Shown piece after piece: positions 1 through 64,000 of a DNA stretch of 64,000 nt. The stretch's first letter is position 1. Every line of letters starts with the position of its first letter. The position numbers were made by a program, and so were the translations under genes. The stretch covers positions 6,506,841-6,570,840 of the forward strand of contig NZ_CP042912.1 in the NCBI RefSeq assembly GCF_008087665.1, given 5' to 3'. The notes under the pieces were generated by a model. It was not told where the DNA came from and made no database searches. It saw nothing but the letters and a program-made list of their open reading frames with translations. Source of the stretch: Mariniblastus fucicola. Its GTDB lineage: Bacteria > Planctomycetota > Planctomycetia > Pirellulales > Pirellulaceae.

Positions 1-1
1 G

Positions 2-985
2 TTGGAGACATCTCGCCGCGCGATCGAGAATTTTCCTGATCGCATGCGTGCAAACGTTTCGCAAATCAAACAGATTCGCAGGCTGCTGGATGAAGTCATC
101 ACGAAATGCGGCGGCAAAACCATTCCCTCCCAAGGCAACTTTATCCTGGCCGAATTCGCTGACGCAGAGAAGGTTTGGGAGCAGCTTGCTGAGCAAGGAA
201 TCGCTGTGCGAATCTTTCCCAACAGCGATTTATTAAAAGGCAAATTGCGAATCACTTGCCCAACCAGCCAGGGCGACTTGGTTCGACTTGGTCGGTCGCT
301 CGCCAAAGCATGCGATGCGGATGTCGATGTGATTCAGGACGTGGTCATGCCGGATCACTACGCGGCCGAAGCAGGCTCTACCGACGCAACGCAATCGCCT
401 GAGGAGAAATTCACTTCCTCCACCAACCGCGAAACCAAAGAAACCAACATCCAGATCGAGCTCGATCTCTACGGCACGGGCCAAACCGAAATTTCAACCG
501 GCATTGGGTTCCTGGACCACATGCTGACCGCCCTCGCCTTCCACAGCAGCATGGATCTGAAGCTAATCTGCGACGGTGATTTGCACATCGACGACCACCA
601 CACCGCCGAAGACTGTGCACTCGCACTCGGCACCGCGATCGATGAAGCACTCGGACCGCGCCGTGGTATCAAACGTTTTGGTTTTGCCTACGCTCCGCTC
701 GATGAGTCACTGGCTCGCACGGTGATCGACCTCAGCGGAAGACCGTGGCCAGAGATCCACCTGGATCTGGAACGTGAAATGGTCGGAACGTGGGCCTGCG
801 AGAACATCGTGCATTTTTTCCAGTCGTTTGCGATGACGTTAAAATGTTCGCTTCACGTCGATGTTATTCGCGGCACCAACGATCACCACAAAGCCGAAGC
901 CGCTTTCAAATCGCTGGCCAAAGCACTCCAGCAGGCGTTGACGCGAACCGAAGGCGCCGTGCCCAGCACCAAAGGCGTGCTGTAA
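2..985 (+). CDS. hisB: HisC-HisB fusion (5' truncated by window edge)
   Basis: Bifunctional histidine biosynthesis protein whose start lies before the window. Residues 1-105 match the C-terminal domain of histidinol-phosphate aminotransferase (substrate-binding Arg region LRITCP, SQGNF strand). After a polar linker (about 110-140), residues 143-327 are a complete imidazoleglycerol-phosphate dehydratase: TKETNI start, GFLDHML, metal-binding DDHHTAED and the second [12 protein letters not shown] motif. There is no HisN-type phosphatase domain. One uninterrupted frame links the two enzymes, so this is a real fusion of steps 6 and 7 of the pathway, not two genes. It is the first visible gene of the rightward his operon. 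The dehydratase call is certain; the aminotransferase part can be judged only from its tail. Confidence 0.95.
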
Positions 986-1119
986 GGTGGCATAGGCTTC
1001 CAGCCTGTGAACGCGATGGCTGCACTGGCTTAAGTCAATCTTCCATCAAGACCTCCCCGATCCTAAAAACACAATCAACTACCCTTAACACAGATCACAG
1101 GCTGGAAGCCTATGCCACC
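986..1119. repeat. Intergenic element with 24-bp perfect terminal inverted repeats
   Basis: The 24-nt arm at 986-1009 (starts GGTGGCATAGGC) is perfectly inverted at 1096-1119 (ends CCTATGCCACC), enclosing about 86 bp. The same arm recurs at 21326-21386 and 22530-22553, so it is a dispersed family. It begins directly after the hisB stop codon, and its right end supplies the ATG of hisH. Confidence 0.85.
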
Positions 1120-1720
1120 GAAAATTCAAATCATCAACACCGGCGTCGCGAACATCCACTCGCTCCAGGCGTCCTTCGATCGCATCGAAGCACCGTGGGC
1201 TCTGACCGAAAGCGCCTCCGACATCGAATCCGCATCGCACGTCGTCCTTCCCGGAGTCGGCGCGTTCGGCGCTGCCGCGGCTGCACTGGACAAGCTCAAC
1301 TTGCGCGACGCGATCCGTTCCCGGCTGGAACAACCCGACAAAACAACGCTCTGCATTTGCCTGGGATTACAACTTCTATGCAACGAAAGCGAAGAAAGCC
1401 CCGGGGCAAAAGGGCTGGGGGTCCTTGACGCCAAAATTGAGCGATTCTCGCAGGACGTCGCCGTCCCGCAGCTTGGCTGGAACGCGGTCGTGCCCCATGA
1501 AAGCTGTGAGACTCAAAAATTTCCGACCGGTGAAGCCTACTTCGCGAACTCCTTTCGACTCGGTTCGTCACCCGCCGGCTGGGACTACGCTACGACCGAC
1601 TACGACGGCGGTTTCATCAGCAGCGTGTGGCGTGGCAAAACATTGGCCTGTCAGTTTCACCCCGAACTATCGGGAAAATGGGGTCAGACCCTTTTAAAAG
1701 GCTGGTACGAAAATGCTTAA
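1112..1720 (+). CDS. hisH: Imidazole glycerol phosphate synthase, glutaminase subunit HisH
   Basis: Class I glutamine amidotransferase that supplies ammonia to HisF for making imidazole glycerol phosphate and AICAR. The oxyanion region PGVGAFG is near residue 48, the nucleophile Cys lies in CICLGLQLL near residue 83, and the catalytic His-Glu pair is in QFHPELSG near residue 185. The length of 202 residues is normal. The ATG at 1112 lies inside the right arm of a dispersed inverted repeat, so residues 1-3 (MPP) come from repeat sequence. The stop overlaps the hisF start by 8 bp, which implies translational coupling. Confidence 0.97.
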   Translation: MPPKIQIINTGVANIHSLQASFDRIEAPWALTESASDIESASHVVLPGVGAFGAAAAALDKLNLRDAIRSRLEQPDKTTLCICLGLQLLCNESEESPGAKGLGVLDAKIERFSQDVAVPQLGWNAVVPHESCETQKFPTGEAYFANSFRLGSSPAGWDYATTDYDGGFISSVWRGKTLACQFHPELSGKWGQTLLKGWYENA

Positions 1721-2474
1721 GTCACGAATCATTCCATGCCTCGATGTTAACGATGGCCGCGTCGTCAAAGGCGTGAAATTTCAGAACCTGCGCGACGCCG
1801 GAAGTCCTGTCGAGCTGGCGGCTCACTACGAAGCCCAGGGCGCCGACGAACTGGTCGTGCTTGACGTTTCGGCGACTCGACAAGCCCGCCTGGCGATGCT
1901 TGAAACGATCGAAGAAGTTCGCAAACAGCTCTCGATTCCGCTGACCGTTGGCGGTGGAGTTGGATCGGTTGAAGACGCCGGCCGTTTGCTTGGTGCCGGC
2001 GCCGACAAGGTCAGTATCAACTCGGCGGCCGTTCGCAATCCGGACCTGATCAACGAAATGGCTGATCGATTCGGAGCCCAGTGCACGGTCGTGGCAGTCG
2101 ATGCAAAACGCGACACCAGCCAGGAAAACTTTTGGCAAGTCATGACGCGGAGCGGGACTCAGGGTGAACCGCTTGATGCCGCGAAGTGGGCGGGCGAAGC
2201 ACAACAACGCGGCGCCGGTGAGATTTTGCTGACCAGCTTCGATCGAGACGGAACTCGCAGCGGCTACGATCTGGAATTGATGGACGCCGTCGTCGCGGCT
2301 TGCAGTTTGCCCGTGATCGCATCCGGTGGAGCCGATTCGGTGCAACATATGGTGGAAGCTTTCGAGCACGGAGCCCACGCGGTCCTGGCGGCTTCCATTT
2401 TTCACGACAAGAACATGACCGTCGCGGACGTCAAACGCGATCTGGCGAAGATGGGCATCGAGGTCCGACAATGA
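1713..2474 (+). CDS. hisF: Imidazole glycerol phosphate synthase, cyclase subunit HisF
   Basis: A (beta/alpha)8-barrel cyclase that forms the imidazole ring from PRFAR and HisH-derived ammonia. Catalytic Asp in IPCLDVNDGRVVKG (about residue 11) and in VVAVDAKRD (about residue 130) are both present, with phosphate-binding VGGGV and ASGGA loops. Full length at 253 residues. It overlaps hisH by 8 bp upstream and hisIE by 4 bp (ATGA) downstream. The barrel partner HisA is not encoded in the visible part of the operon. Confidence 0.98.
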   Translation: MLKSRIIPCLDVNDGRVVKGVKFQNLRDAGSPVELAAHYEAQGADELVVLDVSATRQARLAMLETIEEVRKQLSIPLTVGGGVGSVEDAGRLLGAGADKVSINSAAVRNPDLINEMADRFGAQCTVVAVDAKRDTSQENFWQVMTRSGTQGEPLDAAKWAGEAQQRGAGEILLTSFDRDGTRSGYDLELMDAVVAACSLPVIASGGADSVQHMVEAFEHGAHAVLAASIFHDKNMTVADVKRDLAKMGIEVRQ

Positions 2475-3460
2475 TCATCCCAAAAGTTTCAATTTTCGCC
2501 GAATCAATGTTGGTCGAACAACAGGAAAGCCTGGTCGCCAAACTGAAACACTGGGGCTTTCTCGGCAGCGCGTTTCTGGTCGTCGAAGGTTCGGGCAACG
2601 AAGCGTTTGCGGGTTCGTTGCTCAAAGTCATCAAGAAAGTCAGTGGCTTTTGCGATCTGCTGATCCGATTCGATACCGCTTCGGACGACCTCGCGATTGA
2701 AATGCTCAACGTCGGAGCCAGTTCGCTGGTCGTCGGATCGGCTTCGCAAACCGAGCAGTGGCCGACGGTTCCAGACGATCGCATGCGGATCGATGCGGAC
2801 TTGTCGGACGTCTATTGCACCGAGAATCTGGAATCCAACCCGAATATCATCGCCGATTTTTTGATCGAGCGACTCAAGAGCGATCGGCCTGACGGAATGT
2901 GGCCGACCGTGATTTGTGATCAGTTGGGAATCGCCCTTGGGCTGGCGTATTCGAATGAAGCGAGCCTGCGACATGCGATCGCAACACGTAACGGCACCTA
3001 TTGGTCGCGTTCGAGAAATGAGCTTTGGGTTAAAGGTGCGACCAGCGGAGCGACGCAGCAATTGCTGGGCATTCGACTGGATTGCGATTCGGATTGCCTG
3101 CGTTTTACGGTGACTCAGGGTCCGCCCGGCTTCTGCCATAAAAAGACTCACACCTGTTTCGGTGAAGAGCGTTCGATCGCAACGGTTTTGCATCGGTTGG
3201 CCGAACGAATTGAATCGTCGAACGAGAAATCGTTCACTCGCCGCTTGGCGACGGACGCCGGTTTGCTGGAAAAGAAATTGCTTGAAGAAGCCAAAGAACT
3301 TTCCGACGCCAGCCAGGAAGACGATCGCTACGAAGTCGCCTGGGAAACCGCGGACGTGTTTTACTTTTCGTTGGTCGCGATGCTCAAGAACGGCGTCGGC
3401 CTCGACGAAGTTTATGCTGAACTCGCGCGGCGCATGAACCGGGTGATTCGAAGGGATTAG
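2471..3460 (+). CDS. hisI: Phosphoribosyl-AMP cyclohydrolase / phosphoribosyl-ATP pyrophosphatase with extra N-terminal domain (HIS4-like HisIE)
   Basis: Bifunctional HisI-HisE enzyme (steps 2 and 3). The start ATG at 2471 overlaps the hisF stop. Residues about 1-125 are an extra domain not found in ordinary bacterial HisIE (about 200 residues); a stretch NVGASSLVVGSAS resembles a HisA/HisF half-barrel phosphate loop. HisI follows (DRPDGMW, YWSRSRNELWVKG, metal ligands DCDSD, CH and TCF), then a MazG-type HisE domain (LLEEAKEL, WETADVFYF). From memory of yeast HIS4, the first 330 residues align in order, including the N-terminal domain and the SYTRRL-like linker. HisD follows 3 bp downstream as a separate gene. 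Function is certain; the HIS4 affinity needs a phylogeny. Confidence 0.94.
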   Translation: MIIPKVSIFAESMLVEQQESLVAKLKHWGFLGSAFLVVEGSGNEAFAGSLLKVIKKVSGFCDLLIRFDTASDDLAIEMLNVGASSLVVGSASQTEQWPTVPDDRMRIDADLSDVYCTENLESNPNIIADFLIERLKSDRPDGMWPTVICDQLGIALGLAYSNEASLRHAIATRNGTYWSRSRNELWVKGATSGATQQLLGIRLDCDSDCLRFTVTQGPPGFCHKKTHTCFGEERSIATVLHRLAERIESSNEKSFTRRLATDAGLLEKKLLEEAKELSDASQEDDRYEVAWETADVFYFSLVAMLKNGVGLDEVYAELARRMNRVIRRD

Positions 3461-3463
3461 ACT

Positions 3464-4720
3464 ATGCTAAAAATCATACAAGCATCCGAATTCAACGCTC
3501 AATCATTTCCGCACTCGATCGATGGGGAGACTCTGGGTGTTGCCCAATCGATCGTCGATGACGTCCGCGAAAATGGTGAAACAGCCATTCGAAAGTACGC
3601 TGAAAAATTCGGCGAACGAACTTCCGATCAACCACTCCTGATTCCGCGAGAAGAACTCGACGCCGCGTTGGCTCGGATCTCAGCCAAAGATTCCGACCTG
3701 CTCCACCGAGTCAGTGCACGGATCCAAAAGTTCGCCGCCGCTCAATTGAACTGCCTCAGCGAGCTAACGACCGAAGTTCCTGGCGGCAAAGCGGGCCACA
3801 CGATCGAACCCATCGAACACGCGGGCTGTTACGCTCCGGCGGGTCGCTATGCCCTGCCCTCGACCGTCATGATGACCGCCGTTACAGCTCGCGTCGCGGG
3901 TTGCAAACGAGTCACCGTGGCCTCGCCCAACCCGTCCGACATGATCCTTGCAACTGCAGCGGTTTCTGGCGCTGACAATGTATTGGCGGTCGGTGGAGCA
4001 CACGCGATTTCTGCGATGGCTTACGGATTCGACGGGCTTGATCGATGCGACATGATCGCTGGCCCGGGTAACCGATTCGTCACCGCGGCGAAGAAGATTG
4101 TGCACGGCGACTGCGGCATCGACATGATTGCCGGGCCCTCAGAACTGGTTTTGGTCGCCGACGAATCTGCCGATCCAGCGACCGTTGCCGCGGACTTACT
4201 CGGACAAGCCGAACATGACGATGACGCGAGGCCGTTTCTGATCACGACCAGCGCCGCCATCGCCGACATGGTTTCTCTGGAAGTCGAAAAACAGGTGAAG
4301 GAGCTTCCTTCCTGCGAGACAGCTACGACATCGATCACCAACAACGGTGCTGCCATCGTTTGCGATTCGATTGATCAAGCCATCGACATTTGCAATCGCA
4401 TCGCGCCGGAGCATCTTGAGCTTCACGTCGAAAACGCCGATTCGGTCGCGGCGCAAATCCGCAACGCCGGCTGCATTTTCATCGGCCACAATTCCGCGGA
4501 AGTCTTCGGCGACTACGGCGTTGGACCGAACCACACGCTGCCGACTTCCGGCACCGCTAGGTTTACTGCGGGACTGAACGTGTTCACTTTCCTTCGCGTG
4601 CGGACTTGGCTAAAGCTCGACGCAGCACCTCCTGAATTGGTTGCCGACACCGCGCGACTGGCGGAAATCGAAGGACTAATCGGACACCAACAATCGGCAT
4701 TGCGACGGTCGACGGAATAG
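3464..4720 (+). CDS. hisD: Histidinol dehydrogenase
   Basis: Zinc- and NAD-dependent enzyme for the last two oxidations to L-histidine. Family signatures seen: YAPAGRYALPST, GGAHAISAMAYG, AGPGNRFVTAAK, DMIAGPSELVLVAD, a zinc/catalytic region QAEHDDDA, PEHLELH and GPNHTLPTSGTARF. 418 residues is a normal length. It begins 3 bp after hisIE and ends the his operon. No obvious terminator separates it from the CRISPR array that begins 55 bp downstream, so his transcripts could run into the antisense side of the array. Confidence 0.98.
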   Translation: MLKIIQASEFNAQSFPHSIDGETLGVAQSIVDDVRENGETAIRKYAEKFGERTSDQPLLIPREELDAALARISAKDSDLLHRVSARIQKFAAAQLNCLSELTTEVPGGKAGHTIEPIEHAGCYAPAGRYALPSTVMMTAVTARVAGCKRVTVASPNPSDMILATAAVSGADNVLAVGGAHAISAMAYGFDGLDRCDMIAGPGNRFVTAAKKIVHGDCGIDMIAGPSELVLVADESADPATVAADLLGQAEHDDDARPFLITTSAAIADMVSLEVEKQVKELPSCETATTSITNNGAAIVCDSIDQAIDICNRIAPEHLELHVENADSVAAQIRNAGCIFIGHNSAEVFGDYGVGPNHTLPTSGTARFTAGLNVFTFLRVRTWLKLDAAPPELVADTARLAEIEGLIGHQQSALRRSTE

Positions 4721-4775
4721 GTATTCGTGACGACAGTAAAAAACCTGATTCATTATCGTATAGCTGGAAGCAGCA

Positions 4776-7103
4776 GTTTCAATCCACGCGTCCGTGAGGA
4801 CGCGACAGGGGGAAAGAAAGTACGTCAGCGGCGGACGGGTGTTTCAATCCACGCGTCCGTGAGGACGCGACCGGCTCGAATGCATCGAACCGATAATCAG
4901 ACGGCTGTTTCAATCCACGCGTCCGTGAGGACGCGACAGCCTGCGGAGCCACAAAGCTACAATGAATGGCTTGTTTCAATCCACGCGTCCGTGAGGACGC
5001 GACTAGTGGCTATGACCGTGGGTTCTTCCCGGACGAGGTTTCAATCCACGCGTCCGTGAGGACGCGACGCAATGAGTAGGTTTGGTTACGCGATCGAACA
5101 TGTTTCAATCCACGCGTCCGTGAGGACGCGACTTTGTTGATATCACCAGCAACAAAAGAGACGACAGTTTCAATCCACGCGTCCGTGAGGACGCGACTAC
5201 AGATAGAGCGTTGAACCGTCGAGCAAGAATGTTTCAATCCACGCGTCCGTGAGGACGCGACGGGGCCGAGCCTCGAAATATGCCGTCTATCGCCGGTTTC
5301 AATCCACGCGTCCGTGAGGACGCGACGGTAAGCGAGGGCACGAAAACGCTGTACCGGGGGTTTCAATCCACGCGTCCGTGAGGACGCGACCACACTGCCA
5401 TCAGCGCCAGCGATAGGCAACCGAGTGTTTCAATCCACGCGTCCGTGAGGACGCGACGTCAAACGCGCTTCCCCTTGCTTCTGAATTTCGAGTTTCAATC
5501 CACGCGTCCGTGAGGACGCGACACTTGATGGCACGCCGATCACTCCGTCTGGCGTGTTTCAATCCACGCGTCCGTGAGGACGCGACGTCCCTTGTAACTT
5601 GTTACACGTCTCTATCTGTCAAGTTTCAATCCACGCGTCCGTGAGGACGCGACTGATGTACTCAAACTGGATTGCACGCGACGGTGCGTTTCAATCCACG
5701 CGTCCGTGAGGACGCGACCATTTCAACCCTCGTACTTCTTCATTTTTGAATAGAGTTTCAATCCACGCGTCCGTGAGGACGCGACAATCAGTCCAATCAG
5801 TTTGCCAGCGACATAAGGGAAGTTTCAATCCACGCGTCCGTGAGGACGCGACCTGGATTGCCCGCGACGGCGCGAACTTCGTTCCTGTTTCAATCCACGC
5901 GTCCGTGAGGACGCGACTGTATGATCACCAGCAATATTACAAACAGAATCACGGTTTCAATCCACGCGTCCGTGAGGACGCGACCGGCCAATCCCTCAAT
6001 CGCTGCTGCCAATGCCTCAAGTTTCAATCCACGCGTCCGTGAGGACGCGACGATGTTTTTCGGGCTGTGGCAAGTAGCAGTTAAACCGGTTTCAATCCAC
6101 GCGTCCGTGAGGACGCGACCACTCAAAAACGATCCTCTGGATTTGGAGATTGTGTTTCAATCCACGCGTCCGTGAGGACGCGACGGGATTCTTCACGGAT
6201 GACCAGTGTGAGGTCCCGAAGTTTCAATCCACGCGTCCGTGAGGACGCGACTATCGGGTGGGGCGTCACTGGCAAAGAGATTGTGTTTCAATCCACGCGT
6301 CCGTGAGGACGCGACTTTGGCTTGACGTGGATCGGGTCCGAACGACTGAGTTTCAATCCACGCGTCCGTGAGGACGCGACAATCAGTCCAATCAGTTTGC
6401 CAGCGATGTACGGGAAGTTTCAATCCACGCGTCCGTGAGGACGCGACAAAAGGAAATGACAAGCAGACTTGATGCCCTGTTGTTTCAATCCACGCGTCCG
6501 TGAGGACGCGACCTTTGGCCGTTTGCGACCGACGCCAGCAAGAGCAGTTTCAATCCACGCGTCCGTGAGGACGCGACCAGGCGATAGCTGTTTGGTTGGC
6601 ATGTTCCAGTTTGTTTCAATCCACGCGTCCGTGAGGACGCGACCCCAAACGTCAACGTGCTCAAGTGGCTTGCCAATGTTTCAATCCACGCGTCCGTGAG
6701 GACGCGACGACCAACTGAACAAAAATCCACTCACCAAAGTCTGTTTCAATCCACGCGTCCGTGAGGACGCGACTCCCGCCAACTTGCGTTACGTTGACAT
6801 CAAAGACATGTTTCAATCCACGCGTCCGTGAGGACGCGACTTATTGCTGAGTCAAACAGGGACAGGCTCAACGGTTTCAATCCACGCGTCCGTGAGGACG
6901 CGACATTAAGCGCCGTAGCTGCCGACGCACCGGAAGACGTTTCAATCCACGCGTCCGTGAGGACGCGACAGTACGCCAACCGGACGACAACATCCGAAAG
7001 CTCGCGTTTCAATCCACGCGTCCGTGAGGACGCGACGTTCCAAACTGCGTCGTGATTGACAGCGTTAGCGTTGTTTCAATCCACGCGTCCGTGAGGACGC
7101 GAC
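4776..7103 (-). CRISPR. Type I-C CRISPR array, 36 repeats and 35 spacers
   Basis: A 31-bp direct repeat (plus strand begins GTTTCAATCC and ends GGACGCGAC) occurs 36 times from 4776-4806 to 7073-7103, with spacers of 33-37 nt. All copies I read are identical, including the leader-distal one. Read on the minus strand it starts GTCGCGTCC and ends GTGGATTGAAAC, the type I-C class: a 7-bp stem CGCGTCC/GGACGCG, a TCAC loop, then the 11-nt handle TGGATTGAAAC left by Cas5d. Transcription is leftward, in the cas gene direction, with the leader beside cas2; the newest spacers are on the right. Two spacer pairs come from homologous targets: 5786-5821 with 6381-6416, and 5654-5687 with 5853-5886. Confidence 0.99.
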
Positions 7104-7120
7104 TGCGGTATTGTACCGCA
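7104..7120. repeat. Leader-end inverted repeat touching the first repeat
   Basis: TGCGGTA at 7104-7110 and TACCGCA at 7114-7120 form a perfect 7-bp inverted repeat with a 3-nt centre, directly against repeat 36. The position suits a leader anchoring site for Cas1-Cas2 or a bound host factor; that role is inferred. Confidence 0.7.
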
Positions 7121-7296
7121 GTGCTATTCTTGGAACAGAAGACGCGTATTCGCGAAACTGCTGGCAGAATAAAGGCTCTACCGTGGCAATCCGCGGCGTA
7201 GGGTGGAAATAGATTGGAAACGTCGCGGAAAAATCAAATCGCGAACCTCGTACGAAAACTGGTACCACTTGACCTTCGCGAATGAAAAAAGCTGGC
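7104..7296 (-). promoter_or_regulatory. CRISPR leader region
   Basis: 193 bp between the cas2 stop and the first (newest) repeat. It holds no convincing gene. By position it should carry the array promoter and the integration signals, but I could not pick one promoter with confidence. Its repeat-proximal end is the inverted repeat listed separately. Confidence 0.75.
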
Positions 7297-7587
7297 TCAA
7301 ATGATCAGCGGACCAGAGATATCGACGCCAGGTTTGGCGCCAGCATGCTCGACTCGCCGATGCCAGTTCGCACCGAGATAGTAGAAACGCATGCTGTCCT
7401 CTTCAGGCTTGTAAGCCTCCAACAGCTTGGCCTTGCATTCGGCCCACTGAGCCGGATCGACCAGCAACTCAAAGACAGAATTCTGCACGCGTTGCCCGTA
7501 GTTCAAACAAATCTTCGCGATCTGCCGCAATCGTTTCCTGCCTTCTTTGTCGATTGTGCTCACGTCGTAAGTTACCAACACGTACAT
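7297..7587 (-). CDS. cas2: CRISPR-associated endoribonuclease-fold protein Cas2 (type I-C)
   Basis: 96-residue ferredoxin-fold subunit of the Cas1-Cas2 spacer integrase. It starts [11 protein letters not shown], with the conserved Asp after the first strand, then [14 protein letters not shown] and FYYLGANW, as in subtype I-C Cas2. Last gene of the leftward cas operon, 3 bp after cas1, with the leader and array directly downstream. Confidence 0.97.
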
Positions 7588-7590
7588 CTT

Positions 7591-8622
7591 TTATCTCCAA
7601 ACAAAAGGCGGATAGTCGTCGATGTCACCCCGCAGATATCGGGCCAGTAATCGAGCCTGCAAATGAACCAACAAACCAACGGTGGTCTTCTCGTTCAAAA
7701 ATGGATGAGTGATCACATCCTGTTTTCGCTTTTGATAGGCGGCCAGCACTTCTTTGCGTGGTTTTTCCTTCAGTAACACAGCGCCGCTTTCGGTCACGTC
7801 AAAATCTCTGGCTTGAATCTGTTTCCGATTTAGCAAAGACAACACGAGGCGATCAGCCAGAAAGGCCCGGAATTCTTCGATCAAGTCAAGCGATAGTCCC
7901 GGACGGCCCGGGCGATCGCGATGAAGAAACCCAACGGCTGCGTCGAGGCCCGTTGCTTCGCACGCGCTGCGGGCATCGTGGGTGAGCATCGAGTAGAGAA
8001 AAGAAAGCAGTGCATTGATCCGGTCGAGCGGCGGGCGCCGTGACCGGAACGTAAACTCCATCCCTTTAACACGATTTGACATCATTTGATTGAACACCGA
8101 GAAGTACGTGTTCGCGCTTTCGCCTTCGGTCCCTCGCAACGAATCGAGCGTTGTGGCGTTTCGAGCCGCACGAATGTTTCGCATCATCAGCTTCGCAGTC
8201 GACTGAAGCGCAGATTTCGATTCCGCATCTCGCGAATCACGAGCGGCTCGCAAAAGTACGCTGCGGCTGTTGGCGATTTTCGCTGACACAAAATGTCGGG
8301 CAATATGTAGTGTTGAATCTGGATCGTCCGCCCGACGATACTGTTCGCGGCGCAGCAAAACATTACCGGGCGAGTACCCATTGACGGCTGCGATGAATCC
8401 TCCATACGGAGTAAGGAATGAAATTGAGACGCCCGCCCTGGCACAGGCTCCCATCAATGCCGGACTGCACATGATGTTGCCCAGGCAAACGATTCCGTCA
8501 AGATTGTGCAGCGGCAATCGTAGACGATTCTGTTTCTCGATTGATACCACGACCGCCTGCCCGTCCTTCTTCAGATAGGCTCCTTCAGTCGTCACGAACA
8601 GCGTGTTGAGATGCTTCTTCAT
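7591..8622 (-). CDS. cas1: CRISPR-associated endonuclease Cas1 (type I-C)
   Basis: Metal-dependent integrase that joins prespacers to the leader-end repeat. N-terminal beta domain (HLNTLFVTTEGAYLKKDG) and C-terminal helical domain. Catalytic acidic and His residues are in the expected contexts: GTEGESANTYF, GFLHRDRPGRPGLSLDL and the following EEFRAFLADR. 343 residues is typical for I-C. The start overlaps the cas4 stop by 4 bp, so it is co-translated with cas4. Confidence 0.98.
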   Translation of the reverse strand: MKKHLNTLFVTTEGAYLKKDGQAVVVSIEKQNRLRLPLHNLDGIVCLGNIMCSPALMGACARAGVSISFLTPYGGFIAAVNGYSPGNVLLRREQYRRADDPDSTLHIARHFVSAKIANSRSVLLRAARDSRDAESKSALQSTAKLMMRNIRAARNATTLDSLRGTEGESANTYFSVFNQMMSNRVKGMEFTFRSRRPPLDRINALLSFLYSMLTHDARSACEATGLDAAVGFLHRDRPGRPGLSLDLIEEFRAFLADRLVLSLLNRKQIQARDFDVTESGAVLLKEKPRKEVLAAYQKRKQDVITHPFLNEKTTVGLLVHLQARLLARYLRGDIDDYPPFVWR

Positions 8623-9314
8623 CGGGGCTCCAGAAGGTCAAGGCCGATATCGAAAGGATCTGTTTCCGGAACATCGTCCACGTCATCGTCGCAGTGAAAC
8701 TGACGATCGTTCCATGCGGCAACACCGTTGCGAAATCGTTGGCTGTCCGGCAAGCACAGTTCGACCAGGGAACACTTTTCGCACTTCGGCATGCGCCGCG
8801 CGGTCGGCGTTTCCCGGTCTTCGATCATCTGCCGCAGCCGTTCGATTTTTCGCATGGTCAAATCACGAATCGACGCATCAAACTCAACTTTGGTCCGTCT
8901 CTTTCGGGTGCCGTAGAATAGGAATCCTTCGTCGATGTCGGTCTCTAGCATTTCTTCGAGGCACAATGTTTGAGCGCAAAGCTGGATACGATCCGAAGCA
9001 TCTTTTTTCGGCTTACCGCGTTTGTATTCGATGGGCCTGACGACTCCGCCGCGATGAAACTCTACGACGTCAGCCTGGCCGATCAAACCAAGCCGATTCG
9101 ACTTGAGCCACAATCCTCGTGCGATTCGAATATCCCTGGCTGTTTCGGAAGGTCCATCGTGGGCTTTATCGTGAAGGTGCCGACCTTCGACCGTTAACAC
9201 ATTTTCAGCCCACAGTTGCTCGACATGAATCAGTGCGCATTGCCGTTCGCAGAAGATCAGATGTTGCAGAGCTGAAATCGGTAGCAGTTGATTGTCGGTG
9301 AACATGGATTGCAT
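8619..9314 (-). CDS. cas4: CRISPR-associated exonuclease Cas4 (type I-C)
   Basis: PD-(D/E)XK nuclease with a Fe-S cluster that trims prespacers and helps select PAM-bearing ends. Cluster cysteines: FCERQC near residue 22 and CEKCSLVELC near 178-187. Nuclease motif: GQADVVEF then PIEYKRGKPK (Glu-x-Lys). It carries an unusually acidic C-terminal tail (CDDDVDDVPETDPFD). A second ATG three codons in (9305) is an equally good start. It precedes cas1 with a 4-bp overlap. Confidence 0.96.
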   Translation of the reverse strand: MQSMFTDNQLLPISALQHLIFCERQCALIHVEQLWAENVLTVEGRHLHDKAHDGPSETARDIRIARGLWLKSNRLGLIGQADVVEFHRGGVVRPIEYKRGKPKKDASDRIQLCAQTLCLEEMLETDIDEGFLFYGTRKRRTKVEFDASIRDLTMRKIERLRQMIEDRETPTARRMPKCEKCSLVELCLPDSQRFRNGVAAWNDRQFHCDDDVDDVPETDPFDIGLDLLEPR

Positions 9315-9327
9315 CCGGTGGCAATGG

Positions 9328-9825
9328 TTAGCTGAACTTGATGTTTCCAGGATTCACGTCGGCAATGTAGATGCCGAAAGCTTCAAACGTTGAAAGGATT
9401 TTTTTGACAGCTGGCCAGTTTTCTTCGAAGGCCATGGACTTCATTTCTTCCCAATCGCGCCAGACTTCGGGAGTATAGTCAGGAGGCCGATCAAGGTAGG
9501 CGCCGCCGAAGTCGAGGCAAAACGGAGGACTGACGATTGTCATTTCGATTGCCAGCAGTTCGTCGTCGTAGCCGATCAGGTCGGGGATGCTGTGGCCGCG
9601 AACATCGTTAATTTCCAGATCTTTTAGACGCAGAAAGACTGCTAATTCACGTTCGTAGGCGATTTTTCGATTGTGAAATTTAACGGCGTGGGGACTCAAT
9701 CGGGATGGATTGTTGACGAGGTAAACGGTACCCTGAGTCCCGGTTCCCAGATGTGAAATCAGTTCATGATTCCGCGATTTGAGGAACTGGTTTACGGCCA
9801 ATTGGAATTCATCAGGGATCGTCAT
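9328..9825 (-). CDS. Mini protein-kinase-like protein inside the cas operon
   Basis: 165 residues with an N-lobe protein-kinase fold: glycine loop HLGTGTQGTVYLV (about 25-37), Lys in AVKFHNR, a Glu-rich helix after it, a hinge-like DDELLAIEMT, and a catalytic-loop-like stretch YIADVNPGNIKF at the very end. The protein stops there, so the DFG motif and C-lobe are missing; either a minimal kinase family or a kinase relic. The ATG at 9825 is preferred; a GTG at 9843 would add six residues. Same strand as the cas genes, between cas4 (13 bp) and cas7, not part of any known I-C core. Its start shares a CATG palindrome with the divergent ORF at 9824. Function unknown. Confidence 0.75.
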   Translation of the reverse strand: MTIPDEFQLAVNQFLKSRNHELISHLGTGTQGTVYLVNNPSRLSPHAVKFHNRKIAYERELAVFLRLKDLEINDVRGHSIPDLIGYDDELLAIEMTIVSPPFCLDFGGAYLDRPPDYTPEVWRDWEEMKSMAFEENWPAVKKILSTFEAFGIYIADVNPGNIKFS

Positions 9826-10063
9826 GATCAAGAACTCAGGCACATTTTCGGCAGATGTAAAACTTCTGTTGCATATTGGTTCAGAGCAGTTTGAGATTGG
9901 TTCGCTTGGTCCTGACTATGGCATTTTGCGTGACGAGTTACCGATCGAATCCGGTGAAGGTGTATTGGAAACCATCGTTGATAACCAATCGACCCGCTGG
10001 AACATCCGCTTCACCAGCCCCATTACTGGTGAAGCAAAGCGGTTTACGTTTGAAGCGGTTTAG
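9824..10063 (+). CDS. Hypothetical 79-residue protein divergent from the mini-kinase
   Basis: Small ORF on the strand opposite to the cas genes. The translation looks like a real folded beta-rich protein: a mixed hydrophobic pattern such as VKLLLHIGSEQFEIG and RWNIRFTSP, without low complexity. The ATG at 9824 has GGGA at about -8 and overlaps the opposing ATG of the kinase-like gene. It ends 30 bp before the cas7 stop, so together the two genes fill the cas4-cas7 gap. I do not recognise a family. A coupled regulatory or toxin-antitoxin-like pair is possible but is guesswork. Confidence 0.6.
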   Translation: MIKNSGTFSADVKLLLHIGSEQFEIGSLGPDYGILRDELPIESGEGVLETIVDNQSTRWNIRFTSPITGEAKRFTFEAV

Positions 10064-10093
10064 TGGGCGGTACCACTACAGCTGTCGAGACTC

Positions 10094-10948
10094 TCAAAAC
10101 TTTCGCTGGATACTGATTCCTTCTGGCAAGTTGTCCTCATCAACATTCAGTTTGTAGTCGCCGAATGTCCTTGGCGGCTGATCGGAAGCAACCAACTCAG
10201 TGGTGACACGCTGTTGTAGTTTGTGGGCTGCAGCATTGCCCAAGGCGTCCTTGTGTTCGAACACTACCAACGCTTGGGGTGACATTTGCCCGCGGCTCGC
10301 TGAACGATCCAGTTCGAACATTTGCTCCAGCGATTTCCAAAACAAATCAAGGTCGTCTTTGGAAAATCCAGTTTGCTTGGCGAAGAACGGATTCACGAAT
10401 CCATGGCATCGATAGAGTCCGTAAGGAACCGTGAACTTGCGACCCATCGTTCGATTGTCGCCGTCCTGCTTCTCTGCTTCCTTCTCAGTTGCGACGGCAC
10501 AACGTGTAATGGCGTGTTCAAGTGAAACAATCGGATCAACACTTCGTGAAAATGCCATCTGAATTGGGCCGCGAACTTGGCCGCAGTTGACTTTTGTGCT
10601 CATCACGGCTCCAAATGTGCGAACGTCGTAGAAGTTCTGGCACATCCACTGGCGACATTGTTCGACCTGAGGTTGTTTCGCCTTCTTAGGGTCAAGTTTC
10701 AAGGCTTGATACGCTCGATCGTGGACGCTGTTGAGTACGGCGCGCTCTTTAACGTAAATTTCGAAAGGAGGCTTCTCTTCTTTGACCGTGCCGACAAAGT
10801 TTCGCACTTTGCGTTTGAGGCAGACGTCTGTTACCAGCCCGTGGCCAGTTTCCGGATCGACTCGCGGCAAATTGCCCGCGTCAGGATCGCCGTTAGGGTT
10901 GCCGTCAGTGACATCAAAAAACAGTACAAAATCGTAGCGGTGATCCAT
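10094..10948 (-). CDS. cas7: Cascade backbone protein Cas7 (Csd2, type I-C)
   Basis: RRM-fold subunit that polymerises along the crRNA spacer in the I-C Cascade. The hallmark [15 protein letters not shown] lies at residues 11-25, followed by [29 protein letters not shown] and [16 protein letters not shown]. 284 residues is the family length. It sits 66 bp downstream of cas8c; the kinase/79-residue insert separates it from cas4. Confidence 0.98.
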
Positions 10949-11014
10949 GATTGATTCCTATGAAGTTATGAAATGTTGAGTTGTGTGGCCGAACTGCTGT
11001 TCGAGAATCCGCGG

Positions 11015-12772
11015 TTAGTCTTCCTTCTTCGATTTCTTGGTGAAGAAATCCTGTCGCTGGTGGTAGTACCCGATCGCGAATAGCCCTTGGTCGGCAAGCC
11101 CCAGATGAGGCGGAAACGCATCAAGTCGCCCCATGATTTCCTGAAGGCGTTTTTCAGCGACGACTTTCTTGCCAGCCTCAAGTTTCCCGACGTGATGCTG
11201 ACTCATTCGAATCAGACGTGGGAAAACGGACGAGGGCGTTGATGACGCAGCGCCGAAATATCGATCCTTGATCGTTGCGTTGAGTCCGGGAAGAGCATCT
11301 TCTTGAGCTCGCTCCAATGAGGCAAACAAACGCCCCAAGTGATACGATGGCTCGGCGCGTTCAATATCAAGCATGACTGATATCTCCTTTTGATGATTGT
11401 GGTTTAAGATTGCTTTAATGATTGCCGCTTTCGGATGCCGGATCTCACGCTCGGCACGAATGCGTCGGATGATGGCTGACAAAAGTGATTCGGGGTATCG
11501 ACCGCCTGTCAAAACACTGCGCAAAAGTGCACCTCCGAGCAACGGTTGAATCTCCTTGGACTCGCGGGCTGTTTGAGCAAGGATCAGCCAAAGCGGTAGA
11601 AACGTTTTGTCTTTAGGACCCTTGGCAATTTCGAGTCGGGCTTGATGTTGAGCAACCCGTTCGATTAGTTCGCCTGCGGTTCCGCTGATCCAAAACCGGA
11701 TCGAAAGCCGGGCGGCATTGGGAGATAATCCCAAAACATAGAACCCGGTTCCAGCGCCCGGCGGTTCAGCCTCGCCTTGAGCGATCCGACTGAGCATAGC
11801 GCCAATTTCGTTGGCCCGAGTTTCATCTTCGAATTGATCGTTATCGAGCCCGAAAGCAAAAATGTCTTCGATTTCTTCGGCTTCGGTTGACTGATCGGCC
11901 CAGAACACACAGGTTGTGTCTCCGATCCGAAGTCGTCTGCCTGAATCACGCTCAAGCATGCGATTGAGCACCGTGGCGTATTTGAATGCCGAGCTTTCAC
12001 CGATGGGAGCATTGAAACTTTGCTCTTTGCCGTAGCTGGTAAAGGCGTCATCGTTAAATGAGACGATCGAAGCACCGGCCGATTGGGCTCCAGCGATTCC
12101 CTTGACTACCGGATGTAGGCGAGCAAGCGTGGTGTTGGAGCCGGAGACCAAACAGAAACCGTCGGTGTCGGAGTCTTCGGCTACCGTTTGTGATTGGGCC
12201 CAAAATTCTTGAACGGCTGGAATGTCGTGTAAAAAGTTGGTTGACTTTCGAATTCGGAAAACCCCAAAGCCTGTTCCGATGTCGGCAAGAAACTGTAATT
12301 GTTCTTCGGTAAGCGAATCTGGTTTCCAGTTTTTCCAGAACGCTACAAGTGATTGGTACTCTGGCATCAAAAGTTCTTCAGCAAAACCGATATGGAATTC
12401 CTGAGCTGCGCGAAAGCAGAGACCAACACGATCAATTTTCTTTTGCCGCTTCTCTTTGTCCTTTTCGGATTCGCTGTCTGGTTCGACCTTCAACTCAGGC
12501 GGAACCCAGCCAAGCAAGTACTCGGCTTTGTCCCAAAGAAACATTGGCGCGATTGCGTTTGCTCGTTTGCCACCATAAGGCAGTTCGATGATCCGGTTAG
12601 CTGGTTTGCGACCGGATGTGTCGCGAATATCCTGTAGCGCGTGTAAGCTCCCGTCGGATTCGATCACTACTTCGAAACCGATTTTCTGTGGAGCAAATCC
12701 GACAGCCGCAATAGATTGCTCAGGATCGGCAGCGATTCGATCGTAGTACTCGCAAAGTTTTTGCAAGATCAT
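11015..12772 (-). CDS. cas8c: Cascade large subunit Cas8c (Csd1)
   Basis: Subtype-defining large subunit of I-C, responsible for PAM recognition and Cas3 recruitment. 585 residues. Starts MILQKLCEYYDRI, then a beta-rich region with RIIELPYGGKRANAIAPMFL, LVSGSNTTLARLHP, and a helical C-terminus; this run of motifs is typical of Csd1. In I-C an internal translation start within this gene usually also gives the Cas11c small subunit, so no separate cas11 gene is expected. The ATG overlaps the cas5d stop by 4 bp. Confidence 0.96.
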   Translation of the reverse strand: MILQKLCEYYDRIAADPEQSIAAVGFAPQKIGFEVVIESDGSLHALQDIRDTSGRKPANRIIELPYGGKRANAIAPMFLWDKAEYLLGWVPPELKVEPDSESEKDKEKRQKKIDRVGLCFRAAQEFHIGFAEELLMPEYQSLVAFWKNWKPDSLTEEQLQFLADIGTGFGVFRIRKSTNFLHDIPAVQEFWAQSQTVAEDSDTDGFCLVSGSNTTLARLHPVVKGIAGAQSAGASIVSFNDDAFTSYGKEQSFNAPIGESSAFKYATVLNRMLERDSGRRLRIGDTTCVFWADQSTEAEEIEDIFAFGLDNDQFEDETRANEIGAMLSRIAQGEAEPPGAGTGFYVLGLSPNAARLSIRFWISGTAGELIERVAQHQARLEIAKGPKDKTFLPLWLILAQTARESKEIQPLLGGALLRSVLTGGRYPESLLSAIIRRIRAEREIRHPKAAIIKAILNHNHQKEISVMLDIERAEPSYHLGRLFASLERAQEDALPGLNATIKDRYFGAASSTPSSVFPRLIRMSQHHVGKLEAGKKVVAEKRLQEIMGRLDAFPPHLGLADQGLFAIGYYHQRQDFFTKKSKKED

Positions 12773-13440
12773 GCCTTCACCTCGGAACTATAGAGCTGTG
12801 GGACTTCGATCACGCCGCCTTTCATGGTTGCTCGAAAGAACCGAGGCGTCATTCCATTCTGAAAGTCGATGTCATGCAGCATGAATCCTAAGTCACGTTC
12901 ACCGGCGAGTGATATGTCAGCGGCAGGTGGATCGCCTTCATACCACTCAAAGTCCGCAACGAATTCACGGCAGCCCAGATAGGGCCGTTGAAAGCATTGG
13001 CCTTTTGAAGCCCGTCGTTTGAACATTTCGTAGTGCTTCTGTGGCGGGTCGTTCCCTTTGATAACTTCGTAATGAGCTTCGATGATGTATTCGACATTTT
13101 GCAGAATCGTCGCGGCTCTCTGCTGCCGATCGTCCTCGATCACCTGAGCCAACACGTTCGTTTTTTCACCGCCCAGATAGGATTTAAGCGTTCGATCTGA
13201 AGGACCGACGCCTCCCAGTTCATTCCTTCGAATGTTGGTGAATCGAATGGGCTGGAGGACGTGAATCTTCCGAACCACCCAACGAATCTCGGGTTTCCAG
13301 TAGATTGCCTCGAGAACTCCGCGGGCTGCCGAAGGCGTCATTACGTCGTAGCTGACACGTTCGACTTTCATTTCTGGTCGCGTGAAACAGGCAAATTCCC
13401 CCCAAATGCGAAGGGAGACGCGGTTTTTCTCGATGTCCAT
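12769..13440 (-). CDS. cas5: Cascade subunit and crRNA endonuclease Cas5d (type I-C)
   Basis: 223-residue RAMP protein that in I-C replaces Cas6: it cuts the pre-crRNA at the base of the repeat stem and then caps the 5' handle. Typical start LRIWGEFACFTRPEMKVERVSYDVMTPSAARGVLEAIYW, then LGCREFVADFEW and a glycine-containing C-terminus. The absence of cas6 in the locus agrees. It is the first gene after the 402-bp gap that follows cas3, and a leftward promoter candidate lies at 13492-13519. Confidence 0.97.
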   Translation of the reverse strand: MDIEKNRVSLRIWGEFACFTRPEMKVERVSYDVMTPSAARGVLEAIYWKPEIRWVVRKIHVLQPIRFTNIRRNELGGVGPSDRTLKSYLGGEKTNVLAQVIEDDRQQRAATILQNVEYIIEAHYEVIKGNDPPQKHYEMFKRRASKGQCFQRPYLGCREFVADFEWYEGDPPAADISLAGERDLGFMLHDIDFQNGMTPRFFRATMKGGVIEVPQLYSSEVKA

Positions 13441-13460
13441 GAGAGATCCTAATGTTGACG

Positions 13461-13488
13461 TTGACTATTTTGTACAGCTGGATAGAAT
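13461..13488 (+). promoter_or_regulatory. Rightward sigma70-type promoter for the 66-residue ORF and crRNA-like RNA
   Basis: TTGACT (13461-13466), 16 bp, TAGAAT (13483-13488): five of six consensus bases in each box. A start site near 13495 puts the TTC-flanked protospacer at about +4 onward. Strand and spacing fit the + strand transcript ending at the 13816-13843 terminator. Confidence 0.65.
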
Positions 13489-13491
13489 TTC

Positions 13492-13519
13492 ATTATTCAC
13501 TTTACATTTTAAGTACCAA
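13492..13519 (-). promoter_or_regulatory. Candidate leftward promoter for cas5-cas8c-cas7-cas4-cas1-cas2
   Basis: Read on the minus strand: TTGGTA (13514-13519), 16 bp, AATAAT (13492-13497), upstream of the cas5d start at 13440. Moderate consensus match. Its spacer region contains the PAM and seed of the putative crRNA-like regulator's target. Confidence 0.45.
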
Positions 13520-13533
13520 AAAGGATTGAGGCA
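13496..13533 (+). promoter_or_regulatory. Putative Cascade target site: TTC PAM plus seed match to the crRNA-like RNA
   Basis: TTC at 13496-13498 is followed by ACTTTACATTTT (13499-13510). The spacer-like segment at 13778 begins ACTTTTCATTTT: identical at positions 1-5 and 7-12, mismatched only at 6, the base flipped out in type I seed pairing. Similarity continues with 1-nt gaps (AAGTA, CC). TTC is the known I-C PAM. Confidence 0.7.
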
Positions 13534-13734
13534 ATGTGGAAACCAGATGAAAATGAAAAGCAAAGACTTTTCGATCTCTATGAGGAGTGTCCGCTAACGG
13601 TGGACCGCCTACCACACACAAAAGAATTTGACTTACTGCATGAGAAGCTTGGAAAAGAGATCTCAAAAAATGAGCTGTTTCGTGTCCTCGCGAACCTGCG
13701 GAAAAGAAAGGAGTTGCCGAAGAAACCTCGCTGA
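13534..13734 (+). CDS. 66-residue protein in the cas3-cas5d gap, opposite strand
   Basis: Basic-ended helical small protein (MWKPDENEKQRLFDLYEECP at the start; LPHTKEFDLLHEKLG in the middle; NLRKRKELPKKPR at the end) with no signal peptide. AAGGA lies 8 bases before the ATG and a good promoter is at 13461-13488. It is AT-richer than the flanking cas genes. The N-terminal acidic and C-terminal basic layout suits a small nucleic-acid-binding or toxin-like protein, but I do not recognise a defined family. It is transcribed against the cas operon and is followed, 12 bp later, by a diverged CRISPR repeat on the same strand. Its promoter region carries the TTC-flanked site matched by that RNA, so Cascade may repress it, as CreA represses creT. 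Confidence 0.65.
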   Translation: MWKPDENEKQRLFDLYEECPLTVDRLPHTKEFDLLHEKLGKEISKNELFRVLANLRKRKELPKKPR

Positions 13735-13746
13735 CTTCGGAGCAGT

Positions 13747-13777
13747 GTCGCCAAACAGGACTGGCGTGGATTGAAAC
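13747..13777 (+). repeat. Solitary diverged CRISPR repeat (psi-repeat)
   Basis: Exactly 31 nt, like the array repeat, but on the opposite strand. The first 5 (GTCGC) and last 14 (GCGTGGATTGAAAC) bases are identical to it; the middle 12 differ. The stem is kept at the same place (positions 3-7 with 16-20, CGCCA/TGGCG) with two compensatory base-pair swaps (G-C to C-G, T-A to A-T). The 11-nt handle is intact. Confidence 0.9.
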
Positions 13778-13815
13778 ACTTTTCATTTTTAAGTATCCGT
13801 GTATCCCATCAATGT

Positions 13816-13843
13816 GCGGCCGACACCCTGTCGGCCGCTTTTT
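13816..13843 (+). terminator. Intrinsic terminator of the rightward transcript
   Basis: Perfect 10-bp stem GCGGCCGACA / TGTCGGCCGC with a CCC loop, followed by TTTTT. The U-tract polarity fits the + strand only; it ends at the stop codon of the opposing cas3 gene. Confidence 0.92.
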
Positions 13844-16092
13844 CAAATAATGCAGTCTTCAACTGGCAACACCCCGTCTGCGCGACTCAACTGAAGCCCC
13901 AGCTTGTCGTCGTACAAATGTGATTGACTCAACACCCAATGATCGTTGACCAACTCAATCGCGCCTGCCGCTTTCAACAAGCCAAGTTCGTACTGTCGAA
14001 CCTGAACGGAGTAGCGTTGCAGCCGCCGCAAAGTGTTGCGATGAAGAAACGGATGCGATTTTGCCAACTCTTCAATCAGTCGATCGCCTTTCTCATCCCA
14101 GCCGACAAGGAGCGTCTCAGTGTCGTCTTTGATAAATCGGTAACGTTGTGCGATCTCTCGAAAGTTAAATTGCATGTCACTGGGGCGGTTGCCGATCGCC
14201 GCGAGTACTCTGTGGTAGTCCCACGCGTCTGATTTTTTCCAGTAATGCAGACGAAAATAGCTTTCGATGGCTTGTGGCGATAAGAGGTCGTCTGCAAATT
14301 CGTCGATCAACTCCTTGCCGCTGTCGGCACTCTGGCGCAGAAAACCCGGCGGCGGCAGGTTTTCACCCTCGAACAGAACAACTCTGCCACAATCAAGCTT
14401 GCCTTCACGATTACAACGTCCGGCCGCTTGAGCCAGTGAATCGAGCCCACAACTGGCGCGATAAACAACCGGAAAATCAACATCAACACCTGCCTCAATC
14501 AGCTGCGTACTAACCACGCGGCAAGATTCTCCGTTCTTTAATCGTTCGCGAATGTTGTCGAGCTGTCGCGTTCGATGGGAAGCACACATGCGGGTGCTGA
14601 GATGGAAACTACTGTCAGACTCGCTGTCGTTTAGCCGCTCAAACAACTCGGCAGCTTCGGCACGCGTGTTCACGATGCAGAGAACCTGATCTTCCCGCCG
14701 AATATTTTCGGCCAGTTCCTCGTTGCCGATTTTCCCAGCAACTTCAACGCGCGTTCGGACCAAGGACTGGTGAAGCTGCTGCGGATCGTCAATGATCGGC
14801 GTGATGTCTTCCAAGCCGATTTTAAACTCGGCGCTTTTTTTTAGCGCTGGTTGGGTCGCGCTGCATAGGACAACAGTGCACCCGTACGAATCAACCAATT
14901 CCTGCAAAGCCATCATTGTTGATTGCAGCAGCTCGATCGGAAGCGTTTGCGCCTCGTCAAGAATGATCACGCTGTTGGCGATGCGATGGAGCTTTCTGCA
15001 ACGTGACGTTTTGCTTGCAAACAGGGATTCAAACAGTTGAACGTTGGTAGTCACAACCAACGACGCGTCCCAGTTTTCTGACTGGAGACGACTCGTTGTT
15101 GTATCTTTTTCTGGGTCCAAATTGCTGTGATGCTCAAGCATCAATTCCGAATCAAGCGAAGCAAACAGTTTTCGATAGACGTCTGCATTTTGCTCAATGA
15201 TGCTGGTAAACGGCACGGCTACGATGACTCGATCAAGATTGTTTTCAATCGCGTGGGTCAATGCGAATCGCAACGAAGCTAAAGTCTTTCCGCCTCCGGT
15301 GGGAACGCATAAGGAAAACAGGCCGTTGGGCAAGGTAGCTTTTTCTTTGCACTGTTGACCTATCAGGGTGCGTATTCGATTTACTTCCGTTGCGTCAGCA
15401 TCCACCGTTAACCTAGCCAACTTTGCCTCCAACAACTCCCGCATTTGAATGAATGATTCGCTCTGACCAGGACGTTGCGCCGACTTTCCTGGTGACATAA
15501 ACGACTCGGTTGCCAAAAAATCCGCGTCGACCAATGCTGAGAACACGATGCGAATCCAAAAGGCAACTCGGAACGCGGCGTGGGATCGATTTTTTGGCTT
15601 TTTGAATTGCGGCATGCCGGGAAATTCGAAATCAACCAAACTGGACGGAGCGTTAGATTGCCAGTCAGCTATTTCTTTGTGCAAGCGTTGCTTCAAGCCA
15701 GATTGGCTTTTCCCGTCGTCCCAGTCCGGCAAGCCTGCGTGGTGTCCAGCGAAGGAATAAGAAAGCAAACGTCCGCGTGCGTCGCCAAATTTCCGAACAG
15801 CCAATTTAGCCGCAGCAGTGGAGTGATCGACGCTACCTCTTACTTCTGCGCGATGACCATCACTGTCTCCTTCGTATCCGGCGTGATTTGCAGCTGCAAT
15901 GTAGTTTTGAAAACGTTCAGAATACTTCCCCAAATCATGCCATTTCCCCAGCAATTCGCCCCAAGCTTCAAGCGACGGATCAATTCGCTTCAAAAATCTC
16001 GCGCAGTATTCTGCCACCAGATCTTCATGCTGCTGCATGGTTTCCCACTTCTCCTGCGGTTGGTTTTCAAGACTGTGGGCGTAAAACGTCAT
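13843..16092 (-). CDS. cas3: CRISPR-associated nuclease-helicase Cas3
   Basis: Effector recruited by Cascade to unwind and shred target DNA. N-terminal HD nuclease: YAHSLEN start, WHDLGKYSERF (His-Asp at 52-53), GHHAGLPDW. SF2 helicase: Walker A VPTGGGKT (about 263-270), DEAQ box ILDEAQTLP (about 379), LCSATQ, and motif VI QAAGRCNREG. I chose the ATG at 16092 (749 residues) because Cas3 proteins usually begin a few residues before the YAHS motif; an in-frame ATG at 16152 would add 20 residues. First cas gene of the leftward locus, separated from cas5d by the 402-bp gap. Confidence 0.97.
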   Translation of the reverse strand: MTFYAHSLENQPQEKWETMQQHEDLVAEYCARFLKRIDPSLEAWGELLGKWHDLGKYSERFQNYIAAANHAGYEGDSDGHRAEVRGSVDHSTAAAKLAVRKFGDARGRLLSYSFAGHHAGLPDWDDGKSQSGLKQRLHKEIADWQSNAPSSLVDFEFPGMPQFKKPKNRSHAAFRVAFWIRIVFSALVDADFLATESFMSPGKSAQRPGQSESFIQMRELLEAKLARLTVDADATEVNRIRTLIGQQCKEKATLPNGLFSLCVPTGGGKTLASLRFALTHAIENNLDRVIVAVPFTSIIEQNADVYRKLFASLDSELMLEHHSNLDPEKDTTTSRLQSENWDASLVVTTNVQLFESLFASKTSRCRKLHRIANSVIILDEAQTLPIELLQSTMMALQELVDSYGCTVVLCSATQPALKKSAEFKIGLEDITPIIDDPQQLHQSLVRTRVEVAGKIGNEELAENIRREDQVLCIVNTRAEAAELFERLNDSESDSSFHLSTRMCASHRTRQLDNIRERLKNGESCRVVSTQLIEAGVDVDFPVVYRASCGLDSLAQAAGRCNREGKLDCGRVVLFEGENLPPPGFLRQSADSGKELIDEFADDLLSPQAIESYFRLHYWKKSDAWDYHRVLAAIGNRPSDMQFNFREIAQRYRFIKDDTETLLVGWDEKGDRLIEELAKSHPFLHRNTLRRLQRYSVQVRQYELGLLKAAGAIELVNDHWVLSQSHLYDDKLGLQLSRADGVLPVEDCII

Positions 16093-16588
16093 GTGGCCAA
16101 TAAAACGGAATTCGAATTTCGATATGCCTATTGAAGCCGACCAATTTGACACGTCTGGTCACGCTTCGCAATTTCAAGCAACGGGTTCGGTAACTTTCTC
16201 ACCGATGCGCAAACCCGGTTGCTAACCGGAGCGTCCGGAAAGTCTCACCCTAAAGCTGTAACAATATATTGCACTTATCCATTTTATGTCCGATCGGACG
16301 TTTGGGCGAGTTGCATGGGTGTGCTTCTCAGACCTTGAAGATTGGGACTCTGGTTTAGCTAAACAACGCAAGAAAGGTACTACGGAACTGAAACCAAATT
16401 CAGTGAAGGCGCGGCGAGCGGACATGTTCGATCAGACCGGCAGAACTGCTCTATTTCAAGTGATATCGTCCGGCAAATGCAATCTCTGCGGAATTGTCGA
16501 CCGCAACTGTGGACGATCGAAAACGTTTTGCATTAAGTATCTATAGTCGAACGATGAAAACGATTTCTTAGTGGATACGCCCAACATC
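16093..16588. promoter_or_regulatory. Divergent intergenic region upstream of cas3
   Basis: About 500 bp with no gene I can support. It holds three perfect palindromes that could be operators: CCGGTT-GCT-AACCGG (16215-16229), CAATATATTG (16262-16271) and GTCCGATCGGAC (16288-16299). The cas3 promoter should lie here on the minus strand. An 86-codon open frame at 16286-16546 does not look like a protein. Confidence 0.5.
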
Positions 16589-17854
16589 ATGAACAAAAAA
16601 ACATTTCTTTTGATTGCCCTGCCAATGACCTTCGTCCTGTGGATTTCGAACTCAGCCAGCGCTCAGGATTGGCCGGGATTTCTTGGGGAAAATGGGGCGG
16701 CGAGAAGCGCAGATAAAGTTCCAACTACGTGGAACGAAAATGAAAACCTGCTGTGGAAACTGGAGCTTCCCGGGTCGGGGTCGTCCAGTCCGGTCGTGGT
16801 TGGCGATCGCGTGTTTGTGACTTGCTTTAACGAAAGCAAGAAATCGTTTAGCCGTTTCGTCGTTTGTGCCGACAAGAAAACGGGCCAGCAGCTTTGGTCG
16901 AAAGAAGTCCCCGTCGACTATCTCGAAGACAGCTACCGCGGCTACATTCAGGAGCATGGTTACGCCAGCAACACGCCGGTCAGCGATGGCGAAATGCTCT
17001 ATGTGTTCTTCGGCAAAGGCGGAGTCTATGCTCTGGATCTCGAAGGGAACATCAAATGGAATACGATCGTTGGCGAGCAGTCCAGCAACCGTCAGTGGGG
17101 CTCCGGGGCAAGTCTTCTGCTTCACAAAAACATCGTCGTTGTGAATGCTTCGGATGAAGCCCGAGCCATCATCGCGTTGGACAAGAGCACTGGTAAAGAA
17201 GTCTGGCGCAGCGACTCGGGGGCGATCGATTTGGCCTACGGGACTCCGCGGGTCGTCGAACTTTCGGATGGCACGAAAGAGATTGTTTTCAGTTCGGCGG
17301 CAAAGATTTGGGCGATGGACCCGGCAAACGGAAAGATGAAATGGTCGGCTAAAACACCAACGGCTGGCACTGTTTCACCTTCGGTAATCGTCGATGGCGA
17401 GACTCTTTATAGCTTCGGTGGCTATCGTTCCGTGGGCAGCATCTCGGTCAAAGCGGGTGGAACTGGTGACGTTTCGGATTCCAACGTGAACTGGGTTAGC
17501 CGCACGAGTTCCTACGTCGCGACGCCGGTCCTCCATGACGGAAAACTCTACTGGATCGACGATCATGGGTTGGCGTATAGCTCCAATGCGGCCGACGGAG
17601 AAACTGTGTATCGGCAACGAGTCGGGCTGACTGGACGACCTGTTTATGCGTCACCAGTTTTGATAGACGGAAAAATCTACGCTGTGACTCGGCGGGCGGG
17701 GACGATTGTGTACCAACCTGGAGCAGAATATGTCGAAATCGCTCGCAACAAGATTGCCGGCGACGAAACAGACTTCAATGCTTCGCCCGCGGTTTCCGAA
17801 AACAGGCTTTATCTGCGTAGCAACAAGGCGTTGTACTGCGTGGGAGAGAAATAG
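16589..17854 (+). CDS. Exported PQQ-like beta-propeller protein
   Basis: 421-residue protein with a Sec signal peptide (MNKKTFLLIALPMTFVLW...ASAQ, cleavage near 26). The rest is a series of about seven PQQ-binding-like repeats with the usual pattern of aromatic blade ends and Asp/Gly turns (for example CADKKTGQQLWSKEVP, ALDKSTGKEVW, AMDPANGKMKWS). Family members act as propeller scaffolds or as dehydrogenase-like enzymes; no catalytic site is evident. The ATG at 16589 is preferred over an upstream GTG at 16571 because the signal peptide starts there. It converges on sufE 27 bp downstream. Confidence 0.85.
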   Translation: MNKKTFLLIALPMTFVLWISNSASAQDWPGFLGENGAARSADKVPTTWNENENLLWKLELPGSGSSSPVVVGDRVFVTCFNESKKSFSRFVVCADKKTGQQLWSKEVPVDYLEDSYRGYIQEHGYASNTPVSDGEMLYVFFGKGGVYALDLEGNIKWNTIVGEQSSNRQWGSGASLLLHKNIVVVNASDEARAIIALDKSTGKEVWRSDSGAIDLAYGTPRVVELSDGTKEIVFSSAAKIWAMDPANGKMKWSAKTPTAGTVSPSVIVDGETLYSFGGYRSVGSISVKAGGTGDVSDSNVNWVSRTSSYVATPVLHDGKLYWIDDHGLAYSSNAADGETVYRQRVGLTGRPVYASPVLIDGKIYAVTRRAGTIVYQPGAEYVEIARNKIAGDETDFNASPAVSENRLYLRSNKALYCVGEK

Positions 17855-17881
17855 ATGTTGGCCTCAATGCACGACTGCAAA

Positions 17882-18301
17882 TCAAACCTGTAGCGTTCTC
17901 AATCGCTTCACCATGGAAAACAGGCCATTGCGGCGCTGAGGGCTGAGGTGCTGATTGAGCCCGAGTTTGCTGAGGTAACTTTCGACGTCTGCCGCTGCGA
18001 CTTCTGCTGGCGACATGTTGTTGTAGAAGGCCAGCAGCAACACGATCAGACCTTTGACGATGATCGAATCGCTGTCGGCCTGAATGTTCAGCTTCTGCGA
18101 ATCGCCTTCGCCTTCCACGTCCGTCACAACCCAAACCGTGCTCATGCAGCCTTTGACGATATTGTCTTCGGTTTGCAGTTCCGCAGGAAGCGTCGGAAGT
18201 TCGCGGCCCAGATCGATGATGAAATCGTATCGCTCATCCCACTCCTGGAGGTCTTCAAAGGTTTCGAATAGCTCATCGGTTGTTGGCGGAAATTCAGACA
18301 T
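17882..18301 (-). CDS. sufE: SufE-like cysteine desulfuration protein
   Basis: Sulfur acceptor that takes persulfide from a cysteine desulfurase for Fe-S assembly. Conserved features: ERYDFIIDLGRELP near the start, the loop VKGCMSTVW carrying the acceptor Cys, then DSIIVKGLIVLLLAFYNN and LGLNQHLSPQRRNGLFSMV. From the ATG at 18301 it is 139 residues, the usual length; an in-frame upstream ATG (18361) adds 20 poorly conserved residues. No suf cluster is nearby; a class V desulfurase lies far away at 62514-63698. Confidence 0.93.
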   Translation of the reverse strand: MSEFPPTTDELFETFEDLQEWDERYDFIIDLGRELPTLPAELQTEDNIVKGCMSTVWVVTDVEGEGDSQKLNIQADSDSIIVKGLIVLLLAFYNNMSPAEVAAADVESYLSKLGLNQHLSPQRRNGLFSMVKRLRTLQV

Positions 18302-18499
18302 CTGAGTTGCGAAAAAGAGTGTGGAAATTCGTTCAAGATCGTCGCGCGAGCCGTGCCGCACACTGCGAATGATTGACGATGCGGTTGAAGCCGATACTAA
18401 AAACCCGTTCCGGCGTGGAGCAATCTACTGTCGCACTGCTGGCCTTGATCGAAGACTGTTGAGCCTAACGCAAGGCCGCCCTGCTTACCAGAGTCAATG

Positions 18500-19222
18500 T
18501 TATCGTCGCCCGCCGTGGTGACGCCGGCCGCCATCTCGATGACCACCGTACGGTCGATATCGGCCGTATGGTTGGTATCCGCTATAGGGTCGATACGCTC
18601 CGCCGTAAGATCGGTAACCATATCCGCCAGGGCGATACACACCGTAAGGCTGATAGCCAAAACTCTGGGTTTCAGAAAAGAACTCGATCTGGATCGGCAA
18701 GGTGCGGAGCAGCGAACGTGACGTGTAAGTTTGACTTCGATAGTTCAGTGCTTGTGGCGTACTCATTTGCGGAATGCGGATGCGAGCCTGAAGCGATGGA
18801 GTATCGTCGTTATCAAATGGCAACAGCTCAATCCGATCCTGCGACAGAGCATCGAACTGCGGCTTGAGCGAGCGGCGATCTTCTCGCGATGTCGCAGCCG
18901 TATTTTCTGGCGTCGGGATCGTCAGGTCGGGCAGTATCAACTGTTCCGGAGCCGATTGATTGATCACAGCACCGGGAGTCTCCAACACCGATTGAGGTTG
19001 CTGGGGAAACACTTGAGGAACGGGCGGCAATTGTACTTGCTGCTCGCCCATGATCAGTGGCGAGTTCAATTCTGGCAGTTGTTGGGCGTTCGTTTGCAAC
19101 GGCGCGAAATCGGCGTCTAACAGATCACCAATTCCGCCCGGATCCGTTTGCGCGTTGGCGCAAGACAGACTCAGGACCGTTATCATCGCGGCCGAAAAAA
19201 GTTGACGGAGAGGTCGTTGCAT
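18500..19222 (-). CDS. Exported Pro/Gln-rich protein with Tyr-Gly-Arg repeat tail
   Basis: 240 residues with a signal peptide (MQRPLRQLFSAAMITVLSLSCANAQ). A Pro/Gln-rich middle has no clear domain. The last 60 residues are an imperfect repeat of YRPYGG / YGGYR type ending in RRHHGGRR. Such tyrosine- and glycine-rich tails occur in adhesive or wall-associated proteins. The start at 19222 is chosen for the signal peptide. I recognise no family. Confidence 0.7.
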   Translation of the reverse strand: MQRPLRQLFSAAMITVLSLSCANAQTDPGGIGDLLDADFAPLQTNAQQLPELNSPLIMGEQQVQLPPVPQVFPQQPQSVLETPGAVINQSAPEQLILPDLTIPTPENTAATSREDRRSLKPQFDALSQDRIELLPFDNDDTPSLQARIRIPQMSTPQALNYRSQTYTSRSLLRTLPIQIEFFSETQSFGYQPYGVYRPGGYGYRSYGGAYRPYSGYQPYGRYRPYGGHRDGGRRHHGGRR

Positions 19223-19452
19223 CGTTCTGTTTCCAAAGTTGTGTTCACCCAATCGTACGAATCGCATGGATTCAATTCAAGAAACAGCAAATCATGCGCC
19301 AGACAAAACTCCCGCAATTGTGCGGTTTTTGTCGATTTTTTGCCATCAAAGCGATGACAGACGTCTCAAGGTGAAGGCTTGCCGGCCAATCGGTGAGACA
19401 GCCTTCCAGTCCGTGATCGCACTGTCGTTAGCCGTTGTCTGAACAGACTGGC

Positions 19453-21276
19453 CTACTCGCTTTTCGTCAGGTACTGCTTGAGCGTGTTAACCAAATCGTC
19501 GGCACTTTCTTGTGCGGCTGTCCGGCCGATTTCAGCAAGCTCGTTCGCTTTCGTGAAATCCTCAAACGGGTACGCAGCACACTTCGGCACGATCACGAAA
19601 TCGCTCTGAGCAATATGCGTTTTCGAGTGGCCGCGTTGAATGATGTCCAACACTCGCAGCAGCGTACTCATGTAGCCGACTTTGCGAATCAGCGAACCGG
19701 CCCGATCCTTCTTCATCTTTCCGAACTCCGGATCCAGCTCCGACCCAACGTCGACCGTCAGAATGAAGTCAGCTCCCTGGTTCCGCAAAACCGTCGCCGG
19801 AACGTTGTTCAGGATTCCGCCATCGACCAGCGCCGTTTCGCCTCTCATGATTGGCGATCCAAACAGAGGATGGTTCGCGCTGGCACAAATCGAAGACACC
19901 GTATCACCCGTCGTACTGACAATCTGGTTTCCCTCGACCAGATCGACGGCCACCGTGCAAGTCGGAATGATCAGCTGCTCCAGATCGTAGTCGTGCAGAT
20001 ACCGACGCAGTTTGGGATCGATGCGACCGCGACGGAAATCCATGAACAGATACCAACGCTTTCCCGACGGCAATTTTTGCACCCACTTCGGCGGCGTCAT
20101 CTCCATGTTGATCAGTTCGAGGATGTCAGAAGTCGTCATCGTCGCCGCGTAACCACAGCCGACAATACTTCCGGCGGACGTCCCTGCGATGCGATCGAAG
20201 TACAGCCCGTGATCCTCCAGCACCTGAATGACACCTATGTGAGCCAGCCCCCGAGCACCGCCGCCGCCAAGCACCAAGCCTAACGTGACTCCTTGCAGCA
20301 CGTGTTGCAGTCGGGCGATGTCCTGAACGCGATAGCCGAAGAACTTGCCCTGTCCGTGTCGTTGAATTCGCAGCGTCGGATGAACCAGCTCCAACTGATG
20401 CGAAAGCAGCGGAGGTATCTGCTCGGCCCGTTGGTGGACTTCGACAATCTGCAAACGTTTCGCCAGAGCGGGAACTTCGTTGATCGAACGCTGAATCTTT
20501 TCCAACTCGGTAGGCTCGTGTTCGTCGCGGTCGACGATCCACCAAATCCGCTCGCACTGCAGCAGTTGCCGCGGCGTGGCTTTGGAGGCTTCGAAGTCGA
20601 TGATCGTGTGCGAGTGCTGTTCGATCTGCTCCGCCAGACCCGGAATCGTATCGGTTCCGTCAGAGTCGATCTCGTGAGTCGTTACGTTGACCGATTCCCA
20701 CAGCGCCGGATCGGTGGACCAGGAAATGATCGAAGGGTCGACGCCGCTGAGCGCTTTGGCGACGGCGGCACCAAGTTGAGCGTGCCGCGATCCGCGGCGT
20801 ACGATGCCCAGAACGCGGATCGCACGCGAGGCTTTTTCGCCGGAAAGCTGGCCTCGCAGCCACACACCGAGCGTTCGGCTGAGGTTGGCAGTGAAGCCGG
20901 GAATTGAATTGACCAGTTTCTGAAAGTTTTCATGGTCGAGCCTGGCGACTTCGGTTTCCATGATCGCTGTGGCGGTCGCCGTTCGCGGGCTGCAGTTGAG
21001 CATCGACATTTCGCCGAAGTGTTGGCCGGGCCCAAGCGTGTTGAGGATGACCGGGCGTGGTTCGCCGTCCTGTTTGACACTGATTTGAACTCGGCCGCTG
21101 ACGATGAAGTACATCGACTGGCCTTCTTCGCCTTGCCGGCACATCGTCGCGCCGCTGGCGAATGTTTTGCGCGTCGTTGCGTCGACGATGGCGCGAATCT
21201 CTTCGCCTTCAAGCCCGTCAAAGACGTCGAACTTAACGGTTTCCGCGGAAGTAGATGAAAAACTATCCGTCGACAT
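19453..21276 (-). CDS. Cyclic-nucleotide-binding patatin-like phospholipase
   Basis: 607-residue NTE-like lipid hydrolase. Residues about 15-135 form a cNMP-binding domain (FGEMSMLNCSPRTATATA is the phosphate-binding cassette). A linker domain follows, then a patatin domain from about 330: oxyanion GGGARGLAH (about 338), nucleophile elbow GTSAGS (Ser near 367) and catalytic DGG (485-487). It lacks the transmembrane segment and multiple cNMP domains of eukaryotic NTE. Likely a membrane-associated lysophospholipase controlled by a nucleotide. Monocistronic by spacing. Confidence 0.93.
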   Translation of the reverse strand: MSTDSFSSTSAETVKFDVFDGLEGEEIRAIVDATTRKTFASGATMCRQGEEGQSMYFIVSGRVQISVKQDGEPRPVILNTLGPGQHFGEMSMLNCSPRTATATAIMETEVARLDHENFQKLVNSIPGFTANLSRTLGVWLRGQLSGEKASRAIRVLGIVRRGSRHAQLGAAVAKALSGVDPSIISWSTDPALWESVNVTTHEIDSDGTDTIPGLAEQIEQHSHTIIDFEASKATPRQLLQCERIWWIVDRDEHEPTELEKIQRSINEVPALAKRLQIVEVHQRAEQIPPLLSHQLELVHPTLRIQRHGQGKFFGYRVQDIARLQHVLQGVTLGLVLGGGGARGLAHIGVIQVLEDHGLYFDRIAGTSAGSIVGCGYAATMTTSDILELINMEMTPPKWVQKLPSGKRWYLFMDFRRGRIDPKLRRYLHDYDLEQLIIPTCTVAVDLVEGNQIVSTTGDTVSSICASANHPLFGSPIMRGETALVDGGILNNVPATVLRNQGADFILTVDVGSELDPEFGKMKKDRAGSLIRKVGYMSTLLRVLDIIQRGHSKTHIAQSDFVIVPKCAAYPFEDFTKANELAEIGRTAAQESADDLVNTLKQYLTKSE

Positions 21277-21325
21277 CTGGTCTCATCCCTTTGTCGTTGA
21301 TGTTGAACTTCGAGCAGCGGAATCG

Positions 21326-21386
21326 GGTGGCACAGGCTTCCAGCTCGTGGACTCAATGCAATCACAGGCTGGAAGCCTATGCCACC
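21326..21386. repeat. Dispersed inverted-repeat element, second copy
   Basis: A shorter 61-bp version of the 986-1119 element. The left arm (GGTGGCACAGGCTTCCAGC...) is diverged; the right arm (21363-21386) is identical to the hisH-proximal arm. Lies between the patatin gene and the parA stop. Confidence 0.8.
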
Positions 21387-21397
21387 TTCAATCTGGA

Positions 21398-22279
21398 CTA
21401 CCCTGCCGATTTAAAGTAGCCAAAATTTTCTTCGGCTTCAAAGTATTGCACGTCCATCGGCTCATGATAGTCGCTTTCCAACATGGCTTCTGTTTGCGTC
21501 AGGACTTCCTCGGCAAGGCTGCGGTAATCCTGGGCTCCGTTGGACTCGCCCGAATACTGAAAGATCGACTGGCCGTAGCTGGGAGCCTCAGCCAGTCGGA
21601 TGTTGCGGCGGATTTTCGTGTCGAAGCTGGTGCTGTTGCTCCAGATCGAATTTTCGGTTTGACGTTGCTGCTCAAAGTACAGTTCGACGTCGCTGACGAC
21701 TTCGTTCGCCAATCGCGTGCCGGTATCGAACATACAGTAGATCACGTTGGACAGCCGAAGTTTTGAATTCAGTCGCCTGGCGACCAGCTCGATCGTGCGG
21801 AGAAGTTTGCTCAATCCGTGCAACGCCAGGAAGTGCGGTTGCAGCGGCAGGAAGACTTCGTTCGCGGTCGTGAGTGCGTTGAGCGTCAGCACGCCCAGCG
21901 ACGGCGGACAATCGAATATCACATAGTCGAATTCTTCGGCGACTTCTTTCATGCGATCGCGGAGAATGATCTCCCGCCCGACGGCTCCGGCCAGTTCCAT
22001 TTCGGCCGCGGCGAGGTCGATGTGGGAAGGGCTGAGCCACAGGTTGTCTTCGACTTGATGCCGAACTTCGTCCAGCGACACATTGTCGGTTAGCACGTCG
22101 TAGGTCGAAAGATATTCTTCCTGCATGCCGAAACCGAGGTGCAAGGACGCGTGGGCCTGCGGGTCGAGATCGATCAGCCAGACCCGTTTGCCGGCGTCGG
22201 CCAGAGCGGCGCTAAGATTGACGGCGGTGGTCGTTTTTCCGACTCCGCCTTTCTGGTTGATGATTGCTATCGTGCGCAT
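21398..22279 (-). CDS. parA: ParA/MinD-type ATPase
   Basis: 293-residue deviant-Walker ATPase: KGGVGKTTTAVNL (both signature lysines), LIDLDPQAHASLHLGF, FDCPPSLGVLTLNAL. Family members position chromosomes, plasmids or protein complexes. No parB or obvious cargo gene is adjacent, so it is an orphan; the C-terminal extension after GEFW-like family ends is polar (EPMDVQYFEAEENFGYF). A strong Shine-Dalgarno sequence (AAGGAG) lies about 7 bases before the ATG, unusual among its neighbours. Confidence 0.92.
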   Translation of the reverse strand: MRTIAIINQKGGVGKTTTAVNLSAALADAGKRVWLIDLDPQAHASLHLGFGMQEEYLSTYDVLTDNVSLDEVRHQVEDNLWLSPSHIDLAAAEMELAGAVGREIILRDRMKEVAEEFDYVIFDCPPSLGVLTLNALTTANEVFLPLQPHFLALHGLSKLLRTIELVARRLNSKLRLSNVIYCMFDTGTRLANEVVSDVELYFEQQRQTENSIWSNSTSFDTKIRRNIRLAEAPSYGQSIFQYSGESNGAQDYRSLAEEVLTQTEAMLESDYHEPMDVQYFEAEENFGYFKSAG

Positions 22280-22556
22280 GTGGAACTCCTTTTCCAGTTA
22301 GCCGCGGCGGTTTCTGGCGTGGGAGCGGACTCCTGCCGAAACTTGTTTGGATCATTATAGAACGCGGCGTCGCAATCTACCTACACGAGTTGAACCCGGT
22401 TTTTGCGGGGCGAGCGAAGATGGATGGGTTGAGGACACAGGCTTTGGGCCTGTGTTTGGATGAAAGTCTCCGTCTCGGTTCGGTTGCTTGTGGTGAGTAT
22501 TTAACGCCGCTCGCGCTTGCACCATCGTCCACAGGCTGGAAGCCTATGCCACCTGC
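22280..22556. repeat. Repeat-bearing intergenic region
   Basis: Holds a solitary right arm of the dispersed repeat (22530-22553, identical to 1096-1119) next to the NfeD stop, and a separate hairpin ACACAGGC-TTTGG-GCCTGTGT (22435-22455). No gene seen. Confidence 0.7.
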
Positions 22557-23126
22557 TTACTCATACAAATCTTCATCAATCCCCAACTCCTCCAGCGGCG
22601 TCGCCAGAGTCCCCGTGTCGGCTTCCAGAGCCCGGCCGTCTTCGTCGACTTCGCCATCGTAAGGCTCGATGTAAACCCGGTTTCCGCGGACCGACACGAC
22701 CTTCACCGAATCGCCTGGACTGATCGCGAAACCTTCGCTAATCGCATCGTGTTGCTGACCATCGATCACTACGATGCCGCTAGGCAACATCTTCGTCCTG
22801 GCAATTCCGACCTGGCCAACCAGTGACTTGGCTGTCGTTTCCGGCACCAGTACATCGATCGTGTCGTTCATCAAGATCGCTTTGCCCAACGGAGTCAGCG
22901 GCCAGACTTTCACCAGCAACCAGAACAACAGCGGCATCGCCAGCGACGTGCCCGTCAGCACCGCCAGGCCGAAAAACATGCTGTGTAGAAAGGCAACGAT
23001 CACGCCGCCGATCAGAAATGAAGCGGCGACAATGCCGAGCACTCCAGCCGAAGGAACGAACATCTCGACGACCACCGTCAGAATGCCGCAGGCGAGCAGG
23101 ATCAGGGATAAAGTTGCGTAGTCCAT
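22557..23126 (-). CDS. NfeD-family membrane protein, short form
   Basis: 189 residues. Three or four transmembrane helices in the first 85 (LSLILLACGILTVVVEMF; GVLGIVAASFLIGGVIVAFL; AVLTGTSLAMPLLFWLLV), then a C-terminal NfeD OB-fold (VGQVGIARTKMLPSGIVVIDGQQHDA...GDSVKVVSVRGNRVYI) and an acidic tail. NfeD proteins work with flotillin/stomatin-type proteins in membrane organisation; no such gene is nearby. It lies 15 bp downstream of the long NfeD protein, so the two are probably one operon. Confidence 0.9.
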   Translation of the reverse strand: MDYATLSLILLACGILTVVVEMFVPSAGVLGIVAASFLIGGVIVAFLHSMFFGLAVLTGTSLAMPLLFWLLVKVWPLTPLGKAILMNDTIDVLVPETTAKSLVGQVGIARTKMLPSGIVVIDGQQHDAISEGFAISPGDSVKVVSVRGNRVYIEPYDGEVDEDGRALEADTGTLATPLEELGIDEDLYE

Positions 23127-23141
23127 TTGTTTTCGTAGTCT

Positions 23142-25418
23142 CTAAATCTTTCGCACGACAACGCGATTGGCGATGGCTTCTACAACCTCAATCGGATCAC
23201 CCTTGTCCACCACATCCCCGCGAGTGATCACATCGTACACCCTACCATCGATTCGCGCTTTACCCGATGGCATGATTCGCGTCACCGCTTCGCCTTTTCG
23301 ACCCTGCAGATGACTCCAGTCGGCAACGGCCTCCCGATCGACGCCGTCAACGCTGGCCTCGCGAGGCACCGGTGGCTCAAGCGCGAGCCGTTTGAACAAC
23401 GGCGAGTTGGGAAAGACTTTTTGCAGCAGGATTCCACCAACGATGACGCCAAAGAAGGCACCCAGAATCGGCAACATCGACCAGGCAAGCTTTTCGAACT
23501 GCTCATCGTTGCTGGGTACGATAAAGTCCTGACCGGCGAGGATCAGCGATGCGATCACCATCAGAATTCCGCCGATCCCGAACACGCCAAAGCCCGGCAC
23601 CACGAACAGCTCGATGCCGATAAAGATCAGCCCGACCACGAACAGCAGGATCTCAAACCAGTCCGCGTTGCCTTCCAGATGATGGCTCCAGAAGAAAGCC
23701 GTCAGTAACAACACGCCGAGAAAGCCAAATCCACCCAGCCCCGGCGCCGAAAGCTCATTCATGAAACAGATAAATGCACCGAACACCAGCATCATCGAAA
23801 TGACAGGATTGGTCAGGAACACAGCGAACTCTTCCAGCCACAGTTCCGTCGTCGATGGCTCCAGTGATTCCGGCTCTGCTTCGAACTGATATCGTGATTT
23901 TACGACGTCCATCGAAGCAGCCACCTGTTCCTGTGCGACGCCGATGTCTTGTGCCAAATCCGCGTCGATGCCTTCGCCAATGTCGACTTTCTCCATGGCC
24001 AGCCACTGCGAAGCCTCAAGTTCTGGCAGCTCGTCAAATTCGGCTTTTCCCATCAAGCGAAGCGCGTTGGAGTTGATGTTGCGATACTTCCTGATCGCCA
24101 TTCGAGGATTCAGAACTCCCATCAACGTCGACCAGTCGCGGTCTGTCTTCTGCGCAACCGAACGAATGGTGATTTCATAGGACTCCAGTTCAGCAGGCGT
24201 TGGCGGTGTCCGTTCGCCCGCGCCCAGCTGTCCTTGCGGGCCAAAGATAACATCGTCGCAGGCTAAAGCCGCAACGCCGATCGCACCTTCGCAATTGCCG
24301 CTGACCCATGCCACGGTTTTCGCCTTGGAACCCAGGTTCGCCAGGTGCTCGGCCAGTCGCAGAGCCGCACTGTTTGATCCGCCGACGTCTCCGAACTCAA
24401 GCACCACCATGTCGGCCTTGCCAAGCAACTTGCGATCGATCGCCCGAGTCAACCACGAGACTTCTCCGCTGTCGAGAGTTGAAGGCAGTTTGTACTGCAC
24501 CGCGTTGTAGACTCGTCCGGCGTCCGCGGTTGAAGCCAATTGAGTCACCGCGACGTTGAACTGGCGCGCCAAATCGGCTCGGGAAGAAGTTCGGTTTCGA
24601 ATCAGTCGAAAGTCCTGCATTTGCTGGCTGCTGAGCATCGTCGCTTCGCCAGCGCCGGTGACCAGAGTGAACTCATTGACTTCGCCATCGGCCTGCAATT
24701 TCTCCCGCTGAGATTGTGTCGCGAAAATTGTTTGATTGTTTGTCGTGATCCGTTCCAGTTGCTCGCCAGAACCCAACATGCTTTGCACCAACGGCACCGG
24801 TAGCGTCAAACGTTTCTCGGCAATCCCCTCGTAGATCTCCTCGACGTACTGCGGCACGGTTTCCAGATCGATGCCCGCGTTTCCGATCGACGCTTGCTCC
24901 GCCATCACGATTTCGTTGCAACTAACGGCCGCCAAAACGGCATGCCCGACCAGCGCTGTTGGCGAATCGTTCGCCGGAATCCAGGCGACAGTGCGAATGC
25001 TTTTGAGCTCTGGTCCAGAAAGAAACTCAGCCAACGAAATACAGCCGCCAAGGTCGCTGCCCTGCCCTGATGTCATATTCTGTACGTCGAACTCAAGTAC
25101 CAGCACCGAGCGATCTTCGGCGCGAACCGCGGCTGGCATCTGCGAGGCGACGTCCCGAATTTGTTGCACGATCCGATTCGCTGCTGGTCCGGTCAGCGGA
25201 AGATCAACTTTCAGAAGTCGACCGGTTCGATCAGGATCGGTTTCATCTTCCTGAGCGATCAACGGCATCGCCGCAATCGTCAGGACCAGAATGGCGAGCG
25301 TGGCTTTGATCAGCATCACGAACGGTGACTGAACGGGCATGACAATGCAACTATTGTTTGACGGTAATTTGGCGTACATCGTTTTCTTTGTCATGATTTT
25401 TGGCTCTCTGACGATCAT
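23142..25418 (-). CDS. NfeD-family protein with two ClpP/crotonase-like domains, long form
   Basis: 758 residues: signal/anchor near 33-55 (VMLIKATLAILVLTIAAMP), two consecutive Clp-protease-like domains (about 90-250 and 300-450), a block of transmembrane helices (about 540-680) and a C-terminal NfeD OB-fold (LQGRKGEAVTRIMPSGKARIDG). In active homologues the nucleophile sits in an A-S-A-G-like loop; here the corresponding loops read SPTALVGHA and GNCEGAIGVA, so the serine looks absent and the protease may be inactive. The true start may be the ATG at 25394. Operon with the short NfeD. Confidence 0.85.
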   Translation of the reverse strand: MIVREPKIMTKKTMYAKLPSNNSCIVMPVQSPFVMLIKATLAILVLTIAAMPLIAQEDETDPDRTGRLLKVDLPLTGPAANRIVQQIRDVASQMPAAVRAEDRSVLVLEFDVQNMTSGQGSDLGGCISLAEFLSGPELKSIRTVAWIPANDSPTALVGHAVLAAVSCNEIVMAEQASIGNAGIDLETVPQYVEEIYEGIAEKRLTLPVPLVQSMLGSGEQLERITTNNQTIFATQSQREKLQADGEVNEFTLVTGAGEATMLSSQQMQDFRLIRNRTSSRADLARQFNVAVTQLASTADAGRVYNAVQYKLPSTLDSGEVSWLTRAIDRKLLGKADMVVLEFGDVGGSNSAALRLAEHLANLGSKAKTVAWVSGNCEGAIGVAALACDDVIFGPQGQLGAGERTPPTPAELESYEITIRSVAQKTDRDWSTLMGVLNPRMAIRKYRNINSNALRLMGKAEFDELPELEASQWLAMEKVDIGEGIDADLAQDIGVAQEQVAASMDVVKSRYQFEAEPESLEPSTTELWLEEFAVFLTNPVISMMLVFGAFICFMNELSAPGLGGFGFLGVLLLTAFFWSHHLEGNADWFEILLFVVGLIFIGIELFVVPGFGVFGIGGILMVIASLILAGQDFIVPSNDEQFEKLAWSMLPILGAFFGVIVGGILLQKVFPNSPLFKRLALEPPVPREASVDGVDREAVADWSHLQGRKGEAVTRIMPSGKARIDGRVYDVITRGDVVDKGDPIEVVEAIANRVVVRKI

Positions 25419-25425
25419 CTAAATC

Positions 25426-25491
25426 TTAACCCGAAGCGTGAGCGTCGGACGCAACGGAAACAACCGACACCTTGCTCGCGCTTCGGGTTAA
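25426..25491. repeat. Inverted repeat between divergent genes
   Basis: An 18-nt arm at 25426-25443 (TTAACCCGAAGCGTGAGC) pairs with 25474-25491 with one G-T wobble; an inner GTCGG/CCGAC extends the stem. Sits between the divergent starts of the NfeD and PhoD-like genes. Probably another dispersed family. Confidence 0.75.
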
Positions 25492-25535
25492 AATTGTAGA
25501 CTTCTGCCGCTGGCCACCTTACAAGAGTACCGAAA

Positions 25536-28265
25536 ATGCAACCAGAGAAAAACAAAACTGGCGTCGATCGTCGCGAAATGATGGCCGCTTCGGTCGCAAT
25601 GGCTGCCGCAGGCCCCTCGCTGTTGCAGGGTTTGGCGAAAGCGACACTTCCTGTGGCTACGAAACTTTCGGCTAAGGGGAATCCGAATTCGCTCTATCAC
25701 GGGCACGCTTGGCAAACACTCAATCCGGGTTTCTGGAAAGTCGAAAACGGTGCCCTTCGTCGGCGGATCAAGAACTACGGCGACCGAGCCCGTAAAACCG
25801 GTTTTCCGTTTCATGCGGTGACTCACGGTTTTAAATATGAGACCGAATATGATCCGTCTTTGCCGCCATGTGCGATTTACGCACGGCAGTGGAAACTGAA
25901 AGACAAATTTTCGATCTCGGCCACGATCACTTTTCAGGGAGATCGGCCAGAACCTGAAGAAGGCGACGATCCCGCCTGGAAGATGTACACCGATGGCTTT
26001 GGCCAGTTCGGTTTGGCGCTTGGCGCGAAGAGCATTTACGAAAGCTATACCAAACTGATCAACACGATCCGCTTCGTCTGGTCGGATGACCGGAAGTTGC
26101 GTTTGGTCTTCAGTGGCAACAAGCAAAAAGGGCTGTCCAAATCGATCGACACTAAAGATGTGGCTGTCGGCGATACCTGTGAATTCAAAATCGATGTCGA
26201 ACCGGTGGCTGCGACGGAAAATACAGAGAGCACGTCGAAAATCGTCGCCACGATGACCGTCGGGTCGGAAGCTTACACGATCGAACAAACGGTGCCTTCG
26301 AAAATGGCCGCTGGCTACGTCGGCGTGACTTCGCAGGGAATTCTTGATTTCTCGGTCGACGAGTTCAACGTTGACCCGCTAGCCAACAAGCCGCTCGAAA
26401 TCGGCGTCGCGGATTGTCTCAGCTGCTATCCGTTGGGCGATTCGCTGGCTCAGAATGAAGCGGGCGACTGGACCGTGAAGTTCATCGGCCTGTTTGCCTC
26501 CGATGGCGACACAGCGGAACTTCGCATCGCCGATTCGCAGGACCCGGAAGGCGGTTGGCAATCCGTACCCGTCGCTGGTTCGGCCAAAATTGTGACCAAC
26601 AAATGGCGCAGCAACACGTCCGTTATTTTGGCTTCGCTTCCGGCCAACCCGGCTGAGAAAACGATGTACTACACCGTCTGGAAAGACGGCGTCAACGTGA
26701 CCGCGGACTCTCGCGTTGGCACCGACGCGTGCGGACCGGGCTCGGGGTTGGTCGGCGACGTCCCGGGCGGCGGCAACTATGTTGGGCGACTTCCACAGCT
26801 CAAAGCGCCCTACAAAATGTGCGGGCTCAGCTGCCACGCGATCAATGAAGGACTACAGCAGCGTGTCGATGGCCAATGGAAAATGACCGGTCGACGGGAC
26901 GACTGGATCATCCGTGATCAGCCAACGGTGGAATCCTACAAGCATCTCGACGACTACGATTTCCAGGTCATGCTCTGGGAAGACGACGTTTGGTACATGG
27001 AACTGGTGATGTATCCGCCGAGCACCGACGACGCGTATAACATCGTCGCGCATTCAATCTGCGGGCCGACCAGTCGCTGGCAAATGATGCGGCACTGGAA
27101 CGTGATCAATCCCGGCGATCACGACTACGGCATGGACGATGTGAAAGGCCCCGAGCAAATTGCGATCCGCAATGTGGAAGGGCTTGGTCAGGACCGCGAC
27201 TACATGCGTCGCAACTTTCAGATTGTGCATCACCTGACCACCGGTGCCGAAGAAGTCGACCCGACGATCAATCCAAAGAAATGGCGAGCCTGGAAAATGC
27301 CGGATCGCGATTTCACTTTGATCGTTTGCGATTCGCGTCTGTGGCGCAGCAGTCAGGACGTTGACATCTGGGACGACGCGGGCTGGGGCAAGTTCAAAAG
27401 TCTTTACGACCGCACCGATCCGACGCGTAGTTTGCTGGGTGAGGAACAGTTTGCGTGGCTGCAGGAGCAACTGGCGACGGATTCATCGCCGTTGATTTGC
27501 CTGACCGGAATTTCCGGCTTGCACACGATTTGGACAGGAGCCAAGTACGGCAAGACTTCGCCGAGCATGAACCATCCCATGAAGTTTAGCCAACGAGATC
27601 GCGTGACGGCCGACTACGCGGGCTGGGTGAAGGCTGGCGCCGATCGCGTGTTGGAGTTGCTGGGCTCGCGTCAGGGAATCGCCACCGTTTATGGCGACGT
27701 GCACAACGGTTGCATCATGACGAATCAGGAACATCGCGTCGTGGAATGTAGCTTTGGTCCGATCGGCCGGTCGGGTGGTCGCGGTGTGATTCCGGGATTT
27801 GGCCCGAAGATGAAAGACGTCGACGATCGCGATTTGGAGATCCATTCTCTTTACCACGCCAAGTACTCAACGCCGTCGCTTGATCCGCACGAAAAAGGCA
27901 CGCCGTACTACTGGAACTTTCTGGAGGCCGAATTCGATACGACGAAAGCCGAGCCAACGATTGGTATGCGGATCCGTAACCTTGTCGATCCGCCAAACCA
28001 GACTCCTCGGGGCGGCGGCGATCTGGAAGTCACCGTTTCGCAAACCGGTCAGTCGCAGCTGAGCACTATCGCGGCATTCAAAACGCTGCCCAATGCTGAC
28101 GTTCGTTTCTCGGACGTTTCCGGAAAACCGATTCAGGGCACGCGGTCTTCTGCGGACGGTTCTGTTCGGGCGCAGGCGATGATCGACGTTCCAGCGGGCA
28201 CGACCGTTATCGCGACGGCATTTGATGGAAAGAAGGTTTCATCGCAGACGAAAACTACGACTTGA
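25536..28265 (+). CDS. Exported PhoD-like metallophosphatase-related protein
   Basis: 909 residues with a Tat-like leader (DRREMMAASVAMAAAGPSLL). The first half (about 45-290) is a concanavalin-like or carbohydrate-interaction region (YHGHAWQTLNPGFWKVENG). The second half has PhoD phosphodiesterase features: DDYDFQVMLWEDDVWY, LLGEEQFAWLQEQL, and near the end VYGDVHNGCIM with likely metal-binding Asp-His. Similar planctomycete proteins may act on phosphate or sulfate esters. The substrate cannot be inferred. Monocistronic. Confidence 0.7.
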   Translation: MQPEKNKTGVDRREMMAASVAMAAAGPSLLQGLAKATLPVATKLSAKGNPNSLYHGHAWQTLNPGFWKVENGALRRRIKNYGDRARKTGFPFHAVTHGFKYETEYDPSLPPCAIYARQWKLKDKFSISATITFQGDRPEPEEGDDPAWKMYTDGFGQFGLALGAKSIYESYTKLINTIRFVWSDDRKLRLVFSGNKQKGLSKSIDTKDVAVGDTCEFKIDVEPVAATENTESTSKIVATMTVGSEAYTIEQTVPSKMAAGYVGVTSQGILDFSVDEFNVDPLANKPLEIGVADCLSCYPLGDSLAQNEAGDWTVKFIGLFASDGDTAELRIADSQDPEGGWQSVPVAGSAKIVTNKWRSNTSVILASLPANPAEKTMYYTVWKDGVNVTADSRVGTDACGPGSGLVGDVPGGGNYVGRLPQLKAPYKMCGLSCHAINEGLQQRVDGQWKMTGRRDDWIIRDQPTVESYKHLDDYDFQVMLWEDDVWYMELVMYPPSTDDAYNIVAHSICGPTSRWQMMRHWNVINPGDHDYGMDDVKGPEQIAIRNVEGLGQDRDYMRRNFQIVHHLTTGAEEVDPTINPKKWRAWKMPDRDFTLIVCDSRLWRSSQDVDIWDDAGWGKFKSLYDRTDPTRSLLGEEQFAWLQEQLATDSSPLICLTGISGLHTIWTGAKYGKTSPSMNHPMKFSQRDRVTADYAGWVKAGADRVLELLGSRQGIATVYGDVHNGCIMTNQEHRVVECSFGPIGRSGGRGVIPGFGPKMKDVDDRDLEIHSLYHAKYSTPSLDPHEKGTPYYWNFLEAEFDTTKAEPTIGMRIRNLVDPPNQTPRGGGDLEVTVSQTGQSQLSTIAAFKTLPNADVRFSDVSGKPIQGTRSSADGSVRAQAMIDVPAGTTVIATAFDGKKVSSQTKTTT

Positions 28266-28298
28266 GAGGGCAAATTTTCTTAAACCGATCGCCGTAGA

Positions 28299-28326
28299 GC
28301 TACGCCTGTTCATCGACAGGCGTAGC
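28299..28326. terminator. Hairpin between convergent genes
   Basis: Perfect 11-bp stem GCTACGCCTGT/ACAGGCGTAGC with a 6-nt loop, between the PhoD-like and PEP-CTERM stop codons. No U-tract, so termination is only a possibility; it may also be another dispersed repeat. Confidence 0.45.
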
Positions 28327-28380
28327 AATCGTCGATATCAGCCGCGTTGACGGCATGAAAATCAATTCGTCAAACAGTGT

Positions 28381-29277
28381 TTAGCGGCGGCGTGGTGACG
28401 CTACTCCGAGCATGCTGAGAGCCGAGAGGATCAACAACGCGTTTGGTTCTGGCACGGATCGCAGTGAACTGAAATCCTGTGTCTGACTCCCGCCGCTGTA
28501 AACGTTCGCCGAACCCCAGGTGCTTGAAGTCCCGTCCTCGTAAGGCGCCGTAAGCGCATCGACGGCAAGCCAATCAGCCAATGTCGCACCAGCGCCCGGA
28601 CCTTCCAGTTTTCCAACTTCGCGACTGTTAACGCCGCCGAGATTTCCGATTCCTTCACCGATTGGACCGTGGACCATATTTCCGACGTCATCGAAAATTG
28701 TCATCTGCCAGTCATCGTTCCCGACAGAGAAATTGCCGGCTCCATCGCCAACAACATTCGTGGTCGTCGAAACCAGTCCACCGACGCCGACTTCGTCAAG
28801 AGTCGCAACATTGATGTGCCAGTCGCCAGAGCCTGGATCGAATGAAGTATCGGTACCTGTGAATCCTGTCGCAAGTTGACCGCCGCCGTCGTTGGTTTCA
28901 GTCAGCGTAATGAGCGTGCCTCGAAGCACGTTGGACCAAATCGTGTCATCGCTGAAGGTGATTGTGCCTGCGCTGGCAGTACCGCCCGGGCCGTCTCCGT
29001 CATCTTCAGTCCAGTTGATCGACCAGCCTCGCATATCGACTACGGCTGAACTAGCGCTTCCAACCACGGCCAACTCGAACCAGTTGCCACCATTTCCGAC
29101 AATACGTCCAAACGTTTCATCTGCTTTATCTGACCCCGTGTCGGCTTCCAAAAACCGATCACTGCCTACGGCGTTGTATTCATTGAGTACCACAAGGTCA
29201 GCGTTAACTGTGCTATTTAGCAAAACGACAACGATCGTTGCCACCACAACTCTTGAAATCATTGGCTGAAACTCCAT
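28381..29277 (-). CDS. PEP-CTERM sorted exported protein
   Basis: 298 residues: signal peptide (VVVATIVVVLLNSTVNA), a lamin-tail-like beta domain with VVLNEYNAVG and a Trp/Gly-rich core, and a C-terminal sorting signal VPEPNALLILSALSMLGVASPRRR. The signal directs the protein to exosortase for cleavage and surface anchoring. The combination LNEYNAV...GSDRFLEADTGSDKADETFGRI is typical of planctomycete LTD-like surface proteins. Function unknown. Confidence 0.88.
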   Translation of the reverse strand: MEFQPMISRVVVATIVVVLLNSTVNADLVVLNEYNAVGSDRFLEADTGSDKADETFGRIVGNGGNWFELAVVGSASSAVVDMRGWSINWTEDDGDGPGGTASAGTITFSDDTIWSNVLRGTLITLTETNDGGGQLATGFTGTDTSFDPGSGDWHINVATLDEVGVGGLVSTTTNVVGDGAGNFSVGNDDWQMTIFDDVGNMVHGPIGEGIGNLGGVNSREVGKLEGPGAGATLADWLAVDALTAPYEDGTSSTWGSANVYSGGSQTQDFSSLRSVPEPNALLILSALSMLGVASPRRR

Positions 29278-29477
29278 GTTGGAAATTGGAACTTTTGACG
29301 TTCCAGTATGCGCCGATGAAGGACGGTTGACGATGCAACCACGGCCGTTTTCAAGTTAAGTTTCGACCACACAAAATTTACATTTTCTTAACATTCTCTC
29401 TCTGCTTTCTTAACATTGTCTGGATACATTTCGGCCTCAAATTATGGAATCAAGCCCTACTCATTCACGGACAGATT

Positions 29478-30482
29478 ATGTCGTTGAAGAATACAAACCA
29501 AAGACAGGCATTCACGTTAGTTGAACTACTTGTGGTCATTGCGATCATCGGGATTTTGATCGGTATGCTGCTGCCAGCGGTACAATCCGTTCGCGAAGCT
29601 GCCCGACGCGTCAACTGCCTCAATAACATGCGTCAACTGGGTTTGGCACTGCACAACTACGAGAGTGCACACATGGCGTTTCCGCCAAGTCGCCTTGCTC
29701 CCGACGACCAGCCAATTCCTTCTGCCAACTCCAACCATCCGGGGGCTGAGACTGCGTTTCAAAGCTGGACAACACTGATCCTTCCATTCGTTGAGCAGGG
29801 AAATCTCGCCAACCAGTTCGACTTCGATTACGCCTGGTTCGACAGCGTGAACTCCGATAACGCGACCGTCATCGGGCAACAGCTGCAACTATTCCGCTGC
29901 CCATCGTCGACTGACGCAGAGGGCGTCGATCCGTATCACTGCGTCGGTGCTGCAGCTGGAGATTACGGCTCGATCAACGAAGTCAAAAAGAAGGTCTATA
30001 CCGAAGTTTTGAACATCGATGATCCAGGCGAGCAGGCTCGTGAAGGACTGCTGTCCAAATTCAAAGAAAACCCGATTGCACGAGCTTCTGACGGCACAAG
30101 CAACACACTTTACGTCGCCGAATGTGCTGGCCAACCGGACGTTTTCATTGCCGGCGGTCGCATGACAATGGACGACTTCGCAAACTACAGCGATGACAAA
30201 GTCGTCAACTTCGACGGACGACTTTGTCCCGTTGACGGCACCGGCTGGGCCGATCCGGATTGTGGATTCAGCATCAACGGCGCGACAGCAAACGGTTTGG
30301 ACAAGTACGGTCCTGTGATGATCAACGCGATCAACGTTAGCGAAGCTTACAGTTTCCACCCTGGTGGTGCCTGTTTCGCGATGGCTGACGGATCAGCTCA
30401 CTTCATCAGCGACTCGATCGATGCCCAGACTTTCGTGAGCTTGTGCACACGTGCCGGCGGCGAAGTCAACGGAGAGTACTAA
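29478..30482 (+). CDS. DUF1559 prepilin-like protein
   Basis: 334 residues. Type IV prepilin-like leader with the processing motif and hydrophobic helix ([26 protein letters not shown]), immediately followed by [24 protein letters not shown], the DUF1559 hallmark, and near the end the [19 protein letters not shown] motif. These pseudopilins are hugely expanded in planctomycetes; the role is unknown. It runs into the phytase-like gene 3 bp downstream, so they are likely co-transcribed. Confidence 0.95.
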
Positions 30483-30485
30483 GCG

Positions 30486-31760
30486 ATGCAAAATTCAAGA
30501 TTGCGTTTTACGCTGGTCGCGGCCCTGGCTGTTTGCTTTGGCCCGGCATCGGTTCTGCTTTCTGATGTCGTCGCAAATGAAAACGAGGTTCCGTCAGTCA
30601 AGTTTCTTGGCGTCGCGGAAATCGCTGGCGATGCCGTTGACTTGTCCGGGCTGAATCAGACTTTGGTACCAACCGAAGGAACCAGTTCGGATGTTGTTCC
30701 GGACGGACGCACGTTTTCGAACAACATGCTGGGAGGAATCTCGGCGATCACGTGGACCGGCGAAGGTGATGTCTACTGGATGTTGCCGGACCGCGGTCCT
30801 CTCGATGGCGCCGTTGACTGGTATTGCCGAGTCCAGAAAGTACGCGTGATCGTGGACGCCGAAGGCGATTCGCCTGTTCGAACAGAGCTGATCGAAACGG
30901 TTTTGCTTCGTGACAAACGTGGCATGGCTTTCACAGGATATGCTTCCGCGTTTGAACCGTCTGACAATCGAACTCAGCGACTCGATCCGGAAGGCATTCG
31001 CGTTGGAGCCAACGGCAACTTTTTTATCTCTGACGAATACGGACCGCGCGTCATTGAGTTTGCTGCTGACGGAAGTTTCGTTCAGGAATTCGAAGTCCCG
31101 CAGCGATACCTTGTTGCCAACCCGGACGTATCCAAACCGACTGAAAATCCGAAAAACCATTCTGGCCGCGCGACGAACCGTGGCATGGAAGGGCTGGCGA
31201 TATCTGCCGATGGCCAACGTCTGTTTGGCCTGATGCAAAGTCCGCTACTTCAGGATGCTCATCGGGCAACCCTGGAAGACAAGCCGAAGGGTCTGAACTG
31301 TCGGTTGCCGTCGTTCAACGTCGATGGAGAATTCGGCGAGGAGTTCCTGTACCATCTTGATGCCGAGTCCAACAAACTGAACGAGATTCTGAGCTGTGGT
31401 GCAAATCGGTTTGTTGTGATTGAGCGTGATGGCGAAGCGGGTGATGAGGCGAAGTTCAAGAAGCTGATGCTGGTTTCGACAAAGTCTGCATCGGACGTAT
31501 CCTCCATCGATCAGCTTCCGGCAACGGAGCTTCCGTCTGATGTGACGCCCGTTGCGAAATCCGAGCTGATTGATTTGCTAGACGAACGCTGGGGTCTTTC
31601 AGGCGAAAAAATGCCTGAGAAAATCGAAGGATTGGCGTTTGGTCCCAATGTCGACGCTCAGCATCGGTTGCTATTGGTCGCATCGGACAACGATTTTATT
31701 CCTGAACAGGCGACCGTCATCTACGCTTTCGCCGTCCCTGTTTCTGCGCTGGAACGCTAA
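30486..31760 (+). CDS. Exported phytase-like esterase protein
   Basis: 424 residues with a signal peptide (LVAALAVCFGPASVLLSDVVA). Matches the esterase-like-activity-of-phytase family: GISAITWTGEGDVYWMLPDRGP near 95, ANGNFFISDEYGPRVIEF (the conserved DEYGP strand), NRGMEGLAISADGQRLFGLMQSPL, and IEGLAFGPN near the end. The fold is a six-bladed propeller. The substrate is uncertain. It starts 3 bp after the DUF1559 gene. Confidence 0.88.
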   Translation: MQNSRLRFTLVAALAVCFGPASVLLSDVVANENEVPSVKFLGVAEIAGDAVDLSGLNQTLVPTEGTSSDVVPDGRTFSNNMLGGISAITWTGEGDVYWMLPDRGPLDGAVDWYCRVQKVRVIVDAEGDSPVRTELIETVLLRDKRGMAFTGYASAFEPSDNRTQRLDPEGIRVGANGNFFISDEYGPRVIEFAADGSFVQEFEVPQRYLVANPDVSKPTENPKNHSGRATNRGMEGLAISADGQRLFGLMQSPLLQDAHRATLEDKPKGLNCRLPSFNVDGEFGEEFLYHLDAESNKLNEILSCGANRFVVIERDGEAGDEAKFKKLMLVSTKSASDVSSIDQLPATELPSDVTPVAKSELIDLLDERWGLSGEKMPEKIEGLAFGPNVDAQHRLLLVASDNDFIPEQATVIYAFAVPVSALER

Positions 31761-31890
31761 AATGGTCTGATCCGCCCGCGATCCACGACCTTTGGTCAAA
31801 GATTGTAAAATTGGGCGTTGCCGACTTGCCTGAGCAACATAAAAATCGCTGTGTTGCCAGGCAGTGTTCTTTCCCGCAGTTCAGGATCCC

Positions 31891-32808
31891 ATGATTCCCC
31901 GCTCCAACCGATGTACCCTGTGTGCGCTGTTGGTGGCGAACGTATTGTTCGCTGCCGGATGTGCCGATTCTGTTTCCCCGGCGCCAAAAGAACAGGCGGC
32001 CGAAGTCGCTCCTGACCAGTCTCAGAAAAGCCTGCGCCACGAAGACCTGGACGCAATTCTCTGGGTACAGACCTCTGGCGAATACAATGCGATCACGCGT
32101 CAGACCTATCGCCTCGCGGAACTGACTCTCAAGGACGCGCTGGCCGATCCGAACTGGACAGCGTCCCTGGAACAACAATCACTGGTCGACAGTGGCGAAG
32201 TGAAACTCGCGGATCTCAAGCCCGCGGTGATTCTCGACGTGGACGAAACGGTGCTCAACAATTCCAGATTTCAGGTCGGCCTGATTGAGTCGGAAACGGA
32301 ATACACCCGCGACGGTTGGAAGGCTTTTGTCACCAGGAAAGAGTCGACTGCGGTCGCGGGAGCCGTCGATTTTGTCAACGCGTGTCGAGACGCTGGCGTG
32401 AAAGTCATCTTTCTCACCAATCGGGAACACGAAGTCGAAGGCTCGACGGTCGAAAATCTTGTCTCCGTCGGTCTGATGAAAGAAGCCGATCCTGACGCGG
32501 TTTTCAGCAAGTACGAAAAAGAAGACTGGAAGTCAGACAAAATTACGCGGCGCACCGAACTGGCGAGCAAGTATCGTTTGCTGTTGCTCGTGGGCGACGA
32601 CTTGCACGATTTCGCTTCGACCGGACACCATCCATCGTCTGAAAAACGCCGTGAGATGGTTGACTCGCATCCTCAGCGCTGGGGTCAGAAATGGATCGTG
32701 CTTCCGAACCCCAACTACGGCGGTTGGGAGCAGTCGTTGCAAGACTGGAACAATCTTTCCAGCCCCGAGACAAAGCTGGAACAAAAACGAAGCCATCTGC
32801 AGAACTGA
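31891..32808 (+). CDS. Class C acid phosphatase lipoprotein (e(P4)-like, HAD superfamily)
   Basis: 305 residues. Lipoprotein signal with lipobox LFAAGC near residue 24. HAD motif I ILDVDETVLNNS, motif II VIFLTNRE, motif III region, and VGDDLHDF as motif IV. This is the class C acid phosphatase / 5'-nucleotidase layout of lipoprotein e(P4), which strips phosphate from nucleotides in the periplasm. I chose the ATG at 31891, which starts the lipoprotein signal; the frame is open 27 bp further upstream. Confidence 0.92.
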   Translation: MIPRSNRCTLCALLVANVLFAAGCADSVSPAPKEQAAEVAPDQSQKSLRHEDLDAILWVQTSGEYNAITRQTYRLAELTLKDALADPNWTASLEQQSLVDSGEVKLADLKPAVILDVDETVLNNSRFQVGLIESETEYTRDGWKAFVTRKESTAVAGAVDFVNACRDAGVKVIFLTNREHEVEGSTVENLVSVGLMKEADPDAVFSKYEKEDWKSDKITRRTELASKYRLLLLVGDDLHDFASTGHHPSSEKRREMVDSHPQRWGQKWIVLPNPNYGGWEQSLQDWNNLSSPETKLEQKRSHLQN

Positions 32809-32860
32809 TTCAGTTCCTCGCAATCACGCAAACTTGCAATCCGGAAGTCCGGGAAAGACC

Positions 32861-34093
32861 ATGACAATGAAGACAGAAACACTGGGCGTAGGCGGCAAGA
32901 CGATTGAACAGGCGCTCGATGAGTTGTCGGACATGACGTCTGGCGTTCCGCCGATTGCGACCGAAGAATTTGAACAGCGGCTGGAAAATCTTCAGGCGCT
33001 GATGCAGGAAAAGAACGTCGGCGCGGTTTACCTTCACGCCGGCACGAACCTGTACTATTTCACCGGTTTGAAGTGGAATCCGAGCGAGCGGATGGTCGCG
33101 GCGATCGTTCCGGCCGAAGGAGAAATCTGCTACATCGCGCCGAAGTTCGAGCTCGATACGCTGCGTGACTACTGGAAACTGCCGGCTGAAATTCTGGCAT
33201 GGGAGGAACACGAAAGCCCCTACGCTCTGCTTGGCCGTGCTCTCAATTCGATGAACGTCGCTGACAAAGAACTGTTGCTCGACGAAGCCACACCGTACTT
33301 TATCGTCGACGGGATCCAGTCGGCAAATCCGGATTTGAAAATTGGCCACGCCCAACCGCTGACTGAAGCGCTTCGCAGTCGAAAGTCAGAAGCAGAGATC
33401 AATCTGATTCGACGCGCTCACGAAATGACGCTGACCGTTCACGCTGCGGCGGCTTCCATCCTCCGGCCCGGCATTACGACACCGGAAGTCGTGGACTTCA
33501 TCGATAAAGCTCACCGCAAAGTTGGTGCGGCGGCGGGTTCGTATTTCTGCATCGTGCTGTTCGATGTCGGAACGTCCTTTCCGCACGGAGTCAAAGACGC
33601 CCAGACGCTTCGCGAGAACGATTGGGTGCTGATCGACACCGGATGTTTGCTCGACGGTTACAACTCGGACATCACGCGAAGTTTCTGCTTTGGCGAACCG
33701 ACGGAAGCTCATCGCGCCGCCTGGGAAGTTGAAAAAGCGGCTCAGATCGCGGCCTTCGATGCCGCGAAAGTTGGCGAGCCTTGCGAAGTCTGTGACAACG
33801 CCGCGCGAGCGTCACTTGAAAGCTCTGGCTATGGTCCGGACTATAAACTTCCCGGTTTGCCTCACCGAACGGGTCATGGTTGTGGGTTGGGCATTCACGA
33901 AGGCCCGTATCTGGTCCGCGGTGAGAAGACGCCGCTGGATGTTGGCATGGTCTTCAGCAGCGAGCCAATGTTGGTCATCCCCGATCAGTTCGGCATTCGA
34001 CTGGAGGATCATTTTTACATGACCGAATCCGGTCCGGAGTGGTTTACTGAGCCTTCGCATTCGATCGACGATCCGTTTGGAATCAACGCGTGA
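32861..34093 (+). CDS. Xaa-Pro aminopeptidase family protein (M24B)
   Basis: 410-residue pita-bread metallopeptidase. Creatinase-type N-domain (LQALMQEKNVGAVYLHAGTNLYYFTGLKW), then five metal ligands in the usual order: Asp in LIDTGCLLDGYNSDITRS (two), His in RTGHGCGLGIHEGP, Glu in SSEPMLV, Glu in RLEDHF. It removes N-terminal residues preceding proline from peptides. The ATG at 32861 has GGGAAAG just upstream; the frame stays open into the preceding gene but without coding character. Confidence 0.94.
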   Translation: MTMKTETLGVGGKTIEQALDELSDMTSGVPPIATEEFEQRLENLQALMQEKNVGAVYLHAGTNLYYFTGLKWNPSERMVAAIVPAEGEICYIAPKFELDTLRDYWKLPAEILAWEEHESPYALLGRALNSMNVADKELLLDEATPYFIVDGIQSANPDLKIGHAQPLTEALRSRKSEAEINLIRRAHEMTLTVHAAAASILRPGITTPEVVDFIDKAHRKVGAAAGSYFCIVLFDVGTSFPHGVKDAQTLRENDWVLIDTGCLLDGYNSDITRSFCFGEPTEAHRAAWEVEKAAQIAAFDAAKVGEPCEVCDNAARASLESSGYGPDYKLPGLPHRTGHGCGLGIHEGPYLVRGEKTPLDVGMVFSSEPMLVIPDQFGIRLEDHFYMTESGPEWFTEPSHSIDDPFGINA

Positions 34094-34103
34094 TCATACG
34101 TGG

Positions 34104-34233
34104 CACGGAGGTCTCCACCGTGTTGTTTTTCCTTCACGGTGATTCCACTGTGCTTCTAACTTTGTTTCTGGTCACGGTGATTCCACCGTGCTTCTAACTT
34201 GGTTTCTAGTCACGGTGGAGACCACCGTGCTAC
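34104..34233. repeat. Tandem hairpin repeats (CACGGTG...CACCGTG family)
   Basis: About 2.6 tandem units of 38-39 bp (34133-34171, 34172-34209, 34210-34233), each with a CACGGTG-N5-CACCGTG hairpin followed by CTTCTAACTTNGTTTCT; a related hairpin is at 34104-34122. Fills the gap between the M24 peptidase and the CPXCG gene. Confidence 0.85.
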
Positions 34234-34253
34234 TTAATTAAACGCTATTCTGC

Positions 34254-34436
34254 ATGGACGACGAAGCAACCTACATTTGCGATTCCTGCGGCGAGGAAAT
34301 TGTCATCCCGATCGACCCAACGCAGGGCGAGAGCCAACGGTATTGGGAAGACTGCCCGGTTTGCTGCAATCCAAACCATATCTCTGTCGAAATCCGGGAC
34401 GGCGAAGTTCGAGCATGGTGTGATCACCGGGATTGA
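34254..34436 (+). CDS. CPXCG-motif cysteine-rich small protein
   Basis: 60 residues. Two zinc-ribbon-like knuckles: CDSCGEE (about 9-15) and CPVCCNP (about 34-40), with ICDSCGEEIVIPIDPTQGES and WEDCPVCCNPNHI between and after. This matches a short conserved cysteine-rich family of unknown role. Small, soluble, likely zinc-binding. Confidence 0.88.
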   Translation: MDDEATYICDSCGEEIVIPIDPTQGESQRYWEDCPVCCNPNHISVEIRDGEVRAWCDHRD

Positions 34437-34599
34437 TTGGGCTTTGCGATAATTTGCGGCGACGGCGCCAAACCTCGGCTGATTTCTCCCCACACCGCCC
34501 GCAATTTGCCTTGGCAGATATTTGTCAGAGCAGACGTCCGATCGCCTGTCGCCTGCTAAAATGGTGCTGCTCTCTAACCATCATTGACCGAGGTGTTTT

Positions 34600-36198
<1,599 letters not shown>

Positions 36199-36293
36199 AC
36201 ATAATCGCCTTTCGCTCCGCGGATGATGCATCTTCAATCGTACGTTCGCGGCGTGCGACAACGATGAGGGTGCGAGCGAGGTCTGGTTAAGAA

Positions 36294-37991
36294 GTGCCTG
36301 TCCGATCCAAGAAACGGAATCCACCGCTCAAACGAGTCCTCGTTCATGTTTTGCGTGTCGCGATCTTCGTTTCGGTACTTTGGCTGATCCGTGACGCGCA
36401 TCGCCAAACCGTTTGGAGCGACGCGGATCTTTCGAACAGCCCGCAAGCCATCGAGTTCGTTCAGCAATCTGTTCCCGAAGCCACCGGCATCGCAGGTGAA
36501 CGCGTTGTCGACAGTTCGGGTAATGCGATCGGCTCGATTCTGCAGACTTCTCCGCAAAGCGACCACATCATCGGCTACTCCGGGCCCACGAATTGCTTGA
36601 TCGTGCTCGACGCGGAAAACCAAATCGTCTCCGTCGCCATCGCCAACAGCGGCGACACCGTGGACCATGTTCGGGCCGTCAAAGACGATCCGGATTTTGC
36701 TAAAGCGTTCTCGGGGCTGGGCTTCGAGACCTCGGACCAGTGGCAACAGATCGACGCCGTTTCCGGAGCCACGCTTACCAGTTACGCCATCATCGCTTCG
36801 GTCGCCAATCGTATGGGCGGAAGTGCTCCTTCGCTGAAGTTCGAAGCACAGCCCGACATGGAAAACGTTCGCGCTCTGTTTGATGATGCAGTGCGAATCG
36901 AACTCACCGATCGGTCCAACATCTGGGATGTGTTTTCCGATTCCGCGAAAGTCGGCTTTCTGCTGACGACGTCGCCCTTCGCCGATCAGCTTTCGGGTTA
37001 CCAGGGGCCGACGATGACGCTGGCCGGTTTTGACAACGACGGAAAATGTGTTGGGCTGGTCGTCGATCAGACTTATGAGAACCAGCCCTACGCGAGTTAT
37101 CTCAATGACGATCGGCCGTTTCAAAAGTTCTACGTTGGAAAAACGCTGGAGCAACTTGCGGAGCTTTCACCGGAAGACAGCGGCATCGATGGCGTGTCTG
37201 GCGCGACGATGACCAGTCTGTGCGTGGCGGATGGTTTGGTGCTGGCGGCCAAAGCAGCGATCGAAGCACCGGCCAACGATGAGGCTGGTGGAAGCGGATT
37301 TTCGCGCCGGGCGATTTCGTGGTGGGCCGATGCCATCACGGTCCTGCTGACGATTTTCGGCATGCTGCTTTCGTTCGGGCAGATTGGAAAAAGCAAATCG
37401 CTGCGAATCGCCTACCAGTTGGCCGTGATCCTGTTCCTTGGCCTCATCAACGGCCACATGCTTTCACAGGCTTCGGTTGTAGGCTGGTCAAAGAACGCGA
37501 TTCCGTGGAGCGTCGCGCCGGGCCTGGTGTTGCTCTCAATAGCGGCCTTTGTCGTGCCGATCGTCTCGAAGCACCAACCGTACTGCCACCACATCTGCCC
37601 TTTCGGAGCGATCCAACAGCTGGCCAAAAAACGCTCGCCGTGGCCGGTCGTGATTCCCAAAACACTGAATTCCGTTTTGGAGTTCGTTCCGTTTGCGTTG
37701 TTGCTGCTGGTCGTGATTGTGGCGATGACGGGGACGAGTTTTAACCTGGCCAGCATCGAGCCCTTCGATGCGTTTGCATTTCGTGTCGCCGGATGGGCAA
37801 CGATCGGCGTGTTTGTTGTTGGGCTGGTAGCGTCGCTAGTCTCTCCGATGGCTTATTGTCGGTTTGGATGTCCGACCGGTGCGCTGTTGGGGTTCTTGAA
37901 GTTTCGAGCGGATAGCCATCGCATTGGGTCGAGAGACTGGGCCGCGATGTTACTGTTGGTCGCGGCAATCCTGTTTCGGGTTGTCGCCTGA
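36294..37991 (+). CDS. NosR/RnfG-like membrane protein with two FMN-binding domains and 4Fe-4S motifs
   Basis: 565 residues. An N-terminal helix anchors two FMN-binding domains in tandem; each ends in a flavin-attachment motif, AVSGATLTS (about 160) and GVSGATMTS (about 300), whose Thr normally receives FMN from ApbE. Five or six transmembrane helices follow, with two cysteine motifs in cytoplasmic loops, YCHHICPFGAIQQL and YCRFGCPTGALLG, like the NosR/NapH type. A likely membrane electron-transfer protein. No nos genes are nearby, so the partner is unknown. GTG start. Confidence 0.88.
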   Translation: MPVRSKKRNPPLKRVLVHVLRVAIFVSVLWLIRDAHRQTVWSDADLSNSPQAIEFVQQSVPEATGIAGERVVDSSGNAIGSILQTSPQSDHIIGYSGPTNCLIVLDAENQIVSVAIANSGDTVDHVRAVKDDPDFAKAFSGLGFETSDQWQQIDAVSGATLTSYAIIASVANRMGGSAPSLKFEAQPDMENVRALFDDAVRIELTDRSNIWDVFSDSAKVGFLLTTSPFADQLSGYQGPTMTLAGFDNDGKCVGLVVDQTYENQPYASYLNDDRPFQKFYVGKTLEQLAELSPEDSGIDGVSGATMTSLCVADGLVLAAKAAIEAPANDEAGGSGFSRRAISWWADAITVLLTIFGMLLSFGQIGKSKSLRIAYQLAVILFLGLINGHMLSQASVVGWSKNAIPWSVAPGLVLLSIAAFVVPIVSKHQPYCHHICPFGAIQQLAKKRSPWPVVIPKTLNSVLEFVPFALLLLVVIVAMTGTSFNLASIEPFDAFAFRVAGWATIGVFVVGLVASLVSPMAYCRFGCPTGALLGFLKFRADSHRIGSRDWAAMLLLVAAILFRVVA

Positions 37992-38044
37992 GCCCGAGTC
38001 GCACAATGTGCAACTTGTAATTTGCTTTACGGAGACTCAAGACA

Positions 38045-38701
38045 TCACTTTCGCCCGGTTGATTCTTGCACGCGGCGCAGTCGCTGGGAAAAGTCATCCA
38101 GAATAATTGCCGTCGCCCCCCAAACTTGATGGTCGGCAACCGAAAACCAGGGAACGCTTCGCTCTTTCGAATCGCTGCGGACGGACGAAAACTGCCGAAT
38201 CGATGGATCAAGCAACCTCGCGACCGGAACCTGAATCAACTCGGCAACTTCATCCACCTGAATCTCAAAAACGGGCTCCTTCGACAGCCAACCGACAAAT
38301 GGAGTCACTGTGAAATCGGAAGGCGGAACCCAAACCGGATTGAGGGTTCCAAGGATTTCGATTTCGTTTCGATCGATGCCAATCTCTTCTTCGGCTTCAC
38401 GTCGCGCTGCCTGTTCGAGCGTTTCACCTTCGTCAACACGGCCACCCGGAAGCGAAATCTGTCCGGGATGATGCTGCAGTGTGTCTTTGCGACGTGTCAA
38501 AACCGTTTCCAACACGTTTCGATCAACCGTCGGATAGATCAACACAACAACTGCGGCTTGCCGTCCGTCGCCCGGCAGTGAATCGGGGCGAGTTGGTGGT
38601 CGCACGAGTTTTGCGGAACTCATTTCGGAAACCCAGCCATCGGGATGAGGGCTGCCGACCGCTTGTTCGATCAGGCTGCGGTTCATCGCGTTCGCTGCCA
38701 T
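38045..38701 (-). CDS. Nudix hydrolase, NudL-type (CoA pyrophosphatase-like)
   Basis: 218 residues. Nudix box GGRVDEGETLEQAARREAEE with the following EIGI; preceded by the NudL-type motif LQHHPGQISLPGG. This family cleaves CoA or other nucleoside diphosphate derivatives. The start overlaps the mtfA stop by 19 bp. Last gene of the sigma-kinase-mtfA-nudix operon. Confidence 0.9.
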   Translation of the reverse strand: MAANAMNRSLIEQAVGSPHPDGWVSEMSSAKLVRPPTRPDSLPGDGRQAAVVVLIYPTVDRNVLETVLTRRKDTLQHHPGQISLPGGRVDEGETLEQAARREAEEEIGIDRNEIEILGTLNPVWVPPSDFTVTPFVGWLSKEPVFEIQVDEVAELIQVPVARLLDPSIRQFSSVRSDSKERSVPWFSVADHQVWGATAIILDDFSQRLRRVQESTGRK

Positions 38702-39447
38702 GGAATTGGGTCAAGTCGAAAGTACTTTTTCAAAAGTGAAAACAGTTCGCCATACTCGCGGGACATCTCTCGTGGCTGTTCGAAAAAAGTCTCCGTGGCC
38801 ACGGCAAAGTATTCGGCCTCATTGGTGGCACCATAGTGATCAAGCAGCGTTCGGCGGCCAGTTTCTTTGGCCTGGACAAGCTCCGCATAGCCCTCTTCGA
38901 CGACGCGGCTCCAGGTCTGAGTTGATTCTGCGTCGTCGAACATCACGCTGCCTCCCATCTCTCCGTCGATCCCGTCGAGTGCGTGAGCGAACTCATGGAT
39001 CACGACGTTTTGTCCGTCGTCTTCGTTGCGGCCTCCGCTGAGCGAATCTTTCCAGGAAAGAATGATCGGTCCGCCCTGCCAAGCTTCACCGGCGCGATGC
39101 GAAGCGTGGCCTTCGGTCAAACCATCACCCGTCATCCGGCGGAAGGCTTGTGGATAAACCAGAATCGTCTTCACGTTGTCGAAGTACCAGTCGTTCACGC
39201 CCAGCAACATCAAACAGGCCTGAGCCGCGATCGTGACCTGCATTTCTTCGGTCAGCTGCAGCCCTTCACAGCCCTCCCAATTTTTCTCGGCGACGAAAAC
39301 CTTGACTCGATCCTGCAGCGCTCGCATTTGCAAATCGCTCATCTCCCACGTCAGTCGAACGTTACGTTGCAGATGCAGATCCCAGGGTTCCGGCCAAGGA
39401 TTAGCCAGAATTTTCTTGCGACGACGATTTCGAAACCAACTGAACAT
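38683..39447 (-). CDS. mtfA: MtfA-like zinc peptidase
   Basis: 254 residues. Zinc motif HEFAHALD near 153 with a downstream Glu (TNEAEYFAVATETFFEQP) as third ligand, and family motifs FVAEKNWEGCEGLQLTEEM and YPQAFRR. MtfA in enterobacteria is an aminopeptidase that binds the regulator Mlc; here the partner is unknown. Starts immediately after the kinase-PfpI stop, overlaps the Nudix gene. Confidence 0.9.
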   Translation of the reverse strand: MFSWFRNRRRKKILANPWPEPWDLHLQRNVRLTWEMSDLQMRALQDRVKVFVAEKNWEGCEGLQLTEEMQVTIAAQACLMLLGVNDWYFDNVKTILVYPQAFRRMTGDGLTEGHASHRAGEAWQGGPIILSWKDSLSGGRNEDDGQNVVIHEFAHALDGIDGEMGGSVMFDDAESTQTWSRVVEEGYAELVQAKETGRRTLLDHYGATNEAEYFAVATETFFEQPREMSREYGELFSLLKKYFRLDPIPWQRTR

Positions 39448-41325
39448 CTACCTGTTTTCCTCTGTCGCCGAACCGCGGCTTTCCTGAGCCAGATCCATCA
39501 TCAGTCGCACGACTTCTGGCGCATTGACGTAGTTGCCGCCGGTCACCAGCAGATCATCGCGAACCACAACTGCCAAGTCATCACGACGCGGCAGCTCCGT
39601 CCAAATTGCTCCGGATCGGTCACGAACCGCATCTGAAATGTAGCGACAACTGGCAGCTTTCTTTCCATGGAGCAAGCCAGCATTGGCCAACACGGCCGTC
39701 CCGCCACAAATGCTACCGACCGGTTTGCGATTGGCCAACATCGACCGGGCGAAGTCTCTCGCTTGATCGTTAAGCTTGGGATCGAAAGCGTAGAGCGTAC
39801 TATCGGGTGAATCTCCATTCCAGCCGCCGGTAAAAACGAGCGCGTCAAAATCAGCAGCATCCAATTCGCCAAGCGTCCGAGTCACCTCGACCACTGACGG
39901 TTTGGCTCCCTTTTTCCGCGAGCTAAACTTAACGCGCCCTGCCTGATCAGAAACGTATTCCAGTTCCACGTTCTGGTAACGTTTCAGGCTTCGGCTGATT
40001 TCCTGAATTTCTGGATGAAAGGCGAATCTCGATGGCACGACAATGGCAAACTTGATGTTGCCCGTTGGCAGATCGCCGAGCGGCTGACTGGAAGACATCC
40101 CCGGAATCAGACCAAACAACCAAAGAGCCAACAGCACCATGATTGGACCGCCGATCACCGCAAAGATTTTGCCCGTGGAGCGTTTCCGTTGGGCGACTAT
40201 CGTCTCTTCTTTTCTTGCTGGATTGCCGATTCCCGAAAATGCGCGCGTTAGTTCGGCGTACGACTGAAATCGCAGTTCTGGATTCTTGTGCATCATCTTT
40301 TCCACGACAGCAAGCATTCCAGGATCGAGTCCGGGCGCAACGTCAATTAGCGAGGGCGCGTCGTGTTCAAGATGCCCAGCCAGTTTTTCGCCAACCGACA
40401 TTCCGGCAAATGGTGGGGTACCTGAAAGCAGGAAATACAAAGTGCATCCCAACCCATAGATGTCACTTCGAAAGTCCGCCGAAGCCGAATCGCGAATTTG
40501 TTCCGGCGCGATGTAGTCCGGCGTCCCGAAGACTTCGCCTTCGAGCGTCAACGATCCTGCCGCGTCTTCTGATTGCGCCAGAACAAGTTTCGCCAATCCG
40601 AAATCGGTGACTTTTACTTTCCCGTCAGGCAACAACATAATATTCTGCGGCTTGATATCGCGATGGATCATGCCTTGATGTGACGCGTATTCCAGACCGC
40701 TAACGATCTGAATTGCGATCTCTTTCGCTTCGTCACCGCCAAGGGTACCTTCGCGTTCCACAACGTCCGAAAGTTTTTCTCCTTCCACCAGTTCCATCAC
40801 CAGGATATTGAGCCCGTTGGAGACTTCGGCGTCATAGCTGTGAACGATGTTGGGATGATTGAGTTTTGCCGCGACTCTGATTTCGTTTTGAAATCTGGCG
40901 ACCGCCCGATCATTTTCGAACAGGCTCTGTTTGAGTACTTTGATTGCGACCGGCCGATCCATGGACCGCTGTCTGGCTCGAAAAACGTCTCCCATTCCTC
41001 CAGCGCCTATGCATTCGATCAATTCGTAGCGTTCGTGATTCCGCAGCGATTCTGGTATCGCCTGATTTCCGGGTGCCACGGACTGGTTGAGAAGGGTTCC
41101 AACCTCGAGCAGCCGTTCACCCAGTGTGTCGCCGTCGATGTGTTCAAGCCGCCTCGCGCATTTCGTACAGCGTTCCAGATGCCGCTCCATCACAGCCTGA
41201 TTTTCCGATGAAAGTTCACCGTTGATGAATCTGGAAAGCTGCCGCTGGTTAGGGTGTTTGGGCCTGGGCTTGCTGTCTGAAGACTTTATATCGGAACGAT
41301 TCATACCGGTACCGCGGGAAGGCAT
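39448..41325 (-). CDS. Ser/Thr kinase with N-terminal zinc motif and C-terminal DJ-1/PfpI domain
   Basis: 625 residues in four parts. (1) A short anti-sigma-type zinc motif, His49-x3-Cys53-x2-Cys56. (2) A complete kinase at about 98-365: GAGGMG loop, VAIK Lys129, HRD 221-223, DFG 241-243, APE. (3) One transmembrane helix at about 386-410. (4) A DJ-1/PfpI amidase-like domain outside the membrane, 423-600, with TGGW and nucleophile elbow SICGGTAV (Cys540). The first three parts are typical of planctomycete sigma-linked kinases; the PfpI tail is not. Sits 31 bp downstream of the sigma gene. A second possible start is at 41304. Confidence 0.92.
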   Translation of the reverse strand: MPSRGTGMNRSDIKSSDSKPRPKHPNQRQLSRFINGELSSENQAVMERHLERCTKCARRLEHIDGDTLGERLLEVGTLLNQSVAPGNQAIPESLRNHERYELIECIGAGGMGDVFRARQRSMDRPVAIKVLKQSLFENDRAVARFQNEIRVAAKLNHPNIVHSYDAEVSNGLNILVMELVEGEKLSDVVEREGTLGGDEAKEIAIQIVSGLEYASHQGMIHRDIKPQNIMLLPDGKVKVTDFGLAKLVLAQSEDAAGSLTLEGEVFGTPDYIAPEQIRDSASADFRSDIYGLGCTLYFLLSGTPPFAGMSVGEKLAGHLEHDAPSLIDVAPGLDPGMLAVVEKMMHKNPELRFQSYAELTRAFSGIGNPARKEETIVAQRKRSTGKIFAVIGGPIMVLLALWLFGLIPGMSSSQPLGDLPTGNIKFAIVVPSRFAFHPEIQEISRSLKRYQNVELEYVSDQAGRVKFSSRKKGAKPSVVEVTRTLGELDAADFDALVFTGGWNGDSPDSTLYAFDPKLNDQARDFARSMLANRKPVGSICGGTAVLANAGLLHGKKAASCRYISDAVRDRSGAIWTELPRRDDLAVVVRDDLLVTGGNYVNAPEVVRLMMDLAQESRGSATEENR

Positions 41326-41356
41326 TTTGCAATTTTAGCGGATCGTACTTTCATAC

Positions 41357-41944
41357 TCAGTCAATCAAGTGCCGGCCCACGACACGCAACCGGGCCATGA
41401 CTCTGGATTTTGCAATGAAAATACTGTTTACCGTCACGTTCAGCTCTTTCGCGACATCTGCTGGTTTCGCTCCGTCGACAGCAACTCGCTTGAACGCATC
41501 CCAGGTGCCCGGCCGAAAATCATTCTCGATTTGGCGTAGCAGGGTGGCCAAAACTTGTTGATCGTACTCTCGATTCCATTGTTGGCTCAGTTCGCTGTTT
41601 TCCGATTTCAGCTGATTCAACGTTTCCTGAAAAGAGGTCTTTCCGGTTGCGATCGGTTGAATCTTTTTCGCACGCCAGAACTCCAACAAACAGTTTCTGG
41701 TTATGTTCCGCACCCAGCTTCGAAACGCTCCTTCGCGACCCGCATGCCTGAACTCAGGAAGTTTGCGAACGACAACGGCCAAAACATTTTGCGAGAGATC
41801 ATTTAAATCGCTCGACGGCGCACCAAATCGCACCAGCCATTTTTCAATCAATGGTTGATAGATGCTCAACATTCTTTCCCAGGCGTCGTGGTCCTCTTCC
41901 TTTTTCTGAAGAAGATCCAGAAGACTGATGGAGGTCGGTTGCAC
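41357..41944 (-). CDS. ECF sigma factor of the kinase-linked (STK) group
   Basis: 195 residues. Sigma2 region TSISLLDLLQ...AWERMLSIYQPLIEKWLVRFG...DLNDLSQNVLAVVVRKL...AFRSWVRNITRNCLLEFWR and sigma4 region FRPGTWDAFKRVAVDGAKPADVAKELNVTVNSIFIAKSRV. Like other STK-group ECFs it has no separate anti-sigma; the downstream transmembrane kinase with its zinc motif probably controls it. The PEP-CTERM gene upstream reads 79 bp into this gene. Confidence 0.95.
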   Translation of the reverse strand: MQPTSISLLDLLQKKEEDHDAWERMLSIYQPLIEKWLVRFGAPSSDLNDLSQNVLAVVVRKLPEFRHAGREGAFRSWVRNITRNCLLEFWRAKKIQPIATGKTSFQETLNQLKSENSELSQQWNREYDQQVLATLLRQIENDFRPGTWDAFKRVAVDGAKPADVAKELNVTVNSIFIAKSRVMARLRVVGRHLID

Positions 41945-42795
41945 TGCTGACTCGGTGAAATGACTTGTTTCGTACGCCCGATTCTAGCAGCTTTCGACAC
42001 GATAGTCGGTTTTTCGATCCGTTTTGAAACCTGCGACCTCTTCCGCCGAATGACCAATCCCGCAAATGCAAATCCCAGCCAACCAATCGCACCCGGTTCA
42101 GGAACGGCGGATACGTCGAGCCTGACCCTGTCAAAATCGACTTCCAGATCTGGTGAAGTCGCTTGGTCGAATCCTGCCGGGATCTCATTCAGATTGACGA
42201 TCCGGATTCCCAGCGGTTGGCCAAGCTGTGCATGTGACGCCGAAGTCTGAAACGAGACAGTCGACGTTGCGAATTCGGCTTCGGGTATCGTCAACGAATT
42301 CAAATCCTGCGCAAGCACGACTCCACCGGCAAGCAAATCGACTTGATAGCCGGGAAACTCATCCAGATTGAAGAACGTTCCATTGCTCGCAAATCCTGAA
42401 GCGATGTTGCCGACTTCGACCGTCAAAGTGTATCGAGTATCGGACTTCAAAACGGTGGAAAGCGTCTGTTCCATTCCGTAAACACCTTCGCCCTGACGAG
42501 TGCTGTTGAACAGAATTGCGACGCGCTCGCCTTCGGGTGCCAGATCATCAAAGAAGTCGACTCCGTTGGGTCGAAGTGTTCCTGGAAAAATCCCTGAGCT
42601 CGGCAGGATTCCGTCCGGATTGTAGTTCGTCCATCCAACCGGTTCGCCAAACGTGAATTCGTTGAACACCGTTTGGCCTGTTGTGTCCTCGAATCCTGAA
42701 TTGACCACGTTGACCAAATCAGCTCTCGTCTGTCGGCAGGTACCAGCGCTGCATGCGAACATGATCAAGCCAAGCAAATAGATTTGTTTCATCAT
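41866..42795 (-). CDS. PEP-CTERM sorted protein with unusual C-terminal extension
   Basis: 309 residues: signal peptide (QIYLLGLIMFACSAGTC), a beta-sandwich domain of carbohydrate-binding type with VNSGFEDTTGQ and VRLDVSA, then VPEPGAIGWLGFAFAGLVIRRKRSQ as sorting signal near 232-256. Normally the chain ends here, but the frame runs on for about 55 more residues and overlaps the start of the sigma gene by 79 bp. This may be a lost stop codon or a sequence error. Only the part up to about 42030 is clearly coding. Confidence 0.75.
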   Translation of the reverse strand: MMKQIYLLGLIMFACSAGTCRQTRADLVNVVNSGFEDTTGQTVFNEFTFGEPVGWTNYNPDGILPSSGIFPGTLRPNGVDFFDDLAPEGERVAILFNSTRQGEGVYGMEQTLSTVLKSDTRYTLTVEVGNIASGFASNGTFFNLDEFPGYQVDLLAGGVVLAQDLNSLTIPEAEFATSTVSFQTSASHAQLGQPLGIRIVNLNEIPAGFDQATSPDLEVDFDRVRLDVSAVPEPGAIGWLGFAFAGLVIRRKRSQVSKRIEKPTIVSKAARIGRTKQVISPSQQCNRPPSVFWIFFRKRKRTTTPGKEC

Positions 42796-43019
42796 TCTTC
42801 TTTCGAAATTGAATCGGTTCAGCCGTTAAATGATCCGAACCAGGAAGACCTTTCAGATATTCCCGATATTTTTTCGAGAGAATTTCACCCCGTTTTTGCT
42901 GGCATATCAACGCATTGAAGTTTTCTGAAATTCGATGAAAGGAATCCGCCGGAGACTGCATTTGAATAGGTCGGGCTACAAACGCCGGACGCAACATCTC
43001 AGTAAACAGGAGAGTAAAG

Positions 43020-45032
43020 ATGCAATCTCACTTTAATTCAGCGGTCTCTCGAAACCTGACTTCTTCCCACTTCGTCCGGCTGGCCATCATTCTTGCGGCC
43101 TGCGTCTGCATGCTCACGACGCAGCGACTCAACGGACAATCGACGATTCTCCAACACGCCTTTCCCGCCAACCAGCAACCGGGTGGCGGCGTTGGAAGTT
43201 TTGCTTCCAACACTTTCAAGTCCGAATTTGATACCGAAGTGCAGAAGCATTTCGACGCAAACAAAATTCCGGGGATGGTCGTCCTGATGGCTCGCGATGG
43301 CATGGTGACTTACAGAAAGACGTTGGGGTTTGCTGACGTTGAGAACCAAATTTCGGTTACCGACAAACACGTGTTCCGCCTGGCTTCGATCTCCAAATGG
43401 GTCGGCGGACTGATGGCGTTGAAACTGGAGGAACAAGGCATGATCGACCTGAACGCAAAAGCCAACTCGATCCTGACTACGATTCCCGACCATCACAAAT
43501 CTCGAGTCGTCGACTACCTGACCTGTCGCGCAGGAATCCGACACTACAACGAACCGGTTTCGCCGCTCACCCCTGCCGGGTGGAGTTCGACTGTGTACCA
43601 CTCAGCTTGGGACGCGTTGCCGTTTATGTGGCACGACCCATTGGCAGTCGATGCGGGAACTTCGCACTACTCGACACACAGCTACACGTTTTTGGGCGCG
43701 TGTCTGGAGCAATCCAGCGGCAAAACGATTCCACAGCTGGTGACTCAGCTGCTTCGAAACCCGCACGGCCTGAATACGCTTCGCACTGAAAATCTCAGCT
43801 ACACCGCTGCGAATCGAGTCAAGCTATATGGTCGAATCGACAGCGACAATCCTGAAGCTGGAAATCAATTGGTCAGTGCCGATAATCTGACGTGGAAATT
43901 TCTCGGCGGCGGTCTTGAGTCGTCCGGGCGTGACCTTTTGCGTTTGGGCATGAAAGTCTGCGACGGACAAGTCATCTCGCACGATAGCCTCGAACGAATG
44001 CTTGATCGAATTGAACCCGACAGCGGTTACAACCTTGGCTGCAACACCGGAGTCGAAAATGGAAATCGAATCCTCGCCAAAGACGGTGGGCAAACCGGCG
44101 CCAGTTCTTACATCTGGATGGCTCCTGACAAACGCATGGTGATGGTCATTTTGACGAACATCAAGCAAGGCAAAGCTTCTACGCTGGGTAAGAAACTTCG
44201 CAGCATCGCACTGGGCACTACCAATGCTGCAAACCAGTCGCCGGATCTGGTTGTCAAAAAGTTTTCAAGAACCGGGACTCCTTACTACCAGAACGGCAAT
44301 CTGAAAATTCCGTTTGAGCTCCTGATCGAAAATCAAGGTAAGGCTGGCACGCCCAACGATTTCGTAAACGGTGTTCGGCTTGGCACAAATTATCGTTGGA
44401 CCAGGTTCATGAAGACGCTGCCGTCGAAAGGCAAGAAGACCGTTACTGGGACAATCAAAATCAACGATCCCGGCAAGCTTAACCAGGGTCGGACATTGAC
44501 GTTTGTCGCAACAGCCGACGCTCCGATCGCGGCGGCGGATACTTCGATTGATCCGCGAGCCAGAGTTTTCGAATCCGTCGAGACCAACAATAGCCGAATC
44601 CTGAAAGTGAAAGTTCCCGGCGGTATTGGGGGTCTGCAAATCGCCCAACCTGTTCGGGACCCGAATTTGAATCCGCGATCTCCGGCAACGCGGACCAATC
44701 CGACCACACGCACCAATCCAAATGCGCCAAGCAGGACCAACCCTTCCGGTGCCAAACGTGCGAATCCAAAAAATGCCAAGCGTACAAATCCGAAAGGCGG
44801 CACCCGAACCAACCCGTCGCGGACTAACGGCAAACCGGCTACGAAAACTGCTCCTGCGCCGACGGGCAGTGACAAAGGAAAGGGCAGGAAGAAAGCCAAG
44901 CGGGCGAACTCCAAACCGAAATCCAAGGCTCAAAAATCCAAGCCACGCAGGACGAACGGGAAGCGACCCAAAATTGACAAATCTCAAGGCGAAACAGCAT
45001 CGAAGGACAAACCTAAAAAGAAGAATCGCTAA
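43020..45032 (+). CDS. Exported serine hydrolase (beta-lactamase fold) with CARDB-like domain and Lys/Asn/Pro-rich tail
   Basis: 670 residues. Signal peptide at 15-40. A class-C beta-lactamase/DD-peptidase-like domain from 55 to 400: SxxK motif SISK near 123, Tyr motif around HYSTHSYTFLGACLEQ, KDGGQTGASSYIW near the end. A CARDB-like beta domain (ENQGKAGTPNDF...VETNNSRILKVKVPGG) follows at about 410-540. The last 130 residues are a strongly basic low-complexity tail with repeated TNP (RTNPTTRTNPNAPSRTNP), possibly wall- or polyanion-binding. Confidence 0.85.
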   Translation: MQSHFNSAVSRNLTSSHFVRLAIILAACVCMLTTQRLNGQSTILQHAFPANQQPGGGVGSFASNTFKSEFDTEVQKHFDANKIPGMVVLMARDGMVTYRKTLGFADVENQISVTDKHVFRLASISKWVGGLMALKLEEQGMIDLNAKANSILTTIPDHHKSRVVDYLTCRAGIRHYNEPVSPLTPAGWSSTVYHSAWDALPFMWHDPLAVDAGTSHYSTHSYTFLGACLEQSSGKTIPQLVTQLLRNPHGLNTLRTENLSYTAANRVKLYGRIDSDNPEAGNQLVSADNLTWKFLGGGLESSGRDLLRLGMKVCDGQVISHDSLERMLDRIEPDSGYNLGCNTGVENGNRILAKDGGQTGASSYIWMAPDKRMVMVILTNIKQGKASTLGKKLRSIALGTTNAANQSPDLVVKKFSRTGTPYYQNGNLKIPFELLIENQGKAGTPNDFVNGVRLGTNYRWTRFMKTLPSKGKKTVTGTIKINDPGKLNQGRTLTFVATADAPIAAADTSIDPRARVFESVETNNSRILKVKVPGGIGGLQIAQPVRDPNLNPRSPATRTNPTTRTNPNAPSRTNPSGAKRANPKNAKRTNPKGGTRTNPSRTNGKPATKTAPAPTGSDKGKGRKKAKRANSKPKSKAQKSKPRRTNGKRPKIDKSQGETASKDKPKKKNR

Positions 45033-45059
45033 CGATTTGACCACGGCGCGACAGCATGA

Positions 45060-45094
45060 CAACACGGGAAAGCAGTCTTTGTTTTCCCGTGTTG
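45060..45094 (+). terminator. Hairpin terminator candidate
   Basis: Perfect 12-bp stem CAACACGGGAAA/TTTCCCGTGTTG, 11-nt loop, 28 bp after the hydrolase stop. There is no U-tract after it, so factor-independent termination is uncertain. Confidence 0.5.
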
Positions 45095-45279
45095 CGTTCG
45101 TACACGACCGAGCCTTCCCTAACCCCAAGTGATAGACTTGTGTCATGCCTCGCGCAGCTTGAGCATCCTTCCGCAAGCGTGTGTGAGACAGTCGAAGTCG
45201 TTTTACGTTGCGGATTGCCCGCTTGAATCCGCTAGAATGATGGACCGAAAACTCTATCAGCGAGACAGGACAATCAAAC

Positions 45280-46269
45280 ATGATTTCACGACGACACTTC
45301 ATCGGAACCACAGCCGCCGTTGCCGCTGGATCGATCAGCGCTTCCAACACTGCATCGGCCAATGCCGTCGAGACGACGGATCCGGTTCGGCCCGTTGTGA
45401 TTTCAACCTGGCGACACGGACTGGCCGCGAATGAGGCTGCCTGGAACGTTCTTTCCGCTGGCGGTTCCGCGCTCGACGCTGCCGAGCAGGGAGTTCGCGT
45501 CACGGAGTCGGATCCGAAAGTCTCCAGCGTCGGAATTGGTGGCTGGCCCGACGCGTCCGGAGTCGTCACGCTGGACGCATGCATCATGAACGAGAAAGGC
45601 GATTGCGGTTCGGTCGCGGCGATGGAAGAAATTGAAAACCCGATCACCGTTGCCCGAATGGTGATGGAAAAGACGCCGCATGTGATGCTGGTTGGGAAAG
45701 GCGCCCAGATGTTCGCGGTTGAGAACGGCATCCCGAAGAAAAATTTGCTGACGCCGAATGCGAAAGCCCAGTACGAGAAATGGAAGTCGGCACATCCGGA
45801 CGCGATCAAGTCACGCACGATCAATATTGAGAACCACGACACGATCGGTCTGTTGACGTTGGACTCCCAAGGCAACCTTTCCGGCGCCTGCACCACCAGC
45901 GGAATGGCGTGGAAGCTTCCCGGCCGCGTTGGCGATTCTCCGATTATCGGCGCCGGGCTGTACGTGGACAACGAGGTCGGCGGCGCTACCGCAACGGGTG
46001 TTGGCGAGGCTGTGATTCGCGCCTGTGGAAGTTTTCTGGTGGTTGAACTGATGCGTCAGGGCAACTCACCAGAAGACGCTTGCCGCCTGGCGGTCGAACG
46101 AGTGATCTCCCGCTCTCCAGACTGGAAGGAAATTCAGGTCGGCTTCATCGCGGTCAACAAGCAGGGCGAAGTCGGCGGATTCTGCATCCAGCCCGGTTTC
46201 GACTACGCCGTGTACGACAAGGCCGGTGGCAATCGAATGTTCGACGGCAAAAGCCACGTGACCAAATAG
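45280..46269 (+). CDS. Glycosylasparaginase (Ntn hydrolase)
   Basis: 329 residues. Tat-like leader (SRRHFIGTTAAVAAGS), then N4-(beta-N-acetylglucosaminyl)-L-asparaginase features: STWRHGLAANEAAWNVL, ALDAAEQGVRVTE, CIMNEKGDCGSVAAMEEIENPITVARMVME, and the autocleavage/catalytic Thr in HDTIGLLTLD near 188, followed by GDSPIIGAGLYVDNEVGGATATG. Removes the N-linked GlcNAc-Asn stub in the periplasm. Converges on the RNA-repair genes. Confidence 0.94.
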   Translation: MISRRHFIGTTAAVAAGSISASNTASANAVETTDPVRPVVISTWRHGLAANEAAWNVLSAGGSALDAAEQGVRVTESDPKVSSVGIGGWPDASGVVTLDACIMNEKGDCGSVAAMEEIENPITVARMVMEKTPHVMLVGKGAQMFAVENGIPKKNLLTPNAKAQYEKWKSAHPDAIKSRTINIENHDTIGLLTLDSQGNLSGACTTSGMAWKLPGRVGDSPIIGAGLYVDNEVGGATATGVGEAVIRACGSFLVVELMRQGNSPEDACRLAVERVISRSPDWKEIQVGFIAVNKQGEVGGFCIQPGFDYAVYDKAGGNRMFDGKSHVTK

Positions 46270-46280
46270 ATTAGTCGTCG

Positions 46281-47417
46281 CTATTGTCGGTGATCGGTGG
46301 CGACGATTAGCTCATGACACTCAGCCAGCGTCGGCGGATCGAGCTTGCTGATCAAGCGATCGATGACTTTGGCCGGAACCGCATCAATTCCCTCGCGACT
46401 GCGGTTTTGTTCGTAGATTACACCCAGAGGAGGCTCAACATACGCGATCTCAATCCGCGCGTTGTAGCTGGCGCCGAGGTCAATCCAGAGCTGTCGAATC
46501 TGACGCGTGACGTTGGTGGCGCTGACCGCGAAATCGACGCGATCACGTAAAAAATGACGACACATTTCTTTCGCTTTTTGGATGACGACTCCCTGGTTGC
46601 CCTTCGGATCAACTTTCAGATCGCGGCGAATTGAATCAAGCGAAACGACTGGCAAGTCGCCACGATTTTCCTCCAGCCAGTTATCTTTGCCGGCTCCGGG
46701 CAGTCCACTGGTCAGCGTCATGCGACATCGAAAGTCTTCGAACGGCTGGTAGTGAAGATTATCGAGTTGGCTGCGATAATACAGAAACCGGGCGTGATCA
46801 TTGCTGAACTCGTAGTGCGAATCGAAACAGTTCAGCTCTTGTGATTCAAGCTTCCACAATTCGAGAATTTCTTCCGGGTTCCCATTCTCGCTGCTGGTGC
46901 AAATTCGACCTCGTGTATCTGCAAGTGCAAACAGATATAACATTCGATTGCACAGAAACGTCGAAACCCGTATCACGTCATCTGCGGCAGAGCGATTGCT
47001 TCCAAGATACGGTGGTCGACCATGAAACAATACCAGATGACAAACGTGTTCTCGAATTTCAAGCGGACATCCAATTTCCATTAGTTGTCTTCTGGCGATT
47101 CGAGTTCCGATCGCAGCGTGTTTCGGCGAACGAATTCGGCCCGTCGATTCCTCAACGATCGTTGTCGCTGGCTTGCCGGAATCATGAAAGATCGCTGTCA
47201 ACAAAAGCACAATCTGCTCGTGTCGCGGCAAATCGGCGTATTCATCCAGCTGTAACAGTTCATCCAAAACCATGCGCGTATGCGTCCACACATCACCTTC
47301 GGCATGCCACTGCGGATCCTGCTGACAATTCCGCATCGGCGCACACCACGGTTGGGATTCAGCCCATTCGATGATGAGCGAATCTGAGGCCGTCGAGATT
47401 TCCTGCCAGGTTTTCAT
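46281..47417 (-). CDS. HD-Pnk: HD-domain phosphoesterase plus 5'-OH polynucleotide kinase
   Basis: 378 residues in two modules. HD domain about 25-180 (WTHTRMVLDELL, FHDSGKP with His78-Asp79, then ALADTRGR), expected to remove 2',3'-cyclic phosphate ends. P-loop kinase about 230-378 (SGLPGAGKDNWL, Walker A 238-245; SLDSIRRDL), expected to phosphorylate 5'-OH ends. This is the layout of the characterised bacterial HD-Pnk end-healing enzymes (for example from Runella). It lies 6 bp downstream of an RNA ligase gene, giving a healing-plus-sealing cassette. Confidence 0.9.
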   Translation of the reverse strand: MKTWQEISTASDSLIIEWAESQPWCAPMRNCQQDPQWHAEGDVWTHTRMVLDELLQLDEYADLPRHEQIVLLLTAIFHDSGKPATTIVEESTGRIRSPKHAAIGTRIARRQLMEIGCPLEIREHVCHLVLFHGRPPYLGSNRSAADDVIRVSTFLCNRMLYLFALADTRGRICTSSENGNPEEILELWKLESQELNCFDSHYEFSNDHARFLYYRSQLDNLHYQPFEDFRCRMTLTSGLPGAGKDNWLEENRGDLPVVSLDSIRRDLKVDPKGNQGVVIQKAKEMCRHFLRDRVDFAVSATNVTRQIRQLWIDLGASYNARIEIAYVEPPLGVIYEQNRSREGIDAVPAKVIDRLISKLDPPTLAECHELIVATDHRQ

Positions 47418-47423
47418 TCGAGA

Positions 47424-48161
47424 TCACTTCCAGATATCCGCGTTTTCCGTCAACTCGTTCGGGATCATTCGTTCGTACTGCCAGTGCTGGCTCTGTTTGA
47501 TCTTTTCAATGAACTCCGGCCGTACGTATTTGGCTCGCGAAGTGACTTTCGCATCATCTTCGGTGCGGAGGTACAGGCCTTCCACCAAGTCGTCAATTTC
47601 TCCGGTGGTCGGATGCTCAAGAGAGGCGCCAAACGGTGAACTCACGACCAGTTCCAACAATTCGTCAAACGAAAGTTCGCCGCGATGCACCACGGGAACT
47701 GTTTCAATCCCTGTGTCGTGCAGGAGATCCAGTCGAGCTTCAAGAGTCAGAAATTTGTCATCTGATTTGTCGTAGATGTCAAACTCAAAAAAGTAATGCG
47801 GCAATTCCTGATAGTGAATGCAATGCGTCGCGTACATCCACTCGCCGTAGATAATAAACTGCTCGCCGAGCATTTCCTCGAACGTGTTTCGCTTGACGGT
47901 AGCCCACTGTTTAAACAAATCGTACTGCGGGTGCATTCCGGCGGTAATCTCGTGACCGCGGCATTGCAGGACCAGTTCGCCATCGGAAAAGTGCAAACCG
48001 ACATTGGTGCCGTCAAGTTTTTCTTCGACAATCAGCGACGGGTCAGAGAGTATTTTCTCCGTATCGTCGGCACCCAATCTTTTGTCGTCAGACGTACCTG
48101 TTGAGCCAGCGATATGTGGCGTACGAGGGTATTTGACAAAGTCACCGTGGCTGGTGCCCAT
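47424..48161 (-). CDS. ATP-dependent RNA ligase
   Basis: 245-residue nucleotidyltransferase. Motif [12 protein letters not shown] with the AMP-accepting Lys48, motif Ia (CRGHE), motif III/IIIa GEWMYATH and YFFEFDIYD, motif IV EGLYLRT, motif V KYVRPEF. Short, with no extra C-terminal domain beyond [17 protein letters not shown]. It seals RNA 3'-OH/5'-phosphate nicks. Same operon as the HD-Pnk healing enzyme, upstream of it. Such pairs repair tRNA or other RNA breaks made by ribotoxins. Confidence 0.92.
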
Positions 48162-48202
48162 TGGATTTCTCGGATTCGAAAAAATGACAGGCGGTGTGAC
48201 AG

Positions 48203-48913
48203 TTAACGGCCCTCAAGGTTCGCTTTGATTTCGCCAACTTTCTCAGAACAGGTAACTCGACGATGCTGGCCGAATGAAACGTGATCGTTGGATTGGGATT
48301 CTGTCGCCGCGATGCTGGCGCTGGCGTGGACTTCATGGACACCGGTTTGCTCGATCAAATCCACGACATTGGAAGCATTGACGCCGGAGCCAGCCAATAT
48401 TTTGATCGAAGTAGACTGCTGTACCATCTGGCGAATCGTTTCGGCGCCTTCGATCGCAGTTGATCGTTGTCCGGAGGTCAGGACGCGATCGATGCCCAGC
48501 GATTCCAGTTGAGCCAGGGTGCCGAGGACGTCGTTGGCCACGTCGATGGCTCGATGAAACGTGGACTCCAAACCGTCGGCCGCGTCGAGCAATCGTTTGC
48601 AGGCTTCGAGGTCGATGTTGCGATCGGGCGTCAACGCGCCGAATACAATTCCCTGAACTCCGATCGAGCGAGCCTGTTGGACGCTGCCGATCATGGTGCG
48701 TACATCGTCGACGTCGTAGACGAATCCCCCGTCGTGAGGACGGATCATCATCATGCAAGGCATACCGAGTTCGTGGACGCATTGTTCGAGTAGAGAGTTG
48801 GCGGGCGTGGTGCCGCCAACGGCGAGAGCGCTGCAAACTTCGAGGCGATCGGCGCCGCCAGATTTCGCGGCGGTCGCGGAGTTAAACGAGTCGATGCAGA
48901 TTTCAAGAAGCAT
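48203..48913 (-). CDS. cutC: CutC-family protein
   Basis: 236 residues, TIM-barrel: [98 protein letters not shown]. Complete and typical. Named for copper homeostasis in E. coli, but the biochemical role is not settled. Ends 41 bp upstream of the RNA ligase start, same strand. Confidence 0.95.
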
Positions 48914-49013
48914 GATGTGGTCGTCGTCGAAGTTTCGGCATGAGCTTCACCGTCTTCCGAATGCAAAAATTCGCGGCAGTAAATGGATAACTTGGCTATT
49001 GGTAAAAAGCGAC

Positions 49014-50270
49014 CTACCAGCTACCGCTCGCACCACCGCCGGACGAGCTACCACCGCCAAAGCCACCACTGAAACCTCCGCCGCTACTGCCGCCGCCGAA
49101 GCCGGATGAACTGCTGGAAGAAGATTTAACAACTCGGGGCGTGTAGTAAGTGTGCCGATCGTAGTAGTCGCAGTTCGCACATTTCTCCTCAACCAAAACC
49201 TTTCCGCCGTGTGAAGTCGTAGCGTGGATCAGCGTGCGGGTGATTTTGGAGCGCGTAGCGTAGCCGCATTTTGGACAAAACGAGTACCGAGTCCAAAACT
49301 TTCCGTAGCGGATTTTGATAACCTCCTCGCAAGTCAAACAGGCCCACACGTCGTAGTCCACACTACCGATACGTTCCTCCAGTCGTTCCGGCGGATCGAG
49401 AAACTCGTCATCCTTGACTTCATCGAGCAACACACGACGATCGTTGCAGACTTCGCAAATCCTCGGTCGATAGCGAATCCAGTAGCGGCCTCCAATGACC
49501 AAACCGAGGCCTCCGACGCCGAGTGCTCCGAGGAACCACGGGATCAGACTTCTGCGGCGCTGATACTTTCGCTGTTGAGCTCGCTTTTCCGCAGCGGACG
49601 GAAGCTCTGGCGGAGCTTTGATATCGGAAACCAACAAGATCCTGGCGGCACAGGCTCGAATGCCTTCGTAGAGGGCACTGCCGGGATCGTTTCTCTGGAA
49701 ATTGGGAACGATCACGTTGTCCATGATCTGTTGGGCCACGCGTTCCTGCTCGGTCGTGTCGATGCCTTTACCTAAAACGATTTCGGCCTGTCGATCCTTG
49801 ATGGCAGCCATCACCAGGATTCCGTTATTGCGGAATGCGCTGCCGACTTGCCAGTGATTGAACAGGTTCATTCCAAAAGTTCGATGATGAACGCCGTTGG
49901 TAGTATCGATCACAACCACCGTCATTTCGCGGCCGACGGTTTGGAAGACTTCCTCACAGACTTCGTTGATGTGGTTTTTTTCTTCTGCGTTGAGCGTGTT
50001 GGTCAGGTCAACGACCCAGCCTTCGGGCCGCGGTGTCGGAATGTTGTACGGCGTGATCTTGCCGACAGGTCGTGCACTGGCGGGACGCGCGTTTTGTTGA
50101 TTGGTCGGAGTCTGCGATTTGGAAGATTTGGATCCATCGACGCGAAATTCGACGCCTCGATTTTCCTGTGCAGAAACACTCGACAGCGGCAGCACGAACG
50201 CGAACGAAAAAGTTAAAGCCAAGAGCAGAAGACGTCCTTGGACAAATTGAATTGGAAACACGTTTTCCAC
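49014..50270 (-). CDS. TPM-domain membrane protein (YgcG-like)
   Basis: 418 residues. Signal peptide (LLLLALTFSFAFVLPLSSVSAQ). TPM domain at about 85-225: VVDLTNTLNAEEKNHINEVCEEVFQTVGREMTVVVIDTT, LFNHWQVGSAFRNNGILVMAAIKDRQAEIVLGKGI. One transmembrane helix near 243-260, then a cysteine-rich region (CEVCNDR, CLTCEEV, CPKCGYATRS, CANCDYYDRH) likely holding two zinc ribbons, and a Ser/Gly-rich tail ending SGSW. Role in the membrane unknown. Confidence 0.88.
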   Translation of the reverse strand: MENVFPIQFVQGRLLLLALTFSFAFVLPLSSVSAQENRGVEFRVDGSKSSKSQTPTNQQNARPASARPVGKITPYNIPTPRPEGWVVDLTNTLNAEEKNHINEVCEEVFQTVGREMTVVVIDTTNGVHHRTFGMNLFNHWQVGSAFRNNGILVMAAIKDRQAEIVLGKGIDTTEQERVAQQIMDNVIVPNFQRNDPGSALYEGIRACAARILLVSDIKAPPELPSAAEKRAQQRKYQRRRSLIPWFLGALGVGGLGLVIGGRYWIRYRPRICEVCNDRRVLLDEVKDDEFLDPPERLEERIGSVDYDVWACLTCEEVIKIRYGKFWTRYSFCPKCGYATRSKITRTLIHATTSHGGKVLVEEKCANCDYYDRHTYYTPRVVKSSSSSSSGFGGGSSGGGFSGGFGGGSSSGGGASGSW

Positions 50271-50390
50271 TTTTGGTGATTTTTGCCGCTGTTGCGAAAA
50301 TTGGTTATACTAAAAAAGAATCGCGAACTAGATTCGATTCCTGCGAAACATTGTAGCGGTATTTAGCTTCGAAATTAAAGGATTGTGAAA

Positions 50391-50768
50391 ATGCGAAACT
50401 CGATTCTCGTATTGATTGCGGCAGTATTTTTGATTGGCAGTGGCTCATCGACTCTTGAGGCACAGCTGCTTTCGCGAAGCGCTATCCGAAGCGGGCCAGC
50501 CCCGACGGTTGCTGTTTCTCCAACGGATACGCTAAATCCAGTCATCTCGGATTCGGTTGGGCAGCTGCCTTCCGTAGCTGCACCAATGTCCTACACATCG
50601 GCGTTGCCCTACGCAAATTCGGCTTCGTACCGCTCGCATACTGGTTGGTATCCGTATGTGATCGCCCGTCCGGCAGACCGTGACTGGATCCGTGAAACTC
50701 CAATCGAATTGCGGCCCAATCGGCCTCTTCACTTTTGGGGCAACAGCCGCAGACGCGTTTGGCGATAG
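50391..50768 (+). CDS. Small exported protein of unknown function
   Basis: 125 residues. Signal peptide (ILVLIAAVFLIGSGSSTLEAQ). The mature part is rich in Ser, Pro and aromatic residues (MSYTSALPYANSASYRSHTGWYPYVI) and ends in a basic RRRVWR. I recognise no family. AAAGGA lies 8 bases before the ATG; an in-frame GTG two codons earlier is a less likely start. Confidence 0.65.
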   Translation: MRNSILVLIAAVFLIGSGSSTLEAQLLSRSAIRSGPAPTVAVSPTDTLNPVISDSVGQLPSVAAPMSYTSALPYANSASYRSHTGWYPYVIARPADRDWIRETPIELRPNRPLHFWGNSRRRVWR

Positions 50769-50834
50769 GTTACTTGGCGCTCAATCGATGATGCCAACGG
50801 ATTGGTCCGCTGAGGAATGTCAAACAATGAGTGT

Positions 50835-52208
50835 CTAGCACTCGATGACGTTGACCGCCAAGCCGCCGCGAGCCGTTTCCTTGTACTTGCTCTGCATGTC
50901 CTTGCCGGTTTCACGCATCGTTTTGATGACCTTGTCCAGAGAGACGAAATGTTTGCCATCGCCACGCATCGCCAACCTCGCGGCGTTGATGGCTTTCACA
51001 GCACCCATGGCGTTGCGTTCGATACACGGAACCTGAACCAGCCCGCCGATCGGGTCGCAGGTTAACCCAAGGTTGTGCTCCATGCCGATCTCGGCCGCAT
51101 TTTCGACTTGAGCAGGAGTTCCGCCAAAGACTTCTGCCAAACCTCCTGCGGCCATCGAGCAAGCCGAACCGACTTCGCCCTGACAGCCGACTTCGGCGCC
51201 TGAAATCGAAGCATTAATCTTGAACAGCGTTCCAATCGCGGCTGCGGTCAACAAAAACCTGACCATGCCATCGTCGTTTGCACCGTGGCAAAACCGACCG
51301 TAGTAATGCATCACCGAAGGGATGATTCCGGCGGCTCCATTGGTTGGCGCCGTGACGACTCGTCCGCCGGCAGCGTTTTCCTCGTTGACCGCCAGTGCCC
51401 ACAGATTCACCCAATCCATTCGGCTGCGCGGGGCTCCCGAGTCGCTGTGTTCGGCGTTGAGTTTTCGATGCATGTGAGCGGCGCGACGTTTGACTTTCAG
51501 CCCGCCGGGCAGGATACCTTCGTTGCGACAACCATTTTCGACGCAGGTTTGCATCGCTGACCAGATCTTCAACAGACCGCTGCGGATTTCCGATTCACTA
51601 CGCCAGGATTTTTCGTTTTCCAGCATGACTGTACTGATGCAGAGGCCTTCGCTTTCGCAAATGGCGAGCAGTTCTGCGCCGCTGGTGAACGGATATTTGA
51701 CCTTCGTTGTATCCGGCACGATCCGATCGGTTCCGTCAGCCTCTTCGTCAACGACAAAGCCGCCTCCGACCGAATAGTAGGTGCGTTCGAGCAGCGTTTG
51801 GCCCGCGGAATCTTTGGCCGTGATCCGCAAACCGTTGGAGTGAAAATCCAGCACAACGCCCGAGAATTGCAGATGCTCTTTGAGATCAAACGCGATCTCG
51901 TGAGTTCCCAGCAAATGAATGTTTCCCGTCGCCGCAACGGATTCAGTGATGCTGTTCAGTTCCTCCGGGTCAACGCTTTCTGGCGCATGCCCCACAAGTC
52001 CGCCAAGCACTGCTTTGTCGCTACCGTGGCCTTTGCCCGTTGCTCCGAGCGAGCCGTAGAGTTGGACGATAACTTCTGAAGTCTGAGAAAGCAGGCTTTC
52101 GGATTCAAGCTGCTGAACGAACCGCAACGCCGCGCGCATGGGCCCAACGGTGTGCGAACTCGAAGGTCCGATGCCGATCGAAAACAGCTCGAAGGTGCTG
52201 ATCGCCAT
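50835..52208 (-). CDS. sdaA: L-serine dehydratase, single-chain iron-sulfur type
   Basis: 457 residues. Beta domain with [23 protein letters not shown] at the start, alpha domain with [38 protein letters not shown] and [22 protein letters not shown]; the three cysteines hold the 4Fe-4S cluster that activates serine. Converts L-serine to pyruvate and ammonia. It starts 2 bp after the CvpA-like gene and is the last of a four-gene operon with two GspE-like genes. Confidence 0.97.
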
Positions 52209-52210
52209 TC

Positions 52211-52849
52211 TTATTCCCGAAAGCCATCTTTCTCGGCAAGCTTGGCCCGTTTCTCGTGATACTTGTCGATGAATTTTGCGTTCGGATCAAAAACGCGAAC
52301 ATCCAATCCGGCATCATCGGGATGCGTCGACCCGTTGTACTTTCGGACCATGAAATTCTTCTCCGTCGATGCGGACAGAGCCCCGCGAGAGCGGCTTTGG
52401 ATGAAGGCCAGCCACATTCGGTCGGGACCAATTCCCAGCGTCGAGGATTCGACTTCTTTTTGAAAGGCGTCTGGATGCAGCGGAGCCATGTGAAACGAAA
52501 ACAGCGTGAACGCGATAAACACGCACGCAATCCAGATGGAAAATACGCTTCGCCCAATCATCTCGGTCACGATGTCAAACTTCATCTGCCGCGGCGACAG
52601 CGTATCGGTGATCGTTCGACAGAGAATAAACACACCGACGAACAGTATCCACAACGCGATGAAATCAGCCAGCGCGGAATACTGCCTCATCGAGTTCGCC
52701 AGCTCATGGGCAAGCGGCTCGTAGAAACTCGAAGCGATCAACGACGCGATGAAGAAGTTGATCAGCGTGATGAAGTTGCTCCACATTCCGTACCACCACG
52801 TCGAAGCGACGACCAGCAGAAACAGTATGATGACAAATGCGATGATCAT
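52211..52849 (-). CDS. CvpA-like membrane protein
   Basis: 212 residues. Four predicted transmembrane helices in the first 125 ([66 protein letters not shown]), then a soluble polar domain. Layout and the SxxxxxPLAxxL region suit the CvpA family, which in other bacteria relates to envelope integrity or colicin V export. It lies between the degenerate GspE-like gene (3 bp) and sdaA (2 bp). Confidence 0.7.
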
Positions 52850-52852
52850 TCT

Positions 52853-54157
52853 TTATGCCTGTAACATTCGTTGCAGTTCTTCGACAGAAGTAATTCCCTG
52901 GGCGATCACAATCGCTGCTTCCTGTTGCAGCGTAATGTGCCCGTTGGCTTTGGCGATCGCCACCAACGCGTTGAACTGTGGATTCTTTGTCGCCGATTCG
53001 CGAATCTGATCGTTGATCTTCAACAGCTCAAAAATTCCCGTTCGACCCTTGTACCCAATTCCGCAACAGGTCGTACAAGGTTCAATTTCGTTTTGCTCTT
53101 CGTCGACCATGCCAGGTTGAAAGACAAACGGACGATACAGCTGTTCGATGCGTCCCTGAGGCAAACCAAGTTTCTGGATCAGTTTTGGATGAGGCTGATA
53201 CGCGACGCGGCAATCTTCGCATAGCTTTCGAACCAGTCGCATGCACAGCACGCCGCTGAGCAGCTGAAGAAGTTCGTGTCGTTTTGGATTCAGAGCCAGC
53301 AATCTGAGCAGCCCATCGATCGCGTTCTTGCCAGGGTTTCGCAAGTAGATCGGAATGTCGTGCAGCGACGATGTGTTCACCAATTGGTCCACCAGCGGCC
53401 CGTCTGTAAGATCTGGAACCGCGAGAACATCCGGTTCCCGAAGCAGCAGTTGCGGCATCGGCGTCATCACCGTTTCGCCCTTGGCGCGGTCAAACGTCTC
53501 CGGGAAAACGTTGATGACTTCCGGCTCTTGAGAATTCACATCTTCAAGAACAAAGAAATCCTTGACCAGTCGATCGCAGGAATCGAGTGCAGCACGCCAC
53601 GCCGAGGTGTAGCCTTCGCCTGGAATCGCGGAAACAAGGAACATGCCCTTGCTGTCCATCTGCATCAATTCCTTGATCTGCGGAATCAGACTTTTGCGGA
53701 TCCCCAAATCGGTCAGATTATCAAGCGGCGGTTTCTTGTAAGACAAATACAGCCCGACTCGTTCACCGGTTTTGTTGCCTTGAGAAACGATTTTGAATTT
53801 TTGCTTCTTCCGCTGATACTCGGTTTCGAATTTTCCTGACTGGCGATTGCGTCGATCGCGAAAGTCCAGACCGGCCAGTTGCTTGAGCACAGCCAACATA
53901 TAGTCGCCCGTTTGGCGGTCCATTGGCTGACCGGGATGCCACAAGCCATCGATTCGAAATCGCAAGTTGACTTGCTGCGGCGTGAAGTCCAGCACCGTCA
54001 GGTCAGCGTCCTTGTGGATGGCTTCCGCGATCACGTTTGTTGCTGGCGGATAGCCCGGAGAATCCTTGACCATCTCGACCGTCTCTTTGCGGTCCTCCGG
54101 CGTGTCACCTGCTGGGGTGAAAACGACGGGGGCAGCTTTTTGATGGTCCTGTTCCAT
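52853..54157 (-). CDS. GspE/PilB-like protein with degenerate Walker A (copy 1)
   Basis: 434 residues. N-terminal and ATPase domains of the secretion ATPase family are readable (VIAEAIHKDADLTVLDF..., LRFRIDGLWHP, DFRDRRNRQSGKF, SQGNKTGERVGLYL), as are the C-terminal zinc Cys motif (CEDCR...CTTCCGIGYKGRTGIFELL). The Walker A, normally GPTGSGKTT, reads AIPGEGYTSA: the Lys and Thr are gone. Walker B-like LLREPDVLAVPDL also lacks the usual catalytic Glu-Arg-Asp. Probably a non-hydrolysing paralogue that acts structurally. Next to copy 2, likely from one ancient duplication. Confidence 0.88.
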   Translation of the reverse strand: MEQDHQKAAPVVFTPAGDTPEDRKETVEMVKDSPGYPPATNVIAEAIHKDADLTVLDFTPQQVNLRFRIDGLWHPGQPMDRQTGDYMLAVLKQLAGLDFRDRRNRQSGKFETEYQRKKQKFKIVSQGNKTGERVGLYLSYKKPPLDNLTDLGIRKSLIPQIKELMQMDSKGMFLVSAIPGEGYTSAWRAALDSCDRLVKDFFVLEDVNSQEPEVINVFPETFDRAKGETVMTPMPQLLLREPDVLAVPDLTDGPLVDQLVNTSSLHDIPIYLRNPGKNAIDGLLRLLALNPKRHELLQLLSGVLCMRLVRKLCEDCRVAYQPHPKLIQKLGLPQGRIEQLYRPFVFQPGMVDEEQNEIEPCTTCCGIGYKGRTGIFELLKINDQIRESATKNPQFNALVAIAKANGHITLQQEAAIVIAQGITSVEELQRMLQA

Positions 54158-54192
54158 AATTAACTTGAGTTCGTTCAGCGTTTGGTTGCGTA

Positions 54193-55968
54193 CTATTTCT
54201 TCAGCGAGGCTTGAGCTTCCTGGAGTGAGATCACACCAAGTAGCACCAGTCGATAGGCGGACGACGCAAGCGGCGTTTTCGCGTTGCTTCGTTTCGCGAT
54301 CGCGTCAACGGGACCAGGCTTCGGCGTCTCCTTCAGCACTTTGCGAACTTCGTCGTTGACCGTCAGCATCTCGAAGATTGCGATCCGACCGACGTGGCCG
54401 AGACCGCCGCAAGTTTGACAGGTCGGAAACTCAATCGGCTTGCCGGTTTCATCAACACGCTGTTCAGGAGGAGGCAATCGCCAAGCCTGGAAAATTGTTT
54501 TCTGCTTGCGTGGATCACCGCCAAGTTGCTGGATCAGTTTTGGCTGGACCTGTACTTCCTGCTTGCAATGATCACACAGTCGTCGGCCAAGACGCTGGTT
54601 CGTCACGTAGCGAACACTATCCGCAAACTGGTTCGGGTTCTTTGAGTTTTGCATGCATCGCAGCAACGCTTCCACCGAAGATTTTGCGGATGTCTGCAGC
54701 CATACAGCGACGTCCTGACCTTTGACGCTCGCTGAGAGTACGTCGGTGACTTCGGGAGATTCGATTTCGAATACGGCCATGGAATCCGGACGCGTCAACA
54801 GTGACTGGGCGAGAGCTTCTTTCTGATTCGGAGTGCCCTGCCCTGCCGGCATGTAATACTTGAGCACGATGTTCTCAACCGTGGTCTCTTCTTCGTTCTC
54901 TTTTGAAACCAGACCGACACAGTCGCGAGTCAAACGATCAGCGGACAACAACAAACCCTGCCACGTTGTCGTCAGACCCTCACCCTTGGGTGCAGAGACG
55001 ATGCAAATGCCTGGTTTGTTGAGTGCTTCGGCGAATGGCTTTTCCATTGACGGAAGCATGCCCAATTTTTTCAGTGGAAGCTGCGCCGACGCGTCGCCGA
55101 TCAACTTCAGCTGAACACGTTCGCCGTTTGGAATTCCCTGCGACACAACGTTGATTTTTCGTTTGCCAAATTCGGGTGACTTGATCGCAAACCGCCCCGC
55201 CTGCTTGTTGCGCCGGTCGGCCGGGTTAAGGCCAGCGATATACTTGAGGCTGTACAAAACATTGTCGCCCGTCTCGCGATCCATCGGTGGGATCGGGTGC
55301 CAGGTTCCATCGACCAAAATCCGCGGCGTTGCTTGCGTTTGGGAGTAGTCGATCAAAACAATGTTGGCCCGTTTGAGCAGGATCTCGGACAACATATCCT
55401 TCAGCACCACAAAACCTGGTGACTGTCGGGCGCGGATCAGATTGGACTGACGATCCGAATCCGTTTCGCCGGCTGGTGTGAATTCAAATTCGGCCCCAAG
55501 GTCCTGTTGTAGTTCATCCAGCTCCAACCCCTGGTCCGGGTTGAGTCTCTGTTTGATCGAAGAGTCTTTCTTGATCCCCGATCTGCGCACAATTCGATAA
55601 ATGAACCACGGCAGAAAAGCACACGCCACGTAGATTGGGTATCCGACCCAGAAAATCGGTATCGAGATCGCCGCGAAAAAACCGGCCAGGTGCACCACGA
55701 TGTTGATCGGATTCCACACCTGTGGCTTTTGACCGGATAGATCCCCGATCCGCGTGGTGTCCCGATTAATCCAGTCCGCAAGGCGAACCCAGATGAAGAA
55801 CACCAACGCAATCAGCCCGATCTTCACCAGTGACAGATAGCCGCCCTGTCCGCGGGCAGCGCCAATCAGTTCTACGCCCGCGCGGGCCTGCGAGTTGGTC
55901 AACAGGACTGCGCTGAAACTCAGGACGAACGCAAACAGCTTCGGCATTACGTGAGACGGTCGAGCCAT
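54193..55968 (-). CDS. Membrane-anchored GspE-like protein with degenerate Walker A (copy 2)
   Basis: 591 residues. Signal or anchor at the N-terminus and two more transmembrane helices (IGLIALVFFIWVRL; IVVHLAGFFAAISIPIFWVG) before the ATPase-like region, an unusual topology for this cytoplasmic family. Motif A reads APKGEGLTTTW instead of G-x4-GKT; Walker B is also lost. Zinc Cys motif kept (CDHCK...CQTCGGLGHVGRIAIFEML). It shares the same remnants as copy 1 (RFRIDGxWHP-like IRVDGTWHPIPPMDRETGD, NPADRRNKQAGRF), so the pair arose by duplication. Confidence 0.85.
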   Translation of the reverse strand: MARPSHVMPKLFAFVLSFSAVLLTNSQARAGVELIGAARGQGGYLSLVKIGLIALVFFIWVRLADWINRDTTRIGDLSGQKPQVWNPINIVVHLAGFFAAISIPIFWVGYPIYVACAFLPWFIYRIVRRSGIKKDSSIKQRLNPDQGLELDELQQDLGAEFEFTPAGETDSDRQSNLIRARQSPGFVVLKDMLSEILLKRANIVLIDYSQTQATPRILVDGTWHPIPPMDRETGDNVLYSLKYIAGLNPADRRNKQAGRFAIKSPEFGKRKINVVSQGIPNGERVQLKLIGDASAQLPLKKLGMLPSMEKPFAEALNKPGICIVSAPKGEGLTTTWQGLLLSADRLTRDCVGLVSKENEEETTVENIVLKYYMPAGQGTPNQKEALAQSLLTRPDSMAVFEIESPEVTDVLSASVKGQDVAVWLQTSAKSSVEALLRCMQNSKNPNQFADSVRYVTNQRLGRRLCDHCKQEVQVQPKLIQQLGGDPRKQKTIFQAWRLPPPEQRVDETGKPIEFPTCQTCGGLGHVGRIAIFEMLTVNDEVRKVLKETPKPGPVDAIAKRSNAKTPLASSAYRLVLLGVISLQEAQASLKK

Positions 55969-56107
55969 TCGTAGTTCAGTTTCCTGCAGATGGGTGACTT
56001 ATGGTGAATCACCATTGTAAATCGGGATAGTAAAAAATACTTGTGAAAAACCGCCACGATCAGTCAACAGACCGGGGCGGTGAATGCGGTTCCTGATCCA
56101 GTCCGGC

Positions 56108-57316
56108 CTAGAGAATACCCGGAGCCGAAACGTCGATACCTTTGAGACGCATTTTCAGGACTTCCTTGTTCGGAGCGACCTGGAAAGCCGTCGGTCGGTC
56201 GATCAGCTCGTCACGGACCAGCTGTTCGAGGCTCATCGTGAAGTCCTGCATGCCTTCTTCGCCAAACATCGGAATGGCATCCGCGAGCTTGTGGTCCTTT
56301 TCCTCCAGGATCAACTTCCGAATGGTCGGATTGAAGGTCATGATCTCACAGGTAGGAACACGTCCCACACCGGGCTTAATCGACTTGAGCAGTTTCTGCC
56401 CGATGATGCCCTTCATGTTCATCGCCATCGCACTGCGAATCGCGCCGTGCATTTCTTCCGGGAACAGGTCGAGAATACGACCGATCGTCGAAGGAGCCGT
56501 TGATGCGTGAATCGTACCGAACACGAGGTGACCCGTTTCCGCCGCGTGAATCGCGGTCATGAACGTTTCTTCGTCACGAAGCTCACCGACGAGGATGATA
56601 TCGGGGTCTTCACGAACGGCATGCTTCATACCGACGCTGAAGTCCACGACATCGATGCCGACTTCACGTTGGTTGATCAGACATTTGTCATCGGTGAAAA
56701 CAAACTCAATCGGATCTTCCAGCGTCAGAATGTGCTTGGAGTAAATCCGGTTGATGTAGTTCAGCATCGATGCGATCGACGTACTTTTACCCGAGCCCGT
56801 AATTCCGGCCAGCAGGATCATGCCCTGTTCGTGGTGGCAAAGCGTTTCGATCGAAGGCGGCAGGTACAGCCCTTCGAAGTCTGGAATAAAGTTGTTCACA
56901 CGACGGGCAACAAGTCCGATCTTTCCCAACTGTTGCAGCATGTTGACGCGGAAACGCCAATCGACGCCATCGACTTCGACGACGTAGGCAAAGTCAGCAC
57001 CGCCTTCTTCGTCAAAGATCTTTCTGGTCCGATCCGTCATCATCGGAAACAGCAGCCGAGCCATCTCTTCGATTTCCACGGCGTCGCGATTCATTGGCTT
57101 AAGCGTGCCGTTGATCCGGATGATCGGCGGCTTGCCAACTTTCATGTGCAAGTCACTGCCCTCCAGCTTCACCAGAGCACGGAAGTATTTGTCGACTTCG
57201 TTGTCTTTTCGCTTCTCGGTAAAGCGGCTGACCATCGCCTCGACTTTTTCATCAGGCGTCATCTGGCCATTTGAGTGACCGTTGGTCGTGTCTTCCGTAT
57301 TGTTCTTTTTCTTCAT
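56108..57316 (-). CDS. pilT: Type IV pilus retraction ATPase PilT
   Basis: 402 residues. Intact Walker A AGITGSGKSTSIASMLNYIN, Asp box region, His box and Walker B REDPDIILVGELRDEETFMTAIHAAETGHLVFGTIHAS. Powers pilus retraction (twitching). Starts with a polar N-terminal extension. It has no zinc Cys motif, as expected for PilT. It lies 140 bp upstream of the two degenerate GspE-like genes, on the same strand, so the broken copies may bind it or the same pilus base. Confidence 0.95.
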   Translation of the reverse strand: MKKKNNTEDTTNGHSNGQMTPDEKVEAMVSRFTEKRKDNEVDKYFRALVKLEGSDLHMKVGKPPIIRINGTLKPMNRDAVEIEEMARLLFPMMTDRTRKIFDEEGGADFAYVVEVDGVDWRFRVNMLQQLGKIGLVARRVNNFIPDFEGLYLPPSIETLCHHEQGMILLAGITGSGKSTSIASMLNYINRIYSKHILTLEDPIEFVFTDDKCLINQREVGIDVVDFSVGMKHAVREDPDIILVGELRDEETFMTAIHAAETGHLVFGTIHASTAPSTIGRILDLFPEEMHGAIRSAMAMNMKGIIGQKLLKSIKPGVGRVPTCEIMTFNPTIRKLILEEKDHKLADAIPMFGEEGMQDFTMSLEQLVRDELIDRPTAFQVAPNKEVLKMRLKGIDVSAPGIL

Positions 57317-57728
57317 TGAGAATTCCGTAGAGGATCATCAAAGTTCGGGCGACAACGATCGGTTGATCGCCTGAAATATCCGCGGAAGCAGTAGAGTTTC
57401 AAGTTCGCCAAACCTTGCCCGAAGTACTCTAAGTTGCGGTTTTCCGTGGGTCAACCAAGCCGCATTTGCGCGGTAAAAATACTTGCAAGGAGGCGATCAG
57501 AAGTCGGGCAATTCCAATAATAGCAGCTGGATCGCACATTTCCATCACAACGTTACCCGCTTCTTTCATCATCGGCCGCTTTCCTGCCTTGCTGCCAGCA
57601 TAACGCTCTGGACGGGCCAATTTTTGGCTTCCCGCCCGAATCCCCTCCGAATCCCCTTAGTCGGTCCGGCATTGGGACGTTATCATCTTGGGCTTTGCCG
57701 ATTCCAATTTCCGGATTTCATCGTATCC
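57317..57728. promoter_or_regulatory. Divergent intergenic region pilT/prfB
   Basis: 412 bp that should carry the divergent promoters of pilT and prfB. Short open frames here lack protein character. I see no RNA gene or repeat. Confidence 0.45.
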
Positions 57729-58830
57729 ATGGACACAGAACTCCTCGACCGCTCAAACTCGATCCGTCAGCGCATTACCCAGTTGCGGGACAGTCTTTGA
57801 CTACGATGCCAAAATAGCCCGCTCTGCTGATATTGAGCAACGAATGGCCGCCGCAAACTTCTGGGACAATCAGGAAACTGCTCAGGAAACCGTCGGGCAG
57901 CTGAAGTCGCTCAAGGCGATCGTCGCTCCCATGAAAGAGCTGCTGACCGCAGGGGAAGACCTCGATGCTCTGTCAGAGATGGCGGAAGAAGACCCTGAAA
58001 TCGTTCCCGAGATCGAAGCCGAAATCAGTCGGCTGGAAACCGTTCTGGACGACCTGGAACTGAAAGCGCTGCTCAATGGAGCCCACGATTCCTGTGGCGC
58101 CATTCTGACGATCAACGCGCGCGATGGCGGTACCGATGCCAATGACTGGGCCGAGATGATGTTGCGGATGTACACGCAATGGGCTCAGAAAAATGACTAT
58201 TCGGTTGAACTGCTTGATCGAAATCCGAACCCGGACGCCGGCATCAACAGCGCCACGATCACGATTCGCGGTCCCATGGCCTACGGTTACCTCAAAGGCG
58301 AAAACGGCGTGCACCGATTGGTTCGCATCAGTCCGTACAACTCGGAAGGCAAGCGACAAACCAGTTTCGCGGCCGTCGACGTGACTCCGGAAATTTCCGA
58401 TTCGGTCGACGTTGAGATCGACGAAAGTGATGTTCGCGTTGACACCTATCGCGCTAGCGGCGCCGGTGGTCAACACGTCAACAAAACCGACAGCGCGATT
58501 CGATTGACGCACGAGCCAACCGGAGTTGCTGTTCAATGTCAGTCGCAGCGGTCGCAACACAAAAATCGTGCTCAGGCCTGGAAGATGTTGCGCGCGGCGT
58601 TGGCCAGAATCGAAGACGAAAAACGCGAAGCCGAAAACGCCGAAAGCTATCGACAGAAAGCCCAAGTCGGATTTGGATCGCAGATTCGAAACTACTTCCT
58701 GCATCCTGACCAACGAGTCAAAGATGCTCGGACTGGCCACTACGTTGGCGACTTTCAGAAAGTGCTCGACGGTGACATCCAGGGTTTTCTGGAAGCCTAC
58801 CTAAACTGGTTGGCCAAAGAAACCAACTAG
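57729..58830 (+). CDS. prfB: Peptide chain release factor 2 with programmed +1 frameshift
   Basis: Two frames joined as 57729-57797 and 57799-58830, 366 residues. The first 23 codons end CTT TGA C (57795-57801), the classic prfB slippery site: at low RF2 the ribosome shifts +1 over CTT and reads GAC. The second frame has the GGQ loop (SGAGGQHVNKTDSAIRLTH) and the stop-recognition loop reading SPYNS where E. coli has SPF. The stimulatory Shine-Dalgarno-like GCGGGA lies 4 bases before the CTT codon, weaker than the E. coli AGGGGG. Confidence 0.96.
57795..57801 (+). promoter_or_regulatory. prfB programmed frameshift site
   Basis: CTTTGAC with GCGGGA at 57785-57790 upstream. The in-frame UGA at 57798-57800 lets RF2 regulate its own synthesis. 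Confidence 0.93.
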
Positions 58831-59507
58831 CTGTTGCTTTCGCCAAAGCCAAATTTTGTGGTTCGCCGTTTTCGCAATAGCCACATTTCATACACAAAAA
58901 ACCGGGGCTGGCGTTCGAGCGGCTAACGTTGCCACTGCCGTTGCTTGGGATCACACTGCAACTGGAAAACGTTACTGATCGTAGCGCCGAACATCGTGCC
59001 GTTGAACTCGCCAATCCCAATGGCGTTGAAACATCTGCCAGTTAACTTTGTAAGTACTCCAAACAAGATTGGCGACAAAGCAGAAGGTTTTGAAAATAAA
59101 TTGCCTGTTTTAACTCCCAGCCAATTGTTGAGTTGCACATCATCCGGTTCAATTTTTGATCGGCATGATCCTTTGTCACTTCAGGTAGACACTGCGACTA
59201 TTTCTACTAGACACTTCTGCGTTCAATGTTGGCAACGCCGCATTCTCTGCCAATGAACCGTCGTTGCGTTGATGCTTCCACGTAGTTGGTTGACGATCGA
59301 TATTGTCTGCTAATGGTCACGATTTGAGTGCGTTGTTTGGGTCACTCGATTGGGTGGTTTAAGGCTCAGGCTCAGTTCCATGATGAAACAATTTACACAT
59401 GTCAAAATCAACACGACACGTAGCGTGTTAGCCCGAAACTTGCCTTTCTTAGTTTGAACAAACAAGCTAGAAAATATGGACTTTCAACCTCTTACAATGT
59501 GTCTGCT
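58831..59507. other. Long non-coding stretch between prfB and the peptidase gene
   Basis: About 680 bp without a supported gene. Short frames on both strands (58923-59138 minus; 58945-59256 plus) show no convincing codon or protein character. A GC-rich segment near 58900-58925 may be part of a dispersed repeat, which I cannot confirm from one copy. Confidence 0.4.
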
Positions 59508-60248
59508 ATGAATCCCCTTCTTCTGGGTTTTATGAACCTTGAGTATTTGCTGATGGTGCTACTCCCTGGCATGCTTCTCTCCGGCGGAGCTTCCTGGTTG
59601 GTTCGTACACGCTTCGCAAAGTACTCAAAGATCCCTTCGACGCGCGGTTACACCGGTCAGATGGCGGCACAGCGACTGTTGGATTTCGCGGGTATTACAG
59701 ATGTCAAAGTAGTACGAGTCGATGGGGTTTTGACCGATCATTACAATCCATCCACCAAACAACTGGCTCTTTCGTCGGCGGTTTTCGATCGAACTTCCGT
59801 TGCCGCGATCGGCGTCGCGACACATGAAGCCGGACACGCGATCCAACACGCGACGGGCTATTATCCATTGAAGTGGAGAAGCGCAATCGTGCCTGTTGCC
59901 AATATCGGCACCAAGTTCGGCACCTATGGAATGATGATCGGTTTGGCGATTCTCGCCGCCGGTTCCGCCTTCGGCACCACGGTCTTTATGGTCGGAGCGT
60001 TGGCATTTCTGATGTTCGTGCTGTTCCAGTTGGTGACGCTGCCAGTCGAATTCAACGCCAGCAACCGTGCAAAACGCCTGGTCGTGGAAGCCGGCATTGT
60101 TGGCGAACAGGAACGCGAAGGTATCGACAAAGTACTTGGCGCTGCAGCGATGACTTACGTGGCAGCGTTTGTCTCGTCTTTGCTGACATTGATTTACTTC
60201 CTGATGAAGTCCGGTTTGCTTAACGGCAGTCGCCAGCGCGGATTCTAG
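59508..60248 (+). CDS. Membrane zinc metallopeptidase (YugP-like)
   Basis: 246 residues. Family motifs GYTGQMAAQRLLDFAGI and VDGVLTDHYNPSTKQLALSSAVF, zinc motif THEAGHAIQHA near 112, then helices (GTYGMMIGLAILAAGSAFG; FMVGALAFLMFVLFQLVTLP), the conserved PVEFNASNRAK and a final transmembrane helix. The ATG at 59508 is chosen because the N-terminal helix starts there; the upstream open stretch is poorly coding. Function unknown. Confidence 0.88.
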   Translation: MNPLLLGFMNLEYLLMVLLPGMLLSGGASWLVRTRFAKYSKIPSTRGYTGQMAAQRLLDFAGITDVKVVRVDGVLTDHYNPSTKQLALSSAVFDRTSVAAIGVATHEAGHAIQHATGYYPLKWRSAIVPVANIGTKFGTYGMMIGLAILAAGSAFGTTVFMVGALAFLMFVLFQLVTLPVEFNASNRAKRLVVEAGIVGEQEREGIDKVLGAAAMTYVAAFVSSLLTLIYFLMKSGLLNGSRQRGF

Positions 60249-60382
60249 AACTCTCTATGTCGTCGCTTTTAAATCGCGGCAGGCGTCGACAAGTTGATCA
60301 TGGAAAAAGAAAGCTGGTTGGTTCACGAAGTGTGGAGATCCAACCAGCCTGTTGATTTCACGATTCGGGACAGCGTCGAACG

Positions 60383-60946
60383 CTAGTCCCATTCTTCTTC
60401 ATCGTCATCTTCCCAGTCTTCGTCGTCATCCAGCTCGTCATCGTCTTCGAGCTCTTCGTCGTCGACTTCTTCCCATTCGTCGTCTTCGAAGTCATCATCT
60501 TCATCGTCGACTTCTTCATCATCGTCATCGTCATCGACGTACTCGTACTCTACATCTTCGTCATCGTCTTCATCGGCGTCGACGTACTCATACTCTTCAT
60601 CGTCTTCGTCTTCATCGTCTTCATCTTCATCGCCGATCTCGTCATCTTCTTCGTCGGCGTCTTCTTCCTCTTCGTCGGCGTCTTCTTCCTCTTCATCGTC
60701 GTCGACGTACTCGTATTCCTCGTCGTCGGCGAGTTCATCATCTTCCTCGAGCTCTTCGTCTTCAAGCTCTTCGTCCTCAAATTCCTCGTCGTCGCTTACG
60801 AGTTCTTCTGCTTCGTCATCTGTACCTGCGATGAGGTATTCCTGGCGCAGCGTCCAAAACTCTTCCGGATCGACGCCGAAAGCGCGTTGAGAAGTTCGTT
60901 GGTTCAGTAGCTCAATGTTGCTTGAAGTATCAATGCACAGATTCAC
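60383..60946 (-). CDS. Extremely acidic low-complexity protein downstream of scpB
   Basis: 187 residues. The first 40 (MNLCIDTSSNIELLNQRTSQ..., FGVDPEEFWTLRQEYLIAGT) form an ordinary globular or helical region. From about 45 to the end nearly every residue is Asp or Glu, with three copies of an EYEYVD motif spaced through the tract. The gene starts 12 bp after the scpB stop, on the same strand. A disordered polyanionic tail could mimic DNA or bind basic partners. I recognise no family for the short N-terminal part. Confidence 0.75.
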   Translation of the reverse strand: MNLCIDTSSNIELLNQRTSQRAFGVDPEEFWTLRQEYLIAGTDDEAEELVSDDEEFEDEELEDEELEEDDELADDEEYEYVDDDEEEEDADEEEEDADEEDDEIGDEDEDDEDEDDEEYEYVDADEDDDEDVEYEYVDDDDDDEEVDDEDDDFEDDEWEEVDDEELEDDDELDDDEDWEDDDEEEWD

Positions 60947-60958
60947 GCTTGGGTCTCC

Positions 60959-61606
60959 TTAAACGTCACTGCCTTCGTCGAGGGGATGTGGGTCTTCTGA
61001 TTCTATCGTCTGATTCTGTTCAGGAGTTGCCCACTCGGGCAACCCTTGTCCTGCCAATTGATCGGCTTTGGGCAGTTCCCGGATGCTGGCGAATCCGAAA
61101 GTTGCCAAAAATTGTTTGGAAGTCCCATACAGGTAGGGTCGCCCAAGGTTTTCACTGCGTCCAACGATGCGAACCAGTCCGGACTCCAGTAGCTGTCGCA
61201 GCATTTCGCCACAGCTAACACCCCGGATGGCTTCTATCTCGGCTTTGATGATTGGCTGACGATACGCAATGATCGTCAACGTTTCCATCGCTGATTTGGA
61301 AATCTTTGGTCGACGCGGGATCTGATCCAGCCTGCCAATCCAGTCCGAAAACTGGGGACGAGTGAGCATTTGATAGCCACCGGCGATTCGCTTGATATGA
61401 AACGCCCGTCCCAATCGATCGTAATGCTGGTTCAGATCGCGAATCATGGTACGCGACTGAGTTCCGTCTTCAAGTCCCGCAAGCTGGCTCAATTTTCGTG
61501 ACGTCAATGGAGCTCGCGCCATCAGCAAAACCGCTTCGAGCCTGCGACGGGCCGCTTTGAGGTCTGGTTCGACCGATGTGCTCTGGTTTGACGTTGAATC
61601 TGACAT
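60959..61606 (-). CDS. scpB: Segregation and condensation protein ScpB
   Basis: 215 residues from the ATG at 61606. Kleisin-associated winged-helix protein of the SMC-ScpAB complex: LEAVLLMARAPLTSRKLSQLAGL, HIKRIAGGYQMLTRPQF, KISKSAMETLTIIAYRQPIIKAEIEAIRGVSCGEMLRQLLESGLVRIVGRSENLGRPYLYGTSKQFLATFG. scpA and smc are not in the window. The frame is open a further 30 codons upstream, but the family starts near 61606. The acidic-tail gene follows at 12 bp. Confidence 0.94.
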   Translation of the reverse strand: MSDSTSNQSTSVEPDLKAARRRLEAVLLMARAPLTSRKLSQLAGLEDGTQSRTMIRDLNQHYDRLGRAFHIKRIAGGYQMLTRPQFSDWIGRLDQIPRRPKISKSAMETLTIIAYRQPIIKAEIEAIRGVSCGEMLRQLLESGLVRIVGRSENLGRPYLYGTSKQFLATFGFASIRELPKADQLAGQGLPEWATPEQNQTIESEDPHPLDEGSDV

Positions 61607-61785
61607 AAAATGCCAAAGAAGGTTTAGGATGGCGAACCAGAGTCGGCCCGACATCGCTATCGGGTGCTCGACGCTTCCGATCAGCTTTCGGACCATGTTT
61701 CGCGAAGTATGTCGCGTGCTCGAACCAAAATCAATACGTTTTTACCAGCGTCTGCTCCCTTACCGGGACCGCCGCGGAACTACCT

Positions 61786-62517
61786 ATGGCCAAGAAAAAA
61801 CAACGAAACGGCCGACTGTTCGTAATTATCACCGTGATTTCGACCATCATCATTGTTCCGCTGACCTACGCGATTCTGTCAGCCTACGGTGAAAAGTCTG
61901 GTATCGAGTTCTCTCCCGACGATTTCTCAATGCGACGATTTAACTACTGCAATTTCCCGATCGTCAACTGGACACGGCGCGGGATCAAGTACACGGACGT
62001 CGAAAATGGTACGGCACTGATGCTGATCGACGATGACTGGATCCGTGAAACGGGACGGACTCCAAAACGTTGGCATCTGGTCAGCGAAAATGGCGGGAAC
62101 TTTTCGACCACCAGAAAAATCTCTGCTGACTGCGACGCCCGGTTCCTGACAAACTATTTCGACCTGTCCAACAACGAAGGTGAAATCTACGTCTCCAAAT
62201 GGACGGATGACAATCCGGACTCGGCGAAGATTTTCTGGCCATTGATCGCAGAGATGGCACGCGACGATTTGTACCTTCCGATCCCTGAGTTGATCGAATT
62301 CGTGCTGGACTATCCGGATCCGGACAAAGACGATGAATTTCCGGTGAAGCTTCGAAAACGTGTTGCCGATGCGTGGTATCAAGCCGGACTGACCGACCAG
62401 CTCAATGGTTCCCACGAGAAAGCTACGGCTCGTTTCGACATGGCAATTGCTACCGGCGAAGGCCATGAGCGTGCCGAACAGGCCAAACTGGATTCCGAAT
62501 CGGCCTCCTCGCCATGA
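61786..62517 (+). CDS. Single-pass membrane protein of unknown function
   Basis: 243 residues. A basic start (MAKKKQRNG) and one transmembrane helix (LFVIITVISTIIIVPLTYAILSAYG), then a soluble region of mixed alpha/beta character and a C-terminal helical, TPR-like end (KRVADAWYQAGLTDQLNGSHEKATARFDMAIATGEGHERAEQAKL). No recognised family. Its stop overlaps the ATG of the cysteine desulfurase by 4 bp, so the two are translationally coupled. Confidence 0.75.
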   Translation: MAKKKQRNGRLFVIITVISTIIIVPLTYAILSAYGEKSGIEFSPDDFSMRRFNYCNFPIVNWTRRGIKYTDVENGTALMLIDDDWIRETGRTPKRWHLVSENGGNFSTTRKISADCDARFLTNYFDLSNNEGEIYVSKWTDDNPDSAKIFWPLIAEMARDDLYLPIPELIEFVLDYPDPDKDDEFPVKLRKRVADAWYQAGLTDQLNGSHEKATARFDMAIATGEGHERAEQAKLDSESASSP

Positions 62518-63698
62518 GCCCCATTTATCTCGACCACAATTCGACGACTCCGATTGACCCATTGGTCGTCGAAGCCATCAACAAAGCGTTTCAGGCGGGC
62601 TATCTCAACCCTGCCAGTCAACACCGCGAAGGCCAACGTGCCCGCCGTGAAATCGAATCGCTGCGACGCAAAATCATGGATATGCTGGGCGGAAAATCTC
62701 ACTCCATGCAAGCCGACCAGTTGATCATCACCAGCGGCGGCACCGAAAGCAACAACCTTGCCTTGATCGGATTGGCCCATCACGCTGCGGCGAAAAATGC
62801 TGCTAACGTCAAGTCACGAATCCTCGTTTCGGCGATTGAACATCCCAGCGTCATTGGTGCCGCAGAAGCGTTACAGCGTCAGGGTTTCGAAGTCGAACAA
62901 ATCAAAGTCGATGAAAATGGAGTCGTCTGTCTAAATGATTTGCGGCAGCGACTGGAAAACGAACTGGCACTCCCGGTGGCCCTGGTCAGCATTATGCTGG
63001 CCAACAACGAGACTGGAGTCATCCAACCGGTGGCCGCAGCCGCTGAAATCTGTCATCAGCATTCTGCGCTACTGCACACCGACGCAGTGCAGATGGTTGG
63101 GAAACTTCCGGTCAATTTCACCGACATCGGTTGCGACGCCATGAGCTTCACGGCTCATAAACTTCACGGGCCGCGCGGCATTGGTGGACTGCTGCTCAAA
63201 CACGGGCTGACTGTTGAACCGATTCTCTTTGGCGGGTTTCAACAAATGGCCATGAGACCTGGCACCGAAGACGTGGCGCTACTTGCCGGAATGCATCGCG
63301 CGATTGAGCTCGCGGTTGAGGATCCCGAGCGTGGTACTCGCATGAACCGACTTCGCGAACAATTGGAATCCGCCCTGCTGCAAAACTTCGACGTCACAAT
63401 CAACGGCCAGCACGCGCCCCGACTGCCGCACACGACCAACGTTTCGTTCACCGGGATTGATCGTCAGGCATTCCTGATGGCGGCCGACATTGAAGGTCTG
63501 GCAATCTCTACCGGTTCTGCCTGCGCTAGCGGATCCAGCGAACCTTCTCCGGTTTTAACGGCAATGCAAGCCAACAACGATGTTGTACTCGGTTCCATTC
63601 GCATCAGTTTGGGAGCCACGACGACCGAAACCGAGATCGAAGCTGCTACGGCGAAGATCAGCTCAATTGTGGATAACCTGTCCAAACTTCGTTCGTAA
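62514..63698 (+). CDS. Cysteine desulfurase, IscS/NifS class
   Basis: 394-residue PLP enzyme that moves sulfur from cysteine to Fe-S or tRNA-thiolation acceptors. Start IYLDHNSTTPIDPLV, GGTESNNLAL, the PLP Lys in SFTAHKLHGPRGIGGLLL, and the mobile active-site Cys in STGSACASGSSEPSPVL. This is the group with the Cys on a long flexible loop (class I). SufE (17882-18301) prefers class II SufS partners, so this enzyme need not be its partner. Preceded by a coupled membrane protein gene. Confidence 0.95.
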   Translation: MSPIYLDHNSTTPIDPLVVEAINKAFQAGYLNPASQHREGQRARREIESLRRKIMDMLGGKSHSMQADQLIITSGGTESNNLALIGLAHHAAAKNAANVKSRILVSAIEHPSVIGAAEALQRQGFEVEQIKVDENGVVCLNDLRQRLENELALPVALVSIMLANNETGVIQPVAAAAEICHQHSALLHTDAVQMVGKLPVNFTDIGCDAMSFTAHKLHGPRGIGGLLLKHGLTVEPILFGGFQQMAMRPGTEDVALLAGMHRAIELAVEDPERGTRMNRLREQLESALLQNFDVTINGQHAPRLPHTTNVSFTGIDRQAFLMAADIEGLAISTGSACASGSSEPSPVLTAMQANNDVVLGSIRISLGATTTETEIEAATAKISSIVDNLSKLRS

Positions 63699-64000
63699 AC
63701 GGTCAGCAACTGGTCGATAGATAGTCAGTATTCCGGATCGATGGATCCACTCAATTTCGCGAGCTTTGTGGATGCTGAACCTGAGATCGAATGTTGCTCC
63801 CGAATCGGTGTTTGAGTCTGGCAGTTCCGGGGATTCTGGATCCGATTTTTGACGAGGCTGAGCCACCTCATAAAAGTCGATTTCGATCGAAAAATTTCGG
63901 GTTGGAAATGAACTTCTGGCCCTCGTGAAAATGGCAAAAACTGGTAGAATAAGGGGCTATAATTTGTACGCCTCACCAGCACCGAAAGCTCCCCTTTTTA
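63699..64000. other. Terminal non-coding stretch
   Basis: About 300 bp after the desulfurase stop. No gene seen. A good minus-10 box TATAAT is at 63958-63963 on the plus strand, but the minus-35 region (CAAAAA) is weak; a promoter for a gene beyond the window is possible. Confidence 0.35.

Follow-up and report, generated by a model that had tools for sequence, protein, structure and literature searches.

A candidate CreR-type RNA unit between cas3 and cas5 of a Mariniblastus fucicola type I-C CRISPR-Cas locus, with similar units in other Planctomycetota

Introduction

CreR RNAs regulate cas genes and derive from mini-CRISPRs (Liu et al., 2023, Cell Host Microbe; taken here from passages of PMC13131331, PMC12737573 and PMC12948488). 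They are stated for types I-B, I-E and V-A in a passage of PMC13131331, while excerpts of PMC12737573 describe them as generally uncoupled from a toxin gene and give a model in which competing crRNAs or anti-CRISPRs relieve the repression. CreA RNAs mismatch their targets at positions 6, 11 and 18 in Acinetobacter type I-F and have an 11-bp canonical seed in archaeal systems (part of PMC10097628). Searches of the open literature found no paper that treats CreR in type I-C systems or in planctomycetes, and the original CreR paper might mention type I-C.

The locus described here, from the planctomycete Mariniblastus fucicola, compares most closely with CreR. An ectopic repeat lies outside the array and carries a crRNA 5' handle, its guide is complementary, over a short length and incompletely, to the promoter region of the adjoining cas genes next to a PAM (the promoters being consensus matches), this complementarity is restricted to the PAM-near part, and the linked cas operon is predicted to be controlled. 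The locus differs from the CreR systems in being type I-C, in that similar units are often linked to a small DNA-binding-like protein (to a sigma-like protein in two loci), and in that the unit lies behind such a reading frame, ORF66, probably within the ORF66 transcript. With CreTA, the type VIII toxin-antitoxin system (passages of PMC9458426 and PMC10097628), it shares the order of target, gene and RNA, a degenerate repeat and a mismatch at position 6, but a toxin role of ORF66 is only putative and many units target the front of cas5 with no ORF66 found. CrePA, a protein toxin with a CreA (PMC12737573, in part), likewise has a protein-coding gene behind a Cascade target, whereas ORF66 resembles a DNA-binding domain. 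In tracrRNA-guided repression of cas genes by Cas9 (excerpts of PMC11417352) an effector also represses its own genes through a natural guide, but that system is class 2 type II-A and tracrRNA-based.

Results

The type I-C locus and its cas3-cas5 interval

The window, the whole 64,000-nucleotide stretch of DNA analysed, is the end of the one-contig M. fucicola genome (6,570,840 bases). Its minus strand carries a complete type I-C locus: cas3 (13843-16152), cas5d/cas5c (12769-13440; TIGR01876), cas8c (Csd1; 11015-12772), cas7 (Csd2; 10094-10948), cas4 (8619-9314), cas1 (7591-8622) and cas2 (7297-7587; TIGR01573). The CRISPR array of 36 repeats of 31 nt lies at 4776-7103, on the same strand as the cas genes. 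The cas7/cas4 interval also contains a minus-strand reading frame of 171 aa (9328-9843) that matches no family above cut-off. Within the array two spacer pairs are alike (5753-5852 and 6348-6447, near-identical at 97% including repeats; 5660-5688 and 5846-5874, similar at 83%), as if related invaders had been sampled twice.

The interval between cas3 and cas5 is 402 nt long. Read along its plus strand, it contains first a promoter-like site and ORF66, then a diverged repeat with a guide-like segment behind it, and last a terminator. The repeat (13747-13777, plus strand) is 31 nt long like the array repeat read on the minus strand, from which it keeps 19 of 31 bases, comprising the first 5 and the last 14 and including the handle TGGATTGAAAC. 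Its predicted fold contains a CGCCA/TGGCG stem in which pairs have been swapped on both sides, G6-C17 and T7-A16 of the array repeat being replaced by C6-G17 and A7-T16. A base match of this size is unexceptional by itself (elsewhere in the window 31-mers score 19-21 of 31), and what marks out the lone repeat is its exact handle, its stem and its place rather than its base match; the lone repeat holds the sole non-array copy of the exact 11-nt handle in the window. The guide-like segment occupies 13778-13815 and the terminator 13816-13843, a perfect 10-bp stem (13816-13838) followed by T5, in a neighbourhood where one terminator-like site was found and 0.7 expected in shuffles. These features bear out what the preliminary description had claimed of the repeat, its handle, the swapped stem pairs and the terminator; the spacer-like segment is likewise present, with a length of 38 nt up to the terminator stem instead of the 36 nt given there.

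The guide has one matching site, placed at two opposed promoter-like sequences

Guide bases 1-12 match 13499-13510 except at base 6, and a TTC PAM (13496-13498, plus strand) stands directly ahead, again as first described. The protospacer-like target extends over 13499-13533 on the plus strand; leaving aside the sixth position, its seed (13499-13509) agrees with the guide at 10 of 10. Among 3056 TTC sites on both strands of the window only the target matches at all 10 seed positions (1-5 and 7-11), the next best matching at 8, and the combined TTC and seed pattern occurs once in the 6,570,840-base genome, at the target, while a reversed control pattern occurs 0 times. Past base 12 a shift of one base is needed for the likeness to continue (ungapped, 13 of 32 bases match), and pairing in the window unit is confined to the first 11-12 positions.

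The target lies among sequences resembling promoters. A plus-strand site (TTGACT-N16-TAGAAT, 13461-13488, 10 of 12 consensus bases) faces ORF66 and probably also serves the CreR-like unit, and a minus-strand site (TTGCCT-N17-TAAAAT, 13506-13534, 9 of 12 consensus bases, its second hexamer inside the protospacer) could serve cas5 and the genes behind it; a second leftward candidate spans 13519-13492, and both leftward candidates overlap the protospacer. Between 13380 and 13900 three promoter-like sites were counted against 0.5 expected, all being consensus matches in a group whose promoter rules are uncertain. With two opposed promoter-like sites at the target, repression of both the cas5 and the ORF66 promoters, as had been proposed, is plausible. 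The plus-strand site is the sole one found on its strand between these limits, and the sole one facing the RNA unit. The self-limiting loop put forward earlier fits this arrangement, as the RNA would come from the promoter that it blocks and the loop would limit itself.

The direction of the protospacer strand, which points the same way as ORF66, together with the uncertainty of promoter calls made from consensus matches in Planctomycetes, would also suit repression of ORF66 and the RNA itself alone, with cas5 served by a separate promoter outside the protospacer. The overlap of both leftward candidates with the protospacer argues against such a restriction, as does the finding that, in 14 of the 19 strictly defined units from the survey below for which no ORF66-family gene was found, no more than 350 nt separate the target from the aligned cas5 start. 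Repression confined to ORF66 and its RNA is unlikely on this evidence, and control of both promoters is preferred.

Similar units recur in Planctomycetota

Genome sets that overlap one another gave cas5-positive genomes in 44 of 396 (order), 41 of 392 (phylum), 5 of 29 (class of G711) and 64 of 397 (class). From these, 129 Planctomycetota loci were examined including the window, 124 of them with cas3 and cas5; the scan of 136 loci added L142 (a copy of a locus already in the set) and six type I-C plasmid loci from other phyla. Isolated handle-like sites were defined by at most 1 mismatch to GGATTGAAAC and no neighbour at array spacing (151 sites), and the guide bases after each handle were compared with about 460 nt upstream, on both strands and with any PAM, against a null of shuffled guides. 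The isolated repeats of the 136 loci gave 27 perfect seed matches to their own upstream regions against 0.3 expected, and 12 matches at 9/10 against 5.1 expected.

The own-locus scan yielded 39 hits at 38 sites. Seven were dropped, six for unshared PAMs (CAT, AAT, GAA, AAC, GAA and TTT, in L108, L135, L196 at 6199, two in L197, and a second hit in the window) and one, the L142 row, for lying on the same contig as L186. The 32 kept comprise 24 perfect hits and 8 at 9/10, where about 5 hits of the latter grade were expected by chance before the PAM sort. L190, which matches at 8/10, was added by hand for carrying ORF66, giving 33 CreR-like units in the 124 Planctomycetota loci with cas3 and cas5, or over a quarter. 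A relaxed look at 15 orphan repeats contributed three more (L094, L194 and L195), 36 in all, which stand outside the position and pairing statistics of the 33; the guides of L194 and L195 are similar, and the PAM register of L195 is unsure. A unit was found in 0 of the 6 plasmid loci from other phyla. A looser scan of unit-less loci returned mostly array artefacts and isolated weak hits, none of which was accepted, and 8 shuffled guides scored equally.

Target and unit both lie between cas3 and cas5 in 31 of 33, in some together with other reading frames. The two exceptions are L092 (around 6861-7098), where the target is in front of cas4 and control would fall on the adaptation genes instead of on Cascade, and L138, where the unit follows cas7, the guide is AT-rich and no cas gene stands directly behind the target. 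The target is on the strand opposite to the unit in 26 and on the same strand in 7, the window being among the 7. The PAM ahead of the target is TTC in 21 of 33 and GCC, GTC or GTT in 12 (L196, L198-L202, L204, L205, L210 and L212-L214), counts that the PAM-based sorting of hits biases towards shared PAMs. On the cas5 tree the 12 non-TTC units fall into two cas5c branches separate from that of the window; in NCBIfam searches of two of their loci, cas5c, cas8c, cas7 and cas1c of L201 pass the type I-C cut-offs and cas8c of L199 falls just below. Sigma70-like sites are present in the target regions of 11 of the 33 units, where base shuffles gave 3.8. The repeat folds at -4 kcal/mol or lower in 32 of 33, with hairpin z-scores (-3.4 to +0.9) that are unremarkable in several units, and a terminator-like stem with a T-run was detected in 20 and not detected in 13.

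Seeds and targets change together and pairing follows a 6-nt rhythm

The seeds of the 33 units differ, with a pairwise median of 3 and at most 7 of 10 seed positions equal. A PAM-flanked site agreeing at 9-10 of 10 positions is present in the own locus for 32 of 33 units; this is partly by construction, since the own-locus match was the selection criterion, and the argument rests on the controls: no non-cognate pair of guide and locus among 1056 reaches 9/10 with a PAM, the best reaching 8. In family f22 (with Tautonia; L177, L179, L180, L184, L185, L186 and L190) the kind of repeat and its place are common to all seven units, whereas seeds and targets have changed together and still match. 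The expectation that seed and target would covary in related type I-C loci is in this way supported across loci, by the excess of perfect matches and by the non-cognate control; for the window's own pair conservation was not seen, as no unit was detected in its three nearest cas5 relatives (L044, L045 and L121).

In type I effectors every sixth base is flipped out of the guide-target duplex, and a 6-nt rhythm is expected. Matches among the 33 units number 31, 33, 33, 33 and 33 at positions 1-5, 5 at position 6, 31, 32, 31, 33 and 30 at positions 7-11, 9 at position 12, 25, 27, 26, 21 and 14 at positions 13-17 and 11 at position 18, and pairing is near background beyond about position 17-18. 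Positions 6, 12 and those from 13 onwards were unused in detecting units by the own-locus scan, and they show dips at 6 (5/33) and 12 (9/33) and a rise at 13-16 (21-27 of 33; null mean 8.6-10). As read from these sequences, the dips and the rise are the 6-nt rhythm of Cascade. Two further ideas about position 6 were given up. That the target base there is always A, as might be expected of a transcription start or -10 base, was true of the first 12 units; in the full set A stands there in 22 of 33, still an enrichment, although the guide match at that position is at background. Selection for a mismatch there is not indicated by 28 mismatched units of 33 where 75% are expected (p 0.13).

The same results bear on two further readings. 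As a repeat that is diverged and single-copy it might be a decayed array remnant or a self-targeting spacer with a match by chance, a reading contradicted by the genome-wide uniqueness of the site, by the shuffled and non-cognate controls and by the recurrence of such units, and extremely improbable. A solitary repeat might equally be a repeat-mimic RNA anti-CRISPR of the Racr kind (described in part of PMC10651486), left by a mobile element and tying up Cas proteins. Its place among host cas genes, the site that its guide matches, the occurrence elsewhere of other guides with matches of their own and the failure of one scan of viral contigs to find an ORF66 relative make this origin scarcely credible as well.

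On the cas5 tree of the 124 loci the presence of a unit (36 loci, the relaxed three included) requires 24 changes against 31.4 when shuffled, and at least 15 of the 24 are forced by well-supported branches. The distribution suggests inheritance of units for a while with frequent gain or loss, or else units that escaped the scan.

ORF66 and the gene slot behind the target

ORF66 (13534-13734, plus strand), a 66-aa reading frame directly behind the target, is predicted to fold into three helices. By profile search, 8 further cas loci of the set encode a homologue, in every case next to a CreR-like unit, so that 9 of 9 family loci carry a unit against 27 of 115 others (Fisher, p 7e-6, counting L190 and the three relaxed units; strictly, 8 of 9 meet the 9/10 seed rule, L190 matching at 8/10). 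Remote relatives in L198, L200, L202, L210 and L212 were sought in unit loci only and are no test of this association.

The window ORF66 had no match in Pfam (threshold E 1), in NCBIfam (0.001) or among the PADLOC models (0.01), and PADLOC likewise gave none for five family members. Pfam searches with 27 members of the alignment gave matches to single members only, the best being an HTH (E 0.006), which was not used. Foldseek comparison of the ORF66 model with the PDB gave nothing at E 0.001 (best 2.2); the structural matches to Csa3, Lrp/AsnC-like and homeodomain proteins are weak. In L002 (1-1926, minus strand) two tandem ORF66-like domains are followed by an AAA_14/DUF4143 ATPase, which also matches the PADLOC candidate family PDC-S01. 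A protein with sigma-70 regions is encoded in L194 (2797-3384, r2 and r4) and in L195 (2737-3363, r4). ORF66 could be a regulator or a toxin.

The second possibility would make the locus an addiction module like CreTA or CrePA, with an ORF66 toxin held down by Cascade and the RNA and loss of Cascade harming the cell. Such logic is described in passages of PMC9458426; target, ORF66 and RNA unit follow one another on one strand in the window and in L034, like creT-creA, and the target lies at most 80 nt in front of ORF66 in 9 of 9 family loci. Against it, 7 of the 9 have ORF66 ahead of cas5 and on the same strand as the cas genes, which would then be controlled too, and searches of the 36 unit loci (by profile in all, and by eye for remote relatives in 16) returned no member of the ORF66 family in 22. 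The predicted three-helix protein is moreover weakly similar to DNA-binding domains, tandem copies of its domain occur in large AAA ATPase proteins, and the sigma-70-like gene of L194 and L195 occupies the slot of ORF66 in the window, between target and CreR-like unit and ahead of cas5. An addiction module is, on balance, quite improbable; the predicted structure and the neighbourhood rather suggest that ORF66 is a small regulator that binds DNA and belongs to this control circuit.

Discussion

The lone repeat and its guide most probably encode a CreR-type crRNA-like RNA that would direct Cascade to 13496-13533 and repress the cas5 and ORF66 promoters (probability about 0.85, judged on sequence evidence). 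As a type I-C representative of the CreR kind the window unit is well supported by its sequence; new here are the type, the frequency of such units and the small protein family, that of ORF66, right behind the target.

The arrangement suggests the following course. Transcription would probably start at the ORF66 promoter, cross ORF66 and the repeat and stop at the terminator, whereupon Cas5d would cut the repeat and leave the handle; Cas5 is the crRNA nuclease in type I-C (stated in a passage of PMC10013973). Cascade loaded with the guide would bind 13496-13533, covering the -10-like hexamer of cas5 and sitting just downstream of that of ORF66, and could block both promoters, the partial, short pairing leading to repression without DNA cleavage. 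Stemming from a promoter that it blocks, the RNA would limit its own supply. When many array crRNAs compete, or an anti-CRISPR disables Cascade, repression would lift as in the published CreR model, allowing fresh synthesis of Cas proteins and of ORF66.

A more far-reaching possibility, which we regard as tentative and rather doubtful, is that planctomycete type I-C Cascade, besides damping its own genes, uses CreR-type RNAs to hold down a dedicated transcription factor, either a member of the ORF66 family or, in two loci, a sigma factor. Losing Cascade, or having it poisoned by an anti-CRISPR, would then start a second, wider gene programme along with new Cas proteins.

Type I-C, in which crRNAs are made by Cas5 and not Cas6, joins the systems with likely RNA-guided self-repression, and in Planctomycetota such self-repression is suggested to be common, with frequent rewiring, and not the peculiarity of a single genome. 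The roughly 30 pairs of seed and target show the positions that Cascade seems to check in nature, namely 1-5, 7-11 and 13-16 and not 6 or 12. Finally, the ORF66 family, together with the sigma-like protein of two loci, would be under the control of Cascade, by which a response of the cell to the disablement of Cascade becomes testable.
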